Made by a program: the position numbers and the translations under genes | From: an uncultured Bacteroidales bacterium | GTDB lineage: Bacteria; Bacteroidota; Bacteroidia; Bacteroidales; UBA11471 | DNA length: 64,000 bases | Assembly: GCA_947589325.1 (NCBI GenBank) | Contig: CANQAM010000003.1 | Location: forward strand, 80,959 to 144,958 | Reading direction: 5' to 3' | Notes under the pieces: generated by a model | The model's input: the letters and a program-made list of their open reading frames with translations, nothing else | Told to the model about the DNA's origin: nothing | Database searches by the model: none | In this document: piece by piece, positions 1 through 64,000 of the stretch | How the letters are laid out: the number at the start of each line of letters is the position of its first letter | How positions within the stretch are numbered: the stretch's first letter is position 1

Positions 1-57
1 GAAAAAAGTCAAGCCGCGCCGTCTTGTTATAAGGTGGATTTGTCGGGATTGAAGTAA
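1..57 (+). CDS. C-terminal fragment of an unidentified protein
   Basis: The first 57 bases read open in frame 1 for 18 codons, ending ...VDLSGLK and a TAA stop. The gene would converge on the SGNH gene and share the hairpin at 79-112 as a bidirectional terminator. Nothing identifies the family. The only support is the open frame, its natural-looking composition and the placement of the stop before a terminator, so it could be a chance reading. Confidence 0.35.
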   Translation, partial: EKSQAAPSCYKVDLSGLK

Positions 58-72
58 GCGCGTATCGAGGGA

Positions 73-114
73 TAAAAAACACACGGGGCGGGAGATTTCC
101 CGCCCCGTGTGTTA
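73..114 (-). terminator. intrinsic terminator of the acyl-transfer cassette
   Basis: A 14-bp G+C-rich stem (arm ACACGGGGCGGG against CCCGCCCCGTGT, extended by one AC/GT step) with a short loop is followed on the minus strand by a run of six T. It lies 20 bp past the SGNH stop codon. It is near-identical to the terminator at 4643-4684, with one fully compensated base-pair change in the stem. Confidence 0.85.
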
Positions 115-154
115 TGCGGTTTCGGCTTGCCGGATTATTGGGCGAGGGCGTCGG
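73..154. repeat. 82-bp direct repeat, copy A
   Basis: This is nearly identical to 4643-4725, with about six differences including one indel in an A-run. It contains a terminator hairpin, a conserved 20-bp spacer and the final codons D-A-L-A-Q-stop of a minus-strand gene. Copy B belongs to the thioredoxin-like gene, so copy A appears to be a captured end joined to the SGNH gene. Confidence 0.9.
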
Positions 155-1064
155 TTTGTTCCTCTATGTCATTACAGAGAATTTTTGTGAATTTTTCTGC
201 TCCGATGTCCGATAGATGATTACTGTCCTTAAAGTCTTCGTCTGTAAATCGGGAATCGTCCAAATAATCAAAATACATTGTCTCCTCGTTTTGTTTCAGA
301 AACCGTGTGATAAGTTCGTGCATTCTTGCAAATTGCCGGCTGTCGATAAGATTGCGGTAGGAATACCATGCGGGTGTCGTAAAAAGCACGAGTTTTATTT
401 CTCGTTGTTTGCAGTCGTCGGCAATGTGTTGCAGAATGGCGTAGTTTTTTTCGGAGATTTCCACCGCTTCTTTCCATTTTTTACGTGTGTGAGTACGTAC
501 ATCTTCGTTAAGCATTTGTAGCGGATTTTTATGTTTCAACTTGTAATTTGTTGTCCACCCGTATTTGTCGTATCCTATGTCTTCGAGCGGAAAGAAGAAA
601 GCACGAACTTTCGCGCCAAAAGTTTGCAGGTCGAAAAATTCAAAATTGCTGTAAAATGGTTTGGCGGGATAGTCCATATACAATTTGTAAAAAATCAATT
701 TTTTTGAATCAACTCCCATATTTTCGAAGAAAAAAGTCGGATAAGATATCGGGATAAGCAGCATTTTTAATTGGGGACAATCGAATTTTTGCCACAGAAA
801 ATAATCCATGTCGAGTGTTTGCCCGTAATTAGCGAGATTGAATGTTATACCGAAAGTATCCTTATCCATCATGTCGGGTTTGACCGCAGCGTATGAGTGT
901 GAAGTTCCTAAGATAAGAGTATTCACTTCGTTATGATGGGCTTCCATCCATTCTTCTTTGTAGCGATATGCATTCGGCACTTGTCGGACAAGCCATTCGC
1001 CGACACCCAAGACAGTGATAACAGGGAGCAGCACAGCTGCAATATATATCAGAAAATGTTTCAT
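135..1064 (-). CDS. SGNH-hydrolase/DltD-like protein, acyl transfer partner of MBOAT
   Basis: A 309-residue protein with one N-terminal membrane segment (residues 4-24) and an exported SGNH-like domain. Block I is G-T-S-H-S with the candidate nucleophile at Ser55; block V is D280-x-x-H283. Proteins of this kind (DltD, AlgJ/AlgX relatives) work outside the membrane with an MBOAT channel to place acyl groups on a polymer. It is the last gene of a five-gene operon, 24 bp after the MBOAT gene. The final five residues, DALAQ, and the downstream terminator match the end of the thioredoxin gene at 4706, so the natural C-terminus was probably replaced. The family is fairly sure; the acyl donor and acceptor are inference. 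Confidence 0.75.
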   Translation of the reverse strand: MKHFLIYIAAVLLPVITVLGVGEWLVRQVPNAYRYKEEWMEAHHNEVNTLILGTSHSYAAVKPDMMDKDTFGITFNLANYGQTLDMDYFLWQKFDCPQLKMLLIPISYPTFFFENMGVDSKKLIFYKLYMDYPAKPFYSNFEFFDLQTFGAKVRAFFFPLEDIGYDKYGWTTNYKLKHKNPLQMLNEDVRTHTRKKWKEAVEISEKNYAILQHIADDCKQREIKLVLFTTPAWYSYRNLIDSRQFARMHELITRFLKQNEETMYFDYLDDSRFTDEDFKDSNHLSDIGAEKFTKILCNDIEEQTDALAQ

Positions 1065-1088
1065 TTTTTTGAATATAATTTACCGGAA

Positions 1089-2513
1089 TTAGAATTGAAA
1101 ATAGATGAACTGTCCGCCGCTGAAATTCCCGATAAAAGCAATAAGGAGCAGAAGCAGCAGGCTTGAACATATATAGGCAGGCAGAAAATGACGCGCGGCG
1201 AATGATTGGGCTTTGCCGTATTCTACGGAATATTCGATGCAAAACAGCAGTCCGACACTTGCTATTGCACGCTTGGGGAGGATAGACGGTAATGTTATAT
1301 CGGAGAAATATGTAAAGATGCCTTTTATAATGTGCCAACCATCATTGATGTTGTCGGCACGGAAGAATACGAGGGCTAACATGACCAGCAGGAACGTTAT
1401 TACGCGATTTGTCCATATCCACCACGCTTTGTTGCGGAGTCCGTAGCGTTTTTCAAAACGTTTTTGGGCGCGTGCTTTGAGAGTACAGATTACGAGATAG
1501 ATGCCGAAGATGCTGAAACAGACTACATAAGTCCAATTGGCACCATGCCAAAATCCGGAGAGAAAAAAGGTGAAAAAGATGCAAAAACACCATCGGGCAA
1601 GGCTTGTACTGCTGCCGACAAGCGGATAATATATATAATCCATAAACCATGTAGTCAGTGAGATATGATTCCTTTTCCAGAATTCCTGCACCGAGGTGGA
1701 AAAGAAATAAGGGCGTAGAAAGTTGTCCATCAAATGAAAGCCCATTACCCGAGATGCTCCGATAGCAATATAAGAATAGCCTGCGAAATCGCCATACAAT
1801 TGAAAGCAGAAGAGAAAGGCTGCGAGAAACATGTCCGTAGGAGTTGCCGATTCGAGACCGTCATGGATTGTATTTATGACAAGAGCGCAGTTGTCTGCCA
1901 CTACTAATTTTAGAAAGAAGCCCCAAAGCATCAAGTGAATACCTGTAATAGCGCGGTCGCCGTCGAAACGGTGGTGTTCCCGAAATTGCGGGAGCAGGCT
2001 GGTGGAGCGTTCGATAGGACCCGCCACCAACTGGGGAAAGAACGAGACAAAAAGCGCATAGGTCGGAAAGTCTTTCTCTACCGCAGTCGTGCCCCGATAG
2101 ACATCGATGGAATATCCCAATGCTTGAAACGTGTAAAATGATATTCCTACGGGCAGAAGCACATTGAATTCAGGTACGTTCATAACCACTCCGAATAATG
2201 CCATGAGTTCGGAAAGATTCTCTGCCGCCCAATTGAAATACTTGAAGAAAAAAAGAATAGATAGATTGGCAACTGCGGAAATGATGAGAAAAGTACGTGC
2301 ATACTTTCGCCAACGGTCAATGCCTATTGCTGCGGTGTAAGTGATGACCGTGCTTGCCAATAGCAGCAAGGCATAGACTGGCTCCCAGCACATGTAAAAG
2401 TAGTAACTTGCCGTGAGGAGGAAAATATTTCTCCACCGATCGGAACGAATCCCAAAGTAAATGATGCAAACAATGGGGAAAAACAGTAGAAATTCAAGTG
2501 AATTAAATAACAT
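1089..2513 (-). CDS. MBOAT-family membrane O-acyltransferase (AlgI/DltB-like)
   Basis: A 474-residue polytopic membrane protein. The MBOAT signatures are clear: F-W-K-R-N-H-I-S-L-T-T-W around His283, and G-F-W-H-G-A-N with the invariant catalytic His323. Length and layout match AlgI/DltB/PatA-type acyltransferases, which move an acyl group across the cytoplasmic membrane to a secreted polysaccharide or similar polymer. It sits 4 bp after the KAS III-like gene and before the SGNH gene. The DltB parallel is suggestive because DltB takes its acyl group from a small carrier protein and this operon encodes one. Acceptor unknown; no glycosyltransferases are visible in the window. Confidence 0.88.
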   Translation of the reverse strand: MLFNSLEFLLFFPIVCIIYFGIRSDRWRNIFLLTASYYFYMCWEPVYALLLLASTVITYTAAIGIDRWRKYARTFLIISAVANLSILFFFKYFNWAAENLSELMALFGVVMNVPEFNVLLPVGISFYTFQALGYSIDVYRGTTAVEKDFPTYALFVSFFPQLVAGPIERSTSLLPQFREHHRFDGDRAITGIHLMLWGFFLKLVVADNCALVINTIHDGLESATPTDMFLAAFLFCFQLYGDFAGYSYIAIGASRVMGFHLMDNFLRPYFFSTSVQEFWKRNHISLTTWFMDYIYYPLVGSSTSLARWCFCIFFTFFLSGFWHGANWTYVVCFSIFGIYLVICTLKARAQKRFEKRYGLRNKAWWIWTNRVITFLLVMLALVFFRADNINDGWHIIKGIFTYFSDITLPSILPKRAIASVGLLFCIEYSVEYGKAQSFAARHFLPAYICSSLLLLLLIAFIGNFSGGQFIYFQF

Positions 2514-2517
2514 AGGT

Positions 2518-3516
2518 TTAGAATTTTAGAATAGTTCCGCCCCAACTCAGCCCTACACCGAATCCCGCTATCATGACATTCATACCTTTCTGAATGCGTT
2601 TTGTGTCCATACACTCTTTTAAGGCGATAAATACGGAGGACGATACCGTATTTCCCGTCGTGGAAAGATCTACGTAAAATCGGTCTTTGTCGATGACACA
2701 CACTTTGCGGAGGGTATCGAGCATAAATTTGTTGGCTTGGTGAAATACGTATAAATCTATCTCATTTGCTTCCATGCAATTTTTTTGTAGCACTTGCTGC
2801 CTCATTTTCGGAACTGCATCGAGGGTGAAATTGAAGATAGCTCCCCCGTTCATATAGAGATAATCGTCATGTTTTGTATGTCCTTCTTCGTCGGTCGTTG
2901 CATACCCTGTTTTTTCCCTCATGCGCGCAGCCCCTGAGCGGACAATAAGATATTCTGCCCCTTTGCCGTCAGTACCTAACACGAAATTGCCGATTTCCGC
3001 TTCACCCTCCGCAGAGATTAAGCAGGCAGCAGCCCCATCGCCGAATATGGAACGGTTGCTCTTATCCGAGTGATGAAGATATTTGCTGTATGTTTCTGCG
3101 GTGAGCAACAATACGTTGTTTGCTGTTCCGCTCGAAATCAGTCCTTTGGCGAGCGCTAATCCGTAGATGCACCCCGAACAGCCGAGGTCGTAGTCGAATG
3201 CGCCGGCTGTGGTCGGTATGCCCAACCTGTGTTGAAGCAGGCAGGCGGTCGAGGGTAAAAAATAGTCCGGACTTTGGGTGCAAAGCATCACGAAATCTAT
3301 TTCACGGGGTGAAATAGCATATTCGGCGAATAGTTTTCGTGCCGCTTTTTCAGCGAGGTCGCCCGCCGTTTCATTTTTGCCGGCAATATGGCGTGATGAC
3401 ACGCCGACTTTCCGTATTATTTTCTCTGCGTCCCATTCAGGAAATTCCTCAACAAGTTTTGAGACGGATTCGATTTTTTCAGGAAGCCAGTAACTTATTC
3501 CTTTAATATAAGCCAT
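2518..3516 (-). CDS. 3-oxoacyl-ACP synthase III-like enzyme of the acyl cassette
   Basis: A 332-residue thiolase-fold protein with the complete FabH triad: Cys113 in L-G-C-S-G, His259 in F-H-Q-A-N and Asn289 in T-T-G-N-T. FabH-type enzymes condense an acyl-CoA with malonyl-ACP. A separate housekeeping fabH lies at 46709-47704 beside rpmF and yceD, so this copy is probably dedicated to the cassette. It overlaps the SDR gene by 14 bp, implying translational coupling. With the SDR and carrier it could make a short 3-hydroxyacyl-ACP. Chain length is not predictable here. Confidence 0.85.
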   Translation of the reverse strand: MAYIKGISYWLPEKIESVSKLVEEFPEWDAEKIIRKVGVSSRHIAGKNETAGDLAEKAARKLFAEYAISPREIDFVMLCTQSPDYFLPSTACLLQHRLGIPTTAGAFDYDLGCSGCIYGLALAKGLISSGTANNVLLLTAETYSKYLHHSDKSNRSIFGDGAAACLISAEGEAEIGNFVLGTDGKGAEYLIVRSGAARMREKTGYATTDEEGHTKHDDYLYMNGGAIFNFTLDAVPKMRQQVLQKNCMEANEIDLYVFHQANKFMLDTLRKVCVIDKDRFYVDLSTTGNTVSSSVFIALKECMDTKRIQKGMNVMIAGFGVGLSWGGTILKF

Positions 3517-4276
3517 TGTTTATTAGGCTATTTGCCCCCCCCGTTATTTTTACGTTGCTTCCGGTCATCCATGCCGACGCTTCCGACAACATATAGACAG
3601 TTAAATAGGCAATATCCTTAGGAGTGCCGTATCGTTTCAGCGGGTATCGTGCCTCGTCTGCTTTCAAGGCTTCTTCTGTTACGGCTCCTTTGAATATCAG
3701 TCCGGTACGAACCATTGCCGGACTTATGCAGTTTACCCGAATGTGGCGTGGCGCCAATTCTACCCCGAGACAGTTTGCATACGAGATGATAGCTCCTTTC
3801 GAGGCACTGTATACGGCATTTCCCATGGAGGGGGATTCGGCGGCAATGGAAGCAATGAATACGATGGAACCTTCCCGATTCATTTTCTTTTGTCTGAGAA
3901 TCTCGGCTTGCAGCATGACGGGGGCTTTGAAATTGGTATTCATGACCTCGTCGATGTCGTCTTCTCTCAATTCACGACATGGAATGCGCTGTCCGATACC
4001 GGCACAATGCACGATACCGTCGAGACCGGGTAGCATTGATACGGCATCTTTTACCGACAGGGCGTCTGTCAAATCGGCGGTTACAATACGATGTTCGCCC
4101 TCTTTCATCAGAGCGATTGTTTCGGCAAGGCGCGTTTCATTTCGTCCATTGAGAATTACGCTTGCTCCGGCTTGTGAGCAGGCAATGGCAATTCCCTGTC
4201 CGATACCCGATGATGCACCGGTAACGAGCACTTTCCTCCCTTTGAGCGTAAAGGGATTGTAAATACCTTCGTTCAT
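3503..4276 (-). CDS. short-chain dehydrogenase/reductase, FabG-like
   Basis: A 257-residue classical SDR. The nucleotide-binding motif T-G-A-S-S-G-I-G is at residues 19-26, with catalytic Ser141 and Y-S-A-S-K (Tyr154, Lys158). In this operon it plausibly reduces the 3-oxoacyl-ACP made by the KAS III-like enzyme to 3-hydroxyacyl-ACP, using NAD(P)H. It overlaps the upstream carrier gene by ATGA (4273-4276) and the downstream synthase gene by 14 bp. It could alternatively act on a sugar or another small substrate, because SDR sequence alone does not give the substrate. Confidence 0.85.
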   Translation of the reverse strand: MNEGIYNPFTLKGRKVLVTGASSGIGQGIAIACSQAGASVILNGRNETRLAETIALMKEGEHRIVTADLTDALSVKDAVSMLPGLDGIVHCAGIGQRIPCRELREDDIDEVMNTNFKAPVMLQAEILRQKKMNREGSIVFIASIAAESPSMGNAVYSASKGAIISYANCLGVELAPRHIRVNCISPAMVRTGLIFKGAVTEEALKADEARYPLKRYGTPKDIAYLTVYMLSEASAWMTGSNVKITGGANSLINNGLY

Positions 4277-4500
4277 TTATTGGAAACTATACGGAACAAA
4301 TCTGCTACTGTACTGCATGAGCGAATCTCGAGTCCTGTAATTTCTTTTCCGTAGATGGTTTTGACAAAGGCGATGATACCCATTGCCGTTAGGGAACTCC
4401 AATCTTCAAGTTCCTGAAACTTTGTGTCCGGTTTTATTTCCGACGGATCCGTATCGTCGAATTGTTCTGCTAATTGTTTGATGAATTCGTGGATATCCAT
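4273..4500 (-). CDS. acyl carrier protein
   Basis: A 75-residue acidic four-helix carrier protein. The phosphopantetheine site is the D-W-S-S-L-T motif, with Ser36 preceding Leu37 as the attachment residue. It is the first gene of the cassette, so it is expressed in step with the synthase, reductase and acyltransferase. A housekeeping acpP normally sits near fabF, which is not in this window, so this is likely a specialised carrier delivering the acyl group to the MBOAT protein, as DltC does for DltB. The start is fixed by the short leader from the promoter at 4556-4586. Confidence 0.85.
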   Translation of the reverse strand: MDIHEFIKQLAEQFDDTDPSEIKPDTKFQELEDWSSLTAMGIIAFVKTIYGKEITGLEIRSCSTVADLFRIVSNK

Positions 4501-4555
4501 GCTAAAAAGTCTTTTACAATGAGTCCTTTATATTGTTGTATTTTCAAATACGCGG

Positions 4556-4586
4556 CAAAGATAATATTTTGCACATTGTTGGCAAA
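4556..4586 (-). promoter_or_regulatory. Bacteroidales promoter of the acyl cassette
   Basis: On the minus strand, TTTG (4583-4586) is followed after exactly 19 nt by TATCTTTG (4556-4563), a perfect match to the Bacteroidales -33/-7 consensus. Transcription would start near 4549, about 50 nt before the carrier-protein ATG. Confidence 0.85.
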
Positions 4587-4642
4587 GAATAATTATTATT
4601 TTTTACATTTTTATAGATTACTCTAATATTGAGAGTGAGGGG

Positions 4643-4684
4643 TAAAAAAACACACAGGGCGGGAAATTTCCCGTCCTGTGTGTT
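4643..4684 (-). terminator. intrinsic terminator of the thioredoxin-lipoprotein gene
   Basis: A G+C-rich hairpin (ACACAGGGCGGG against CCCGTCCTGTGT, one G-U pair) followed on the minus strand by seven T. It separates the thioredoxin-like gene from the acyl cassette, which therefore depends on its own promoter. Confidence 0.85.
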
Positions 4685-4725
4685 ATGAGGTTTCGGCTTG
4701 CCGGATTATTGGGCGAGGGCGTCGG
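4643..4725. repeat. 83-bp direct repeat, copy B
   Basis: Partner of 73-154. Here the repeat is in its presumed original setting: the last codons of the thioredoxin-like gene, a 20-bp spacer and that gene's terminator. The two copies bracket the whole five-gene acyl cassette. Confidence 0.9.
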
Positions 4726-5770
4726 CAATGGTTTGTTTCAAGACGTCGCCGCGCAGTCCGCGAGCGGCAATCGTGCCGTCGGGAGCGAAGAGTATGAGTT
4801 CGGGAATGCCCGGAATGCCATAGAGCTTGGTGGGAACATCACCGGCATCGATGATTTGATTCCACGGCAGTGCCAATTCTTCGATGGCTTTGAGGGTGGC
4901 GTCGCGCTGGTCCCATACGGCAACGCTTACGATGTCGAAGCGGTCGCCGTGATGCCGGTTATATACTTCTTTGACGTTCGGTATTTCGGCCCGGCAAGGT
5001 CCGCACCACGAAGCCCAGAAATCTACCAGAATGTATTTGCCTTTGCCCACGTAGTCGGAGAGCGATACGGCAGTGCTGTCGAGGTTGCCGTGCTCGATGG
5101 TGAAGTCGGTGAACATCTGTCCTTTGGCGGTAGCTTTGCGGGCATTGTTTATTTCGATATATTTCTGAATATCGGGATATTGCAGGTCGGTTTCCGATGC
5201 GTATGCAACGGCTTTTTCGAGGAGCTCTTCTTCAAATGCAAGCAGGGGCAGCCAGTTGATGAGGCAGTAGGTGGCGACGCGGCTGCCGGGCATTGCCTCT
5301 ATGTAGCCGGTGCATATTTTGCCGATGTCGTCGCGCATGGCGTTGCTTATCGCTTGGGCTTGTTCTCCATAATCGGCCGCATTGCGGTCGAGCGCTTTAT
5401 AGGCTTCGACGTGCTGTGTGCGGGAATTTATGCATGCGTTGATGAAATTTTTTATGGAGTCGTTTTGAGGGGTTCCTGTGGCCTCTTTACCCTCGAAGAC
5501 GATGTTGCCGCCTTCGAGCACGAATATATCCGAATATCCCGACGCAAACGAAATGCGGCATAATTTGGCGTCGCCGTCGATGCAGCCTTTGAATACGATG
5601 TTTCCGTCGGTTATGACGGTGCTGTCGATAGCATTGCCGGTCATCAGGTCGTAGAGATAGGCTTGTGTACCGTTGTCGTTTTCGTCGCAGTTGGCGGTGA
5701 TGGTGTACTTTTCGCCGCAGGCGGAGAGGAGTGCGGCGACTCCTGCGAGGAGTAAGAATTTTGTTTTCAT
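4706..5770 (-). CDS. TlpA-like thioredoxin-fold lipoprotein
   Basis: A 354-residue exported lipoprotein. The signal peptide ends in the lipobox L-L-S-A-C (Cys18). Residues 20-95 form a beta-rich DUF4369-like domain, 105-215 a helical linker, and 217-354 a redoxin domain with W-C-G-P-C (Cys256, Cys259) and a cis-Pro loop near G-I-P-G-I-P. Such proteins are periplasmic thiol-disulfide oxidoreductases, common in Bacteroidales. It follows thiL on the same strand across a 50-bp gap that holds a hexamer repeat. The partner protein is not identifiable. Confidence 0.85.
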   Translation of the reverse strand: MKTKFLLLAGVAALLSACGEKYTITANCDENDNGTQAYLYDLMTGNAIDSTVITDGNIVFKGCIDGDAKLCRISFASGYSDIFVLEGGNIVFEGKEATGTPQNDSIKNFINACINSRTQHVEAYKALDRNAADYGEQAQAISNAMRDDIGKICTGYIEAMPGSRVATYCLINWLPLLAFEEELLEKAVAYASETDLQYPDIQKYIEINNARKATAKGQMFTDFTIEHGNLDSTAVSLSDYVGKGKYILVDFWASWCGPCRAEIPNVKEVYNRHHGDRFDIVSVAVWDQRDATLKAIEELALPWNQIIDAGDVPTKLYGIPGIPELILFAPDGTIAARGLRGDVLKQTIADALAQ

Positions 5771-5794
5771 TGCAGAAATTTTTAGAGGTTATAT

Positions 5795-5824
5795 TTTCAG
5801 TTTCAATTTCAATTTCAGTTTCAG
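5795..5824. repeat. five tandem TTTCAR hexamers
   Basis: TTTCAG, TTTCAA, TTTCAA, TTTCAG, TTTCAG run head to tail without interruption. The array fills the gap between thiL and the thioredoxin gene, and its last unit overlaps the thiL stop codon, so copy-number change could shift the thiL end or the leader of the downstream gene. Confidence 0.9.
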
Positions 5825-6879
5825 CATTCGGCTTTCGGGGCGTCTTCGGCAAGCGAGTTCCACCCTTGTGCGCGCAGCGTTATTTCGGCGTTGTCACGGG
5901 TTATCATGCAGCAGCCTAACGACGGTGCCGTGATGTGTCCGATGATGCGTATACCCGGCATGGTGGCGACGTCGTCGTGCCGTGTCTGCGGCACGGTGAA
6001 AAGCAGTTCGTAGTCTTCGCCGCCGTTGAGCGCCGCCGTTACGAGGTTCATGTTGAACTCCTCCGCCATCATGGCGGTTTGGTAGTCGATGGGTATGCGC
6101 TCTTCGTAGATGCGGCAGCCCGTCCCGCTTTGGCGGCAGATATGCAGCAGCTCCGACGAAAGCCCGTCGGAAACGTCCATCATGGCGGTGGGCACGATGT
6201 CGCGTTTGGCCAGTTCGGCGACGATGTCTTTGCGGGCTTCGGGTTTGAGTTGGCGTTCGAGCAGATACTCCCTGCCCTCGAAAGCGGGCGTAAAATCTTT
6301 CTCTCCTGCGAATACGGCTTTTTCGCGTTCGAGCAGCTGCAAGCCCATGTAGGCGGCGCCCAAGTCGCCGCTGACGCATATCAGGTCGTTTTCTTTCGCC
6401 CCGCTGCGGCAGACGGTTTTGTCGGCATCGCTTTCGCCGATGCAGGTGATGCTTATCGTCAGCCCCGTCATGGAGGCAGAAGTGTCACCGCCCACGAGAT
6501 CGACGCCGTAGATGTCGCAGGCCAGACGTATGCCGGCGTATAACTCTTCCAAGTCTTCGACGGAGAAACGTTTGGAGATGCCGAGCGATACGGTGATTTG
6601 GCGCGGCTGTCCGTTCATGGCGTAAATGTCGGAGAAATTGACCACAGCCGACTTGTACCCCAAATGTTTCAAGGGCACGTAGGTGAGGTCGAAATGTATG
6701 CCTTCGAGCAGGAGGTCGGTCGTAACGAGCACCCGTTTTTCTTTGTAGTCGAGTATAGCGGCGTCGTCGCCCACGCCTTTGAGGGTGGAGGCGTTTTTGA
6801 GCGGCAGGTTTTCCGTGAGCCGGTCAATCAGCCCGAATTCTCCTAATGCCGCTATTTCCGTTCGTTTTTTTTCTTCCAT
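5821..6879 (-). CDS. thiL: thiamine-monophosphate kinase
   Basis: A 352-residue ATP-dependent kinase that converts thiamine monophosphate to the diphosphate cofactor. The N-terminal G-V-G-D-D-A-A motif and the later V-G-G-D-T-S and D-V-S-D-G-L motifs bind metal and nucleotide, as in ThiL/PurM-fold enzymes. The start at 6879 (MEEKKRTE) gives the normal family length; the frame stays open far upstream through the phosphorylase gene, but that stretch has no ThiL similarity. It lies 14 bp after the phosphorylase gene in the lpxK-punA-thiL operon. Confidence 0.93.
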   Translation of the reverse strand: MEEKKRTEIAALGEFGLIDRLTENLPLKNASTLKGVGDDAAILDYKEKRVLVTTDLLLEGIHFDLTYVPLKHLGYKSAVVNFSDIYAMNGQPRQITVSLGISKRFSVEDLEELYAGIRLACDIYGVDLVGGDTSASMTGLTISITCIGESDADKTVCRSGAKENDLICVSGDLGAAYMGLQLLEREKAVFAGEKDFTPAFEGREYLLERQLKPEARKDIVAELAKRDIVPTAMMDVSDGLSSELLHICRQSGTGCRIYEERIPIDYQTAMMAEEFNMNLVTAALNGGEDYELLFTVPQTRHDDVATMPGIRIIGHITAPSLGCCMITRDNAEITLRAQGWNSLAEDAPKAEC

Positions 6880-6893
6880 ATAAGGAGGTGAAA

Positions 6894-7706
6894 TTATATT
6901 TCTTCGATGAGCTGCTGCATGATGAATGTCATGCGGGGCTGCGCCTCCGCAGCGGCTTTTTGCACTTCTTCGTGCGAACATTTGACGATGTTGCCGAAGC
7001 CGCCCAAGTCGGTGATGACCGAAATGGCGAAAACTTCCATGCCGGCGTGGTGGGCGACAATCACTTCGGGGACGGTGGACATGCCTACGGCATCGCCCCC
7101 GATGGTGCGGAAGTAGCGGTATTCGGCAGGGGTTTCGAAGGTGGGACCCTGCGTGCCCACATATACGCCCTGTTTCACGTCGATATGGTTGCGGGCGGCT
7201 ATTTCGAGCGCTTTTGCGACGAGGCGCGGCGTGTAGGCTTCGCTCATGTCGGGAAAGCGCGGACCGAGCTCCTCGTAGTTTTTCCCGCGCAGCGGGTTGT
7301 CGGGAAAGGTGTTGATGTGGTCGGTGATAATCATGAGGTCGCCCACTTTGAATTGCGGGTTCATGCCGCCGGCGGCGTTCGACACGAAAAGCGTTTTCAC
7401 GCCGAGTGCGTGCAGCACGCGCACCGGAAACGTTACCTGCTGCATGGAATAGCCTTCGTAGTAGTGGAAGCGTCCCTGCATGGCGAGAATGCGTTTGTTT
7501 CCCAATTTTCCCAAAATGAGTTTTCCGCTGTGTCCTTCGACAGTCGAGAGCGGAAAATACGGTATTTCGGCATAGGGCAGCTCCTGCCGGTCGGTAATGT
7601 GCCCGGCAAGCTCGCCCAGCCCTGTGCCGAGTATGATGGCGGTGTCGGGCGTTGCGCCCCACTTCGAGCGAATGTATGTCGCCGATTCCTGTATGGCTTT
7701 TATCAT
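6894..7706 (-). CDS. punA: purine nucleoside phosphorylase, trimeric type
   Basis: A 270-residue enzyme that cleaves inosine or guanosine with phosphate to base and ribose 1-phosphate. It has the phosphate-binding G-T-G-L-G-E-L near residue 27, the G-H-S-G-K motif, the conserved F-H-Y-Y-E-G segment and the V-S-N-A-A-G-G signature of the PNP/MTAP class. Length matches homotrimeric PNPs. It starts 8 bp after the lpxK stop on the same strand, with thiL following, so the three are probably one transcript from the promoter at 8875-8905. Confidence 0.9.
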   Translation of the reverse strand: MIKAIQESATYIRSKWGATPDTAIILGTGLGELAGHITDRQELPYAEIPYFPLSTVEGHSGKLILGKLGNKRILAMQGRFHYYEGYSMQQVTFPVRVLHALGVKTLFVSNAAGGMNPQFKVGDLMIITDHINTFPDNPLRGKNYEELGPRFPDMSEAYTPRLVAKALEIAARNHIDVKQGVYVGTQGPTFETPAEYRYFRTIGGDAVGMSTVPEVIVAHHAGMEVFAISVITDLGGFGNIVKCSHEEVQKAAAEAQPRMTFIMQQLIEEI

Positions 7707-7713
7707 AGCGGTA

Positions 7714-8859
7714 TTATTTTTTCCGCTCCACCATGCGGCGGCGGAAACGGGTAATCATGTCTTTGATTTGCGTATCGAAAGCCTCCTGCTGTTCGAGCAT
7801 ATAGTGGATACGCAGGGGGAGGTAATAGAGGTGTTCTTTCAACGGTTTCGGCACATCGGGATTGTCGATGAGGCGGGCAGCATCTTTTTCGGTAACGATG
7901 ATGTGGCTTTTGTTCCCTCGTTCATAGGAGGCATTCACCCACGCTTCCGCTTTTTTCAACTCTTGCGCCGAAAATTCGTGGTGGTCGCCGTATTTCCATA
8001 CTTCCGGCTGCGGAACATACTGTTCGATGTATTCGATAAAGGGTTGCGGGTAGGCGATGCCGCAGATAATCAGTGTGTTGCTCTGCGGCTCGTTCAACTG
8101 TTCCAACGAAATGAGTTTCGCGTTTCCGTTCGGGAAAACGGGCTTCAATTCGTCGTATTGCAGACCGGAAAAGTAGAGCGACTGGTAAGGGTAGAGGTTG
8201 AGGTACTTCGACAGGAGTCGGTAGTCGATAGGTTTTAATGAATCCGGACATTTGGTAACGATGACGATGTTGGCGCGCGATTTTTCCGATATCGGTTCGC
8301 GCAGCCGCCCTACGGGCAGCAGCTTGTCTTCGTAAATCATGCGGTTGTAGCCGGTGAGCAGAATGGAAATGGCCGGCACGACGGAGCGGTGCTGGTAAGC
8401 GTCGTCGAGCAGTATCACGTCGATGTCGGGCGATTGTTGGAGCAGCCGCGATATACCCCGTCGGCGGTTGGCATCGACGGCGACGATAGTGGTCGGAAAT
8501 TTCCGTTTTATCTGCAACGGCTCATCGCCTGTGTCGGCAGCTGTCGAAGTCATGGTTACAAGTCTGAATCCGTGCGTGTGGCGTTTGTAGCCGCGACTGA
8601 GCACCGCCACGCGGTACGATGTCCCCGTGAGCATGCGTATGAGGTATTCGATATGGGGTGTTTTTCCTGTGCCGCCGACAGTGAGATTTCCTACGCTTAT
8701 CACCGGAATGTCGAAGCTCTTGCTCGGGAGCAGATTCCAATCGAAAAGACGGTTGCGTATCCATACGATTGCGCCGTACAGCCATGCTGCCGGAGCAAGC
8801 AGAGGGTATAGTTTCGTAGACTCCCCGTGCGTAACCGATTCGCTTATCTTTTCTCTCAT
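7714..8859 (-). CDS. lpxK: tetraacyldisaccharide 4'-kinase (lipid A synthesis)
   Basis: A 381-residue kinase that phosphorylates the 4' position of the lipid A disaccharide at the inner membrane. An N-terminal hydrophobic segment (about residues 19-35) is followed by a Walker A loop V-G-G-T-G-K-T within S-V-G-N-L-T-V-G-G. A later D-D-x-x-Q-H motif (D-D-A-Y-Q-H) is typical of LpxK. The start is placed at 8859 because a promoter -7 box sits at 8875-8882, downstream of the longer frame's start at 8904. First gene of the lpxK-punA-thiL group. Confidence 0.92.
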   Translation of the reverse strand: MREKISESVTHGESTKLYPLLAPAAWLYGAIVWIRNRLFDWNLLPSKSFDIPVISVGNLTVGGTGKTPHIEYLIRMLTGTSYRVAVLSRGYKRHTHGFRLVTMTSTAADTGDEPLQIKRKFPTTIVAVDANRRRGISRLLQQSPDIDVILLDDAYQHRSVVPAISILLTGYNRMIYEDKLLPVGRLREPISEKSRANIVIVTKCPDSLKPIDYRLLSKYLNLYPYQSLYFSGLQYDELKPVFPNGNAKLISLEQLNEPQSNTLIICGIAYPQPFIEYIEQYVPQPEVWKYGDHHEFSAQELKKAEAWVNASYERGNKSHIIVTEKDAARLIDNPDVPKPLKEHLYYLPLRIHYMLEQQEAFDTQIKDMITRFRRRMVERKK

Positions 8860-8874
8860 TTTACAAAATGATAG

Positions 8875-8905
8875 CAAAGATAACTCTTTTTCCCGAAATG
8901 ACAAT
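8875..8905 (-). promoter_or_regulatory. promoter of lpxK-punA-thiL
   Basis: On the minus strand, ATTG (8902-8905), 19 nt spacer, TATCTTTG (8875-8882). The -7 box is perfect and the -33 box has one mismatch. The mRNA leader would be only about 10 nt, which decides the lpxK start. Confidence 0.75.
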
Positions 8906-8999
8906 TTTATTTCAAGAAAAACGAATATTCGGCTTCCCAGATGAATCCCTTTGAAGTTGAAAAAGATACAACTTTCTCTTTGTAATTTTTGGAAAATAA

Positions 9000-9031
9000 T
9001 TTGTTTAATTCTTTTTTATTTTGTTCCTTTG
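9000..9031 (+). promoter_or_regulatory. candidate promoter of the nuo-atp operon
   Basis: TTTG (9000-9003), 20 nt spacer, TTCCTTTG (9024-9031); one mismatch from TAnnTTTG. It leaves a leader of about 45 nt before nuoA. The rest of the 8860-9083 gap shows only the lpxK promoter on the other strand and a small TTCCGG/CCGGAA hairpin near 9040. Confidence 0.6.
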
Positions 9032-9083
9032 GGGGACGATTCCGGAAAATGGCCGGAATCGCGAGAATCTTTTTATTGTCGAA

Positions 9084-9434
9084 ATGAATTTATCTTTATT
9101 CGTAGTCGTCTTTATTACAGGTATCGCACTTGTGGCTGCCGCTTTGGCGATAGCGGGACTCATTGCTCCCCGCTCGTACAATGCCCAGAAAGGCGAGGCT
9201 TATGAGTGCGGTATTCCTACGCATGGTACATCGTGGATGCAGTTTAAGGCAGGCTATTATTTGTTCGCTATACTCTTTCTGATGTTCGACGTGGAGACGG
9301 TTCTGCTCTTTCCGTGGGCGGTCATCGTCCGCGACTTGGGTGTTGCCGGTCTGGTAAACATTCTGTTTTTCCTGCTGATTCTGATTCTGGGATTGGCTTA
9401 CGCATGGAAGAAAGGAGCGTTGGAATGGAAGTAA
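9084..9434 (+). CDS. nuoA: complex I subunit A
   Basis: A 116-residue membrane subunit with three transmembrane helices. The conserved Y-E-C-G loop and the [12 protein letters not shown] helix of NuoA/ND3 are both present. The start is the ATG at 9084 (MNLSLF); upstream in-frame residues are polar and not NuoA-like. It overlaps nuoB by 10 bp. NuoA contributes to the hinge between the hydrophilic and membrane arms of the proton-pumping dehydrogenase. Confidence 0.95.
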
Positions 9435-10015
9435 AGGCGAAGATAAAGGCGATGAAATCGGAAGATTTCAAAGATAATGAAGCTCTCGAAAAAATGGTAG
9501 AGGAGCTTCGCGCCAACGGGACAAACGTGATAATCGGGTGTCTCGACGACGTGATCAATTGGGGGCGCTCCAATTCGCTTTGGCCCCTGACGTTCGCTAC
9601 CAGCTGCTGCGGTATCGAATTTATGTCGGTGGGCGCTGCGCGCTATGACATGGCGCGATTCGGGTTCGAGGTAGCCCGCGCCAGTCCGCGTCAAGCCGAT
9701 TTCATCATGGTAGCAGGAACGATAGTGCACAAAATGGCGCCCGTGCTCAAACGCCTGTACGACCAGATGGCAGAGCCGAAATATGTGATTGCGGTAGGCG
9801 GCTGTGCCGTTTCCGGCGGTCCGTTCAAAAATTCGTATCATGTGCTCAACGGTGTGGGCGAAATCCTGCCCGTCGATGTCTATATACCCGGGTGTCCGCC
9901 CCGTCCCGAAGCCATGCTTTACGGCATGATGCAGTTGCAGCGCAAAGTGAAAGTCGAAAACTTTTTCGGCGGTGTAAACCGGAAAGAGCGGAAACCCATT
10001 GAAGTGAAAGATTGA
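9425..10015 (+). CDS. nuoB: complex I subunit B, N2 cluster protein
   Basis: A 196-residue peripheral subunit that binds the terminal iron-sulfur cluster N2, the electron donor to quinone. The ligands are visible: the vicinal Cys61-Cys62 in S-C-C-G-I-E, Cys127 in G-G-C-A-V-S-G-G and Cys157 in C-P-P-R-P-E. The ATG at 9425 overlaps the nuoA end; the frame is open further upstream but only as antisense-like peptide. An N-terminal extension of about 35 residues precedes the core. Followed 4 bp later by nuoCD. Confidence 0.95.
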
Positions 10016-10019
10016 TTTG

Positions 10020-11648
10020 ATGACAGATATACAGGAGAAAATAAGCGCATTCATGTCCGATGCCTCTGCGGAGGCAGGGCAGTACCCCACCTTTGCTGTG
10101 CCTGCCGAAAAGCTGCCCGCATTGGCGGCTTATCTGCACGACGATGCCGATTTGCAATTCGACAATCTCGTGGCACTGGTAGGCAACGACTGGGGCGATA
10201 CGTTGGGTGTCGTTTATTATCTCAACTCCGTCAAATACAACCATTGGGTTATTCTCAAAACCTCCACGACCGACCGTGAAAATCCGCTGCTGTACAGCGT
10301 AAGTCATATATGGACGAATGCCCTGCTCGAAGAGCGCGAAGTCTATGACTTCTTCGGCATACGCTTTATCGGGCACCCCGATATGCGCCGCATCTTCCTG
10401 CGGGAAGACTGGTACGGCTACCCCCTCCGGAAAGACTACGACACCAGCCGCGAAAACAATCCGATACCGGAAACCAACGAGGAGTGCAGCGATACCACCG
10501 TATCGTGGTCGATGAGTCCCGACGGCAAGCCGGAAAAGAAAATCGTCGAGATTTTCGGAAAAGACGACTATATCGTCAATATCGGGCCGCAGCACCCCGC
10601 TACGCATGGTGTGCTGCGCTTCCGCACCGCCCTCGACGGCGAAGAGATAAAGAAAATCGACGTCCACTGCGGATACATACATCGAGGCATCGAAAAACTG
10701 TGGGAGGGCATGACTTACCCGCAGACCCTGCACATGACCGACCGTCTCGACTACCTGTCGGCGCACCAGAACCGCCATGCCCTTTGCATGTGCATCGAAG
10801 ACGCCCTGCAACTCGAAGTGCCGTTGCGTGCGCAGTACATTCGCACGATGATGGACGAGCTGATGCGCATATCGTCGCACCTGCTTTTCTTCGCCACCAT
10901 GGCGATGGATCTCGGTGCCTTGACGGCATTCTTCTACGGATTCAGAGAAAGGGAATTGGTGCTCGATATATTCGAAGACACGTGCGGCGCACGAATGTCG
11001 TTGAACTACAACACCATCGGCGGCGTCATGGCAGATATACACCCCGATTTTCGGCGTAAGGTCAAAGAGTTTATACGTATCATGCCCGACCGGCTGAAAG
11101 AGTATCATGAAGTATTTTCGGGTAACGTCATCGCCCGCAACCGACTGATAGGAGTAGGGCATCTCTCGCTCGAAGACGCGGTGCGCTACAACACCACCGG
11201 ACCTTCGGGACGGGCATCGGGTTGGGCGTGCGACGTGCGCAAACGCACCCCTTACGGCGTGTACGACAAAGTGGATTTCGATGAAGTGCTCGCGACCGAA
11301 GGCGACTCCTACGCGCGCTATATGGTGCGTATGAAAGAGATAGAGCAATCGCTCCGCATTCTCGAACAACTCGTCGATAATATACCCGAAGGCGATTATG
11401 CCGTGAAGACGAAACCGATTATCAAAGTGCCCGAAGGACGCTACTTCAAACAGGTGGAGGCATCGCGCGGCGCATTCGGCATCTACCTCGAAAGTCGCGG
11501 CGACAAAACGCCTTACCGCCTCAAAGTCGTATCGCCCGGATATGCGTTGGTGGGCGCAATCGACCATTTGGCGCGCGGCGCGAAAATCGCCGACCTGATA
11601 GCTATCGGAGCTTCGCTTGATTACGTCGTTCCCGATATAGACCGATAA
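10020..11648 (+). CDS. nuoCD: fused complex I subunits C and D
   Basis: A 542-residue protein joining NuoC (about residues 1-165, with R-I-F-L-R-E-D-W-Y-G-Y-P-L-R-K-D-Y) and NuoD (about 180-542, with N-I-G-P-Q-H-P-A-T-H-G and Y-I-H-R-G-I-E-K). NuoD forms the quinone pocket with NuoB. Fused C-D subunits are usual in enterobacteria and several other groups. ATG at 10020 is preferred over the TTG three bases upstream. Separated from nuoH by 30 bp. Confidence 0.95.
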   Translation: MTDIQEKISAFMSDASAEAGQYPTFAVPAEKLPALAAYLHDDADLQFDNLVALVGNDWGDTLGVVYYLNSVKYNHWVILKTSTTDRENPLLYSVSHIWTNALLEEREVYDFFGIRFIGHPDMRRIFLREDWYGYPLRKDYDTSRENNPIPETNEECSDTTVSWSMSPDGKPEKKIVEIFGKDDYIVNIGPQHPATHGVLRFRTALDGEEIKKIDVHCGYIHRGIEKLWEGMTYPQTLHMTDRLDYLSAHQNRHALCMCIEDALQLEVPLRAQYIRTMMDELMRISSHLLFFATMAMDLGALTAFFYGFRERELVLDIFEDTCGARMSLNYNTIGGVMADIHPDFRRKVKEFIRIMPDRLKEYHEVFSGNVIARNRLIGVGHLSLEDAVRYNTTGPSGRASGWACDVRKRTPYGVYDKVDFDEVLATEGDSYARYMVRMKEIEQSLRILEQLVDNIPEGDYAVKTKPIIKVPEGRYFKQVEASRGAFGIYLESRGDKTPYRLKVVSPGYALVGAIDHLARGAKIADLIAIGASLDYVVPDIDR

Positions 11649-11678
11649 TAAGTAAGAACAATAAAACAGCAAAACGAT

Positions 11679-14281
<2,603 letters not shown>

Positions 14282-14299
14282 TCTTAAATCGTTCATGCC

Positions 14300-14533
14300 A
14301 TGAATCTCGAAATCATATCTTCTACCGGAATCCTTTTCAAAGGCGAAGCCACACGGGTAACGCTGCCCGGTACGCTCGGCTCGTTTACCGTGCTGCAAGA
14401 CCATGCCTCCCTGCTCTCCTCCCTCCGCGCCGGAACGCTCGAATACGAAAGCGGCGGCGAAGTGAAAAGCGTGGAAATCGGAGGCGGTTTTGTCGATGTA
14501 AACAACAATCGGGTTGCCGTATGCTTGAAATGA
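14300..14533 (+). CDS. atpC: ATP synthase F1 subunit epsilon, short form
   Basis: Only 77 residues: the N-terminal beta-sandwich (start M-N-L-E-I-I-S-S-T-G) without the C-terminal two-helix arm found in the roughly 135-residue E. coli subunit. That arm regulates ATP hydrolysis in other bacteria, so this enzyme must lack epsilon-type inhibition. The frame ends cleanly and atpB starts 25 bp later, so this is not a frameshift; short epsilon subunits are common in this phylum. Confidence 0.92.
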   Translation: MNLEIISSTGILFKGEATRVTLPGTLGSFTVLQDHASLLSSLRAGTLEYESGGEVKSVEIGGGFVDVNNNRVAVCLK

Positions 14534-14558
14534 TATTCGACAGAAAAACGACACAGAG

Positions 14559-15632
14559 ATGAAAAAAACGATATTCTATCGAATGCTCTTGCTTCTCGCC
14601 GTCATGGCGGCGTGCACTCTGCCGGTGCGTGCCGAAGAAGAGAGCGGGACTTTCGATGCCAAAGAAACCATTTTCGAGCATCTGCTCGACAATTACGGTT
14701 GGGAAGTGCCGTTTTCCCATACGATGCGCATACCGCTGCCCATCATCGTCCGCAACCACGAGGGCGAATGGAGCATGTTCGGGTCGCACCGCGTCGCTCA
14801 CGGGGAAACATACAACGGCTATTTCATTCCGCAGGAAGGTGAGTTCAAAGGCAAGGTGGTAACCCACGACGCCGACGGCAATGCCTATCGTCCGCTCGAC
14901 CTGTCGATTACCAAAAACGTGATGGCGCTGTTTATCGCCACCGCGCTGCTCTGCCTCTGCTTCATTCCGATGGCACGCTGGTATCGCAAGCACCCGCATG
15001 GAGCGCCGCGCAAAGGCTACGGCTTTATGGAGCTGATTATCGACATGATATACCAAGACCTCGTGAAACCCGTATTGGGTCGCGACGCCAAACGGTATGC
15101 CCCCTATCTGCTGACGGTATTTTTCTTCATTTTCTTCATCAACATCTTGGGATTGATGGTCATATTCCCCGCCGGAGCCAACCTCTCGGGAAATATCGCC
15201 GTTACGATGGTGCTGGCACTCTGCACGTTCCTCGTGGTCAATCTTACCGGAACCAAACATTACTGGAAAGATATTTTCTGGCCGGAGGTTCCCATGTGGA
15301 TGAAGTGTCCCATACCGTTGATGCCCGTCATCGAACTGTTCGGCGCCCTCACCAAACCGGTGGCGCTGATGATTCGTCTGTTCGCCAACATGATGGGCGG
15401 ACACCTGATTGTGCTGGTACTCATATCGCTCATCTTCATCTTCGGAGCCATGGGCACGGCAGTACTGGCGGGAACCACCGTATTGGCGGTACTCTTTTCT
15501 CTTTTCATGAACCTTCTCGACGTATTGATAAGTTTCATACAAGCCTACGTGTTCACTATCTTGTCCACGATATTCATCAGTCTGGCGAGAGTGCGCGGCG
15601 AGGAAGCACATGAAGAAGCACCTGTAAAATAA
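14559..15632 (+). CDS. atpB: ATP synthase Fo subunit a
   Basis: A 357-residue proton-channel subunit, about 85-110 residues longer than usual at the N-terminus. Residues 1-25 look like a cleavable signal peptide (ending V-R-A-E-E) and residues 26-120 form a polar, probably periplasmic domain before the first channel helix (I-T-K-N-V-M-A-L-F). The essential arginine is in L-M-I-R-L-F-A-N, near residue 273. An atpI gene is absent between atpC and atpB. Confidence 0.94.
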   Translation: MKKTIFYRMLLLLAVMAACTLPVRAEEESGTFDAKETIFEHLLDNYGWEVPFSHTMRIPLPIIVRNHEGEWSMFGSHRVAHGETYNGYFIPQEGEFKGKVVTHDADGNAYRPLDLSITKNVMALFIATALLCLCFIPMARWYRKHPHGAPRKGYGFMELIIDMIYQDLVKPVLGRDAKRYAPYLLTVFFFIFFINILGLMVIFPAGANLSGNIAVTMVLALCTFLVVNLTGTKHYWKDIFWPEVPMWMKCPIPLMPVIELFGALTKPVALMIRLFANMMGGHLIVLVLISLIFIFGAMGTAVLAGTTVLAVLFSLFMNLLDVLISFIQAYVFTILSTIFISLARVRGEEAHEEAPVK

Positions 15633-15666
15633 AAAACAAAATAAAATTATAAACCCTTAAAATTAA

Positions 15667-15930
<264 letters not shown>

Positions 15931-15948
15931 TCGTCAAAAAAACGCGCT

Positions 15949-16446
15949 ATGGAACTATTCACTCCCGAATTCGGACTGGTATTCTGGATGTTCCTCGTGT
16001 TTGCCATACTCTTCGTGATATTGGCGAAATATGCATGGCCTGCCATCTTGAAAAGCGTGGACGAACGCGCCGACTTCATAGATAAAGGCGTAGCTTATGC
16101 GCAGGAAGCCAAGACCCAGCTCGAACACGCAACGGAAAACGCCCAAGCTCTCCTTGCCGAAGCACAACAGAAGCAGCTCGAAATCTTGCGGGAAGCCGCA
16201 CAGACCAAAGCGCAAATCATAGAAGATGCGCGCAAAGCCGCTTCGGTCGAAGCCAAGAAAGTCATGGACGCCGCTGCCGTAGCGATAGAAGAAGCCCGCA
16301 AGGAATCGGAAGCGCAGTTCCGTCGGCAGGTAAGCGAATTTGCCCTGCAAATCGCCGAAAAACTGATGCGGCAGGAACTCTCCGACAACAAGAAGCAGAA
16401 AGAGTTGGTGGACAAACTATTAACAGACATCGAGAATAAAAATTAA
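15949..16446 (+). CDS. atpF: ATP synthase Fo subunit b
   Basis: A 165-residue peripheral-stalk subunit: one N-terminal membrane helix (about residues 8-28) and a long Ala/Glu/Lys/Gln-rich coiled coil. It opens M-E-L-F-T-P-E-F-G-L, typical of the phylum. It holds the delta subunit and alpha3beta3 head against rotation. Six bp separate it from atpH. Confidence 0.95.
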   Translation: MELFTPEFGLVFWMFLVFAILFVILAKYAWPAILKSVDERADFIDKGVAYAQEAKTQLEHATENAQALLAEAQQKQLEILREAAQTKAQIIEDARKAASVEAKKVMDAAAVAIEEARKESEAQFRRQVSEFALQIAEKLMRQELSDNKKQKELVDKLLTDIENKN

Positions 16447-16452
16447 TCGAAT

Positions 16453-17010
16453 ATGAACGAAGGACTTATCGCCAGCCGATATGCGAAAGCCTTGCTCAAA
16501 TATGCGCAAGACCAAAACGCTACGCAACGCCTTTACGACGTGGCGCGACAAGTGGAAAAAAGTTTTGTCGCACACCCCGATTTGCAGGAAGCGATGCTCA
16601 ACCCTGTGCTGGAAGCCGCACGGAAAGAAACCCTGTTGCTCTCTGCTGCCGGTGTCGATGCCGATAGCTCGAAAGAGTACCTTCGTTTTATCCGTCTGCT
16701 ATTGGTCAAACGGCGTGAAGACTATATCCGCTCTATCATGCTCGCGTATCAGAAACTGTATCGCGAATGCAACCGTATCGTCAAGGCGCATATCGTAACG
16801 GCGACCCCTCTCGACAGCAAAACGCTTGCCCGCATAGAGGCTGTCGTTGCCGCCCAGTGCCAAGGTAAAACGTTGGAATTGGAACACACGATAGACCCCG
16901 AAATCATCGGCGGTTTCGTGCTCGATGTCGATGGGTTGCAGATGGACGCTTCTATCGTAAAAGAACTGAAACAATTGCGGTTAAAATTAATACACAGCAA
17001 AAGATTATGA
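16453..17010 (+). CDS. atpH: ATP synthase F1 subunit delta
   Basis: A 185-residue stalk-linking subunit. The N-terminal helical bundle begins with the conserved I-A-S-R-Y-A-K-A-L pattern, and the C-terminal domain carries [11 protein letters not shown]. It overlaps atpA by four bases (ATGA), the usual sign of coupled translation in F-type operons. Confidence 0.94.
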
Positions 17011-18584
17011 TTAAACCAGATGAGATTTCAGATATACTGAAACAACAACTCGAAGAGGTCGATTCGAAGGTCTCTTTTGAAGAAGTCGGTACCGTACTCG
17101 AAGTGGGCGACGGCGTTGCCCACGTCTTCGGTCTCGACAACGTTCGTTCGAGTGAGTTGGTAGAATTTGAAAACGGTGTACGCGGTGTCGCCATGAACCT
17201 CGAAGAGAGTAATGTCGGCGTCATTCTCATGGGTCAGAACAGCTCCGTCAAAGAGAACATGACGGTACGCCGCACCGGAAAAATCGCTTCCATTCCCGTA
17301 GGCGACGGTCTTATAGGTCGTGTCATCAACACCTTGGGCGAGCCTATCGACGGCGCGGGAGCCATTGCCGGCGAAACCATAGACCTGCCGCTCGACCGAA
17401 AAGCGCCGGGCGTAATTTTCCGCCAACCCGTGAACCAACCTTTGCAGACGGGTATCAAGCCCATCGATGCCATGGTGCCTATCGGTCGCGGACAGCGCGA
17501 GCTGATAATCGGCGACCGCCAGACCGGAAAAACCTCGATTGCCGTAGATACGATTCTCAACCAACGCCAGAATTTCCTCGACGGCGACCCCGTTTACTGC
17601 ATCTATGTCGCTATCGGTCAGAAAGCCTCTTCGGTGGCTGCCTTGGTCAATACCCTGCGCGAACACGGCGCACTCGACTATACGATTGTATTGAGCGCCA
17701 ACGCCTCCGACTCGGCGTCCATGCGCTATTACGCACCTTTTGCCGGTGCTGCTATCGGCGAATATTTCAGGGACAGCGGGCGTCATGCCCTCGTCGTTTA
17801 CGACGACTTGTCGAAACAGGCAGTCGCCTATCGTGAAATTTCGTTGATTCTTCGCCGTCCTTCGGGTCGTGAAGCCTACCCGGGCGATATATTCTACCTG
17901 CATTCCCGTCTCTTGGAGCGTGCCGCCAAAATTATTGCTAACGACAGCGTGGCAGCTACCATGAACGACCTGCCCGAAGTCATGCGCCCCATTGTAAAAG
18001 GCGGCGGTTCGCTGACGGCACTGCCTATCATCGAAACGCAGGCAGGCGACGTATCGGCTTATATCCCGACCAACGTCATCTCCATTACCGACGGTCAGAT
18101 ATTCCTCGAAACGGCGCTCTTCAACCAAGGTATGCGCCCCGCCATCAACGTCGGTATTTCGGTATCGCGTGTGGGAGGTAACGCTCAGGTGAAGTCGATG
18201 AAGAAAGTCGCCGGTACCTTGAAGATAGACCAAGCCCAGTACCGCGAGTTGGAATCGTTCTCGAAATTCGGCGGCGATCTCGACCCCGTAACGGCAATGG
18301 TCATCGACAAAGGCCGCAAAAACAGCCAGCTGCTCGTGCAGCCGCAATATTCCCCGATGCCCGTCGAAAACGAAATCGCCGTCATCTATTGCGGAACGAA
18401 AGGCTTGCTGCGCGATTTGCCTATCGAAAAAGTCTCCGCTTTTGAAAAACTTTTCCTCGAAGTGATGAATGCCCGTCATCGCAAAGACGTGCTCGACCCG
18501 CTGCGTGCCGGAAAACTCACTCCCGAAATGGAAGAGATTTTGAAGAAAGAAGCGGAAGAAGTTGTGGAACGATTTAAGAAATAA
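17007..18584 (+). CDS. atpA: ATP synthase F1 subunit alpha
   Basis: A 525-residue non-catalytic nucleotide-binding subunit. The Walker A motif G-D-R-Q-T-G-K-T is at about residues 169-176, and the C-terminal half has the [10 protein letters not shown] signature. Length is normal. It is translated from an ATG overlapping the atpH stop and is followed 5 bp later by atpG. Confidence 0.97.
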
Positions 18585-18589
18585 GCATT

Positions 18590-19471
18590 ATGTCCACCAT
18601 GCGCGAGTTGAAGGGAAGAATCGGTTCGGTAGAATCTTCCCAAAAAATTACCGGAGCATTGAAGATGATTTCTTCGGCGAAGTTGCGGAAAGCCGAACAG
18701 GCTTTGTCGCACATGAAACCGTACAGGGAACAGCTGCAACAGACCATCAACAACCTGTTGGAGGCAGATGTCGAATACACCTCGCCGTTGAGCGAAGTGC
18801 GCCCGATGCGTCGGGTCGCCATTGTCGTATTCGCCTCCGATGACGGTCATTGCGGCGCATTCAATGCCAACCTCTACAAAGCGTTGTTGTCCCGCGTGGA
18901 AACGCTGCGTGCCGATGCGGTAAATCAACTTGTCGTCGATGTATATCCCGTCGGTAAAAAGATATTCTCGTCGGTTACCAAAACCGACGGAATAAACGCT
19001 TGTTTTCGAGATTATTTCAATGCCAAAAGCTCTCCCGAAGAAATCAAGCGTTTCGTCGGCGAGATGACGACGGCGTTTCTCGCGAAAGAGTACGACGAAG
19101 TGGAGTGCATCTATGCTTATTACAAAAGCGTGGCGACGCAAATTGTGAAGACACGTACCATTCTGCCTGTAAGTGTGGAAGAGTTGCAGGTATCGGCGAC
19201 AGGCGCTCCTGCGCGCGTTACCCCCTACCTGTATGAACCCGACCGCATGGCGATTTTCGAGGCGCTGCTGCCGCTGTTCGTTCTCTCCTCTTTTCAGGAA
19301 GCCTGCCTGCAAAGCCGCACTTCCGAACAGGGGGCGCGCATCATGGCGATGCAGACGGCCAGCGACAATGCCCGTAAACTGCTCGATGAGCTGCGCTTGG
19401 AATACAACAAGTTGCGGCAGCAGGGCATTACCAGCGAGCTGCTCGACATCATAGGTGGATCTATCCGATAA
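18590..19471 (+). CDS. atpG: ATP synthase F1 subunit gamma
   Basis: A 293-residue rotor shaft. The N-terminal helix has R-I-G-S-V-E-S-S-Q-K-I-T-G-A-L-K-M-I, and the C-terminal helix has M-A-M-Q-T-A-S-D-N-A. It is the last ATP synthase gene. After its stop come a hairpin at 19478-19506 and then nuoI, so the complex I genes resume on the same strand. Confidence 0.95.
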   Translation: MSTMRELKGRIGSVESSQKITGALKMISSAKLRKAEQALSHMKPYREQLQQTINNLLEADVEYTSPLSEVRPMRRVAIVVFASDDGHCGAFNANLYKALLSRVETLRADAVNQLVVDVYPVGKKIFSSVTKTDGINACFRDYFNAKSSPEEIKRFVGEMTTAFLAKEYDEVECIYAYYKSVATQIVKTRTILPVSVEELQVSATGAPARVTPYLYEPDRMAIFEALLPLFVLSSFQEACLQSRTSEQGARIMAMQTASDNARKLLDELRLEYNKLRQQGITSELLDIIGGSIR

Positions 19472-19477
19472 AAACAT

Positions 19478-19506
19478 AAGGCAGAGAGTTTCAGACTCTT
19501 TGCCTT
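19478..19506 (+). other. hairpin between atpG and nuoI
   Basis: A 12-bp stem (AAGGCAGAGAGT / ACTCTTTGCCTT, one G-U pair) with a 5-nt loop, followed by ATTTCATT rather than a true T-run. It could be a leaky terminator or an RNA-processing element that sets different levels for the atp genes and the distal nuo genes. I see no good promoter in the remaining 33 bp before nuoI. Confidence 0.6.
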
Positions 19507-19539
19507 ATTTCATTCTAAAAAGAATACCCTATCCCGTTT

Positions 19540-20001
19540 ATGGAAAGTATAAAAAACTATTTCATCGCATTTTGGAAAGGACTTTGGAGCCTGCTTGTGG
19601 GAATGAAGGTGACGGGTAAAGAATTCGTTACCCCGAAGGTTACGGAAAAATATCCCGAAAACAGAGCGACCTTGAAAATCGCCGACCGGTTCAGAGCCAC
19701 CCTGACGTTGAAATACGATGCCGACGGCAATCATAAGTGCGTCGCCTGCGGCATCTGCCAGATGAACTGTCCCAACCACACGATACAAATCGTTTCCAAA
19801 AAGGTTACCGACGAAGCGGGCAACACCAAACGTGTGCTCGACGATTATATTTACGACTTGGGCAGCTGCGTTTTCTGCCAGCTCTGTGTAACGTCGTGTC
19901 CGCACGGCGCTTTGGAATTTAGCAACGATTTCGAGCAAGCCGTGTTCACCCGCTCGAAACTGGTGAAACATCTTAATCGTAAACCTGAATCTTCAAATTG
20001 A
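19540..20001 (+). CDS. nuoI: complex I subunit I, two [4Fe-4S] ferredoxin-type
   Basis: A 153-residue peripheral subunit with two full C-x2-C-x2-C-x3-C-P motifs: Cys67/70/73/77 and Cys110/113/116/120. These bind clusters N6a and N6b, which pass electrons to NuoB. With NuoE, F and G missing from this operon, NuoI is the likely entry point for electrons from ferredoxin or another donor. It lies 68 bp after atpG. Confidence 0.95.
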   Translation: MESIKNYFIAFWKGLWSLLVGMKVTGKEFVTPKVTEKYPENRATLKIADRFRATLTLKYDADGNHKCVACGICQMNCPNHTIQIVSKKVTDEAGNTKRVLDDYIYDLGSCVFCQLCVTSCPHGALEFSNDFEQAVFTRSKLVKHLNRKPESSN

Positions 20002-20009
20002 TATTTGCT

Positions 20010-20519
20010 ATGGAGCAAATCGCCAATCATATCATCTTCTTCCTGCTCTCGGCTGTCATCGTCGTTTGTTCGATTATGGCGGTAACGAGCCGCCGCATCT
20101 TGCGGGCAGCCACCTACCTGCTTTTCGTGCTGTTTGCAACGGCGGGATTTTATTTTCAGCTCGATTATCATTTCTTGGGTGCCGTGCAGATTACCATTTA
20201 TGCCGGCGGCATCGTCGTGCTTTTCGTTTTTGCCATACTGCTCACCAGCAAGCTGGGCGAAAAGTCCGACCGCATCTCCTCGACCAAACGGGCGTGGGGG
20301 TTGGCGGCTGCCCTGCTCGGCGCGCTCATCTGCGGCTATACGCTGTGCACCCACGACTTTTTCCCGCAGTTCGCTGCCGGCGGCGAGGTCGATATGAAAA
20401 CGCTCGGCCATGCCTTGATGGGAATGGACAAATACCAGTATCTGCTGCCTTTCGAAGCGGTCAGCATACTGTTGCTCGCATGTATAATAGGAGGCATCAT
20501 GATTGCCCGCAAACGATAG
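20010..20519 (+). CDS. nuoJ: complex I subunit J
   Basis: A 169-residue membrane subunit with five helices, including the pi-bulge helix region V-Q-I-T-I-Y-A-G-G-I-V-V-L-F-V-F-A-I, the clearest NuoJ/ND6 signature. The ATG at 20010 (MEQIANH) is preferred; a TTG at 19998 would overlap nuoI. Six bp precede nuoK. Confidence 0.93.
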   Translation: MEQIANHIIFFLLSAVIVVCSIMAVTSRRILRAATYLLFVLFATAGFYFQLDYHFLGAVQITIYAGGIVVLFVFAILLTSKLGEKSDRISSTKRAWGLAAALLGALICGYTLCTHDFFPQFAAGGEVDMKTLGHALMGMDKYQYLLPFEAVSILLLACIIGGIMIARKR

Positions 20520-20525
20520 AGGACT

Positions 20526-20837
20526 ATGGAAATACCTATGATTTATTACGTCGTGGTGAGCACCGTCATGTTTTTTGCCGGAGTGTACGGTTTCGTTACC
20601 CGCAAAAATCTGCTGGCGATTCTTATCTCGCTCGAATTGATGCTCAATGCCGTCGATATAAATTTTGTCGTGTTCAACCGCTATCTCTTTCCGCAGCAGC
20701 TCGAAGGCTTCTTCTTTACGCTTTTCGCTGTCGCTATCGCTGCTGCCGAAACGGCTATCGCCATTGCCATCATCATCAATATCTACCGGAATATCCGGAA
20801 TATCAAAGTCGATGATTTGGATAAAATGAAGTATTGA
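20526..20837 (+). CDS. nuoK: complex I subunit K
   Basis: A 103-residue three-helix antiporter-like small subunit (NuoK/ND4L). The two buried glutamates of the family fall in S-L-E-L-M-L-N-A and A-A-E-T-A-I-A. An internal Met at residue 5 could also serve as start. NuoL follows after 23 bp. Confidence 0.94.
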   Translation: MEIPMIYYVVVSTVMFFAGVYGFVTRKNLLAILISLELMLNAVDINFVVFNRYLFPQQLEGFFFTLFAVAIAAAETAIAIAIIINIYRNIRNIKVDDLDKMKY

Positions 20838-20860
20838 CGCCCGTAACAGAAAAAACGACT

Positions 20861-22765
20861 ATGGAATACTCTCTCATCATATTGCTGCTCCCGATGCTGC
20901 TGTTTTTCGTGCTCGGCATCGGCGGGCATAAAATGTCGCACCGCACGGCGGGACTTTTGGGCACGGGAGGACTTTTCGTCATCACCGCCCTTTCGTATGC
21001 CGTTGCCGCGCAGTATTTCACCCAACCCCGCGTCGAAAGCATTTACCCGACGCTGATACCTTTCCATATCGAATGGCTGCGCTTTACCGAATGGCTGCAT
21101 ATCGATCTCGGAATATTGCTCGACCCCATTTCGGTGATGATGCTCGTGGTCATCTCCACCGTGTCGTGCATGGTGCATCTGTACAGCCTCGGCTATATGC
21201 ACGGCGAAACGGGATTCCAGCGTTATTACGCTTTTCTTTCGCTCTTTACCTTCTCGATGCTCGGGCTGGTGGTCGCCACCAATATTTTCCAAATGTACAT
21301 CTTTTGGGAGCTGGTGGGCGTGTCGTCGTACCTGCTCATCGGTTTTTACTATACGAAGCCGGCTGCCGTCTCCGCCTCGAAAAAGGCGTTTATCGTTACG
21401 CGCTTTGCCGACCTCGGCTTCCTGCTGGGCATTCTGCTGCTCTCGTATTACACCAAGACGTTCGATTTCGCCGTGCTTACGAGCGGCGAAGTATCGTTGG
21501 CGGCAACGACCGCCGGAAAAACTTTTCTCGGCATATCCGTCGCTTCGTGGGCTATGGCGCTGGTGTTCATGGGCGGTGCAGGCAAATCCGCCATGTTTCC
21601 GCTGCATATCTGGCTGCCCGACGCCATGGAGGGTCCCACGCCGGTTTCCGCCCTTATCCATGCCGCAACGATGGTGGTCGCCGGCGTCTATTTGGTGGCG
21701 CGGCTGTTCCCTATCTATGTAACGACGCCCGAAGTGCTGACCATGATTACCGTCATCGGTGCCGTTACCGCGCTTTATGCCGCCGTGGTGGCTTGCGTGC
21801 AGACCGACATCAAACGGGTGCTCGCTTTCTCCACGATTTCGCAAATAGCCTTTATGATGGTTGCGCTCGGCGTTACCACCGAAATGCAGGGGCACGGCGC
21901 GCTCGGCTACATGGCATCGATGTTCCACCTTTTCACGCACGCCATGTTCAAGGCGTTGCTGTTCTTGGGAGCCGGTGCCATTATCCACTCGGTACATTCC
22001 AACGAAATGTCGGCGATGGGCGGTCTGCGCAAATATATGCCTATCACGCACATCACTTTCCTGATAGCGTGTCTGGCAATATCGGGCATACCTCCTTTCT
22101 CCGGATTTTTCAGCAAAGACGAAATTTTGGCGGCAGCCTTTGAAAAGAGCGCATTTTGGGGCATTTGGCTCTCGCTCGTGGCAGGCTTGACGGCATTCTA
22201 TATGTTCCGCCTCTACTATAATATTTTCTGGGGCGAAGAGGCGCATCACGAACATACGCCGCACGAGGCTCCGAAGACGATGACGATACCCCTGATGTTT
22301 CTTGCAGCAGTAACCTGCGTCGCCGGATTCATTCCTTTCGGGCACTTCGTAACCGCCGGCGGCTGCTCCTATGATATACACCTCGATTGGACGGTGGCAT
22401 CGGTGAGCATTGTTATCGCTTTGGCGGCTATCGCTCTTGCCACGTGGCTCTATATGCGTCCGAACGACAAGCCCGCCCGCATGGCGGACTCCATGCGCCG
22501 CCTGCACACGTGGGCTTATCACCGCTTCTACCTCGATGAGGTCTATATGTTCGTTACCCACAAAATTATATTCCGCCGCATTTGCGAGCCTATTGCGTGG
22601 TTCGACCGCCACGTGGTCGATGCTACGATGAATCTTATGGCTGCGCTCACGCAGTCGGCATCGTACCGTATCCGCACGTTGCAGTCGGGTCGCCTGCAAG
22701 CCTATGCGACGGTGTTCCTGCTAGGTGCGCTCTTCATCGCATTCGTTCTGCTTTGTGTGTGGTAA
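20861..22765 (+). CDS. nuoL: complex I subunit L
   Basis: A 634-residue proton-pumping, antiporter-like subunit with about 16 membrane helices and the C-terminal lateral-helix extension. The W-E-L-V-G-V-S-S-Y-L-L-I-G-F motif contains the conserved Glu, and H-A-A-T-M-V-x-A-G-V follows. The ATG at 20861 is chosen; a TTG at 20834 overlaps nuoK. Normal length for NuoL. Confidence 0.95.
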   Translation: MEYSLIILLLPMLLFFVLGIGGHKMSHRTAGLLGTGGLFVITALSYAVAAQYFTQPRVESIYPTLIPFHIEWLRFTEWLHIDLGILLDPISVMMLVVISTVSCMVHLYSLGYMHGETGFQRYYAFLSLFTFSMLGLVVATNIFQMYIFWELVGVSSYLLIGFYYTKPAAVSASKKAFIVTRFADLGFLLGILLLSYYTKTFDFAVLTSGEVSLAATTAGKTFLGISVASWAMALVFMGGAGKSAMFPLHIWLPDAMEGPTPVSALIHAATMVVAGVYLVARLFPIYVTTPEVLTMITVIGAVTALYAAVVACVQTDIKRVLAFSTISQIAFMMVALGVTTEMQGHGALGYMASMFHLFTHAMFKALLFLGAGAIIHSVHSNEMSAMGGLRKYMPITHITFLIACLAISGIPPFSGFFSKDEILAAAFEKSAFWGIWLSLVAGLTAFYMFRLYYNIFWGEEAHHEHTPHEAPKTMTIPLMFLAAVTCVAGFIPFGHFVTAGGCSYDIHLDWTVASVSIVIALAAIALATWLYMRPNDKPARMADSMRRLHTWAYHRFYLDEVYMFVTHKIIFRRICEPIAWFDRHVVDATMNLMAALTQSASYRIRTLQSGRLQAYATVFLLGALFIAFVLLCVW

Positions 22766-22802
22766 TGGTGTATTTGTTATCGTATAAAACGAATTTTGAG
22801 AT

Positions 22803-24302
22803 ATGAATTTCTTATCTTTATTTGTACTGATACCTCTGTTGATGATGGGCGGGCTGGCTCTCGCCCGAAACATGAAACAGATACGTGCCGTTGCGGCTGT
22901 CGGCTCGTCGCTGCAACTGCTGCTCGCTGCCGTCGTCATGGTGCTGTTCCTGCAAGAACGCGCCGCCGGCAACACGGCGGAAATGCTTTTTATCGCCGAT
23001 ACCGTGTGGTACGCCCCGCTCAATATCCATTATACGGTGGGTATCGACGGCGTTTCGGCGGCCATGCTGCTGCTCTCTGCCATTGTGGTTTTCGCCGGCG
23101 TGTTCGCTTCGTGGAAAATCGACCCGTTGCCCCGCGAATTTTTCCTGTGGCTCATACTCCTTTCGATAGGCGTGTTCGGATTTTTCATATCCATCAATCT
23201 CTTCACGATGTTCATGTTCTATGAAATCGCGTTGATACCCATGTACCTGCTTATCGGCGTGTGGGGGAGCGGCAACAAAACCTACTCCGCCATGAAGCTC
23301 ACCTTGATGCTGATGGGCGGTTCGGCGCTGCTGTTGATAGGCATACTGGGCATTTATTTCCATTCGGCTGCCGACGGCAACCTTACGATGAACATACTCG
23401 AAATCGCCCGCAACAATGCCATTCCGCACGAAGCGCAATATTATCTGTTTCCCCTGACATTCGTGGGCTTCGGCGTGCTGGGTGCCATGTTCCCGTTCCA
23501 CACGTGGTCGCCCGACGGTCATGCTTCCGCCCCGACAGCCGTGTCGATGCTGCATGCCGGCGTGTTGATGAAGCTCGGCGGTTACGGCTGTTTCCGGGTT
23601 GCCATGTTTCTGATGCCGTGGGCTGCGACGCAGCTTTCGTGGATATTCCTTATCCTTACGGGCATCAGCGTGGTATATGGGGCATTCAGCGCCTGTGTAC
23701 AAAAAGACTTGAAATACATCAACGCCTATTCGTCGGTAAGCCACTGCGGCTTGGTGCTTTTCGCCCTGCTGATGTGGAACACCACCGCCATGACGGGCGC
23801 CGTGTTGCAGATGCTTTCGCACGGTCTGATGACGGCGCTTTTCTTCGCCCTTATCGGTATGATATACGGACGCACCCATACGCGCGACATACGCGAAATG
23901 GGCGGCTTGATGAAAATCATGCCGTTCCTCTCGGTGTGCTATGTGATAGCCGGTCTGGCTTCGCTGGGCTTGCCCGGCTTGAGCGGCTTCGTGGCTGAAA
24001 TGACGGTATTCGTCGGCTCGTTCCAGTGGAGCGACACGTTCCACCGCGTCTTTACGATAATCGCCTGCACGTCGATTGTCATCACTGCCGTTTACATTCT
24101 GCGGGTGGTGGGCAAGCTGCTGTACGGCGCCGTGCAGGACGAACATCACCGCTCGCTCACCGATGCCGTGTGGTTCGAGCGTCTGTCGGCTATCACGTTG
24201 ATTGTGGCGGTGGCTGCCATAGGTATGGCGCCCGGGTGGATTTCCCGCCTTATCGGCGACAGCATGAGTGTAATCAGCGAACGTATTCTGCAATATATCT
24301 AA
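22803..24302 (+). CDS. nuoM: complex I subunit M
   Basis: A 499-residue antiporter-like proton-pumping subunit with about 14 membrane helices. The conserved F-Y-E-I-A-L-I-P-M-Y-L-L-I-G segment near residue 145 holds the key Glu, and the H-T-W-S-P-D-x-H-A-S-A-P-T motif is characteristic of NuoM/ND4. It is preceded by 37 bp without a gene and followed 15 bp later by nuoN. Confidence 0.95.
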   Translation: MNFLSLFVLIPLLMMGGLALARNMKQIRAVAAVGSSLQLLLAAVVMVLFLQERAAGNTAEMLFIADTVWYAPLNIHYTVGIDGVSAAMLLLSAIVVFAGVFASWKIDPLPREFFLWLILLSIGVFGFFISINLFTMFMFYEIALIPMYLLIGVWGSGNKTYSAMKLTLMLMGGSALLLIGILGIYFHSAADGNLTMNILEIARNNAIPHEAQYYLFPLTFVGFGVLGAMFPFHTWSPDGHASAPTAVSMLHAGVLMKLGGYGCFRVAMFLMPWAATQLSWIFLILTGISVVYGAFSACVQKDLKYINAYSSVSHCGLVLFALLMWNTTAMTGAVLQMLSHGLMTALFFALIGMIYGRTHTRDIREMGGLMKIMPFLSVCYVIAGLASLGLPGLSGFVAEMTVFVGSFQWSDTFHRVFTIIACTSIVITAVYILRVVGKLLYGAVQDEHHRSLTDAVWFERLSAITLIVAVAAIGMAPGWISRLIGDSMSVISERILQYI

Positions 24303-24317
24303 ACAGGAAAAGAAACT

Positions 24318-25739
24318 ATGGATTTTTCTAATTTCTTATGGATGCGCGATGAATTGACGCTTTTGGCGGTCATTCTTATATTGTTCCTTTACGATGTTTT
24401 CGGCACGGAAAAGAGCCGCCGCTTTTTCTCGGCGACTGCCTGCACGCTGCTGGCGGTGCAGACGGCTTTGCTCTTTCTGCCCGCCCTTGCCGGAGAGGCT
24501 TTCGGCGGAATGTACCGCACTTCGCCGGCTGTCAATACGGTAAAAATCGTGCTTAATGCCGGTACGCTGCTGGTGCTCATACAGGCGACGGCATGGATTC
24601 GGAGAGCCGACATGGTGATACGGCGCGGCGAATTTTACATTCTCACGCTCATGACACTGTTGGGAATGTATCTGATGATTTCGTCGGGAAACTTCCTGCT
24701 TTTCTTCATCGGACTCGAAACCGCCTCTCTGCCTTTGACGGCGTTGATTGCTATCGAAAAATATCATCATGATTCGTATGAATCGGCGGCCAAATACGTG
24801 TTCATCGCCCTCTTTTCGTCGTCGCTGATGCTGATGGGGCTTTCGTTCATATACGGCGCAGTGGGCACGCTCTACTTCTCCGACATCGCGGCACGCCTCA
24901 CCGGTACGCCGCTGCTGTATGTGGGACTCGTCTTTTTCATGGCCGGTATGGGATTCAAAATTTCTATCGTGCCTTTCCACTTGTGGACGGCAGACGTATA
25001 TCAAGGCGCACCCACATCGATTACCGCCTATCTCTCGGTTATCTCGAAAGGCGCTGCCGCCGCTGCGCTCATGCTTATACTCTTTAAGGTGTTCGCTCCG
25101 GTGGCTGTCGTTTGGCAGCCGGTGCTGTGGGGGCTGATTGTCGTAACGATTACCGTCGGCAACCTCTTTGCCGTGCGGCAGAAAAATCTGAAACGCTTTA
25201 TGGCGTTCTCCTCCATTTCGCAGGCTGGATACATACTGTTGGGTGTGATAGCCGGCAGCGCGACGGGTATGGCGTCGCTCATCTATTATGTGCTGGTCTA
25301 TATCTTTTCCAATTTGGCGGTATTCGGAGTGATTTCCGTTATCGAAAACGCCACCGGAAAAGTCGGCATGGACGATTACAACGGACTCTATCGCACCAAT
25401 CCCAAGTTGAGTGTCGCCATGATGCTGGCGCTCTTTTCACTGGCGGGCATACCTCCGTTCGCCGGATTTTTCAGCAAGTTCTTCATCTTCTATGCCGCCG
25501 TGCAGGAAGGCTTTTATGTGCTGGTATTCATCGCCTTGCTCAATACCATCATTTCGCTCTACTACTATCTGTTAGTGGTGAAAGCCATGTTTATCCGTCA
25601 GGACGACTGCCTGATACCCGCCGTGCAGAGCGACGGCGCATCGCGTTTCTGCATCGCCCTGTGCGTGGCGGGCATCGTGCTCATCGGCTTGTTGAGCTGC
25701 ATCTATACTGCCATTTCCGGCGTTTCTTTTGGAATGTAA
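24318..25739 (+). CDS. nuoN: complex I subunit N
   Basis: A 473-residue antiporter-like subunit (NuoN/ND2), the last gene of the complex I operon. It has the F-I-G-L-E-T-A-S-L-P-L segment and P-F-H-L-W-T-A-D-V-Y-Q-G-A-P, a strong family signature. A perfect intrinsic terminator begins 28 bp after its stop. No nuoE, F or G is found before or after the operon. Confidence 0.95.
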   Translation: MDFSNFLWMRDELTLLAVILILFLYDVFGTEKSRRFFSATACTLLAVQTALLFLPALAGEAFGGMYRTSPAVNTVKIVLNAGTLLVLIQATAWIRRADMVIRRGEFYILTLMTLLGMYLMISSGNFLLFFIGLETASLPLTALIAIEKYHHDSYESAAKYVFIALFSSSLMLMGLSFIYGAVGTLYFSDIAARLTGTPLLYVGLVFFMAGMGFKISIVPFHLWTADVYQGAPTSITAYLSVISKGAAAAALMLILFKVFAPVAVVWQPVLWGLIVVTITVGNLFAVRQKNLKRFMAFSSISQAGYILLGVIAGSATGMASLIYYVLVYIFSNLAVFGVISVIENATGKVGMDDYNGLYRTNPKLSVAMMLALFSLAGIPPFAGFFSKFFIFYAAVQEGFYVLVFIALLNTIISLYYYLLVVKAMFIRQDDCLIPAVQSDGASRFCIALCVAGIVLIGLLSCIYTAISGVSFGM

Positions 25740-25767
25740 CGGCAATCGCTTCCCGCTGAAAAATATT

Positions 25768-25804
25768 CTCTTTCCGTGTATTCGTTGCACGGGGAGAGTT
25801 TTTT
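25768..25804 (+). terminator. terminator of the nuo-atp operon
   Basis: An 11-bp stem (CTCTTTCCGTG / CACGGGGAGAG, one G-U pair), 9-nt loop and six T. It isolates the 16.6-kb nuo-atp operon from the accessory genes that follow. Confidence 0.9.
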
Positions 25805-25850
25805 ATTAATCGGTTCTGAATCAGATTCGTGTAAAAATTTTGCTCTTTTT

Positions 25851-25891
25851 ATGGTAAAATTACCATAAAAATATTGTATTATTACAATATT
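25851..25891 (+). promoter_or_regulatory. two adjacent palindromes, candidate repressor operators
   Basis: The first palindrome is ATGGTAA-AA-TTACCAT (25851-25866). The second is AATATTGTA-TTAT-TACAATATT (25870-25891), with perfect 9-bp arms, which covers the -33 box and much of the promoter spacer. A protein bound here would block the promoter at 25873-25904. The first contains GTAAAATTACCA, also found upstream of the minus-strand capsid operon. Confidence 0.6.
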
Positions 25892-25904
25892 GTTTTTACA
25901 TTTG
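25873..25904 (+). promoter_or_regulatory. promoter of the three-gene plus arm
   Basis: ATTG (25873-25876), 20-nt spacer, TACATTTG (25897-25904), a perfect -7 box. The predicted leader is about 60 nt. Confidence 0.7.
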
Positions 25905-25971
25905 TACCGATACGAATGACGGAAAAATCTTCCGGAAAACGGGGAGATGTTTCTCAATAAACTCTAATAAA

Positions 25972-26397
25972 ATGATAAAAGATATGAATCTGAAAAAAGA
26001 AAAGGAGCGGGATTTTTTGCTCGCTTACGAATCGGAATTGAAAGCGTTGGGCGACGATGCCCCCTTCGTTCCGAGAGATGAGGTGATTCTGCGTACCCTG
26101 CATAGCGGACGCGGAGGGTTTTATATTTCGTTCGAGGAGGCGGCGCGCCGGGTACGGCGCATTTTCAACCGCCTGCCGCTGTGCTGCAAGAACGAACAAA
26201 AAGTAGCCATGTATCAGGAGTTGGCACGGTTGGTCGCCGAATATTTGCAGCGTCACCCTGGAGCGTCGTTTCGGGACGCTTTGTTTACGGTGCTGGCAGA
26301 GAAGAAAGCGTCGCGATTTTTTTTCGGGGTGCAGACAGGCCGCCTCATTCTCTACAAAAATCAGCATCGGAACGGAAATCTGCGTTGTGCCGTATGA
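25972..26397 (+). CDS. unrecognised 141-residue protein, plus arm gene 1
   Basis: I do not recognise this family. The protein is basic and mostly helical, with no signal peptide or membrane segment. Residues 50-70 (F-Y-I-S-F-E-E-A-A-R-R-V-R-R-I-F) read like a short amphipathic or helix-turn-helix-like stretch, and it contains a vicinal C-C pair at about 71-72. Its stop overlaps the next start as ATGA (26394-26397), so the two are co-translated. Start could be ATG 25972 or the internal ATG 25984. It is the first gene under an operator-rich promoter, so a regulatory role is possible but unproven. Confidence 0.7.
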   Translation: MIKDMNLKKEKERDFLLAYESELKALGDDAPFVPRDEVILRTLHSGRGGFYISFEEAARRVRRIFNRLPLCCKNEQKVAMYQELARLVAEYLQRHPGASFRDALFTVLAEKKASRFFFGVQTGRLILYKNQHRNGNLRCAV

Positions 26398-26837
26398 AGT
26401 CGGGAGTGTATGCGCTGCTACTCGCAGGGCTGCTCGCGTGTGCGCCGTTGAAACGGAAATCGACGGAGACGTATCGCGCCACTTGCGGCACCGAAATGTC
26501 GGCACTCTCCGACAGCCTGCACCGGACAACCGTTGTGCAGGAGCGGGAGCAGAGCCGTTGGATTATCGACTTGGTGCGTGAAATTTCCGACACCGCTGCC
26601 GCCCGTACCGCACGTCCGGTTTCCGAGCGGTGGCACATCACGGCGGAGAGTACGCGGGAGAGCCGCTGCGCCGATACGACGGAGGTACTGTTTGCGGCAA
26701 CCCGCATGCAAGAACGGTGCGACACGACAGCAGTACGCACCGCGACGACACCGGCAAGCCGGCATCGCGCACGGGGCGCCTATGCGATGCTTGCCGTCCT
26801 GTCTGTGATATCATTGGGATTAATTGTCAAACATTAA
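26394..26837 (+). CDS. lipoprotein with C-terminal membrane helix, u-spanin candidate
   Basis: A 147-residue protein. It starts with a lipoprotein signal ending L-L-A-C (Cys16), then a polar, Arg/Thr/Ser-rich middle of about 110 residues, then a C-terminal hydrophobic helix (about residues 128-145) and a short basic tail. An outer-membrane lipid anchor and an inner-membrane anchor in one chain is the architecture of unimolecular spanins such as phage T1 gp11 (similar length), which fuse the membranes at lysis. The start at 26394 is fixed by the ATGA overlap; the longer open frame upstream has no signal. No sequence similarity to a known spanin is claimed. Confidence 0.65.
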   Translation: MKSGVYALLLAGLLACAPLKRKSTETYRATCGTEMSALSDSLHRTTVVQEREQSRWIIDLVREISDTAAARTARPVSERWHITAESTRESRCADTTEVLFAATRMQERCDTTAVRTATTPASRHRARGAYAMLAVLSVISLGLIVKH

Positions 26838-26849
26838 AAATAAAAGGAA

Positions 26850-27368
26850 ATGAAAAAACATAAAGAATTTCCGGAAGAATGCCGGAAGAAAATTTGCGTA
26901 CAGTTGTGCTTTACCCGTGAGGAGCTGCGCGACGAGTTGTTGAAACGGACGACTTACATTGCCGTGCCCATGCAGACCGATGTCCCCGATGCGGCGGATT
27001 GGAGCGAACGGCTGCTGCTTACCGCCGACGAAGACCTCTGGGTGGGTGACCGTTTGCAGGAGGCTGCCGACCGCGTGAGCGACCTGTTGTCCGATTATCT
27101 GGCAGGCAAAAGCTGCTCTTTCGACGAGTGCGGACACTGCTGCATGACGCTGCTCCTGCCGTGCGAGGCGGTGCCGGGTATCGGCGACCGTATAGCCCGC
27201 ATTATCAAAGAGATATTCGTGCTGCATGTGTTGGCGCGCTGGTTCGACGACCGTCTGCCCGAAAAGGCGCAGTACCTTGCCTTGCAGTGTCGCGAAGCCG
27301 AGGAGCTGCTGCGGGCGCGGCTGAACCGTCGTACCCGACCCATTGTGCGACCTTACAGGGCTTTGTAA
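26850..27368 (+). CDS. unrecognised 172-residue protein, plus arm gene 3
   Basis: A soluble, charged protein with no signal or membrane segment. It has a cysteine cluster, C-G-H-C-C, near residues 94-98 plus nearby cysteines, which could bind a metal, and long helices in the C-terminal half. It begins 12 bp after the lipoprotein gene and ends before a strong terminator, so the three genes form one unit. Function unknown; context suggests a phage-related role, but nothing in the sequence proves this. Confidence 0.7.
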   Translation: MKKHKEFPEECRKKICVQLCFTREELRDELLKRTTYIAVPMQTDVPDAADWSERLLLTADEDLWVGDRLQEAADRVSDLLSDYLAGKSCSFDECGHCCMTLLLPCEAVPGIGDRIARIIKEIFVLHVLARWFDDRLPEKAQYLALQCREAEELLRARLNRRTRPIVRPYRAL

Positions 27369-27389
27369 GAGCTTTCGGATTTTTATGGC

Positions 27390-27425
27390 GGCGGTCGAAC
27401 TCTGTTCGATCGCCGTTTGTTTTTC
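27390..27425 (+). terminator. terminator of the plus arm
   Basis: An 11-bp stem GGCGGTCGAAC / GTTCGATCGCC (one G-U pair), 3-nt loop, then GTTTGTTTTT. It lies 21 bp after the stop of the third gene. Confidence 0.85.
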
Positions 27426-27481
27426 CGATAAATCGTACAGAATATATCCCCGTATGAAAGAACAAAATGAAAATAAATAGT

Positions 27482-27489
27482 TATCTTTG
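27482..27489 (+). promoter_or_regulatory. -7 promoter element of the BI-1 family gene
   Basis: TATCTTTG is a perfect -7 box; no matching TTTG is found 19-20 nt upstream. The leader would be about 70 nt. Confidence 0.55.
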
Positions 27490-27568
27490 CGGCATAAATG
27501 GCTGAAATGGGGGAATATTCGCCTTTCGGACGATGTCTTTGCATGACAGCCGTAAATAAATTTCGATT

Positions 27569-28264
27569 ATGGAAAACAATTATTCTTACAGCGGGTCGCA
27601 GGTACAGATATCTGAAATGACCCTTGTCAAAAACGTCTATCTTTGGATGTGCGTTGCTTTGGCAGTAACCGGCATTACAGCTATGGCGGTCGATGCTTCG
27701 CAGAGTTTGCAGGAAATTTTGTTCGGCGGACGCTTCACTTTCTTGGTGCTGCTTATTGCCGAAGTGGCATTGGTGATTTATCTGTCGGCGCGCATTGCCC
27801 GCATGTCGTTTGCATCGGCTATGGTCAGTTTCCTTGTCTATTCGTTCCTGAACGGATTGACGCTTTCGGTTATCTTCCTCGCCTATACGAGAACCTCCAT
27901 TGCTTCGACGTTTTTCATTACGGGCGGCACGTTTGCCGTGATGAGTCTGTACGGTTATTTTACTAAAAAAGACCTGTCGTCGTGGGGCAATATTTTGCTG
28001 ATGGCTCTTGTCGGACTTATCATCGCATCGATTGTAAATATCTTTTGGGCGAACTCCACGCTTTATTGGATTGTAACCTATGCCGGCGTGCTGATATTCG
28101 TCGGCTTGACGGCTTACGACACCCATAACATCAAACGCCTGTTGGCCGGACAGGAAATCAATGAGACCACGCAGAAAGTAGCGCTGCTCGGCGCTTTGAC
28201 GCTTTATCTCGATTTTATCAACCTGTTCCTTTACCTGCTGCGTATTTTCGGCGATCGCAAGTAA
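27569..28264 (+). CDS. Bax inhibitor-1 / YccA family membrane protein
   Basis: A 231-residue protein with seven membrane helices and a polar N-terminus of about 25 residues. The family's hallmark regions are present: N-G-L-T-L-S-V-I-F near residue 95 and G-L-T-A-Y-D-T-H-N-I-K in the last third, whose Asp belongs to the di-aspartyl pH sensor of bacterial BI-1 channels. BI-1 relatives such as YbhL are calcium-leak channels; YccA modulates FtsH. This is an ordinary chromosomal gene with its own promoter and terminator, lying between two accessory arms. Its role beside them, if any, is unknown. Confidence 0.9.
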   Translation: MENNYSYSGSQVQISEMTLVKNVYLWMCVALAVTGITAMAVDASQSLQEILFGGRFTFLVLLIAEVALVIYLSARIARMSFASAMVSFLVYSFLNGLTLSVIFLAYTRTSIASTFFITGGTFAVMSLYGYFTKKDLSSWGNILLMALVGLIIASIVNIFWANSTLYWIVTYAGVLIFVGLTAYDTHNIKRLLAGQEINETTQKVALLGALTLYLDFINLFLYLLRIFGDRK

Positions 28265-28285
28265 TGGCATCGCTTATCGGATATG

Positions 28286-28321
28286 AAAAACTCCTTGCGG
28301 AACAACCGCAAGGAGTTTTTC
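28286..28321. terminator. bidirectional terminator between the BI-1 gene and the M15 gene
   Basis: A perfect 10-bp stem CTCCTTGCGG / CCGCAAGGAG with a 5-nt loop, flanked by A5 on the left and T5 on the right. It can stop both the plus-strand BI-1 transcript and the minus-strand capsid operon. Confidence 0.92.
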
Positions 28322-28331
28322 TTTTTTAGAA

Positions 28332-28769
28332 TCAACCGGAGAAGAAACAGATGCTTCCCCGTCCCTCGTCGTACACATCGAGGTGTACCCACGACGTGCC
28401 TTTTTCGAGCCGTATGGGGTGGGGCAGCAGGATTTGGTTCTTCACGATGGTTTCACGGACGGCCTCGGCAGAGAGTCCGGGAACGTCGAAATCGACGGCT
28501 TTACCCAAGTTGTGTGCCGACAGGTAGGGCACACCGGCAGCGCTCTTTTCCCGCACCAGCGGACAGAGGTTGCAGCGCAGCCCCCTTTGGGTGAATGCGC
28601 CGCCGGCAGCCCATGTATTGACGAGCATCGGTCGGTCGAAGATTTTTTCCCGCAGCACGACAAGCGTGTCGAGCAGTTTCTCGTCGAGGAAAATCCACGC
28701 CCGTTCGCCGAATCGCCGATATACGTCGGGACACACCAGCTCTTTGAGGTCGAAATAGCAGCTTTTCAT
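28332..28769 (-). CDS. M15-family peptidase, endolysin candidate
   Basis: A 145-residue single-domain zinc peptidase. The ligands are His86 and Asp93 in S-A-H-N-L-G-K-A-V-D (the H-x6-D spacing of M15) and His129 in W-V-H-L-D. These enzymes cut peptidoglycan stem peptides (D-Ala-D-Ala or L-Ala-D-Glu type). There is no signal peptide, so it would need a holin or lysis event to reach the wall, as phage endolysins do. Last gene of the minus-strand operon, 16 bp after the holin-like gene. A usual catalytic Glu three residues before the last His is not evident. Confidence 0.82.
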   Translation of the reverse strand: MKSCYFDLKELVCPDVYRRFGERAWIFLDEKLLDTLVVLREKIFDRPMLVNTWAAGGAFTQRGLRCNLCPLVREKSAAGVPYLSAHNLGKAVDFDVPGLSAEAVRETIVKNQILLPHPIRLEKGTSWVHLDVYDEGRGSICFFSG

Positions 28770-28785
28770 ACGGACATTTCCTTTC

Positions 28786-29136
28786 TCAAAAATCGCTCGG
28801 CGGCTGGCGTTTGTCGCAGCCGCGCACGTTGCAGCGGCGTATCTCGCTCTCTTTCAGCTGTAATTCCAGTGCATGGCATTTATACACAAGCTCCAATTTT
28901 TCCGTCTGCTCCTTTCTTAACTCGATGTAGAGCGCATCTATCTTTGCGTCGCGTTGGGAGAGGCGGCTTTCGAGCCAGCCCACTTGGTTTTTTTTCACTT
29001 CCAACTCCGCATCGACGGCTTCCGCCTCTTTCACCCGCTTCTGCTGCTTGCGGGTGGTGAGGTAGCCGATGAACCATTTTACGGTTTCTGCACCGCCTAT
29101 CGCTCCGAATACCGTCAATGCTGTCGTCAGTTCCAT
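28786..29136 (-). CDS. small membrane protein with coiled coil, holin-like position
   Basis: A 116-residue protein: one N-terminal hydrophobic segment (about residues 4-26, ending T-T-R-K), then a long charged coiled coil and a short Cys-containing tail (C-N-V-R-G-C). It lies directly before the M15 endolysin candidate, 3 bp after the S74 fibre gene, and has a good GGAGG ribosome site. Position and topology fit a holin or a spanin-like accessory protein; the family is not recognised. A single membrane helix with long cytoplasmic tail is unlike classical multi-helix holins. Confidence 0.65.
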   Translation of the reverse strand: MELTTALTVFGAIGGAETVKWFIGYLTTRKQQKRVKEAEAVDAELEVKKNQVGWLESRLSQRDAKIDALYIELRKEQTEKLELVYKCHALELQLKESEIRRCNVRGCDKRQPPSDF

Positions 29137-29139
29137 GGT

Positions 29140-30003
29140 TTATACCTCCGTTTCGGATTGAGGAAGTTTTGCGACAAGGGATTCGAGTTTCTGTATTCTT
29201 GCTTCCAAATCGGCGTTCTTCTTTTCCAGATAAGCCATTTTGAGCGCCAATATCTCGGTATAGTTCAGTCCCCGTATAGGGTCCGGCTCATCATCGGACG
29301 GAGAGCCTTGCAAGACTACGTCGGGAATCAATTGTTCTACCTCTTGTGCAATGTAGCCGTAGTGAGTTGTTCCATTTTCATCATCTTTGAGGGAGTACGA
29401 TTTCAAGCTGATTTCACCGGCTTTTTGCAATCGTTCGTCCGAAGCCTCTATGTTTTGGATATTTTCTTTCAGTCGTACATCGGAAGCCGTTACATGGGCG
29501 GACGCGGTAATGGTTTTATTCGTTTCCCAATTACCAACGTTTGATTCGCAACGAAAGTAAGAAAGAGGCGCATTGGAATCTTTTCTTAAATAGAATCCGG
29601 CTGTTCCGGCAAATTCTCCAAGATATAAAGAAGCGGAATTATTAGCACACATTATAGCTAAAAATGAATGAAAATGCCCCAAATTATCACTGTTGTCGAG
29701 ATTGTTATAAGTAATGGCGGCTTTTTTATAGGTGTCAGCCCAAGAACCAGATACTCTTTTAACATCTATGCCATTAAATGTTTTTTTTCCGGATATTTCC
29801 TGTGTGGTGTTGCTTGTAACATAGTTGGACGCCGCGCCAAAAGTGTCGAGCTTCTTTTTGTCGGCAGCGGACATCAGTCCGTTTGCCGACTGCGTGGCGG
29901 CAGCCGTGATGTTACGTCCTGACGAGGGGTCGATTACCGCTTTGGGGTGCGTTACGGGATAAATCGTTTTCCCGTTGAGAGTCAATTTCTTTATTTGTGC
30001 CAT
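29140..30003 (-). CDS. phage-type fibre protein with S74 chaperone domain
   Basis: A 287-residue protein. The N-terminal 30 residues (M-A-Q-I-K-K-L-T-L-N-G-K-T-I-Y-P-V-T) match the start of the next protein upstream. An N-G-L-M-S-A-A-D-K-K-K-L-D module follows, then a beta-rich shaft. About residues 185-285 form a peptidase S74 intramolecular chaperone: S-D-V-R-L-K-E-N-I holds the Ser-Lys self-cleavage dyad, then G-Y-I-A-Q-E-V-E and a trimerising coiled coil. S74 domains fold phage tail spikes and fibres, then cut themselves off. This is the firmest phage homology in the island. Confidence 0.88.
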   Translation of the reverse strand: MAQIKKLTLNGKTIYPVTHPKAVIDPSSGRNITAAATQSANGLMSAADKKKLDTFGAASNYVTSNTTQEISGKKTFNGIDVKRVSGSWADTYKKAAITYNNLDNSDNLGHFHSFLAIMCANNSASLYLGEFAGTAGFYLRKDSNAPLSYFRCESNVGNWETNKTITASAHVTASDVRLKENIQNIEASDERLQKAGEISLKSYSLKDDENGTTHYGYIAQEVEQLIPDVVLQGSPSDDEPDPIRGLNYTEILALKMAYLEKKNADLEARIQKLESLVAKLPQSETEV

Positions 30004-30403
30004 GACGATTCGCTTAAATAGTTATTTCGGGATAATCGGTAACGTCGTTGCAAGCCGCAGCCGTCAGATAGGTCGTCGCAGCGCCGAAAGCGTCGAGTTT
30101 CTTTTTGTCGGCAGCGGACATCAGGCCGTTTACCGACTGAGTAGCGACGTTGTATGTCGTATTGGTATCGCTCCAAGGTACATTGACGACCAGTTGCCCC
30201 GAAGCGTTTTTCTGCACGGCATAGGTGCGACTTGCAGTAGCGGAGACGGCATTTGCTGCCACCGATTGCGCTGTGTCGCTGCCGAGCTTTACGCCGCCGA
30301 GTACGCTTGCCGTTGCCGCCGGCAGGGAATAATTGTTGGCTCCGGCTGCTATGTTGTCGAGTTTCTTTTTGTCGGCAGCCGACATCAGGCCGTTTGCCGA
30401 CTG
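29845..30403. repeat. three copies of a 48-bp coding repeat
   Basis: Copies at 29845-29892, 30092-30139 and 30356-30403 differ by only a few bases. Each encodes S-x-N-G-L-M-S-A-A-D-K-K-K-L-D on the minus strand, once in the S74 fibre gene and twice in its neighbour. The module looks like a shuffling cassette for fibre segments. Confidence 0.9.
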
Positions 30404-31063
30404 GGTAACTGTGCCGGGTATATCTTCGATAAGGGCAACGGTACCGCTCTTTTCCGGTAAGTCTATCTGTTCTTTATCAATTCCGTCATAATAGAAATGG
30501 CCTCCTAACCACGACCATTGACCAATGTTGAACTCGCTAGCGCCAAATGAGCCAAAAATTCTCAAATTTATCTGTCTATCCGGGTCCCCTTTGGAAATTT
30601 GGGTACCACATATTTCCAGTCCTCTTTCAAATTTCTTATAGCTATCTATTATTTGGTCATCGGTATCCAAATCGACAAATTTTTCATTCGCCCAATTCTT
30701 TACGTTAGTTTCGGAATTTTGCAGCAGCCTCGTAAGGTTTTGCGTTTCGGTGATGCCGGAGAGGAACGCCTCCACCTCTTTCCATTTGTTGATGACGGTA
30801 TCGGAGTCGGTTGCATTAGTCAGAAAGTCTTTCAGCGTTGTCGCCAAAGCCACGACGTTGTTGTAACCCTCGCCCATCGATGTCAGAGCTATAGCCGCAT
30901 TAGCGATAGTTTCACTATCACCTTTTCTAACACCTATTAATGCTGCCAACGCCGACAATTCCCATGCCAGTGTAGTATTTGATGCGCGGTCTTTTATAGC
31001 TTCCGCAATGGTGACAGGGTATATCGTTGCCCCGTCCAGTGTCAGTTTTTTAATCTTTGCCAT
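30014..31063 (-). CDS. fibre-like protein sharing N-terminus with the S74 protein
   Basis: A 349-residue protein that opens M-A-K-I-K-K-L-T-L-D-G-A-T-I-Y-P-V-T, nearly the same as the S74 gene. A helical region (about 40-130) is followed by a beta-rich part and two N-G-L-M-S-A-A-D-K-K-K-L-D modules. It ends D-Y-P-E-I-T-I and lacks a chaperone domain. The shared N-terminus probably attaches both proteins to the same particle site. It ends 10 bp before the S74 gene, so the pair may have arisen by duplication. Structural protein by context. Confidence 0.75.
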   Translation of the reverse strand: MAKIKKLTLDGATIYPVTIAEAIKDRASNTTLAWELSALAALIGVRKGDSETIANAAIALTSMGEGYNNVVALATTLKDFLTNATDSDTVINKWKEVEAFLSGITETQNLTRLLQNSETNVKNWANEKFVDLDTDDQIIDSYKKFERGLEICGTQISKGDPDRQINLRIFGSFGASEFNIGQWSWLGGHFYYDGIDKEQIDLPEKSGTVALIEDIPGTVTQSANGLMSAADKKKLDNIAAGANNYSLPAATASVLGGVKLGSDTAQSVAANAVSATASRTYAVQKNASGQLVVNVPWSDTNTTYNVATQSVNGLMSAADKKKLDAFGAATTYLTAAACNDVTDYPEITI

Positions 31064-31091
31064 ATCGTTTTGATTTTTATAAGTTGATAAT

Positions 31092-31904
31092 TTATATTTC
31101 CGGATAATCCGCCGTGTCGGAAAAGGCTTTCGCCTTTATAAATTCGGAGTGCGCAAAAGCCTCTTGTTTCGCGATTTTGAATCCGTCCGGTTCGACCGAG
31201 AAGGTGATTTCGTGCTGACGTTTGTCCGCGCCGAAAAACGAGAGAACAAAACTCGTGAAGTAGTCATCATACGATAACGAGGCAGGTGTCATCTCGCTGC
31301 CGCTTGCCACCACGACCTCCTTTTGCGCGATTTTCGCATCGACGAGCAGCCGTTCCAATGCCTGCAAATTCTCGAATATCACCTCCCCGTCGTCGCCATA
31401 CGACTTGACCGGTATTTTTATCGGTGTCAGTTTGTCGGTGGTCTCTTCCAGTTCGGAGATGTCATGTTCGTATTTTGTTTTTAGTTCTTCGATATTGTTT
31501 TCCATCGGAATTACCTCTGTGCTCCAATAGTCTCCGTCCCAATGGAGTATGACGATGCTGCAGCCCGATACCGTTACGGAAATGCCATTTTCGCCGTCGG
31601 CGTTTTGGAGGTGCTCGAAAGTAACCGTTCCCGATTTCGGAGCAAAATAGAGATATGCGGCTTTGATACCCGGTTTGGGTTTGGGGTCGAAGGTCTGCGG
31701 ATTTTCGACAAGCCCTTGGAAAGGAGGGTCCAAGCGGTTCGAGTCCACCCATTTGCGGTTTATCGCGTCCCAAATCCACAAAGATTGCGTCTCACCGTTG
31801 ATAAAACAGTTGCCGGGCACGCAGAGCGGGTGAGTGGCAAGGAAAGTTTCGAGTCCGAAGTAATAGCCGAGAAATTTCCCTTGTGTGTAACAATGACTTT
31901 TCAT
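31092..31904 (-). CDS. unrecognised 270-residue structural protein candidate
   Basis: A soluble protein, family not recognised. Residues 1-125 are rich in aromatic residues with short beta-like segments (W-I-W-D-A-I-N-R-K-W-V, W-D-G-D-Y-W), as seen in carbohydrate-binding or adhesin tips. Residues 130-160 are a coiled coil (E-L-K-T-K-Y-E-H-D-I-S-E-L-E-E-T) and the rest is mixed. The C-terminus A-D-Y-P-E-I echoes the D-Y-P-E-I-T-I end of the next gene. In a capsid-fibre operon it could be a baseplate or tail-tip component; this rests on position only. Confidence 0.65.
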   Translation of the reverse strand: MKSHCYTQGKFLGYYFGLETFLATHPLCVPGNCFINGETQSLWIWDAINRKWVDSNRLDPPFQGLVENPQTFDPKPKPGIKAAYLYFAPKSGTVTFEHLQNADGENGISVTVSGCSIVILHWDGDYWSTEVIPMENNIEELKTKYEHDISELEETTDKLTPIKIPVKSYGDDGEVIFENLQALERLLVDAKIAQKEVVVASGSEMTPASLSYDDYFTSFVLSFFGADKRQHEITFSVEPDGFKIAKQEAFAHSEFIKAKAFSDTADYPEI

Positions 31905-31937
31905 AATTAGCTGTTTTTGAAATTTATAGGTGTGTTT

Positions 31938-32567
31938 TTATGAAAAGAGCACATGACCGAGCATGAGCGCGGCTTTGTCGTTTTGCCCCAAGATGTCGTA
32001 AACCGAAGCGGCACACAGGTAACATACCGAATCGCCCAGCAGCGGGACGATGTCGTATCCTCCGTTTTGCTCTTTCGGCAGCGGAACATATACGGCGCTT
32101 TTTATTTCGTGAAGACGCACATAGGGCGGGAGGGCATAGTAGTCGAGTACGGTATGTCCTTCGTTGTCGGTGGTAATGACGGCTGCCGGTTTTTCCGTAC
32201 CGCCTCGCGAATACGGATTGTATTGCAGCGCCGTGCGCGGGTGCTGCCGGTCGAAAAATCGGGTAACCGGACGCCGCCACCCTTTCATCTGGAACCGTAT
32301 CATGCGCAGCATATCGTCGGGAAGTACGACCCGTCCGCTGCCGTCTTGCCGGGGCTGGGGCGTGAGCGATGCCGAAATGTCTTTGCCTTCGCACAGATGT
32401 TCGGGAGCTTTCAGCAGTTGGAGTTTCAGCGACTCCTCCCATTTTGCCCGAATGTATTGTTCGATGTTTCCGCCTCCGGTGCGGGTCATTACGGCGTCCC
32501 AGTCGGGAGTGAGTTCCTCCATGTCGGTTTTTACGCGCTCTATCCATTCGTCTGTTGTCAGAAACAT
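31938..32567 (-). CDS. unrecognised 209-residue protein, connector-like position
   Basis: A soluble protein with no signal. It starts at 32567 after an unusually strong AAGGAGG ribosome site, rare in this phylum; the open frame upstream of that ATG is not used. The first 60 residues are helical (D-E-W-I-E-R-V-K-T-D-M-E-E-L), the middle is basic with many prolines, and the end is hydrophobic. In head-gene order, a protein of this size two places after the capsid gene is often a head-tail connector. That is an inference from position; I see no diagnostic motif. Confidence 0.65.
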   Translation of the reverse strand: MFLTTDEWIERVKTDMEELTPDWDAVMTRTGGGNIEQYIRAKWEESLKLQLLKAPEHLCEGKDISASLTPQPRQDGSGRVVLPDDMLRMIRFQMKGWRRPVTRFFDRQHPRTALQYNPYSRGGTEKPAAVITTDNEGHTVLDYYALPPYVRLHEIKSAVYVPLPKEQNGGYDIVPLLGDSVCYLCAASVYDILGQNDKAALMLGHVLFS

Positions 32568-32584
32568 GTTTGCCTCCTTTCCTT

Positions 32585-32959
32585 TCAGGCTGTTATGTTG
32601 GGGAAAACCAGCCCCTTTTCGCGGGCGGCGCGTTCGATGCCGGAAGGCGAACGCAGTTTGTCGAGCGGTACGCGGTAAGGCTCGGCGTGCAGCAATTCGC
32701 GTGCCGCCTGCCACGAGGCGATATGTCCCGCTTTTTTCAGTTCGGGCTGCGGCACGGCCTCGACTTCGTGGTGCAGGTCGAAGAGTCTGCCGTAGTCGAT
32801 GTCTTGTTCTATGGCGTCTTGCAGCTCGGTGTTGGAGGTGGTGTAATACCCGTGTATGTTGTCGCGCGCGATGAAGCGTATGCGTATCTTTTTTCCGCCC
32901 ATGCGCACGATGGTATTCAGGTTGCCGTGCAGGGTTTCGTATGTTTTAATCGTTTTCAT
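32585..32959 (-). CDS. unrecognised 124-residue protein after the capsid gene
   Basis: Starts M-K-T-I-K-T-Y-E-T-L with a short beta-rich N-terminal half (K-K-I-R-I-R-F-I-A-R) and a helical C-terminal half. No signal, membrane segment or cysteine motif. It follows the capsid-like gene after a 69-bp gap that holds a 13-bp stem-loop, and ends 17 bp before the next gene. Possibly a decoration, head-closure or similar small structural protein, by position only. Confidence 0.6.
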   Translation of the reverse strand: MKTIKTYETLHGNLNTIVRMGGKKIRIRFIARDNIHGYYTTSNTELQDAIEQDIDYGRLFDLHHEVEAVPQPELKKAGHIASWQAARELLHAEPYRVPLDKLRSPSGIERAAREKGLVFPNITA

Positions 32960-32976
32960 AAAATCATGTTTTTTAG

Positions 32977-33011
32977 ATTTCTACAACGGAGCGAAGCCCC
33001 GTTGTAGAAAT
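32977..33011 (-). other. stem-loop downstream of the capsid-like gene
   Basis: A perfect 13-bp inverted repeat, ATTTCTACAACGG / CCGTTGTAGAAAT, with a 9-nt loop. There is no T-run on either strand, so it is not a standard terminator. It may protect or process the upstream mRNA, as intercistronic hairpins do after highly expressed structural genes. Confidence 0.75.
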
Positions 33012-33028
33012 GTCGTGAATAAAAAGGT

Positions 33029-34420
33029 TTATGCTTTCTTGGGTATGATGCGCATGTGGGCGGCGGGGTAGCGCAGGGTCAGACACGAGGCTTCGGTGAG
33101 TACCACTGCATCGGTGTTGCGCACGCCGGCGCCTTTGAGGTCGAGCACTTGGCGGTCGAAGGGTACGTGCGACCATTTCGAGAGATATTCGGGGTCGAAG
33201 ATGAACCCGTAATCGCTCATGCCGCATTCGTCGAACACTTCGGAGTAGAGCACGAACAGCCGTCCGAATTTGGAGCGCACTTCGGAAAAGTCGATGCCCC
33301 ATTTCACGAAATCGTCTTCCGCCGAAACGACCTTATTGACGTCGAGCTTGTTGATGCGTCCGATGAAGTCGGAGCCGCCGATGAGTATTTTGCGCTTGTT
33401 GCCGCCGTTGCCGGTGAACGACTCTTTCATGATGTCGATGAGGTCTTCCTCCGTCAGTTCCTTTTCGGGGTCGAATGTGTATTCTTTGCCCGCCTGCCAC
33501 CAGATGCCGCCGGTGAACGATACCTCCTCTTTCTTTTTCGAGTCGTAGAGGCGGCGTTTCACGCCGAACATGAAGGTCTTTTCCATGCCCAGACGCATAT
33601 CGTAAATAGCGGCTTCTTCGGAGTCGGAGAAGTCCCATTCGACCTCTTTGTTGGCGATTTTCTGGAACGTCGATTGTTCGATTTGCATTTTGAAAATCTG
33701 GCAGAAATTCTGGTCTTTCACCGGAAGTGCCTCGAATTGGGCGGTCTGCACGTCGAGCTCGGTGGCGGCGCGTCCCATACGGATAAGGCTCGTGCCCTGC
33801 TCGATGCTCGGCACGCAGCCCGTGATGCTGCCGATGGTCTTGCCATTGACGGCATACACATTCAGCTCGCCGCTCTCCTCCTTGCTCGAAATGTAAAGCA
33901 CGAGGTCGGCTTTCGACGGCGTTTTACCGTCGCTTTCATAGCCTTTCACGCCCTGTACGAGAATCGTTTCGGACGGCTCGAAAATGTCGTTGTTGTCGGT
34001 CGTGATTTGCACCTTTTGTGCCGACGCGGTGGCGCTGCCCGCTCCGGGTTCGGTGTAGGCTTCGGCAAGCGTGGCTTTGGTGGGTTTCACATCGACGGAG
34101 TAGTAATCGACCACCATGGAGCCGGAGCGGCGGGCGCCGGCATGGCGCGAAAGCTGGTCGATAGGCGTTGCCATGGGGCGTATGCGGGTGATGCGCTTGT
34201 CTACTTCGTTGAGAAGCAGATCTTCGCTTTCGCCGCGCGTAATTTCGGTGGTCAGGGGTGCGCCGCTGACGATTTTTCCGGTGGTTACGGGCACGACGAC
34301 AGCCAATGCGCAGGCGCAGTCGCGGAACACGAAGGCGAGCATCACCGTCAATACGGCGATAGCCGTCCAGTAGTAGAAATCTTTGGATTTCAGAAGTTTC
34401 ATAAGGTCAAAATTTTTCAT
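33029..34420 (-). CDS. major capsid-like protein (SU10/DUF5309 type) with N-terminal membrane segment
   Basis: A 463-residue protein. Residues 1-15 are basic, 16-33 are hydrophobic (Y-W-T-A-I-A-V-L-T-V-M-L-A-F-V-F), followed by R-D-C-A-C-A-L-A, which could be a signal-peptidase site. From residue 65 the chain resembles HK97-fold capsid proteins of the SU10/DUF5309 kind: an N-arm ending in R-P-M-A-T-P-I-D-Q-L, then a beta/helix core with Q-N-F-C-Q-I-F-K-M-Q and a C-terminal domain. Residues 160-220 look like an inserted domain. The start at 34420 is used because upstream codons belong to another frame. The capsid assignment is by eye and needs a profile or fold search. Confidence 0.65.
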   Translation of the reverse strand: MKNFDLMKLLKSKDFYYWTAIAVLTVMLAFVFRDCACALAVVVPVTTGKIVSGAPLTTEITRGESEDLLLNEVDKRITRIRPMATPIDQLSRHAGARRSGSMVVDYYSVDVKPTKATLAEAYTEPGAGSATASAQKVQITTDNNDIFEPSETILVQGVKGYESDGKTPSKADLVLYISSKEESGELNVYAVNGKTIGSITGCVPSIEQGTSLIRMGRAATELDVQTAQFEALPVKDQNFCQIFKMQIEQSTFQKIANKEVEWDFSDSEEAAIYDMRLGMEKTFMFGVKRRLYDSKKKEEVSFTGGIWWQAGKEYTFDPEKELTEEDLIDIMKESFTGNGGNKRKILIGGSDFIGRINKLDVNKVVSAEDDFVKWGIDFSEVRSKFGRLFVLYSEVFDECGMSDYGFIFDPEYLSKWSHVPFDRQVLDLKGAGVRNTDAVVLTEASCLTLRYPAAHMRIIPKKA

Positions 34421-34499
34421 TGTCGTTTGAATCGTTTTTTTGTGAATAAATAGGGTGAATGATGGTGTGATGTGATTCTTTTGGGTGAAGTTTTCGGCA

Positions 34500-35264
34500 T
34501 CAGGCGTCCCAGACGCTGCGGCGCCGGCGGTAGCCGAATGCCGCCGAGCGGTTGTCGTCGGGTGCGGGGTCGCTGCCGTCGCCTCCGAGCTGCGGCACGG
34601 CATCGCCTGTCGGCTGCCGGCGTTCCAGCGCGATGCGCTCGTTGCGTCCGCGTATCTCGGCTTCCCGTTCGACATCTTCGAGGTCGGAGTCGTAATTGAT
34701 GCCCTTGTAGAGCATTTCGAGAACGTCGGTGGTGAAATCGTGCATGAACACATGTTCGCATACATGATGCACTCGTTCGAGAAACTCCTCGAACTCCTCG
34801 TCGCTCATTTCCTTCTGTGCTTTGAAGCGGGCTATGGCGCGGGCGCTGTGCTGCCAGTTTTCCTCCATTTCGCGGCGCAGCGTCTGTCCGGCTCTGATGC
34901 GGTGGTTGAACTCTTCGTTTTCACGTTCCAGCTCCGCCAGCCGGCTTTCGTCGCCCGCGCAGTCGAGAATATCTTTCCCGAAGTGGCGCACGCAGGCGAC
35001 GAGGGCGTCTTCGCCGCCCAATACTTCGCCGATGAACTCCGCCATTCGCGGATTGTTCATGAAGATGTCCGCCAGTTTCAGCTGGTCTTGGCACAAATAG
35101 TCGTAGCGCTGCCGCAAGTCGTCTTCGTATTCGAGCAGCGAGTCGTAGAAGTCGTCCTCGTCCTCGAAACTCCGTTCGGGAAAACTTTTTACCAGCCGCG
35201 CCAACAACAATTCTTTGGGCGGTCGGTGGGCTTTTCCATACCTTGTTTCTGTGTAATTTCTCAT
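34500..35264 (-). CDS. scaffold-like acidic helical protein before the capsid gene
   Basis: A 254-residue soluble protein, highly charged and almost entirely helical, with heptad-like stretches (L-A-E-L-E-R-E-N-E-E-F) around residues 110-190 and a disordered Arg/Pro/Asp-rich tail. Phage scaffolding proteins share this composition and lie just before the major capsid gene, as here (79-bp gap). First gene of the nine-gene minus-strand operon. The family itself is not recognised; a coiled-coil cytoskeletal or regulatory protein would look similar. Confidence 0.6.
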   Translation of the reverse strand: MRNYTETRYGKAHRPPKELLLARLVKSFPERSFEDEDDFYDSLLEYEDDLRQRYDYLCQDQLKLADIFMNNPRMAEFIGEVLGGEDALVACVRHFGKDILDCAGDESRLAELERENEEFNHRIRAGQTLRREMEENWQHSARAIARFKAQKEMSDEEFEEFLERVHHVCEHVFMHDFTTDVLEMLYKGINYDSDLEDVEREAEIRGRNERIALERRQPTGDAVPQLGGDGSDPAPDDNRSAAFGYRRRRSVWDA

Positions 35265-35288
35265 ACGAATAAAATTGGTTTATAAAGT

Positions 35289-35322
35289 GAATACTGTAAC
35301 CACAACGGTGTGGTAATTTTAC
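35289..35322 (-). promoter_or_regulatory. operator-like region upstream of the capsid operon
   Basis: Reading the minus strand, GTAAAATTACCA (35322 to 35311) is followed after 11 nt by TTACAGTATTC (35299 to 35289). The plus-arm control region has the same 12-mer followed after 16 nt by TTACAATATTG, a 9-of-11 match. An additional inverted repeat ACCACA-ACGG-TGTGGT lies at 35299-35314. No exact TAnnTTTG box is found on this strand, so the promoter itself is unassigned. Confidence 0.5.
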
Positions 35323-35461
35323 AACACAAAGAAAACCATACGCCGGACGCATATCATGCGATTTTTATCAAAAATCGGGCGGGGCGGAAAAATTTTTTTG
35401 AACGTCCGCTGCCGGAGCGGTTCGCCGCGATTGCCGGCGGGCGAATAAACCTTTCTTACGA

Positions 35462-35493
35462 TTTGCCGGTTAAGAGATAAAACAATATCTTTG
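35462..35493 (+). promoter_or_regulatory. promoter of the fumarase gene
   Basis: TTTG (35462-35465), 20-nt spacer, TATCTTTG (35486-35493). Both boxes are perfect; the leader is about 30 nt. Confidence 0.85.
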
Positions 35494-35529
35494 CTACACG
35501 AAACCGATGAAATTCTTATAACATTGTAT

Positions 35530-37164
35530 ATGGCAACAAAACCGTTCAAGTATCAGGAAATGTTCCCGATGGGAAAAGACACGACCGAGTATTACCTGCT
35601 CACGAAAGAGTATGTGTCGGTCGAAAAATTCGGGGACAAGGAAATTCTAAAAGTGGAGCCGGAGGCTCTTACCCGTCTGGCGAATGCCGCCATGCGCGAC
35701 GTGTCGTTTCTTTTGCGGCGCGAACACAATCTGAAAGTCGCCCGAATATTGGACGACCCCGAAGCCAGCGACAACGACAAGTATGTGGCATTGACCATGC
35801 TGCGCAACGCCGAGGTGGCTTGCAAAGGGCGGCTGCCCTTCTGTCAGGACACCGGCACCGCTATCGTCGTGGGCAAGAAAGGACAGCAGGTATGGACGGG
35901 AGGCGGCGACGAAGAGGCGCTCTCGCTCGGCATTTACAAAACCTATACCGAAGAGAATCTCCGCTACTCGCAGAACGCTCCGCTCGATATGTACCGCGAG
36001 GTGAACACGGGCTGCAACCTCCCCGCACAAATCGACCTTTTCGCTGTCGATGGCATGGAATACAAATTCCTGTTCATGGCAAAGGGCGGCGGCTCTGCCA
36101 ACAAAACCTACCTCTATCAGGAAACGAAGGCGCTCATCACGCCCGACAAGCTCGTCAATTTCCTCGTCGAAAAAATGAAAACGCTCGGTACGGCAGCCTG
36201 CCCGCCCTACCACGTGGCTTTCGTCATCGGCGGCACTTCGGCGGAGATGAATCTCAAAACCGTGAAACTCGCCTCTGCCAAATATTACGACAACCTGCCC
36301 ACTTCGGGCAATGAATTGGGACACGCTTTCCGCGACATCGAGCTCGAAAAGACGGTTTTGCGCGCCGCGCAGGAGTCGGGCATCGGCGCCCAGTTCGGCG
36401 GCAAATATTTCGCCCACGACATACGCATCATACGCCTGCCGCGCCACGGTGCCTCCTGCCCCGTAGGCTTGGGCGTTTCCTGTTCGGCCGACCGCAACAT
36501 CAAGGCGAAAATCACCCGCGAGGGTCTTTGGGTCGAGCGGCTCGACGACCACCCGGGCGAGCTTATCCCCGAAGCCCTGCGCCGCGCCGGCGAGGGCAAT
36601 GCCGTGCGGATAGACCTGAACCGCCCCATGCCGGAAATTCTTGCCGAACTTACCAAATATCCCGTCGCCACGCGCCTCTCGCTCAACGGTACGATTATCG
36701 TCGGCCGCGACATCGCTCACGCCAAAATCAAAGAGCGTCTCGATGCCGGCGAGGAAATGCCGCAGTACCTCAAAGAGCACCCCATTTACTACGCCGGTCC
36801 CGCCAAGACGCCCGCCGGCATGGCATCGGGCTCGTTCGGTCCCACGACCGCCGGTCGCATGGACCCCTATGTCGATTTGTTCCAAAGCCGCGGCGGCTCG
36901 ATGATTATGATTGCCAAAGGCAACCGCAGCCGGCAGGTTACCGATGCCTGCCGCAAGCACGGCGGTTTCTATCTCGGAAGCATCGGCGGTCCGGCTGCCA
37001 TTCTGGCGCAGAACAGCATCAAAAAGGTCGAGTGCCTCGAATATCCCGAGCTGGGCATGGAGGCGATTTGGAAAATCGAGGTCGAAAACTTCCCCGCTTT
37101 CATTCTTGTCGATGACAAGGGCAACGACTTTTTCGAACAGATAAAGCCACTGTGTCTTAAATAG
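35530..37164 (+). CDS. class I (iron-sulfur) fumarate hydratase
   Basis: A 544-residue enzyme interconverting fumarate and malate, part of the reductive succinate pathway used in fermentation by Bacteroidales. The [4Fe-4S] ligands fall exactly where they do in E. coli FumA: Cys105 in L-P-F-C-Q-D-T-G-T, Cys224 and Cys318 in G-V-S-C-S-A-D. Length is typical. ATG at 35530 is chosen from the promoter position. The gene is monocistronic, between the island and the xylanase, with its own promoter and terminator. Confidence 0.93.
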
Positions 37165-37182
37165 TTACAGCGCTCTCCCGCA

Positions 37183-37220
37183 GCAAACTCCCGAAAATTC
37201 TTCTTCGGGAGTTTGCTTTT
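37183..37220 (+). terminator. terminator of the fumarase gene
   Basis: A perfect 13-bp stem, GCAAACTCCCGAA / TTCGGGAGTTTGC, with an 8-nt loop and TTTT. The 3' arm contains the TTTG that serves as the -33 box of the next promoter. Confidence 0.9.
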
Positions 37221-37243
37221 AACATATTAAATCCGTACTTTTG
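37212..37243 (+). promoter_or_regulatory. promoter of the GH10 xylanase gene
   Basis: TTTG (37212-37215), 20-nt spacer, TACTTTTG (37236-37243), both perfect. The -33 box lies inside the terminator stem of the preceding gene. The leader is about 60 nt. Confidence 0.8.
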
Positions 37244-37311
37244 TTTACGGATTAGACGAATTATTATATTCTCTGCAACAGAATATTCACCTTAAATCAA
37301 AAAATAATACT

Positions 37312-39072
37312 ATGAAAAAAATCTGTTTTCTGGCAGTTTTGTTATCCTTGTTTACCGCTTTACCTGCCGAAGAATATCTTTTGTACGATTTCGAAAATTA
37401 TGAAATCGGCACGAAGTTTAATTTGAAAAATGTGCCTGGTAGACCCGTCGGAGAGGGGTCGTATGCTGTTGTGGCAGCCGACCCTACCGACAGCAATAAT
37501 AAAGTGCTTCATGTATTGTTGGTAAATTCATGGGATACCTATCCGGAATATCCCCTTCCCGACGGATTCACGGCAGCCGATTTCTGCACTTATCAGAGTG
37601 TGGCTTTTTCGCTTTATCGCCCGCAGGTGCTTCCGAAAAACAACGATTATATGCAGACGGCGGTATGGTTAGGCGATAAGAAAGTTTATCAGGAAGAACA
37701 CCCGAATTATCCTGATCAAGGTCCGCGTGATACGTGGCTTGAAAAACGCTACGCTTTTACGCCGGTGGAAACAGAGGCTTCCAATTTTTTGCTGGGGCTT
37801 CACTCCGATAATATGGAGTATTATCTCGACAATATACGCCTTGTCCGTGCGGAGAAGGGGTACGACTATACCGACGAAACGCAGACCCTGCGCTATTATG
37901 TGGAGAAGTGCGGCAACGGCAAGCACATCGGCGTAGCCACGCCTTCCAGTTGGAAAAATGTGATCGATCTGAATAATGACCTTCACGATATGAGCCAAAC
38001 CGTTTTCCGCAATTTCAATATGGTAGTGGCAGAAGACAATATGAAATTCGCGTACATCGAACCCTCGCAAGGCAACTTTGAATTCGGATATACCGATGCG
38101 CTGGTCGCTTTTGCCGAGCGGCACGGCATGGAAGTGCGCGGACACACCCTTTGCTGGCACAAGCAGTTGCCGGACTGGGTAACGACGAGTGAAGATAGGA
38201 ACAGCCACAACTATTCGAGCGACTCATTGTTGTCGATACTCCGCAACCATATCACGACCATTGTTTCCCGCTACAAGGGGCAAATTGCCGAGTGGGACGT
38301 GGTGAACGAATGTCTTGCCGACGATCAGGGAAATCTTCGAAATCCGGCGAATAAGGATAAGTATTTTTTGAGACCTTCGGTGTGGAGCAAGGGAATAGGC
38401 GCTAAATTGGAGTGGAGCTATGACAACACCGGCGGCGATTTCATCGATTCGGCTTTTTTCTATGCCCATCGCGCCGACCCCGATGCCAAACTCTTTCTCA
38501 ACGATTACGGCGTAGAGTGTGGGGGCCGTAAGGCTGATGCCTATTACAATCTGGCAAAACATCTGATAGAAAAAAAGATCCCTATTCACGGCGTAGGACT
38601 TCAATGTCATTTCGATGCAGGAGTACTCGATTCTGCCGGATTGGTAAGGCAGATACAACGTTTCCAAGAGTTGGGATTGGAAGTCGTCATTACCGAGTTG
38701 GATATAGCCTCTTCCGGCAAGCAGGCTGATGAGTTCCGGACGATTGCAAATATTTTCATGGAACAGGAAAATTGCTCGAATATGGTGTTGTGGGGCGTTT
38801 CCGACCGCGACTCGTGGCGGAATAGTTCACCATTGCTTTTCGATGCCGATTTGGCAGCCAAGCCCGCTTTCTTTGCCGTGCGCGATGCCTTGAAAAGGCA
38901 GTATGTATTGTCGGTCGCACCGGTGCCGAACGACGCCCGCCCGCAATCGCCATACGTCGATGTCTATAACCTCGCGGGGCAGAAGATTGCATCGGGCATG
39001 CGTCGGGAAAGTGTGAATTTCCTGCCGACAGGTATCTATATCGTCGATGGCGAGAAAGTCATGGTGAGATAA
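37312..39072 (+). CDS. secreted GH10 endo-1,4-beta-xylanase with binding domain and sorting domain
   Basis: A 586-residue exported enzyme that hydrolyses internal xylan bonds. Signal peptide 1-19; residues 22-180 form a jelly-roll domain resembling CBM4/9/22 modules; residues 190-530 are the GH10 barrel with acid/base Glu333 in W-D-V-V-N-E and nucleophile Glu462 in V-I-T-E-L-D. The last 45 residues (V-Y-N-L-A-G-Q-K-I-A-S ... P-T-G-I-Y-I-V) resemble a type A sorting domain of the type IX secretion system. It is monocistronic, with no SusC/SusD pair nearby. Confidence 0.92.
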   Translation: MKKICFLAVLLSLFTALPAEEYLLYDFENYEIGTKFNLKNVPGRPVGEGSYAVVAADPTDSNNKVLHVLLVNSWDTYPEYPLPDGFTAADFCTYQSVAFSLYRPQVLPKNNDYMQTAVWLGDKKVYQEEHPNYPDQGPRDTWLEKRYAFTPVETEASNFLLGLHSDNMEYYLDNIRLVRAEKGYDYTDETQTLRYYVEKCGNGKHIGVATPSSWKNVIDLNNDLHDMSQTVFRNFNMVVAEDNMKFAYIEPSQGNFEFGYTDALVAFAERHGMEVRGHTLCWHKQLPDWVTTSEDRNSHNYSSDSLLSILRNHITTIVSRYKGQIAEWDVVNECLADDQGNLRNPANKDKYFLRPSVWSKGIGAKLEWSYDNTGGDFIDSAFFYAHRADPDAKLFLNDYGVECGGRKADAYYNLAKHLIEKKIPIHGVGLQCHFDAGVLDSAGLVRQIQRFQELGLEVVITELDIASSGKQADEFRTIANIFMEQENCSNMVLWGVSDRDSWRNSSPLLFDADLAAKPAFFAVRDALKRQYVLSVAPVPNDARPQSPYVDVYNLAGQKIASGMRRESVNFLPTGIYIVDGEKVMVR

Positions 39073-39090
39073 AAACTGCTTTTATATGAC

Positions 39091-39119
39091 AAAAGAGCCG
39101 CGCACTGCGCGGCTCTTTT
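39091..39119. terminator. bidirectional terminator between xylanase and lipoprotein genes
   Basis: A perfect 13-bp stem AAAAGAGCCGCGC / GCGCGGCTCTTTT with a 3-nt loop, A-rich on one side and T-rich on the other. It serves the convergent genes ending at 39072 and 39138. Confidence 0.92.
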
Positions 39120-39137
39120 GTTTTCCATGAAGGCGGA

Positions 39138-40112
39138 TTATCGCTTGATGAGTTCGAGTCCGAGCGCGAATCCGGTCGTAGCGCTCCAATATTTGCCGAA
39201 CTGGTCGAAGAGAATGGCGGCACCCTGAGCTTCGGCGGGGACGATGCCGGCGCCGATAAGCGCGTTCCAAACGATTTGCAGGTCGGAGGTCATTACGGGG
39301 TCGCCCCACCAATCGGTCTCGCCCGTCGCGCGCGGGGTAAGCAGGTTGTCGAATGCCGTTTTGTCGAGATAGAGGCAGGTGTGTCCGTCGTCCGCAAACT
39401 TCGTCTGCAAGGGGATTCCCTTTTTCAGCCACTCTTGCAGCTGCGATACGGTGGCATCCTGTATGCCTTTCACGCTTTCGCCGAGAAACGAAGCTGCCAG
39501 TTCTTTCACCGCTGCCGGCTCTCTGTTCAATACCGATTCTATCGTCAGGTATAGCGCTTCGGCGGTTACCGCATCGGTTTTGAGGGCGATGATTTCTTTC
39601 AGGTCGAGCGTTACGAGCACCGTTCCGTTCGATACGCTCCATCGGGCGAGATTCTTGGGCGAATCGACAAAGCCGCTTCGGACAAAATTTTTCGTAACGT
39701 CATCGGTGCCGGGGAAGCCGTTTCCGAGAAAAACACTGAGGAACGACGTCATGTCGATGTCCTTTATCGCCGGCTCTTCGACGTAGGCGATACTCATGCC
39801 GCCGTCGGCGTCGAGCGTGATGCCGTTCATCGTCTGGGGCAGCAGGGCGCCGCCGGCATAGCGCAGCACCGCAGCCAGAAATTCGGGGTAGCGGTCGTCG
39901 CCCGTAAATTGCCAATCGACGTATGCGCCGCCCTTCACCGGTACGTTGACGGTTTCTGTTCCGTTCAGCTCCGCAGGGGCGGTCGTGTAGTCGGCAAATC
40001 GATAACTTCCGCTCAGGACTTCGACTTCGTGCGAGGGCTTGTGGTTGTCGTGGCAGGCGGTGAACACCGTCGCGCAGGCAAGGGCAATGCCCCAAAATAG
40101 AATCTTTTTCAT
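39138..40112 (-). CDS. Bacteroidales lipoprotein, possibly DUF4925
   Basis: A 324-residue exported lipoprotein with lipobox F-T-A-C (Cys20). Residues 30-120 are beta-rich (G-S-Y-R-F-A-D-Y-T-T-A-P) and 120-320 mixed, with a long helix around 190-235. The overall plan, a small N-terminal beta domain with a tail ending G-F-A-L-G-L-E-L-I-K-R, reminds me of the DUF4925 family of gut Bacteroidales; the assignment is a guess. It stands alone between two convergent terminators. No catalytic motif seen. Confidence 0.7.
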   Translation of the reverse strand: MKKILFWGIALACATVFTACHDNHKPSHEVEVLSGSYRFADYTTAPAELNGTETVNVPVKGGAYVDWQFTGDDRYPEFLAAVLRYAGGALLPQTMNGITLDADGGMSIAYVEEPAIKDIDMTSFLSVFLGNGFPGTDDVTKNFVRSGFVDSPKNLARWSVSNGTVLVTLDLKEIIALKTDAVTAEALYLTIESVLNREPAAVKELAASFLGESVKGIQDATVSQLQEWLKKGIPLQTKFADDGHTCLYLDKTAFDNLLTPRATGETDWWGDPVMTSDLQIVWNALIGAGIVPAEAQGAAILFDQFGKYWSATTGFALGLELIKR

Positions 40113-40246
40113 AACAAATAGGATAGGTTAAAATGGTTGTTTCGGCGGTAAAGATAGGAAAATGCTTTTGCCGGTGCGGTATTTTGCCGGCAAATCGTTT
40201 CATAAAAAACCGTAAAGACTGTTCCCGATAGCAAAATGATAAACGA

Positions 40247-40281
40247 CAAAACCCTTTCCCGATAAGCGGGAAAGGGTTTTG
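40247..40281. terminator. terminator of the pectate lyase gene
   Basis: A perfect 15-bp stem, CAAAACCCTTTCCCG / CGGGAAAGGGTTTTG, with a 5-nt loop. It is 22 bp past the PL1 stop on the minus strand, with A-rich sequence on the outer side. The rest of the 40113-40303 gap shows no gene. Confidence 0.85.
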
Positions 40282-40303
40282 TTTCAGCGAAATCGACAGG
40301 CGT

Positions 40304-42679
40304 TTATTCTTTTATCAGACGCAAGGCCTGTACGCCGCTGTCGGTGGTGATGCGGCAGAGGTAGGCTCCCGCAGCTGCCTGTGCAAGCGGCAGGGTGCAT
40401 GAGTGCTCTCCGGCGGGCCGGTACGACCGCTCGGCGTATATCTGTCTGCCGGTGATGGAGAATACCTCGATGACGACGGTCGATGCCTTGTCGGTCGAGT
40501 AGGTGAGCACGGCATCACCTTTCACGGGGTTGGGGGCGATGCGGGCATCGAGCCGCTGAACTGCCGGTGCCGTTATACCCGAAACGTTTTCTTTCGTGCC
40601 GGTGCGCACATAGAATGTTACGTCTTTGTAGGCAATCGTGTATTTGAGGCTACTCAATCCGGATTCCGGATAAGGCAGGAATCGCATGACGAATGGTTTG
40701 CCGGGCTCTATTGTTACCGGTTTCTCCATAGGGTATGCAAAATGTTGGAAAGCATCGCGTGTCGGCTTTATGTTGGAATAGAAATATCTTGAAGTCAGCA
40801 GCGACTCCTGCGTGTCGTATATGGCAGAGAAGTACATTTTATCGGTACCCATGCTTTTGGCATCGAACGTAATGGAATCGACAGCCATATAGTAATCGCC
40901 TTGCGGTGCGAGGGTGTATTGGAGGTATATGGTGTCGTTTTCACCGCCGTTGTTTATCCAGTAATCGGTTCCGTATCGTTGATAGCCGCCATTGGTTTGA
41001 TATAACAATCCGTTGAGCGACAGATTTGTGGCAATGTTTTCGGGAGCTGTATTGGCGGTTTCGTCGATGGCTGCCATTGTCCATTGTACAAGCGCCGGCG
41101 TGCCGCCGTTGAGCACAAGCCCGTTGTCGTCGGGTTCGTAGCTTTCGCCCGAGTTATAATAATCGGCATCGGTGTAGACCGGTTGTTCGTATTCGGGATA
41201 AAATTCGTCGATGCTGCTCTTTGCGTCAGCTGTGCCGTCCTTCATGATGTCTTCGACGAGGCTGTTCATATAGACTTCTATTGCCGTGTAGCCGCGCGCA
41301 TCGGGAAATTCTTTGGCGGCATCGCTTATGTCGTCGGGTTTCAGCCCGTTGGCGCGCTCCCATGCGTCGGGTATGCCGTCGTTGTCGTTATCGCGGAGAC
41401 GGGGTGCGGTATTATATTTGATATACCCCTCGACGTCGGTTTGGCTGTCGATGATGCCGAGAGTGCTGCCGTTGGAGCCTTCGAAGGTATAAGTGCCGTT
41501 CTCGGTTTCCATGACGATGCGCGAGTCGATAACATCGCGTGCGTATGAGGCGCCTACATAGGCAAGTACCTTTTCGTAAGCCGTTTGTGCGGTGTGCTGG
41601 GAGATAAGTGCTGTTTCGAAAGGTGCCGTCGATTTAATGGCATTTATACCTCCGTCCGGAGTACCGTTGGGGTGTATGCCTTTCCAGTTGTCGGCGTTGG
41701 TGCTGACAATGTTGTTCATGCTCGTTTTGTTGCTTTGTATCTGCGGGCAGGTGTTGTCGAAGTAATTCCCCGCTACGTAGAATTTGCCCCATACGCCAAC
41801 GGGATTTTTATTTTCCCCGTTGTCGCCGTTCGGTGAAAAGATGCGGTGTACGAGGTCCGATTTGGTAGCCGTCGAGGGGCCCGGCTTGTAGTAGTTGTTG
41901 ATAAAGTTGTACGAGCCTCCTTCGCCGGCATAGCCGCCGTTGGTAGGTCCCCAGTTGTAGAATACGTTGTTGCGCAAATCCACTTTTTCATCTTCGGGTC
42001 GGGCGGTGTAGCGGCTGCCGCACAGACGCGGCGTCCGGCTCGTATGGTGTGCCATCATGTTGTGGTGGAACGTGGCGCCTTCGCCTCCCCAGATGCCGCC
42101 GTACCCGTGATTGCCTTTCACGTGTACCGAACGACTGAGGCTTTCGCTGATAAGGCACCATTGCATGGTAAATTCTTTGTTGCCGTAGAACGAAGCGCAT
42201 TCGTCGGTGCACCAACTCATCGTGCAGTGGTCGATGATGACGCCTGTGCGGTTGGTGCCGCCCATGGCATCGTCTTCGCTTTTGGCTTCATCGCCCATAC
42301 GGCAGCGGATAAAGCGCACGATCACGTTGTCGGCATCCACGTACACATTGTAATTTTTGATGCAGATGCCGTCGCCCGGAGCGGTCTGTCCGGCGATGGT
42401 TATGTTTCCGCTGTTTATGCTTAGTCTGCTTTTCAATTCGATAGTGCCTGAGACATCGAAGACGACGGTGCGCGCACCGCTTTGGGTTACCGCCCACCGC
42501 AGTGAGCCTTCGCCGCTGTCGTTGAGATTGGTAACGTGAAGTATTTTTCCGCCGCGTCCGCCCGTTACGTAGCGACCGTAACCTTCGGCTCCCGGAAATG
42601 CCGGCAGCCGGAAATTATCGGTTTGGGCGATGGCGAGATGCGCACAAAGGCACAAGAAAAAGGTAATGATTTTCTTCAT
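40304..42679 (-). CDS. secreted PL1-type pectate lyase with sorting domain
   Basis: A 791-residue exported beta-helix enzyme. Signal peptide 1-18. Residues 22-390 are the lyase: A-F-P-G-A-E-G-Y-G opens the domain, and [10 protein letters not shown] is the PL1 core strand. Residues 440-475 hold a calcium-binding [12 protein letters not shown] stretch, common in bacterial pectate lyases. A second beta domain (about 550-710) may bind sugar. The end (residues 715-791, [10 protein letters not shown]) is a type A sorting-like domain. The ATG at 42679 starts the signal peptide; the longer frame is unlikely. No PUL genes adjoin. Confidence 0.9.
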
Positions 42680-42769
42680 GGTATATAGGATTTGTTGCAA
42701 AGAAATAAATTTTTTCCGAAATAAAAGAGGATTTATTTGACGGAAAAGGGGTAAAAATCGGTAAGGGGA

Positions 42770-42806
42770 CAAAAAAAATCGGCTGCCGAAACATCGGCAG
42801 CCGATT
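42770..42806 (-). terminator. terminator of nhaD
   Basis: A perfect 13-bp stem, AATCGGCTGCCGA / TCGGCAGCCGATT, 4-nt loop, followed on the minus strand by a run of T. It lies 24 bp past the nhaD stop. Confidence 0.9.
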
Positions 42807-42829
42807 CGGTAAGCGTATAACGTTTCGGA

Positions 42830-44242
42830 TTACATACCCAAGAGGGGTTTCAGGTATTCGGCTTCGACCACATACACGGCTGCACCTGCCAGATAACCGA
42901 TGAGCGCCAACAGGGAAATGTGTTTGAGATACCAACCGAAATTGATTTTTTCCAGTCCCATGGCAACCACGCCGGCAGCCGAACCGATGATGAGCATACT
43001 GCCGCCCACACCGGCACAGTAGGAGAGGAACTCCCAGAATACGCCGTCTTGTATGAAGTTGGCCATATAGCCTACGGTGCCCGGGTCGGAAATGGGATAC
43101 ATACCCATCGCCGCAGCTACCAGCGGCACGTTGTCGACAATGGAGGAGAGCAAGCCGAGCAAGATGTTGATGATGTAGACATTGTGCACTTCCTGATCTA
43201 ACCAGCCGGCTGCGCTGCCGAGAATGCCCGTTGCCTGCAATACGGCGACTGCCATCAAAATGCCGAGGAAGAAAAGTATCGTCGGCGTGTCGATGTGCGA
43301 GAGCACTTGGGGTACGCGGTGTTCCTGCGATTTCTCTATCAGCTTCGAGTTGTACATGATTTCGGTGAAAATCCAGAGTACCGACAGCGATATGAGAATG
43401 CCTACGAACGGCGGCAGGTGGGTAATGGCTTTGAAAATAGGCACGAAGATGAGACCGCCGACGCCGAGATAGAAAAGCGTCTTTTTCTCGCGGGCGGAGA
43501 TGAAGTCGCTGCGCGTTACGATGCGGTTGCCTTCGGGCAGCTCACCCGAGAGCATGCGGGTGGCGAAAAGCATCGGCACGAAGAGAGCCACCAAACTCGG
43601 CAGCAGGACAAATGCGATAAGCGCCGATGTCGTTACGTTGCCTTTCACCCACAGCATGATGGTGGTAATATCGCCGATAGGCGACCATGCACCGCCCGTG
43701 TTGGCGGCGATGACAATCATGCTGGCGTAAATCCAGCGCTCGTGCTGGTCGTTGATGAGCTTGCGCAGCAGCATGATCATGACGATGGTCGTGGTGAGGT
43801 TGTCGAGTACTGCCGACATGAAGAATGCGATGGGGCAGATAATCCACAGCAGTTTGCGTTTTTTGCGCGTGTTGATGTGGTCGGTGATGATGGAGAAGCC
43901 TCCGTGTATGTCGATAAGCTCGACAATGGTCATGGCACCGATCAGGAAGAACAGAATCTCGGAGATGTCGCCCATGTGCTCGATAATCTGCACATTGAGG
44001 ATAAATTCGAGACACTGGCGCGCCAGCGATTCCTGTTGCAGCGAAGCCGACGCCGAGGCAATGTATTCGTGGAGTTCTTCGCCGCTTACCGCCGGAACGA
44101 TAGATTCGGCGCCGAAAGCGTAGAGAACCCACAATAGCATGCCAAGCAGCAGCGCCGATGCCGTCTTGTCGATGCGCAACGGGTGTTCAAGGGCTATCGC
44201 CAGATAACCGATGATGAACAGCGTAACAATAGCTACTAACAT
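42830..44242 (-). CDS. nhaD: NhaD-type sodium/proton antiporter
   Basis: A 470-residue inner-membrane transporter with about 12 helices, of the ion-transporter superfamily. Diagnostic stretches are F-F-L-I-G-A-M-T-I-V-E-L-I-D, S-A-V-L-D-N-L-T-T-T and A-A-N-T-G-G-A-W-S-P-I-G-D near residues 85, 145 and 185, and a second inverted repeat half with S-S-I-V-D-N-V-P-L-V. It exports sodium in exchange for protons and helps internal pH. The gene has its own promoter and terminator. Confidence 0.9.
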   Translation of the reverse strand: MLVAIVTLFIIGYLAIALEHPLRIDKTASALLLGMLLWVLYAFGAESIVPAVSGEELHEYIASASASLQQESLARQCLEFILNVQIIEHMGDISEILFFLIGAMTIVELIDIHGGFSIITDHINTRKKRKLLWIICPIAFFMSAVLDNLTTTIVMIMLLRKLINDQHERWIYASMIVIAANTGGAWSPIGDITTIMLWVKGNVTTSALIAFVLLPSLVALFVPMLFATRMLSGELPEGNRIVTRSDFISAREKKTLFYLGVGGLIFVPIFKAITHLPPFVGILISLSVLWIFTEIMYNSKLIEKSQEHRVPQVLSHIDTPTILFFLGILMAVAVLQATGILGSAAGWLDQEVHNVYIINILLGLLSSIVDNVPLVAAAMGMYPISDPGTVGYMANFIQDGVFWEFLSYCAGVGGSMLIIGSAAGVVAMGLEKINFGWYLKHISLLALIGYLAGAAVYVVEAEYLKPLLGM

Positions 44243-44306
44243 GATAATTTAAGGTTTGAATGAATTGTTTTTGATAATGGTTGCAATGTCGTTTTTTTGC
44301 GACGGA

Positions 44307-44337
44307 CAAAGGTAATCAATTTCAATGAAATTGCAAA
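44307..44337 (-). promoter_or_regulatory. promoter of nhaD
   Basis: Minus strand: TTTG (44334-44337), 19-nt spacer, TACCTTTG (44307-44314). Both boxes are perfect. The leader is about 55-60 nt. Confidence 0.85.
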
Positions 44338-44399
44338 TGAATGGTAAAAACCGTTTTATTTTTTTCACTCGGTAACGAGCTGCCGCTGCTTTGTCGCGT

Positions 44400-45713
44400 C
44401 TATTTTTCACGCATGATGATGTTTATCGGCGTGCCCGAGAAATTCCATTTCGCACGTATCTGGTTCTCCAAAAAGCGCTTGTACGGTTCCTTGACCCACT
44501 GCGGCAGGTTGCAGAAGAAGATAAAGGTGGGTACGGGCGTTTCTTTGAGCTGGCTGACGTATTTTATTTTTACGTACTTGCCTTTGTTGGCGGGCGGCGG
44601 GAAGTTCTCGATAGCGGCGAGCATCTCCTCGTTGAGCCGTGCGGTGGGAATGTGGCGGCGCCGGTTTTTGTAGACCTCCGATGCGCTTTCGAGCACTTTG
44701 AATATGCGCTGCTTGGTGAGTGCCGAAGCATAGACAATCGGAAAATCGGTGAAGGGTGCGAGCCGCGCCCGAACGGCCTCCTCGAAAGTCTTAATGGCGC
44801 GCGGACTTTTCTCCTCGACGAGGTCCCATTTGTTGATGCACACGACTAATCCTTTTTTGTTTTTCTGTATCAGCGAGAAAATGTTGAGGTCTTGCGCCTC
44901 GATGCCCCGTGTGGCGTCGAGCATGAGTATGCACACGTCGGAGTTTTCGATAGCCCGTATGGAGCGTATGACGGAGTAATATTCGATGTCTTCGGTAACT
45001 TTCCCTTTTTTGCGGATACCGGCGGTATCGACGATGTAGAAGTCGAAGCCGAATTTGTTGTAACGCGAGTTTACCGAGTCGCGCGTGGTGCCGGCGATGT
45101 CGGTAACGATGTAGCGGTCTTCGCCGATGAAGGCGTTGATGATGGACGATTTGCCGACGTTCGGACGCCCGACGACCGCGAAGCGGGGTATGTTTTCATC
45201 GAGCGGCATCTCCTCTTTTTGCGGAAAACGGCGCACTACTTCGTCGAGTAAATCGCCTGTTCCCGAGCCGTTTATGGCGGATATGCAGAACGGGTCGCCC
45301 AGCCCGAGCGCATAAAATTCGGACGAGGCATAGAGCGATGCGTTGTTTTCCACCTTGTTGGCGACGAGCAGCACGGGTTTGTTGCTGCGGCGCAGTATGG
45401 CGGCAACCATGTCGTCGAGGTCGGTCGTGCCGTTCAGCGCATCGACCACGAAAAGTATCACGTCGGCTTCTTCGATGGCGATAGCCACCTGCTTGTTGAT
45501 TTCTCCTTCAAAAATGTCTTCGGAATTGACGACCCAACCTCCCGTATCGACGATTGAAAATTCGTGTCCCGTCCACTCCACTTTGCCGTATTGCCGGTCG
45601 CGGGTCGTGCCGGCTTCTTCGTTCACGATGGCTTGCCGGCTCTGTGTCAGGCGATTGAACAATGTCGATTTTCCTACATTCGGGCGGCCTACGATAGCTA
45701 CTAAATTTCCCAT
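44400..45713 (-). CDS. der: ribosome-assembly GTPase Der (EngA)
   Basis: A 437-residue protein with two tandem GTPase domains and a C-terminal KH-like domain. First P-loop [10 protein letters not shown] at residues 8-17; second at about 180, also [12 protein letters not shown] and N-K-V-E are G4 motifs. Der acts in 50S subunit maturation. It follows era after 38 bp on the same strand, a conserved arrangement in Bacteroidota. Confidence 0.96.
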
Positions 45714-45751
45714 AGTTATCTATTTGTGTAAAAACAATTTACGCATTTTTT

Positions 45752-46636
45752 TTAATCGGGTTGATATCCAAACGTCTTTAACAATCCCGTCCGGTTTCTC
45801 CAATCTTTTTCCACTTTGACGTAAAGTTCGAGAAACACTTTTTTCTCGAAAAACGCTTCGATATCTTTGCGGGCGGCAGTCCCCACCTGTTTGAGCATCT
45901 TCCCGCCTTTCCCGATGACGATGCCCTTTTGCGAATCGCGCTCGACGTATATCACCGCCATGATGTGTATCTGCGAATCGCTTTCCTTGAATTGCTCCAC
46001 CGCCACCTCGCAGGCGTAGGGAATCTCCTTGTCGTAGGTGAGCAATATTTTTTCGCGGATAATCTCGGTTACGAAAAAGCGGGCGGGCTTGTCGGTGAGC
46101 GCATCTTTCTCGAAGAAAGGCGGCGACGGCGGCAGCAGCGCTTCGATGCGGTGCAGCAGGTAGTCGAGGTTGAATTTATGCTGCGCCGACACGGGTATGA
46201 TTTCGGCTTGCGGCAGCCTCTGTTTCCATGCCGCCACGAGCGTTTCGAGCTGCGCCTGTCCTTGCAGCAAGTCTATTTTGTTGATAATCAAAAGCACCGG
46301 AATGGTCTGCGAGGCGACCCGTTCCAGAAATTTCGGATTTTTGTCGGGCGTTTCCACGACGTCGGTAACGTAGAGCAGAATGTCGGCATCGGTCAGCGCC
46401 GACTGCGAGAAGTTGAGCATCGACTCTTGCAGCTTGTAGTGCGGGGCGAGCACGCCGGGCGTGTCGGAATAGACGATTTGCATATCGTCGGTATTGACGA
46501 TGCCCATGATGCGGTGGCGCGTCGTCTGCGCTTTCGAGGTGATGATGGAGATGCGCTCGCCCACTAACGAGTTCATCAGCGTCGATTTTCCGACGTTGGG
46601 ATTCCCGACGATATTTACGAATCCGGCTTTGTGCAT
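45752..46636 (-). CDS. era: GTPase Era
   Basis: A 294-residue protein: an N-terminal GTPase domain (P-loop [10 protein letters not shown] at residues 11-20, D-T-P-G, N-K-I-D) and a C-terminal KH RNA-binding domain with I-G-K-G-G-K. Era binds the 3' end of 16S rRNA during 30S maturation. It lies after fabH, separated by a terminator hairpin, and before der. Confidence 0.96.
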   Translation of the reverse strand: MHKAGFVNIVGNPNVGKSTLMNSLVGERISIITSKAQTTRHRIMGIVNTDDMQIVYSDTPGVLAPHYKLQESMLNFSQSALTDADILLYVTDVVETPDKNPKFLERVASQTIPVLLIINKIDLLQGQAQLETLVAAWKQRLPQAEIIPVSAQHKFNLDYLLHRIEALLPPSPPFFEKDALTDKPARFFVTEIIREKILLTYDKEIPYACEVAVEQFKESDSQIHIMAVIYVERDSQKGIVIGKGGKMLKQVGTAARKDIEAFFEKKVFLELYVKVEKDWRNRTGLLKTFGYQPD

Positions 46637-46661
46637 ATCTTTTTCGCTTTTCTGTAAATCG

Positions 46662-46690
46662 AAAAAGGCGGCGAAGCGCGCCGCCTTTTT
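46662..46690 (-). terminator. hairpin terminator between fabH and era
   Basis: A perfect 12-bp stem, AAAAAGGCGGCG / CGCCGCCTTTTT, with a 5-nt loop, flanked by A-run and T-run so that either strand could terminate. It implies that era-der transcription starts anew or by read-through. Confidence 0.85.
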
Positions 46691-46708
46691 ATTCGATGTA
46701 TGATGAAA

Positions 46709-47704
46709 TCATTTGTGGTCGTAGCCCCAGACGAGATATACCGACCCCCAGATAAATCCGGCGCCGAAAGAGGTGAGGATTATTTTGTCGCCTTTTTTGA
46801 ATTTGTCTTCCCACTCGGCGAGGCACAACGGTATGGACGCTGCGCTGGTATTGCCGTATTTGTCGATGTTTACCACCACTTTTTCGCGGGCGATGTTCAT
46901 GCGGTCGGCAATGGCTTCGATGATGCGCAGGTTTGCCTGATGCGGTATGAACCAGTCGATGGAATCGACCGAGAGCCGGTTGCGTTTGAGCATGTTTTCC
47001 GACACGTCGAGCATCGACGATACGGCGTATTTATACACCATACGACCCTCCTGATATACGAAGTGTTCGCGGTTGGCAACCGTTTCGTAGCTGGCGGGAC
47101 GCACCGAGCCGCCGGCTTTCATGTGCAGGTAGGGGAGCCCCACGCCGTTGGTGTGTATATCGGTGTCGATGACGCCCACGCTTTCGTCGTCGGTGGCCGT
47201 AACAAGCACGGCACCGGCTCCGTCGCCGAAGAGCGGACAAGTGGAGCGGTCTTGGTAGTCGGTCATCGACGACATTTTTTCGGTGGCGACCACGATGATT
47301 TTCTTGCAGATGCCGCTCCGTATGTAAGCCGCGGCGGCTTGCAGCGATACGATGAAGCCCGAGCAGGCAGCCTGTATATCATAGCAGAATGCGTTGTTGA
47401 TGCCGGCTTTCAGCGAAATAATCGAGGCTGTCGAGGGGAAGCGGTAGTCGGGGGTGGAGGTGGCGCAGATGATAGCGTCGATTTCGTCGGGATTCGTATG
47501 CGTTTTCCGCAAAACTTCTTTCACGGCTTTGGAGCCCATTTTGGAGCTTCCCAGACCTTCGCCTTTCAGTATATGGCGCGTTTTTATGCCTACGCGGGTG
47601 GTTATCCATTCATCGGTCGTATCGACCATTTTCGACAAGTCGTCGTTGGTGAGAATATCTTCGGGGACGTAAGAGGCGACACCCGCTATCATTGCATTTG
47701 CCAT
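46709..47704 (-). CDS. fabH: beta-ketoacyl-ACP synthase III
   Basis: A 331-residue enzyme that starts fatty-acid synthesis by joining acetyl-CoA to malonyl-ACP. The triad is visible: Cys in A-C-S-G-F, His in P-H-Q-A-N and Asn in G-N-T-S-A. The ATG at 47704 (MANAMIAG) is the first ATG; the frame opens with TTG upstream. It sits downstream of yceD and rpmF, an arrangement often kept near fatty-acid genes. The second KAS III at 2518 is much more diverged. Confidence 0.95.
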
Positions 47705-47721
47705 AGTCTTCGTTTTCAAGT

Positions 47722-47762
47722 AAAAAGCACACTAAATGAGTTGGCTATTTAGTGTGCTTTTT
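47722..47762 (-). terminator. 16-bp hairpin between rpmF and fabH
   Basis: Two perfect 16-bp arms, 47722-47737 and 47747-47762 (core GCACACTAAAT / ATTTAGTGTGC), with a 9-nt loop and A5/T5 flanks. Transcripts from the yceD promoter would end or pause here before fabH. Confidence 0.88.
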
Positions 47763-47825
47763 AGGTTTATACATTTGTTGCCGGAAATACCGGCAGGAAG
47801 AAACTCGCTCTAAAAAATCCACTTT

Positions 47826-48011
47826 TTAGACGGCGGCTTCTTTTTCGATAGCCAACTTGCCGCGATAGTAACCGCATTCGCCGCATACCGTGTGGTAAAC
47901 GTGCCATGCACCGCAGTTGGGACATACGGCCAGCGTAGGAGCTACGGCTTTATCGTGAGTTCTTCTTTTGGCTGTTCTCGTCTTGGATTGTCTTCTTTTA
48001 GGATGTGCCAT
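47826..48011 (-). CDS. rpmF: 50S ribosomal protein L32
   Basis: A 61-residue basic protein. The start M-A-H-P-K-R-R-Q-S-K-T-R and the zinc-ribbon cysteines C-P-N-C and C-G-E-C identify L32 of the zinc-binding form. It lies 11 bp after yceD, the usual pairing. A 16-bp hairpin follows. Confidence 0.96.
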   Translation of the reverse strand: MAHPKRRQSKTRTAKRRTHDKAVAPTLAVCPNCGAWHVYHTVCGECGYYRGKLAIEKEAAV

Positions 48012-48022
48012 TGTCTTATAGT

Positions 48023-48556
48023 TTAATTATTTGTTTCTTTTAATTTTTTCAAAGCGTTCCAGCGTGGGTCGGTTGCTTCGCTCTCGCCGTCATCGCTTGC
48101 TTCGACCGACGAATGGGCTTGCAGTATCTTTTCCATTTCGGGGTTGCATTCGCCCTCTTTGTGCGTGTGCTTCAAGGGTATGGTCAATGCCACGAATTCG
48201 TAAAGATACCACGCCACGTCGATAGTGCCTTCGGTCTCGGGCACGACGATGAGGTTGTCGTCTTCTTCCCGATATTCCTCTCCGAATTTCACGTAAAGCG
48301 TTTCTTCGGTTGCGACCGGCAGCGTCATGTCATCGAGGCAGCGGTCGCACGGAATCACGATGTTTCCCTGTATGGCAAAATGCAGCTCGAAAATGTCGCC
48401 CGTGCGATGCACGGTAAGTACAGCCGCTACTGTACCTTTGGTTATTTCGGAAGAGTCGGTGTGCCCGAAAAAAGCGTCGTCGAGCGTGTACTCGTATTCG
48501 TGTACGCCTTCGCTCAGACTTTTCAACGGGATCAGATATTTACTCGACTTTCCCAT
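48023..48556 (-). CDS. YceD/DUF177 family protein
   Basis: A 177-residue protein, the standard neighbour of rpmF across bacteria and plastids. The conserved C-D-R-C-L-D pair near residue 92 is the family mark; most of the rest is acidic and beta-rich. YceD homologues affect 23S rRNA accumulation in plants and ribosome assembly, but the exact activity is not settled. Promoter -7 box at 48581-48588. Confidence 0.92.
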   Translation of the reverse strand: MGKSSKYLIPLKSLSEGVHEYEYTLDDAFFGHTDSSEITKGTVAAVLTVHRTGDIFELHFAIQGNIVIPCDRCLDDMTLPVATEETLYVKFGEEYREEDDNLIVVPETEGTIDVAWYLYEFVALTIPLKHTHKEGECNPEMEKILQAHSSVEASDDGESEATDPRWNALKKLKETNN

Positions 48557-48580
48557 AACTCACGACACTGAAACGTGGGG

Positions 48581-48588
48581 CAAAGGTA
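48581..48588 (-). promoter_or_regulatory. -7 promoter element of yceD-rpmF
   Basis: TACCTTTG on the minus strand is a perfect -7 box; no clear TTTG lies 19-20 nt upstream. The leader is about 20 nt. An inverted repeat TACAAT-ACT-ATTGTA lies at 48610-48624. Confidence 0.6.
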
Positions 48589-48697
48589 CAAAAAAATAAT
48601 TTTTCTTTCTACAATACTATTGTAAAAATTTTTATGATTCCGCCGTTATTCCCGCGAAAGTCCGCCGGACGGTTTTAATCTGTTGTATGGTAAATGT

Positions 48698-49855
48698 TTA
48701 TGCGAATTTCATTTCGATGCGGAAAGTCGTCCCTTTGCCGAGTTCCGATTCTTTTACGTAGATGCGTCCGTTGTGATACTCTTCGACGATGCGTTTTACC
48801 AGTGTCAGACCCAGTCCCCACCCCCGTTTTTTTGTGGTGAATCCGGGATTGAATATGGTTTTGAAATGTTTGCGGGAGATGCCCTTGCCGCTATCTTTCA
48901 CGTCGATGCAGCATTTGTTTTCGTCTGCCGACAGGGTGATGTCGATGCGCCCTTCGCCGCCCATGGCATCGATGGCGTTTTTGCAAAGGTTTTCGATGAC
49001 CCACTCTATCAGCGGACGGCAGAGAAGCATCTCGGGGAGGGGCTGTTCGGGCTTGTGCAGCGTGATTTGCACTTTGTCGGAGATGCGGTGGCGCATGTAA
49101 TCGACGGCAGTTTCCACGACTTCATCGACGGCAGTCCGGTCGCGTTCGGGCTGGGAGCCGATTTTGGAAAAGCGCTCGGCGATGACCGACAGGCGTTTTA
49201 CGTCTTTGCCCATGTCGGCAAGCAGCGCCTTATCGACGCCGTTCATTTCCAACAGGTCGAGCCACGCCATAAGCGACGATATGGGAGTTCCGAGCTGGTG
49301 TGCCGTTTCTTTCGACAGTCCCACCCACACTTTGTTTTGTTCGGCTTTCTTGGTGCTTATCAGTGCCACGTAGGCGATGATGAGAAACAGTATCATCACA
49401 CCGAGCTGTATGTACGGGAAATTGGCGAGTCGTTTCAGCAACGTGGAGTCGTCGTAGTAGAGATATTGAAAATCGTCGGGACTGAGTACGATTTCGATGA
49501 CTTGGTTTTTGTTTTTGAGCGATTGCAGTTTTTCTTGCAGGAATTGCTCGCCGTGCCGGTCGGGAATGTCGAGGTTGTGCGTTTGCAGAATATTGTCATC
49601 GGCATCGACGATAATGATGGGTATGGACGTGTTGCTTTGCAGTATTTTCAACACCAGCGCCATATCGGTATTGCTGTCGCTGCCGGCGACCGAACGGGTG
49701 GCTTCCGCCCAGATTTCCATTTTCTTGCGTTCTTCGATGGAGAGGTCGTCTGCAAGCCGGCTGGAAATGAACAGAAATGCCACGACCAGAATGGCCGATA
49801 CCGCCAGAAAGGCGATTTTCAATTTCTGTCTGGTTTCGTACAGATGAGTTGCCAT
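48698..49855 (-). CDS. orphan membrane sensor histidine kinase
   Basis: A 385-residue kinase. Two membrane helices (about 13-35 and 147-168) enclose a periplasmic sensor region of about 110 residues. The phosphoacceptor is His186 in A-H-Q-L-G-T-P, with the L-G-T variant of the H-box found in Bacteroidota. The N-box E-N-L-C-K-N-A-I-D-A around Asn292 and D-S-G-K-G-I complete the ATPase core. No HAMP domain is evident and no response regulator adjoins, so its partner is elsewhere. Confidence 0.92.
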   Translation of the reverse strand: MATHLYETRQKLKIAFLAVSAILVVAFLFISSRLADDLSIEERKKMEIWAEATRSVAGSDSNTDMALVLKILQSNTSIPIIIVDADDNILQTHNLDIPDRHGEQFLQEKLQSLKNKNQVIEIVLSPDDFQYLYYDDSTLLKRLANFPYIQLGVMILFLIIAYVALISTKKAEQNKVWVGLSKETAHQLGTPISSLMAWLDLLEMNGVDKALLADMGKDVKRLSVIAERFSKIGSQPERDRTAVDEVVETAVDYMRHRISDKVQITLHKPEQPLPEMLLCRPLIEWVIENLCKNAIDAMGGEGRIDITLSADENKCCIDVKDSGKGISRKHFKTIFNPGFTTKKRGWGLGLTLVKRIVEEYHNGRIYVKESELGKGTTFRIEMKFA

Positions 49856-49936
49856 GATTACAAGGAGTTACTGTAAAGAAAACGGAGTATGCGCTGCTTT
49901 ATTGTGCGGCGATACGGCGTCGCGCTCTTTTCCAGA

Positions 49937-49975
49937 TAAAAAAACAACGGAAACGCTTTCCGGCATTTCCGTTGT
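49937..49975 (-). terminator. terminator downstream of tsf
   Basis: A 10-bp stem, ACAACGGAAA / TTTCCGTTGT, with a 12-nt loop and seven T on the minus strand. It ends the rplM-rpsI-rpsB-tsf group 22 bp after the tsf stop. Confidence 0.85.
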
Positions 49976-49997
49976 CGTATCGAGGCATCTCGCTCGT

Positions 49998-50819
49998 TTA
50001 TTCGGCGTTCAGCGTGAAACGCTTGAAAGTCGTAACCGTCAGCTCTTTGTTTTGAGCTTTCAGGTATTGATCGATAGAGATTTTGGCATCTTTTACGAAT
50101 TCCTGTTGCAGCAGGGTGAACTCTTTGTAGTATTTCTGCAACGAGCCTTGTGCGATGCGATCGAGCAGGTTTTCCGGCTTTCCGGCTTCGCGGGCTTTGT
50201 CGCGGGCTATTTCGAGTTCTTTCTCGATGATGTTGGCGGGCACTTCTTCGGGGCGCACGGCAACGGGGTTCATGGCAGCCACCTGCATGGCTACGTCGCG
50301 GGCTACCTGATATTCGGTCGGCAGGTTGAAGCCTACCACCGTAGCCAGCTTGTTGCCCGGGTGTACGTAGAAAATCGTCGAGGGCGCCGAGATGATGCCG
50401 TAATAACCGAGTTCCATTTTTTCGCCCGTGATGCCGCTTTGGTCGGTTATCGATTCGGCAACGGTGCGGTCGCCGAGTTTGAGCGCTTTGAGGGCTTCGA
50501 TGTCGGCGGGTTTGTGTTCGATGGCGGCATCGAGTATTTTTTGTGTCAATGCCACGAAATCTTTATTTTGGGCTACGAAGTCGGTTTCGCATTTCACAGC
50601 CACGATTACGGCGCAGTCGCCTTTGCAGGTAGCGAGTACGCAGCCTTCGGCGGCTTCGCGGTCTTCGCGTTTGGCGGCGATAGCCTGACCTCTTTTGCGA
50701 ATGATTTCCATCGCTTTGTCGAAGTCGCTGCCGGCTTCTTCGAGCGCTTTTTTGCAATCCATCATACCGGCTCCCGTCATTTTGCGGAGCTTCTGGATAT
50801 CTGCCATTGTAACAGCCAT
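49998..50819 (-). CDS. tsf: elongation factor Ts
   Basis: A 273-residue nucleotide-exchange factor for EF-Tu. The N-terminal UBA-like domain has T-G-A-G-M-M-D-C-K-K-A-L-E-E and the exchange core has the C-E-T-D-F-V-A segment. The ATG at 50819 (MAVTMADIQ) is used; the upstream frame lacks similarity. It follows rpsB by 109 bp, the near-universal rpsB-tsf order. Confidence 0.96.
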   Translation of the reverse strand: MAVTMADIQKLRKMTGAGMMDCKKALEEAGSDFDKAMEIIRKRGQAIAAKREDREAAEGCVLATCKGDCAVIVAVKCETDFVAQNKDFVALTQKILDAAIEHKPADIEALKALKLGDRTVAESITDQSGITGEKMELGYYGIISAPSTIFYVHPGNKLATVVGFNLPTEYQVARDVAMQVAAMNPVAVRPEEVPANIIEKELEIARDKAREAGKPENLLDRIAQGSLQKYYKEFTLLQQEFVKDAKISIDQYLKAQNKELTVTTFKRFTLNAE

Positions 50820-50928
50820 AATATTTCTTTTTTTAGGGTTTTCATTGAATAACAAAGAGTAAGTCCCGAATGTTGAGGGGCTCACTCTTTGCCGGTATTG
50901 TTAAAAATTTCGGGAAATCGGAGCGCGA

Positions 50929-51789
50929 TTATTCGCCCTCTTCTTCGGTTTCGCCTTTCATTACTTTTGCGGCAACATTGGCGTTGAGAGCCTCGTCGTC
51001 TTCTGCGCGGTTGCGTTTGATGCGCGCTTTGCGTTCTTTTTTGGGTGCGGGGGCGTCTTTGTCGGCGGAGGCTTCGGCAGCTTCGGCATCGACTTTTTCC
51101 ACCTTGCGTTCTTCCAAACCTTCGGCAATAGCGCCGCACACGGCGTTGAGGATTACTTCAATCGATTTCGTGGCGTCGTCGTTGGCGGGAATCACGAAGT
51201 CGATGTTCGTCGGGTCGGAGTTGGTATCGACCATGGCGAATACGGGAATGCCCAGACGGTTGGCTTCTTTCACGGCGATGTGTTCTTTCATGACATCGAC
51301 CACGAAGAGAGCCGACGGCAGGCGCGTCAGATCGGCGATGCTGCCGAGCAGTTTCTCCAATTTCGCACGCTGGCGGGTTACTTGGAGTTTTTCACGTTTC
51401 GACAGGTTGTCGAACGTACCGTCTTTTATCATTTTGTCGATAGACGACATTTTCTTCACCGCCTTGCGTATCGTGGGGAAGTTGGTGAGCATACCGCCCG
51501 GCCAGCGTTCCGTAACGTACGGCATTCCTATTTCCGTAGCTTTGTCGGCGATAGCCTGTTTGGCCTGCTTCTTGGTGGCTACGAACAATATTTTTTTGCC
51601 CGATTTGGCAATTTGTTTCAGGGCGGCAGCCGCTTCGTCTATTTTGGCGACCGTTTTGTAAAGGTCGATGATGTGGATACCGTTGCGCTCCATAAATATA
51701 TAAGGAGCCATAGCCGGATTCCATTTTCTTTTCAAGTGGCCGAAATGTACGCCGGCTTCCAATAATTGGTCAAAATTCGTAATTGACAT
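50929..51789 (-). CDS. rpsB: 30S ribosomal protein S2
   Basis: A 286-residue S2. The start M-S-I-T-N-F-D-Q-L-L-E-A-G-V-H-F-G-H and the F-V-A-T-K-K-Q-A motif are typical. Residues 235-286 form an extra acidic-then-basic tail (A-S-A-D-K-D-A-P-A-P-K-K-E-R-K), longer than in E. coli and probably disordered. A structured leader lies just upstream (51829-51899). Confidence 0.95.
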   Translation of the reverse strand: MSITNFDQLLEAGVHFGHLKRKWNPAMAPYIFMERNGIHIIDLYKTVAKIDEAAAALKQIAKSGKKILFVATKKQAKQAIADKATEIGMPYVTERWPGGMLTNFPTIRKAVKKMSSIDKMIKDGTFDNLSKREKLQVTRQRAKLEKLLGSIADLTRLPSALFVVDVMKEHIAVKEANRLGIPVFAMVDTNSDPTNIDFVIPANDDATKSIEVILNAVCGAIAEGLEERKVEKVDAEAAEASADKDAPAPKKERKARIKRNRAEDDEALNANVAAKVMKGETEEEGE

Positions 51790-51828
51790 GTTTGTTTTGT
51801 TTTTTAATCGTTTACATTCTGCTTAATC

Positions 51829-51899
51829 AATCTTCGGGTAGTCTCTGCCGGCGCCCGCCTTGCGGCGTATGCGCCTCTACGCAGCGAATCGCGAAGATT
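51829..51899 (-). ncRNA. candidate autoregulatory leader of rpsB
   Basis: The 160-bp rpsI-rpsB gap can fold on the minus strand. The outer stem is AATCTTCG (51829-51836) with CGAAGATT (51892-51899), eight perfect pairs. The enclosed 55 nt are G+C-rich, with smaller complementary runs such as GGCG/CGCC. It ends about 40 nt before the rpsB ATG. S2 is known to repress its own mRNA in other bacteria. This could be such a leader; a covariance search is needed. Confidence 0.5.
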
Positions 51900-51949
51900 T
51901 GGATACTAAACGCATATTGTTTGCAGGGAACACTCCGCTGCAAATGGCA

Positions 51950-52336
51950 TTAACGTTTGCTGAACTGGAATCTCTTTCTGGCTTTGGGACGTCCCGGTTT
52001 CTTGCGTTCTACCACACGCGGGTCGCGCGTCATGAAGCCTTCGGCTTTGAGTGCCGGTTTGTCTTCGGGGTTGATTTTCACCAGAGCGCGGGCTATTGCC
52101 AGACGCAGCGCTTCGGCTTGACCTTTGAATCCGCCTCCGTCGAGATTCACACGTATGTCGTATTTCTCGGCAACGCCCAGTTTCAGGAGCGGTTGTTTTA
52201 CGATAAATTGCAGGATTTCAGAAGGAAAATATGCAGCAAGTTCTTTATCGTTGATGGTGATGACGCCGTTTCCCTCGTTCACAAATACGCGGGCTATTGC
52301 GGCTTTGCGTCTGCCTATTGCATTAACTATTTCCAT
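51950..52336 (-). CDS. rpsI: 30S ribosomal protein S9
   Basis: A 128-residue S9 with the usual G-R-R-K-A-A-I-A-R-V start and the basic C-terminal end K-K-P-G-R-P-K-A-R-K-R-F-Q-F-S-K-R, whose tail reaches the P-site tRNA. It lies 5 bp after rplM, the universal L13-S9 pair. Confidence 0.96.
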   Translation of the reverse strand: MEIVNAIGRRKAAIARVFVNEGNGVITINDKELAAYFPSEILQFIVKQPLLKLGVAEKYDIRVNLDGGGFKGQAEALRLAIARALVKINPEDKPALKAEGFMTRDPRVVERKKPGRPKARKRFQFSKR

Positions 52337-52341
52337 AAGGC

Positions 52342-52797
52342 TTATTTAAGGGTGTTTATATCTATTGCTTTGGGTTGTTGAGCTTCGTGCGGGTGTTCGC
52401 TTCCGGCATATACGTGCAGGTTGCGCAGCAGCTGGTCGCCCAGTTTGTTTTTGGGGAGCATGCCTTTCACCACTTTGCAGAACAGGTAGCGCGGACCTTT
52501 TTTCATCAGGTCGGCGGGAGTGTAGGGGCGCTGTCCGCCCGGATAACCCGTGAAACGGATATAGACGCGATCGTTCCATTTTTTGCCCGTGAGCACCACT
52601 TTGTCGGCATTGATTACAATCACATTGTCGCCGCAATCGACGTGCGGGGTAAAGGAGGGTTTGTATTTTCCTCTCAGCAGTTTGGCTATTTTGGCGGCGA
52701 TACGACCCAGCGATTGACCCGTCGCATCTACGACCACCCACTCTTTTTGAGCGGTTGCCTTGTTTACGGAGATGGTTTTGTAACTTAACGTATCCAC
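52342..52797 (-). CDS. rplM: 50S ribosomal protein L13
   Basis: A 151-residue L13. Conserved features are W-V-V-V-D-A-T-G-Q-S-L-G-R, the G-D-N-V-I-V-I-N-A segment and the K-G-M-L-P-K-N-K-L-G motif. First gene of rplM-rpsI-rpsB-tsf; the leader from the promoter at 52911-52940 is about 105 nt. Confidence 0.96.
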   Translation of the reverse strand: MDTLSYKTISVNKATAQKEWVVVDATGQSLGRIAAKIAKLLRGKYKPSFTPHVDCGDNVIVINADKVVLTGKKWNDRVYIRFTGYPGGQRPYTPADLMKKGPRYLFCKVVKGMLPKNKLGDQLLRNLHVYAGSEHPHEAQQPKAIDINTLK

Positions 52798-52910
52798 TTT
52801 GTTAATTCTTTAATAGTTAATCTTTTAGCGCGCGTCATTGCGGCAAAATCCCGGCCAAAAGACTTTTGCTGCCCGCCCGCTTTTTACTTTTTAGGGTAAT
52901 AATCGGACTG

Positions 52911-52940
52911 CAAAGGTACGCTTTTTATCTGGAATCCAAA
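52911..52940 (-). promoter_or_regulatory. promoter of rplM-rpsI
   Basis: Minus strand: TTTG (52937-52940), 18-nt spacer, TACCTTTG (52911-52918). Both boxes are perfect; the spacer is one base shorter than usual. Confidence 0.75.
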
Positions 52941-53031
52941 ATTTTTCCGAAAATTTTTTTTGTTCCCATTTTTATTGCCGATACCGTTTCTGAACGAAAA
53001 ACTTTTTCCGCTTTCTTTTTTTTACTAAAAA

Positions 53032-53062
53032 TTTGCAATAAGAAATAATATTCCTATATTTG
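53032..53062 (+). promoter_or_regulatory. promoter of the DUF805 gene
   Basis: TTTG (53032-53035), 19-nt spacer, TATATTTG (53055-53062). Both boxes are perfect. It argues for the ATG at 53120 rather than any start before 53070. Confidence 0.82.
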
Positions 53063-53119
53063 TATGCGGAGAATCCCGAAAATCCGAAAAGAGTAGGGGA
53101 AACCTTAAAAGAAAATTTT

Positions 53120-53599
53120 ATGTATTGGTTCTTGAAATGCCTGCGGCAGTATGCCGATTTTCACGGGCGGGCACGGCGTAAAGAATATTGGTATTTTACG
53201 CTTTTCTCTTGTGTTTTCACCATAGTGTTGATGTTTGTTCTTTATTTCGCGACATGGTCGATTACCTATTCTGCGGATTTGGCTCTTTGGGTTGCTTTTA
53301 TAGGAACTTTTATTTGGGCGTTGGCACTTGTGATTCCATGTTTAGCGGTTGATGTGCGCCGGCTGCACGATACGGGTCGGCGGGGCATACTATTGTTGTA
53401 TGCCATTGTCCCTGCTGTGATTTCTTCTGTTACGTCGCCTGCTGCGTATGTTTCCACGCTGGCGTTGTGGCTGAATATTCTTGCTTCGATTATAGCGTTG
53501 ATAGCCAGTGTGGTAATCTTTATATTTTATTGCCAAGATGGCGAGGAGGGCGAGAACCAATGGGGTCCCGACCCGAAAGAACCTCTCGAAGAAGCCTGA
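53120..53599 (+). CDS. DUF805 family inner-membrane protein
   Basis: A 159-residue protein with four membrane helices. The N-terminus Y-W-F-L-K-C-L-R-Q-Y-A-D-F-H-G-R-A-R-R-K-E-Y-W is the DUF805 (YhaH-like) signature, and V-R-R-L-H-D-T-G-R-R-G marks the cytosolic loop after helix three. The C-terminus is acidic with G-E-N-Q-W-G-P-D-P, also typical. Function of the family is unknown. The ATG at 53120 follows a strong promoter; the frame is open upstream but would start at the -7 box. Confidence 0.9.
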   Translation: MYWFLKCLRQYADFHGRARRKEYWYFTLFSCVFTIVLMFVLYFATWSITYSADLALWVAFIGTFIWALALVIPCLAVDVRRLHDTGRRGILLLYAIVPAVISSVTSPAAYVSTLALWLNILASIIALIASVVIFIFYCQDGEEGENQWGPDPKEPLEEA

Positions 53600-53616
53600 T
53601 TTTTATTGCCGAACCG

Positions 53617-53661
53617 ATACCGCGCAGAGGAAAAAGGTCGAAATTCCGGTCTGCGCGGTAT
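53617..53661 (+). terminator. weak terminator-like hairpin after the DUF805 gene
   Basis: A perfect 12-bp stem, ATACCGCGCAGA / TCTGCGCGGTAT, with a 21-nt loop, followed only by TTGC. It may act in termination with a factor or as an RNA end protector. Confidence 0.5.
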
Positions 53662-53714
53662 TTGCATGCCTTAGAATATTTTTTGCCCGTTTGAAAAAGT
53701 TTTTTTGAAATTAA

Positions 53715-53745
53715 CTTGTGAATTGTATTTTAATATATATATTTG
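53715..53745 (+). promoter_or_regulatory. promoter of the LRR surface protein gene
   Basis: CTTG (53715-53718), 19-nt spacer, TATATTTG (53738-53745); perfect -7 box, one mismatch at -33. The leader is about 145 nt and holds two overlapping small open frames. Confidence 0.75.
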
Positions 53746-53763
53746 CAGCAAAGATTTGGAAAC

Positions 53764-53838
53764 ATGAAAACACGTCATTGTGAAAACTATAATGAACAGT
53801 CGGGGCGCTTTTTTGTAAAAGTGTCGGTGGAACGATGA
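53764..53838 (+). other. 24-codon leader open frame
   Basis: ATG at 53764 starts a 24-residue frame (M-K-T-R-H-C-E-N-Y-N ...) whose TGA overlaps the ATG of a second small frame (53835-53936). That second frame crosses the LRR gene start in another register. Translation of these could regulate the LRR gene; no direct evidence of expression. Confidence 0.3.
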
Positions 53839-53895
53839 AGAATTTAGTGCTGACGCTCAATTTTCCTGAAAATAATAACCATAAAAACATAAAAC

Positions 53896-56406
53896 ATGAA
53901 GAGAAAATTTGTCTGTTTATTTATTCTTCTTTGTAGTGGAATGATGTCTATGGCCGCGGGAGATGACAATTTCAAGGTCGGCGACATTTATTACAAAATT
54001 CTTTCGTCTAAAAATTTGACGGTAGAAGTTTCGCGGGGAGATGCGGATTATTCCATGTCGTCTGTAACCATTCCTGCAACGGTGGAAAACGACGGCAAGA
54101 CGTATCGTGTTATCGGCATAGGCGTTTCGGCATTTTCCAACTGTGAGAGCTTGACAGCAGTTACGATAGGCGAGAATGTCGAAACTATCGGCGGCGGCGC
54201 TTTTCTGAATACGGGGCTGACGTCGGTAACGATACCCGACAAGGTGGAAACTATCGGGGTCGGAGCCTTTTGGCAGTGTGACGGCTTGACGTCGGTAACG
54301 ATAGGACAGGGCGTTGAAACCATTGGAGGCGGTGCTTTTGCCGATTGCAAGGGTTTGACGGCATTGACGATAAGCGGGAATGTTAAGACTATCGGCGACG
54401 GTGCTTTTGCCAGATGCGGGATAACAGAGATAAATATACCGAACAATGTCGTTTCCTTTGGTGCAGAAGTTTTTGCCGATTGCGAGGCTTTGACTGATGC
54501 AACGATAGGTACCGGAATTACCAATATCGGGTACGGTGCTTTTTCCGGTTGCAAAAGTTTGTCGAATGTTGTATTGGGTGATAACGTGACGAACATCGGT
54601 TCCGGCGCTTTCCACGGCACCGCTTTAGTGTCCGTAACGATACCGAGAGGCCTCGTGCGTATAGGCGATGATGCTTTTGCAGATTGTGCGAACTTGACAG
54701 ATTTTTATTTCAATGCCGATTCCTGCATTTACGTGGGGAACTCTTCACATAGGGCTTTTGCTCAATGTACGAATTTAACCGCCGACAAGATTCATATCGG
54801 AAACAATGTGAAACATATTCCGAACAGTCTTTTTACGGAGCGCACGGATTTGACTTCTATCGAACTCTCCGATGCTGTTGTGACAATTGCCGATAGAGCT
54901 TTTGAAAAGTGTTCGGGATTGACTTCGGTAGATCTTGGCAATAGTGTTGTGTATATCGGCAATTCCGCTTTTGCTTCTTGTACACAATTGTCTTCGATAG
55001 AAATCAATTCTCCGGCATCTATCGGCAATTCCGCATTCTCCGGCAATACGGTGATGACCACCCTGAAGATGGCCGATGGCGTTAAAACCATTGGCGAGTC
55101 GGCTTTTATGAATTGCGCCGCTTTGACGGAGGTGGAAATTCCCCAAAGTGTCGCTACTATCAGCAGTTCCGCATTCTCCGGCAATACGGCGATGACCACC
55201 CTGACGATTTCCGATGGTGTTAAAACCATTGGCGGTTCGGCTTTTATGAATTGCACCGCTTTGACGGAAGTGAAGATTCCCCAAAGCGTTACTTCTATCG
55301 GCAGTTCCGCATTCTCCGGCGATACGACGATGACCGCCCTGACGATTTCCGATGGCGTTAAAACTATTGGCAATGAGGCTTTCTTGGGTTGCAAGAAGCT
55401 GACTTCGGTGTCGATTCCTCAGAGTATTACTTCTGTCGGAAAGAAAGCTTTCAAGAACTGCTCGAAGATGGCGTCGTTTTATTTTAACGCCGATTCTTGC
55501 GGCACCATGAGCAATGATGGCGAAGATGGTGTTTTCGTAGGTTGTGGGGCTTTCACTACATTGACTATCGGAGAGGATGTAAGATATATTCCGAATAATG
55601 CGTTTGTCGGCTGCGGAAGATTGGCTGATGTAACGATTCCGGACCGTGTCGTTGTTGTCGGCAGTTCGGCTTTTTCAGGATGTCCGAGTCTGGTTTCCTT
55701 GTCGATAGGCGCCGGTACTATCAAAGAGTCTGCTTTTGCGAAGTGCCCGAATTTGGTTAATGTAACGATAAATGACGGCGTTAATATTATCGGAAATTCT
55801 GCTTTCCTCGAAGATTCGACGATAGCCTCGATAACGCTTCCGAACAGTGTTTCTATAATTGGCGATGAGGCTTTCAAGGATTGCAAGGGATTGACGACAC
55901 TGTCGATAGGCGAAAAAACCGACTCTATCAGCTACAAGGCTTTCTTGGGTTGCAAGGCATTGACCTCCATATCGGCAAATAATCCGAATCCGGTGAATAT
56001 AGTACACGAAGAGATAGTAAACTACGAGAAAGAAGTACATTGGGCTTTCGATAGCGTAAGATGCGATGTGTGTGTACTTTATGTCCCTGCCGAGTCGATA
56101 GACGAATATAAGGCGGCGGAAGGCTGGAAAGAGTTTAAGAACATTAGGCCGATAACGCCAGTAAGGTCGCCTTCTGCTGATATAAATGATGTCGAATCGA
56201 ACGATGTAAGGTGCTATGTAACGGCCGGCGGATTGCTTGCTATTGAAAATCTGCCGGAGGGGGCCGAGGTAATCGTATACGATGCGACGGGTAGAGCAAT
56301 AAAAGCTGCTGTTGCTGAAGGCGGACATATCGATGTATCGCTGCCTGCACGCGGATTGTACCTTGTACGCATCAACGATGCCGTGTATAAGGTGATGAAC
56401 CAATGA
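53896..56406 (+). CDS. BspA-type leucine-rich repeat surface protein with sorting domain
   Basis: An 836-residue exported protein. Signal peptide 1-20 (ending S-M-A-A-G), then about 30 BspA/TpLRR repeats of roughly 23 residues, with the frame I-G-x-x-A-F-x-x-C-x-x-L-T-x-V-x-I-P. Residues 380-515 come from a recent 138-bp tandem duplication. After a cap region (S-I-D-E-Y-K-A-A-E-G-W-K-E-F) the last 70 residues resemble a type A sorting domain. BspA proteins bind host matrix or other cells. Monocistronic, with a long leader and strong terminator. Confidence 0.92.
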   Translation: MKRKFVCLFILLCSGMMSMAAGDDNFKVGDIYYKILSSKNLTVEVSRGDADYSMSSVTIPATVENDGKTYRVIGIGVSAFSNCESLTAVTIGENVETIGGGAFLNTGLTSVTIPDKVETIGVGAFWQCDGLTSVTIGQGVETIGGGAFADCKGLTALTISGNVKTIGDGAFARCGITEINIPNNVVSFGAEVFADCEALTDATIGTGITNIGYGAFSGCKSLSNVVLGDNVTNIGSGAFHGTALVSVTIPRGLVRIGDDAFADCANLTDFYFNADSCIYVGNSSHRAFAQCTNLTADKIHIGNNVKHIPNSLFTERTDLTSIELSDAVVTIADRAFEKCSGLTSVDLGNSVVYIGNSAFASCTQLSSIEINSPASIGNSAFSGNTVMTTLKMADGVKTIGESAFMNCAALTEVEIPQSVATISSSAFSGNTAMTTLTISDGVKTIGGSAFMNCTALTEVKIPQSVTSIGSSAFSGDTTMTALTISDGVKTIGNEAFLGCKKLTSVSIPQSITSVGKKAFKNCSKMASFYFNADSCGTMSNDGEDGVFVGCGAFTTLTIGEDVRYIPNNAFVGCGRLADVTIPDRVVVVGSSAFSGCPSLVSLSIGAGTIKESAFAKCPNLVNVTINDGVNIIGNSAFLEDSTIASITLPNSVSIIGDEAFKDCKGLTTLSIGEKTDSISYKAFLGCKALTSISANNPNPVNIVHEEIVNYEKEVHWAFDSVRCDVCVLYVPAESIDEYKAAEGWKEFKNIRPITPVRSPSADINDVESNDVRCYVTAGGLLAIENLPEGAEVIVYDATGRAIKAAVAEGGHIDVSLPARGLYLVRINDAVYKVMNQ
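55031..55444 (+). repeat. three tandem 138-bp LRR modules
   Basis: The sequence CCGCATTCTCCGG recurs at 55031, 55169 and 55307, exactly 138 bp apart (46 codons, two LRR units). The first two modules are nearly identical at DNA level, the third somewhat less so, pointing to recent duplication. Confidence 0.9.
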
Positions 56407-56436
56407 ATGATTAGAGACTGAAATATCTCAGATTCC

Positions 56437-56475
56437 GCAGCCTTGCAGCTATTCGTTGCAAGGCTGCTTTTTTTT
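56437..56475 (+). terminator. terminator of the LRR gene
   Basis: A perfect 11-bp stem, GCAGCCTTGCA / TGCAAGGCTGC, 9-nt loop and eight T. Confidence 0.93.
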
Positions 56476-56504
56476 GAAAGCCTGTGCGTTTGAACACGTG
56501 GATA

Positions 56505-56538
56505 TAAAAAAAGGAACAACACTGCGTTGTTCCTTTTT
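56505..56538. terminator. terminator of asnS
   Basis: A perfect 13-bp stem, AAAAAGGAACAAC / GTTGTTCCTTTTT, 5-nt loop, A/T flanks on both sides. It lies 18 bp past the asnS stop on the minus strand. Confidence 0.88.
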
Positions 56539-56555
56539 CTGTATCGTATGGAGCG

Positions 56556-57962
56556 TCAGAATTCGGCGTTCTTCGGTGTGCGGGGGAAAGGTATCACGTC
56601 GCGGATATTCGACATGCCGGTGACGAACAGAAGCAGCCGCTCGAATCCCAGTCCGAAGCCGGCGTGCGGACACGTGCCGTAGCGGCGGGTGTCGAGATAC
56701 CACCACATGTCTTTCATAGGGATATGCAGCTCCTCGATGCGTGCCAGCAGCTTGTCGTAATTTTCTTCGCGCACGCTGCCGCCGATGATTTCACCTATCT
56801 GCGGGAACAGCACGTCGGTGCCCTGCACGGTCTTGCCGTCGTCGTTCTGTTTCATGTAGAACGCCTTTATCTCTTTGGGATAGTTGATCATGATGACCGG
56901 TTTGCCGAAATGCTCTTCCACCAAATAACGCTCGTGTTCGCTGGCAAGGTCGCAGCCCCAATATACGGGAAACTCGAATTTGTGCCCTTTGGCTATGGCG
57001 TCTTCGAGAATCTTTATGCCTTCGGTGTAGGGCAGCCGCACGAACTCTGTTTCGACCACTTTTTGCAGACGTTCGATAAGTCCTTTGTCGAACATGTCGT
57101 TGAGAAATTGCAGGTCGTCCTTGCAATTGTCGAGCGCCCATTTTACACAGTATTTGATAAACTCCTCTTCGAGGTCCATCAGCTCGGGCAGTTCGGCGAA
57201 TGCCACTTCCGGCTCCACCATCCAGAACTCTGCGAGGTGGCGGGGCGTATTGGAGTTTTCTGCGCGGAATGTCGGCCCGAACGTGTAAATGGCACCGAGT
57301 GCGGTGGCTGCCAGTTCGCCTTCCAGCTGTCCGGAAACGGTGAGGCTGGCTTGCTTGCCGAAGAAATCGTCGTCGTAGATAATGGAGCCGTTCTCGTCCT
57401 TTTTCAGATTATAGAGGTTTTTGGTCGTAACCTGAAACATCTGTCCGGCGCCTTCACAGTCCGATGCCGTGATGATGGGGGTGTGGAAATAGCAGAAGCC
57501 CCTTTCGTGGAAAAAGGTGTGTATGGCGATTGCCATTTGGTGCCGCATACGGAACACGGCGCCGAACGTGTTGGTGCGGGGGCGCAGGTGGGCGATTTCG
57601 CGGAGAAACTCCATCGAGTGTCCTTTCTTCTGCAAAGGGTAGGTTTGCGGGTCGGCGGTGCCGTACACTTCGATGGTGTCGGCTTGCATTTCGGCCTCCT
57701 GTCCTTTGCCCTGCGACTCCACGAGCTTGCCGGTGGCGCAGATGCAGGCGCCGGTGGTAACGGGTTTCAGCGTTTCCTCGTCGAACTTTTCGAGGTCGAT
57801 GACGATTTGCAGATTTTTAATGGTCGAACCATCGTTGAGGGCGATGAATCCTACCTGTTTGTTGCCTCGGCGGGTGCGGACCCACCCTTTCACTTTCACC
57901 GTCGTGCCGAACGGCTTTTTGGCGAACAACTCGACGATGCGGGTGCGAGTAAGCGTTTCCAT
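56556..57962 (-). CDS. asnS: asparaginyl-tRNA synthetase
   Basis: A 468-residue class IIb synthetase charging tRNA-Asn. The N-terminal OB-fold ([10 protein letters not shown]) is followed by the catalytic domain with motif 2 ([15 protein letters not shown]) and motif 3 (G-F-G-L-G-F-E-R). The N-T-P-R segment separates AsnRS from AspRS. It is downstream of the pseudouridine synthase gene on the same strand, 41 bp apart, so probably co-transcribed. Confidence 0.96.
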
Positions 57963-58003
57963 ATTGTCGTGTATCTTCTTTCTTGTTTATGATAAAATTG
58001 ATT

Positions 58004-59314
<1,311 letters not shown>

Positions 59315-59537
59315 AATGAGGTGTCTTTTTGATAAAAGAAAAATGTTCCGTCCTCGCGGACGATTTGTCAGATAACAATCTTTTTTTCCGCTGCAAAGAT
59401 GCGAATCATTTTTCAAAAAAAATCATAATTGAGCGATTTTCTCTATTATTTAACCTAAAACGCTGTTTTTTGTTCGCCGAAAATGCTCTTTTTTGCCGCT
59501 GCGGCGAAAAATCGGTCGGATAATCGGAAAACTTTTG

Positions 59538-59545
59538 TACCTTTG
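59538..59545 (+). promoter_or_regulatory. -7 promoter element of the SlyD-like gene
   Basis: TACCTTTG is a perfect -7 box with no clear -33 partner; the leader is about 15 nt. The rest of the 59315-59565 gap is A/T-rich and shows no gene. Confidence 0.6.
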
Positions 59546-59565
59546 CCGGCGAACGATAAACCTGT

Positions 59566-60150
59566 ATGAATATGGAAACAATAAAACCCGGTCAATATGT
59601 CGAGGTAACTTACGATCTTTTTGTCGGAAAAGAAAACGAACTGATGGAGAGCGCTACGGCTGAGGCTCCCTTGCGATTCGTCTTCGGGACAGACCAGATG
59701 CTCCCTTCGTTCGAAGCGAAGCTGAACGGGCTGGAAGCCGGCGACAAATTCGATTTCGTGATTCCCTGTGCCGACGCTTACGGCGAATACGACGATGACC
59801 ATGTGCTCGAACTCGACAAGAAAATGTTTGAAGTCGAAGGAAAATTCGACGAGGAAATGATATATCCGGGCAACACCGTCCCGATGATGGACGCCAACGG
59901 CAACCGGCTCAACGGCTCGGTGGTGGAGGTGAAGGAAAACATCGTGGTGATGGATTTCAACCACCCGCTGGCAGGTGAAGACCTGCACTTCGTGGGCGAA
60001 GTGAAAACGGTGCGTCCCGCTACGCCCGAAGAGTTGAAACCTGCGCATTCGTGCGGTTGCGGCTGTTGCGGCGACGAGGGCGAACACGGCTGCGGCGGCT
60101 GCGGGGGCGATGATTCGCATCACGGCTGCGGCGGTGGCTGCTGCCGGTGA
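59566..60150 (+). CDS. SlyD-like FKBP-type peptidyl-prolyl isomerase
   Basis: A 194-residue cytosolic isomerase and metallochaperone. An FKBP core (G-Q-Y-V-E-V-T-Y-D-L and L-P-S-F-E-A-K-L-N-G-L) is interrupted by an insert-in-flap chaperone domain (residues 70-125). The tail from residue 160 is rich in Cys, Gly and His (C-G-C-G-C-C-G-D-E-G-E-H), which in SlyD binds nickel or other metals. Start could be the ATG at 59566 or the one at 59572. Ends at a perfect palindromic terminator. Confidence 0.92.
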   Translation: MNMETIKPGQYVEVTYDLFVGKENELMESATAEAPLRFVFGTDQMLPSFEAKLNGLEAGDKFDFVIPCADAYGEYDDDHVLELDKKMFEVEGKFDEEMIYPGNTVPMMDANGNRLNGSVVEVKENIVVMDFNHPLAGEDLHFVGEVKTVRPATPEELKPAHSCGCGCCGDEGEHGCGGCGGDDSHHGCGGGCCR

Positions 60151-60165
60151 ATTATATGAGGCTGT

Positions 60166-60205
60166 AAAAAAACGGCAGGGAAAATATTTTCCCTGCCGTT
60201 TTTTT
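60166..60205. terminator. perfect 40-nt palindromic terminator
   Basis: A7-CGGCAGGG, the self-complementary AAAATATTTT, then CCCTGCCG-T7. Every base pairs, and it terminates both the SlyD-like gene and the convergent gpsA. Confidence 0.93.
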
Positions 60206-60215
60206 GTATGTTATA

Positions 60216-61214
60216 CTATCGCAGCAGGTCGGTGAGCAGACTCATTTCCTGCTGCATGGGTTTCCGTTTGTAAAGAATGTTATATACCGCATTCAGAATC
60301 GGCATATCCACCTTCAACTTTTCATTGATTTCGGTAATACATTTCGTGCCGTAATAGCCTTCGGCTATCATCTCCATTTCGGCTTGCGCCGCTTTTACCG
60401 AATAACCTTTCCCTATCATCGTGCCGAAAAGGAAATTGCGGCTGAATCGCGAATAAGCCGTAACCAGCAGGTCGCCCAAATAAGCCGGCTCGCAGATGTT
60501 GCGCGAGAGCGGATTCGCCACGTTGATAAACCGTTGCAACTCCTGTATGGAGTTTGCCACCAACACGGCTTGCAGATTGTCGCCGTACTTGGCTCCGCTG
60601 CATATTCCGGCGGCGATGGCATAGACGTTTTTCAACACGGCGGCGTATTCGATGCCTTCGACGTCGGCCGATATGGTCGTGCGCATATAGGGCGTGCTCA
60701 GCAGTTCGGCGGCGATTTCCGCCCGCTGTTGGTCGGGGCAGCCGATAGTCAGATACGAGAGACGTTCGAGCGCCACCTCTTCGGCGTGGCACGGACCGCC
60801 TATCACGGCAAGGAAGTCGGCGGGTACGTTGAAATTCTTTCGCAGGTAATCGGTGATAATCAAATTCTCGTCGGGTACGATGCCCTTGATGGCAGAGATA
60901 ATGAATTTTCCCTGCAAGTTTTTGCTTTTCAGTTTTTTGAGTTGGCTCTTGATATAGGGTGACGGCGTTACCAGAATCAGCGTATCGGAATCTTTTACGA
61001 TGTCGCCGATGTCGTCGGAAAAACTGATGCGGCTTATTTCGAATTTGACGCTCGACAGATAGTGCGGATTGCGTCCCGTGCGGACGAATTGTTCGATGGT
61101 ATCTTCGTTGCGTATATACCAGTTTATCGCGTCGGCGTTGCACAGCACGAGCTTGGCGATAGCGGTAGCCCATGTACCGCCTCCGATGATCGCTACTTTT
61201 CCGGGAAGGTTCAT
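60216..61214 (-). CDS. gpsA: glycerol-3-phosphate dehydrogenase, NAD(P)+
   Basis: A 332-residue enzyme that reduces dihydroxyacetone phosphate to sn-glycerol 3-phosphate for phospholipid synthesis. The Rossmann motif G-G-G-T-W-A-T-A near residues 11-18, the I-G-G-P-C-H-A-E segment and the catalytic K-N-V-Y-A-I-A-A-G-I motif are all present. It lies 23 bp after lysS on the same strand. Confidence 0.95.
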   Translation of the reverse strand: MNLPGKVAIIGGGTWATAIAKLVLCNADAINWYIRNEDTIEQFVRTGRNPHYLSSVKFEISRISFSDDIGDIVKDSDTLILVTPSPYIKSQLKKLKSKNLQGKFIISAIKGIVPDENLIITDYLRKNFNVPADFLAVIGGPCHAEEVALERLSYLTIGCPDQQRAEIAAELLSTPYMRTTISADVEGIEYAAVLKNVYAIAAGICSGAKYGDNLQAVLVANSIQELQRFINVANPLSRNICEPAYLGDLLVTAYSRFSRNFLFGTMIGKGYSVKAAQAEMEMIAEGYYGTKCITEINEKLKVDMPILNAVYNILYKRKPMQQEMSLLTDLLR

Positions 61215-61237
61215 ATCATCGTGTGATAAAGTTCATA

Positions 61238-62965
61238 TCAGCGGGCTTTCTCCACCCACGCCTTTACTTCGTCGGGGGTCGGGTTGGGAAGTTCGAGTTT
61301 GTATTTTTTGTTCAGACCGCACAGCTCTTGTTGCAGTTTGTTGGGATTGGCTTCGCCCAGCGATTCGACGGTGAGGAAGCCTGCTTTCTGCACGGCGGCT
61401 ATCCACTCCTGCGGCACGCCTATGGCGGTGAAGCAGCTGTCGGCATCTTTCTTGCGGCTCTTTTCGGGACGCATTTGCGGGAAGAAAAGCACCTCCTGTA
61501 TGGTCGATTGTCCCGTCATCAGCATGACAAGACGGTCCATACCGATGCCCATGCCCGATGTGGGCGGCATGCCGTATTCGAGAGCGCGTATGAAATCGTT
61601 GTCGATGAACATCGCTTCGTCGTCGCCTTTCTCCGAGAGGCGCAGCTGCTCCTCGAAGCGGTAGCGCTGGTCTATGGGGTCGTTCAGCTCCGAATAGGCG
61701 TTGCACAACTCTTTGCCATTGACCATCAGTTCGAAACGTTCGGTCAGTTCCGGATTGTTGCGGTGGCGTTTCGTCAGAGGCGACATTTCTATGGGATAGT
61801 CGGTGATGAAGGTCGGCTGTATGTAATTGCCTTCGCATTTGGCACCGAATATTTCGTCGATGAGTTTTCCTTTACCCATCGAGTCGTCGGTTTCCACGCC
61901 GAGTTTTTGGCACACTTCCCGCAATTGGTTTTCGTCCATGCCGGTGATGTCGATGCCGGTAAACTCCTTGATGGCTTCCGTCATGGTAACCCGTTTGTAG
62001 GGGGCTTTGAAGTCGATGAGGTTGTCGCCCACTTTCACCTGCGTGGTGCCGTTCACGTCGAGCGCTATCTTTTCGAGCATCTGTTCGGTGAAGGTCATCA
62101 TCCAGTTATAATCCTTGTAGGAAACGTAGATTTCCATACAGGTAAATTCGGGGTTGTGCGTGCGGTCCATACCCTCGTTGCGGAAGTTCTTGGAGAACTC
62201 ATATACGCCTTCGAATCCGCCCACGATGAGGCGTTTGAGGTATAGCTCGTCGGCGATGCGCAGGTAGAGCGGAATGTCGAGCGCGTTGTGGTGCGTGATG
62301 AACGGACGCGCAGCCGCACCGCCCGGAATGGATTGCAGGATAGGCGTTTCCACTTCCATGTATCCGCGCGAATTGAAAAATTCGCGCATCGAGGTATATA
62401 CTTTGTTGCGTTTGATGAAAATCTCTTTCACCCCTTCGTTCACCACCAAATCGACGTAACGCTGGCGGTAGCGCAGTTCGGGGTCTTCGAAAGCGTCGTA
62501 TACCACGCCGTCTTTCACCTTGACGATGGGCAGCGGGCGCAGCGATTTCGCCAGCACGGTAAGCTCCTGCGCATGTACGGTGATTTCGCCCATTTGCGTG
62601 CGGAACACGTAGCCTTTGATGCCTACGAAGTCGCCGATGTCGAGCAATCTTTTGAATACTGTATTGTAAAGTTCCTTGTCTTCGCCCGGGCAGAGATCGT
62701 CGCGCGAGATATACACCTGTATGCGGCCTTTCGAATCTTTCAATTCCATGAAAGAGGCTTTGCCCATGATGCGGCGGCTCATGATGCGTCCCGCTATCGA
62801 CACCGTCCGCTGCGGGGCGTCGTCAGAGAAAGATGCCTTGATTTCATCGGTAAAGGCATCGACTTTGTATTCGGTGGCGGGGTAGGGGTCTATGCCCAAC
62901 CGGCGCATTTCGTCGAGACTGTTGCGGCGAATGATTTCCTGTTCGCTCAAATCGAGTATGTTCAT
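61238..62965 (-). CDS. lysS: lysyl-tRNA synthetase, class II
   Basis: A 575-residue class IIb synthetase for tRNA-Lys. The OB-fold is at about residues 55-150; motif 2 is [15 protein letters not shown] and motif 3 G-M-G-I-G-M-D-R-L. The C-terminal 60 residues after motif 3 extend beyond the usual 500-residue length, as in other Bacteroidales. The secA gene ends 45 bp upstream on the same strand. Confidence 0.96.
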
Positions 62966-63010
62966 TGTTCTGTCGTTTCTATGTGTTTCTTGTTGTCTGC
63001 CGCGAAAATG

Positions 63011-64000
<990 letters not shown>

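Follow-up and report, generated by a model that had tools for sequence, protein, structure and literature searches.

Related Systems of Surface Acylation

In the literature retrieved, the only route in which a membrane enzyme draws on a carrier protein for surface acylation is the Dlt system of Gram-positive bacteria (DltA-DltB-DltC-DltD-DltX), in which a carrier protein acts together with an MBOAT, a tyrosine-bearing shuttle hexapeptide and an SGNH transferase. Dlt is treated as the sole MBOAT-SGNH pathway with a carrier-derived acyl group, the others being thought to use acyl-CoA (PMC12148441). The O-acetylation systems PatA-PatB, AlgI-AlgX/J and WssH-WssI likewise pair an MBOAT carrying a C-terminal FXYXXF motif with a separate SGNH protein (PMC12148441), and they are taken to use acetyl-CoA without a carrier protein. 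Dedicated acyl synthesis is described in another setting. In Flavobacterium psychrophilum, wfpC/D/E/F and wfpG comprise a dedicated ACP, KAS and ketoreductase whose predicted product is a hydroxyacyl group destined for a surface glycan, in this case 3,5-dihydroxyhexanoyl on Qui2NAc4N (PMC6519341). Similarly, in the vioS/vioR/acp/vioB system of Pseudomonas syringae flagellin glycosylation, a KAS III, a reductase and an ACP supply the acyl group (PMC3927599). The wfp system has two KAS, lacks MBOAT and SGNH proteins and N-acylates a sugar nucleotide in the cytoplasm through a PglD-type enzyme, whereas VioB acylates dTDP-viosamine, also in the cytoplasm.

An Operon for Probable Acyl Synthesis and Transfer

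We analyzed a window of 64,000 nucleotides from an uncultured gut Bacteroidales bacterium, for which the first-pass annotation had proposed a compact operon of carrier protein, SDR, KAS III, MBOAT and SGNH genes. All five genes are confirmed. They lie on the minus strand in a single transcription unit (4586 to 78) that runs from a promoter through the ACP, SDR, KAS III, MBOAT and SGNH genes to a terminator (table 1). The ACP and SDR genes overlap by 4 bp and the SDR and KAS III genes by 14 bp, and gaps of 4 bp and 24 bp separate KAS III from MBOAT and MBOAT from SGNH, respectively. A pattern search found six sites of the promoter type TTTG-N19-TATCTTTG across the window, against 0.86 expected by chance. 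The two copies of the direct repeat, one of which is fused to the end of the SGNH gene, are 92% identical. Literature searches found no paper describing this block.

Table 1. Features of the operon and its borders (positions within the window).
Feature	Position	Strand	Basis
Promoter, Bacteroidales-type, perfect TTTG-N19-TATCTTTG	4556..4586	-	Pattern search
Acyl carrier protein (ACP), 75 aa	4273..4500	-	Pfam PP-binding
SDR, FabG-like 3-oxoacyl-ACP reductase, 257 aa	3503..4276	-	Pfam PF13561, FabG-type NCBIfam models
Beta-ketoacyl-ACP synthase III (KAS III), 332 aa	2518..3516	-	NF006829, PDB 3gwa
MBOAT, 474 aa	1089..2513	-	Pfam PF03062, tree, structure model
Remodelled MBOAT segment, residues 270-381	1371..1706	-	All 19 clade-specific residues inside
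FIYFQF (FXYXXF) acyl-shuttle hexapeptide, MBOAT C-terminus	1092..1109	-	Comparison with PMC12148441
SGNH-fold transferase, membrane-anchored, 309 aa	135..1064	-	Alignment, AlgX/DltD profiles, fold
Intrinsic terminator, 16-pair stem	78..113	-	
Direct repeat copy A: tlpA-like gene tail and terminator, fused to SGNH gene end	67..154		
Direct repeat copy B: end of adjoining tlpA-like gene and terminator	4637..4725		

Directly flanking the operon are, to one side, tlpA, thiL, pnp and lpxK and, to the other, an ATPase-like gene. Modification of lipid A, suggested by the nearby lpxK, was dropped as a function, given that the pnp-thiL-tlpA order persists in relatives of the same genus without the cassette.

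The catalytic residues are intact across the cassette, and the ACP, SDR, KAS III and MBOAT all score above their Pfam cut-offs. In the ACP (PP-binding, 21.8 bits against a cut-off of 20.8; charge -6), the phosphopantetheine serine is Ser36 (codon 4393-4395, within LEDWSSLTAM), and the motif W-x-S-[LMIVF] is present in nearly all related ACPs. An AcpS-type transferase is encoded in the same genome, so that the refuting case named in the first-pass annotation, a carrier lacking phosphopantetheine, is not borne out. The SDR matches PF13561 at 9.7e-51 as well as FabG-type NCBIfam models and retains its YSASK motif. The KAS III scores 269 bits against NF006829 (cut-off 249), matches PDB 3gwa at 8e-100 and has a Cys113-His259-Asn289 triad that is invariant across 79 rows. 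The MBOAT (PF03062, 6e-17) has invariant His283 and WHG His323 residues and the FIYFQF shuttle with Tyr471, and its structure model (pLDDT 88.8) has DltB as its best PDB match. By Pfam, the fifth protein shows a weak match to DUF1574, below cut-off; its SGNH identity comes from profiles (AlgX, 8.8e-6; DltD, 0.003), from a predicted fold that matches PatB and DltD with Z of about 12.5-13 and from aligned catalytic residues Ser55, Asp280 and His283. The features of MBOAT-SGNH pairs (MBOAT His residues, FXYXXF, a Ser-Asp-His partner) are present, and the predicted activity is O-acylation of a surface acceptor.

The cassette would work in a Dlt-like manner, yet it is not Dlt, because the operon holds no DltA among its ACP, SDR, KAS III, MBOAT and SGNH genes, has no DltX, for which the two intergenic gaps leave no room, and encodes an MBOAT that scores 141 bits against the DltB equivalog TIGR04091, far short of the cut-off of 375. 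Whereas DltA activates the acyl group in Dlt, the cassette would build it with KAS III and SDR. The shuttle motif is fused to the MBOAT rather than carried by the DltX microprotein, and the host is Gram-negative rather than Gram-positive.

Recurrence of the Block and the Question of Two Modules

The core of ACP, KAS III and related MBOAT occurs at 12 distinct loci, that is, the window and 11 other Bacteroidales loci, and we therefore do not regard the arrangement as due to chance. The SDR is present at eight of these and missing at L071, L073, L077 and L081. About 5 of the 12 blocks that contain the MBOAT lie in sugar clusters. The earlier remark that no polysaccharide genes adjoin thus describes the window correctly but fails as a general rule. 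The ACP-SDR-KAS triad alone lies mostly in the polysaccharide clusters of Bacteroidota, where it is a common module of sugar N-acylation, and the MBOAT-containing block does not and has no known product, in keeping with the annotation.

A rival reading holds that the operon joins two surface-modification modules, triad and MBOAT-SGNH pair, that work independently of each other, with the triad feeding an N-acyltransferase elsewhere and the MBOAT using acetyl-CoA like AlgI and PatA. The ACP, KAS III and ketoreductase set of wfp- or vio-type sugar N-acylation is indeed present here, and the triad usually adjoins cytoplasmic acyltransferases in sugar clusters: among the upstream neighbors of 42 triads without an MBOAT are 23 acyltransferases of the hexapeptide type and 6 of the GNAT type. 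MBOAT-SGNH pairs without a triad are common in Bacteroidales, and at L061 the triad is followed by a canonical MBOAT, while the clade MBOAT is divergent from the triad. However, in the window no N-acyltransferase, amino-sugar or other sugar gene directly adjoins the operon, and the triad-adjoining MBOATs form one clade (support 1.0) apart from 41 other MBOATs. Remodelling of the donor-side region is confined to this clade, which has also lost canonical basic residues near the cytoplasmic entrance. We consider this explanation unlikely.

A small survey from the MBOAT side recovered only three clade members in 393 Bacteroidales genomes, two of them near-identical and all triad-linked; 399 genomes of one family contained none, nor did plasmid records, where the best match was 44%. 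The KAS tree requires seven changes. We do not claim independent recruitment of the triad by the MBOAT clade, as a single clade survives the AU test (p 0.28, 0.42). SGNH partners are interchangeable: those of L073 and L061 share 58-69% identity with SGNHs that accompany ordinary MBOATs.

A MBOAT Clade with a Remodelled Donor Side

All clade members have the FIYFQF form of the shuttle motif, and all 19 clade-specific residues fall within residues 270-381, a segment that surrounds the catalytic His residues and the area where DltB meets its carrier DltC. Within this segment, identity between the clade and its sisters is 0.41-0.47, against 0.52-0.69 between sisters and distant MBOATs; over the first 270 residues, the clade is about as near to its sisters as these are to one another. 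Recombination from a known MBOAT lineage was set aside as the source of the segment, since a segment profile run over 295 genomes of the class turned up no second protein bearing it (window, 258 bits; next match, 118 bits, with canonical residues). Its origin remains either remodelling or an unsampled donor.

Residues were mapped by sequence alignment to DltB, with DltB contacts taken from PMC11035591. On this alignment, N282 corresponds to DltB Trp288 beside the catalytic His, T287 to the gate residue Ser293, and Y296 and V299 to the DltC-contacting Met302 and Val305, and a clear counterpart of Ile306/Met309 is absent. Where ordinary Bacteroidales MBOATs of the PatA, AlgI and WssH type read W-H-I-S-L-S and PLGGNR, the cassette reads N-H-I-S-L-T and YPLVGSS. 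The basic residues lost near the cytoplasmic entrance (K/R291M, R302S) accompany a change in the net charge of residues 290-313 from +2.4 in canonical MBOATs to -0.25 in the clade, and a basic cytoplasmic insert has been gained (residues 338-366, +3.4 to +6.7), to be set against the charge of -6 on the ACP. The changes in this segment may be an adaptation to the acyl group rather than to the carrier.

Proposed Pathway

We propose, with a probability of roughly 0.6, that the operon carries out surface O-acylation with its own acyl supply, from acyl-ACP through a carrier-adapted MBOAT to the SGNH protein. The synthesis-and-transfer logic that the first-pass annotation likened to Dlt is in part supported, and it is the best-supported reading; the triad-specific MBOAT clade and its remodelled donor side are new evidence for it. 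AcpS would place phosphopantetheine on Ser36 of the ACP, KAS III would join a short starter to a malonyl unit, and reduction by the SDR, or by housekeeping FabG at loci that lack an SDR, would give a short 3-hydroxyacyl-ACP. The ACP would then dock at the cytoplasmic face of the donor-adapted MBOAT, which would transfer the acyl group to its own Tyr471, from which the periplasmic SGNH protein would accept it on Ser55 and esterify an acceptor presumed to lie at the surface. Direct transfer from ACP to MBOAT is what we infer, and the MBOAT clade and donor-region changes support it indirectly.

The delivered group is most likely 3-hydroxybutyryl, because there is a single condensing enzyme and no dehydratase; the 3-hydroxy function is less than certain because the SDR is absent from 4 of the 12 loci. 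That absence would also fit the same pathway delivering another group, either acetoacetyl or a 3-hydroxyacyl built on a longer, branched or acyl-ACP starter, as would the triad KAS III itself, which, unlike this genome's own FabH, has an invariant Lys36 and, where FabH has its CoA-stacking Trp, a Lys (77 of 79 rows). Nevertheless, housekeeping FabG could stand in for the SDR, and the operon has one KAS, whereas two serve the C6 group of F. psychrophilum (PMC6519341), and a different group seems improbable to us. That the MBOAT clade takes 3-hydroxyacyl-CoA or another soluble thioester, with the ACP used for synthesis only and a transacylase step between, is very unlikely: PatA, the MBOAT-SGNH system tested in vitro, does use acyl-CoA (PMC12148441), but the operon has no transacylase or thioesterase gene, and the lost basic residues and gained basic insert fit a protein donor better.

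Significance

Under the proposed pathway of carrier-fed O-acylation, the cassette is a Gram-negative counterpart to Dlt. We see about even odds that it represents a second, independently evolved carrier-dependent MBOAT-SGNH pathway, comprising a donor-specific MBOAT lineage, a dedicated KAS III and ACP and interchangeable SGNHs, that places 3-hydroxybutyryl (or related) esters on the surface of gut Bacteroidales. Comparison of the 12 linked MBOATs with about 40 others makes the donor-side residues readable and donor recognition open to mutation tests, and it suggests a modular code in which the MBOAT sets the acyl group and the SGNH sets the acceptor. The cassette is also a possible source of hydroxyacyl esters on the surfaces of gut commensals, which standard O-acetyl assays would miss.

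Operon structure and setting

All five genes proposed by the first-pass annotation are present on the minus strand in the layout it described. The ACP and SDR genes overlap by 4 bp and the SDR and KAS III genes by 14 bp, with gaps of 4 bp between KAS III and MBOAT and 24 bp between MBOAT and SGNH. The promoter matches perfectly what we take to be the Bacteroidales-type consensus, a pattern with six sites in the window against 0.86 expected. Bounded by this promoter and a terminator, the cassette is a closed transcription unit.

Features of the cassette and its flanks
Feature	Position	Strand	Remarks
ACP gene	4273-4500	minus	
SDR gene	3503-4276	minus	
KAS III gene	2518-3516	minus	
MBOAT gene	1089-2513	minus	
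SGNH gene	135-1064	minus	
Promoter, Bacteroidales-type, TTTG-N19-TATCTTTG	4586-4556	minus	perfect match to pattern
Terminator, strong	113-78	minus	after SGNH gene
Direct repeats, 88 bp, flanking cassette	67-154 and 4637-4725		92% identical; tail of tlpA-like gene and terminator

The surrounding genome is a 2.35-Mb Bacteroidales draft. Based on the flanking repeats, a GC content of 44.8% against 51.5% in the whole window, a C-terminal DALAQ common to the SGNH and TlpA-like proteins, and a second tlpA-like copy beside the first at the same place in several genomes of the genus that lack the cassette, it seems to have been inserted, or to have replaced other DNA, recently.

Recurrence of the triad and the MBOAT block

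The KAS, used as query over 84,980 species genomes, recovered 80 loci, most with an ACP-SDR-KAS triad inside polysaccharide clusters. In 42 such triad loci lacking an MBOAT, the gene preceding the triad encodes a hexapeptide transferase in 23 cases and a GNAT in six; DegT aminotransferases, flippases and NeuB are among the genes that follow. This is the already-known sugar N-acylation arrangement; in F. psychrophilum, the predicted product of wfpC-G is a 3,5-dihydroxyhexanoyl group, made by two KAS together with a PglD-type enzyme (PMC6519341), and viosamine is the substrate of P. syringae vioS, vioR, acp and vioB (PMC3927599). What is new relative to known triads is their combination with MBOAT and SGNH genes.

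The first-pass annotation had suggested seeking the five-gene block elsewhere. ACP, KAS and one MBOAT type do recur together in 12 distinct loci (the window's own L035, L034, L044, L048, L056, L061, L067, L071, L073, L077, L081 and L086). The SDR is absent from four (L071, L073, L077 and L081); in L086 it is displaced, and the ACP of L077 is located 2.5 kb upstream. Of the 12, about five (L048, L056, L067, L071/L077) sit in sugar clusters and the remainder among housekeeping or unrelated genes. In L048, the MBOAT-SGNH block and two acyltransferase-3-like genes are shortly followed by a second ACP, KAS and SDR set (14951-17009). Family KAS genes without MBOAT or sugar genes (L043:9351-10999, with a broken SDR, and L049:10001-11005) are probably decaying or stand-alone copies.

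A distinct MBOAT clade

The MBOAT contains His283 and His323, and its C-terminal FIYFQF fits FXYXXF, the acyl-shuttle motif whose acylation was demonstrated in PatA (PMC12148441). The cassette-type proteins (14 rows, 12 distinct) form a single clade with support 1.0 in a FastTree tree built from 55 MBOATs, and the other 41 all fall outside it. The clade is set apart by 19 residues that hardly vary within it and seldom occur in other MBOATs; every one falls in residues 270-381. Among these, the clade has Asn282 where all 41 others carry Trp, Tyr296 where 39 carry Ile, Ser302 where 40 carry Arg and Phe333 where all carry Gly, while Met291 and Phe336 stand where the others mostly have Lys/Arg and His, respectively; Thr287 and an insert near 343-353 are further clade-specific features. 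Outside this segment, clade-sister identity is about that among sisters (0.83 versus 0.85 for residues 121-160), whereas inside it falls to 0.41-0.47, below the 0.52-0.69 between sisters and distant MBOATs. When 295 genomes of the class were searched with a profile built from this segment, no further carrier of it turned up.

Because the linked loci were gathered through the KAS gene, a test from the MBOAT side matters. In 393 Bacteroidales genomes, a small test, clade members occur in three alone (G000, G005 and G061), all adjoining a triad; none was found in 399 genomes of one Bacteroidales family. The clade MBOAT of L061 is transcribed away from its triad, and downstream of that triad lies a canonical MBOAT, counted within the 41, whose shuttle motif has degenerated to SIYSNF. 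The whole region (L061:2752-13032) has one triad amid three MBOAT genes with SGNH partners in two orientations, the SIYSNF gene being the co-directional one. MBOAT context on the KAS tree needs seven changes, yet the data do not reject grouping in a single clade (p 0.28).

Donor and acceptor sides

The closest structure to the MBOAT model (pLDDT 88.8) is DltB. Aligned to DltB and mapped with published DltB-DltC contacts (PMC11035591), the segment covers the DltC-docking helix and the tunnel leading into the active site. Asn282 aligns with Trp288, adjacent to catalytic His289, Thr287 with the gate residue Ser293, and Tyr296 and Val299 with the DltC-contact residues Met302 and Val305; at these two positions Ile and Gly predominate in other Bacteroidales MBOATs. 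Net charge shifts from +2.4 in other MBOATs to -0.25 in the clade over residues 290-313, and from +3.4 to +6.7 over the cytoplasmic hairpin 338-366; that of the ACP is -6. From this mapping and these charges we infer that the clade MBOAT may have lost a CoA site and gained a carrier-protein site.

The first-pass annotation would have been undone by a carrier lacking phosphopantetheine; the ACP keeps Ser36 within LEDWSSLTAM, a motif common to nearly all related ACPs, and the genome encodes an AcpS-type transferase. KAS Cys113-His259-Asn289 is invariant in 79 aligned rows, and the best PDB match is 3gwa (8e-100). Where FabH has its CoA-stacking Trp, the triad KAS III family carries Lys, and where FabH has Arg it carries an invariant Lys36; the genome's own FabH (about 46733-47695) retains both FabH residues; the triad enzyme may bind its starter otherwise than FabH does.

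The SGNH protein is barely detected by Pfam, and its family profile matches AlgX and DltD. Structural matches to its model (pLDDT 86.9) are SGNH enzymes, among them PatB (8tlb; Z 12.8, rmsd 3.3, 171 aligned) and DltD (3bma; Z 12.5, rmsd 4.7, 238 aligned), and Ser55, Asp280 and His283 are conserved or nearly so in the alignment. SGNH partners of clade MBOATs are very diverse, and those of L073 and of the clade MBOAT in L061 are 58-69% identical to partners of ordinary MBOATs, for example in L148, L153 and L010, the last being the window genome's own ordinary locus. This pattern suggests that the MBOAT would set the donor and the SGNH protein the acceptor. Besides the cassette, the window genome carries three further MBOAT-SGNH pairs, none with acyl genes (L010, L011 and L012). 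L010 and L011 encode nearly the same MBOAT but clearly different SGNH partners, again a conserved MBOAT with a varied SGNH, and a TAA falls inside the L012 MBOAT gene.

Relation to Dlt

The cassette would work like Dlt in logic, as first proposed. However, the operon has no DltA, there is no DltX, and the MBOAT does not reach a DltB equivalog score, which places the cassette outside Dlt. A literature search found no paper describing such a cassette. By every feature tested this is an MBOAT-SGNH pair, and the best-supported reading is that its acyl donor is self-made and carrier-borne.
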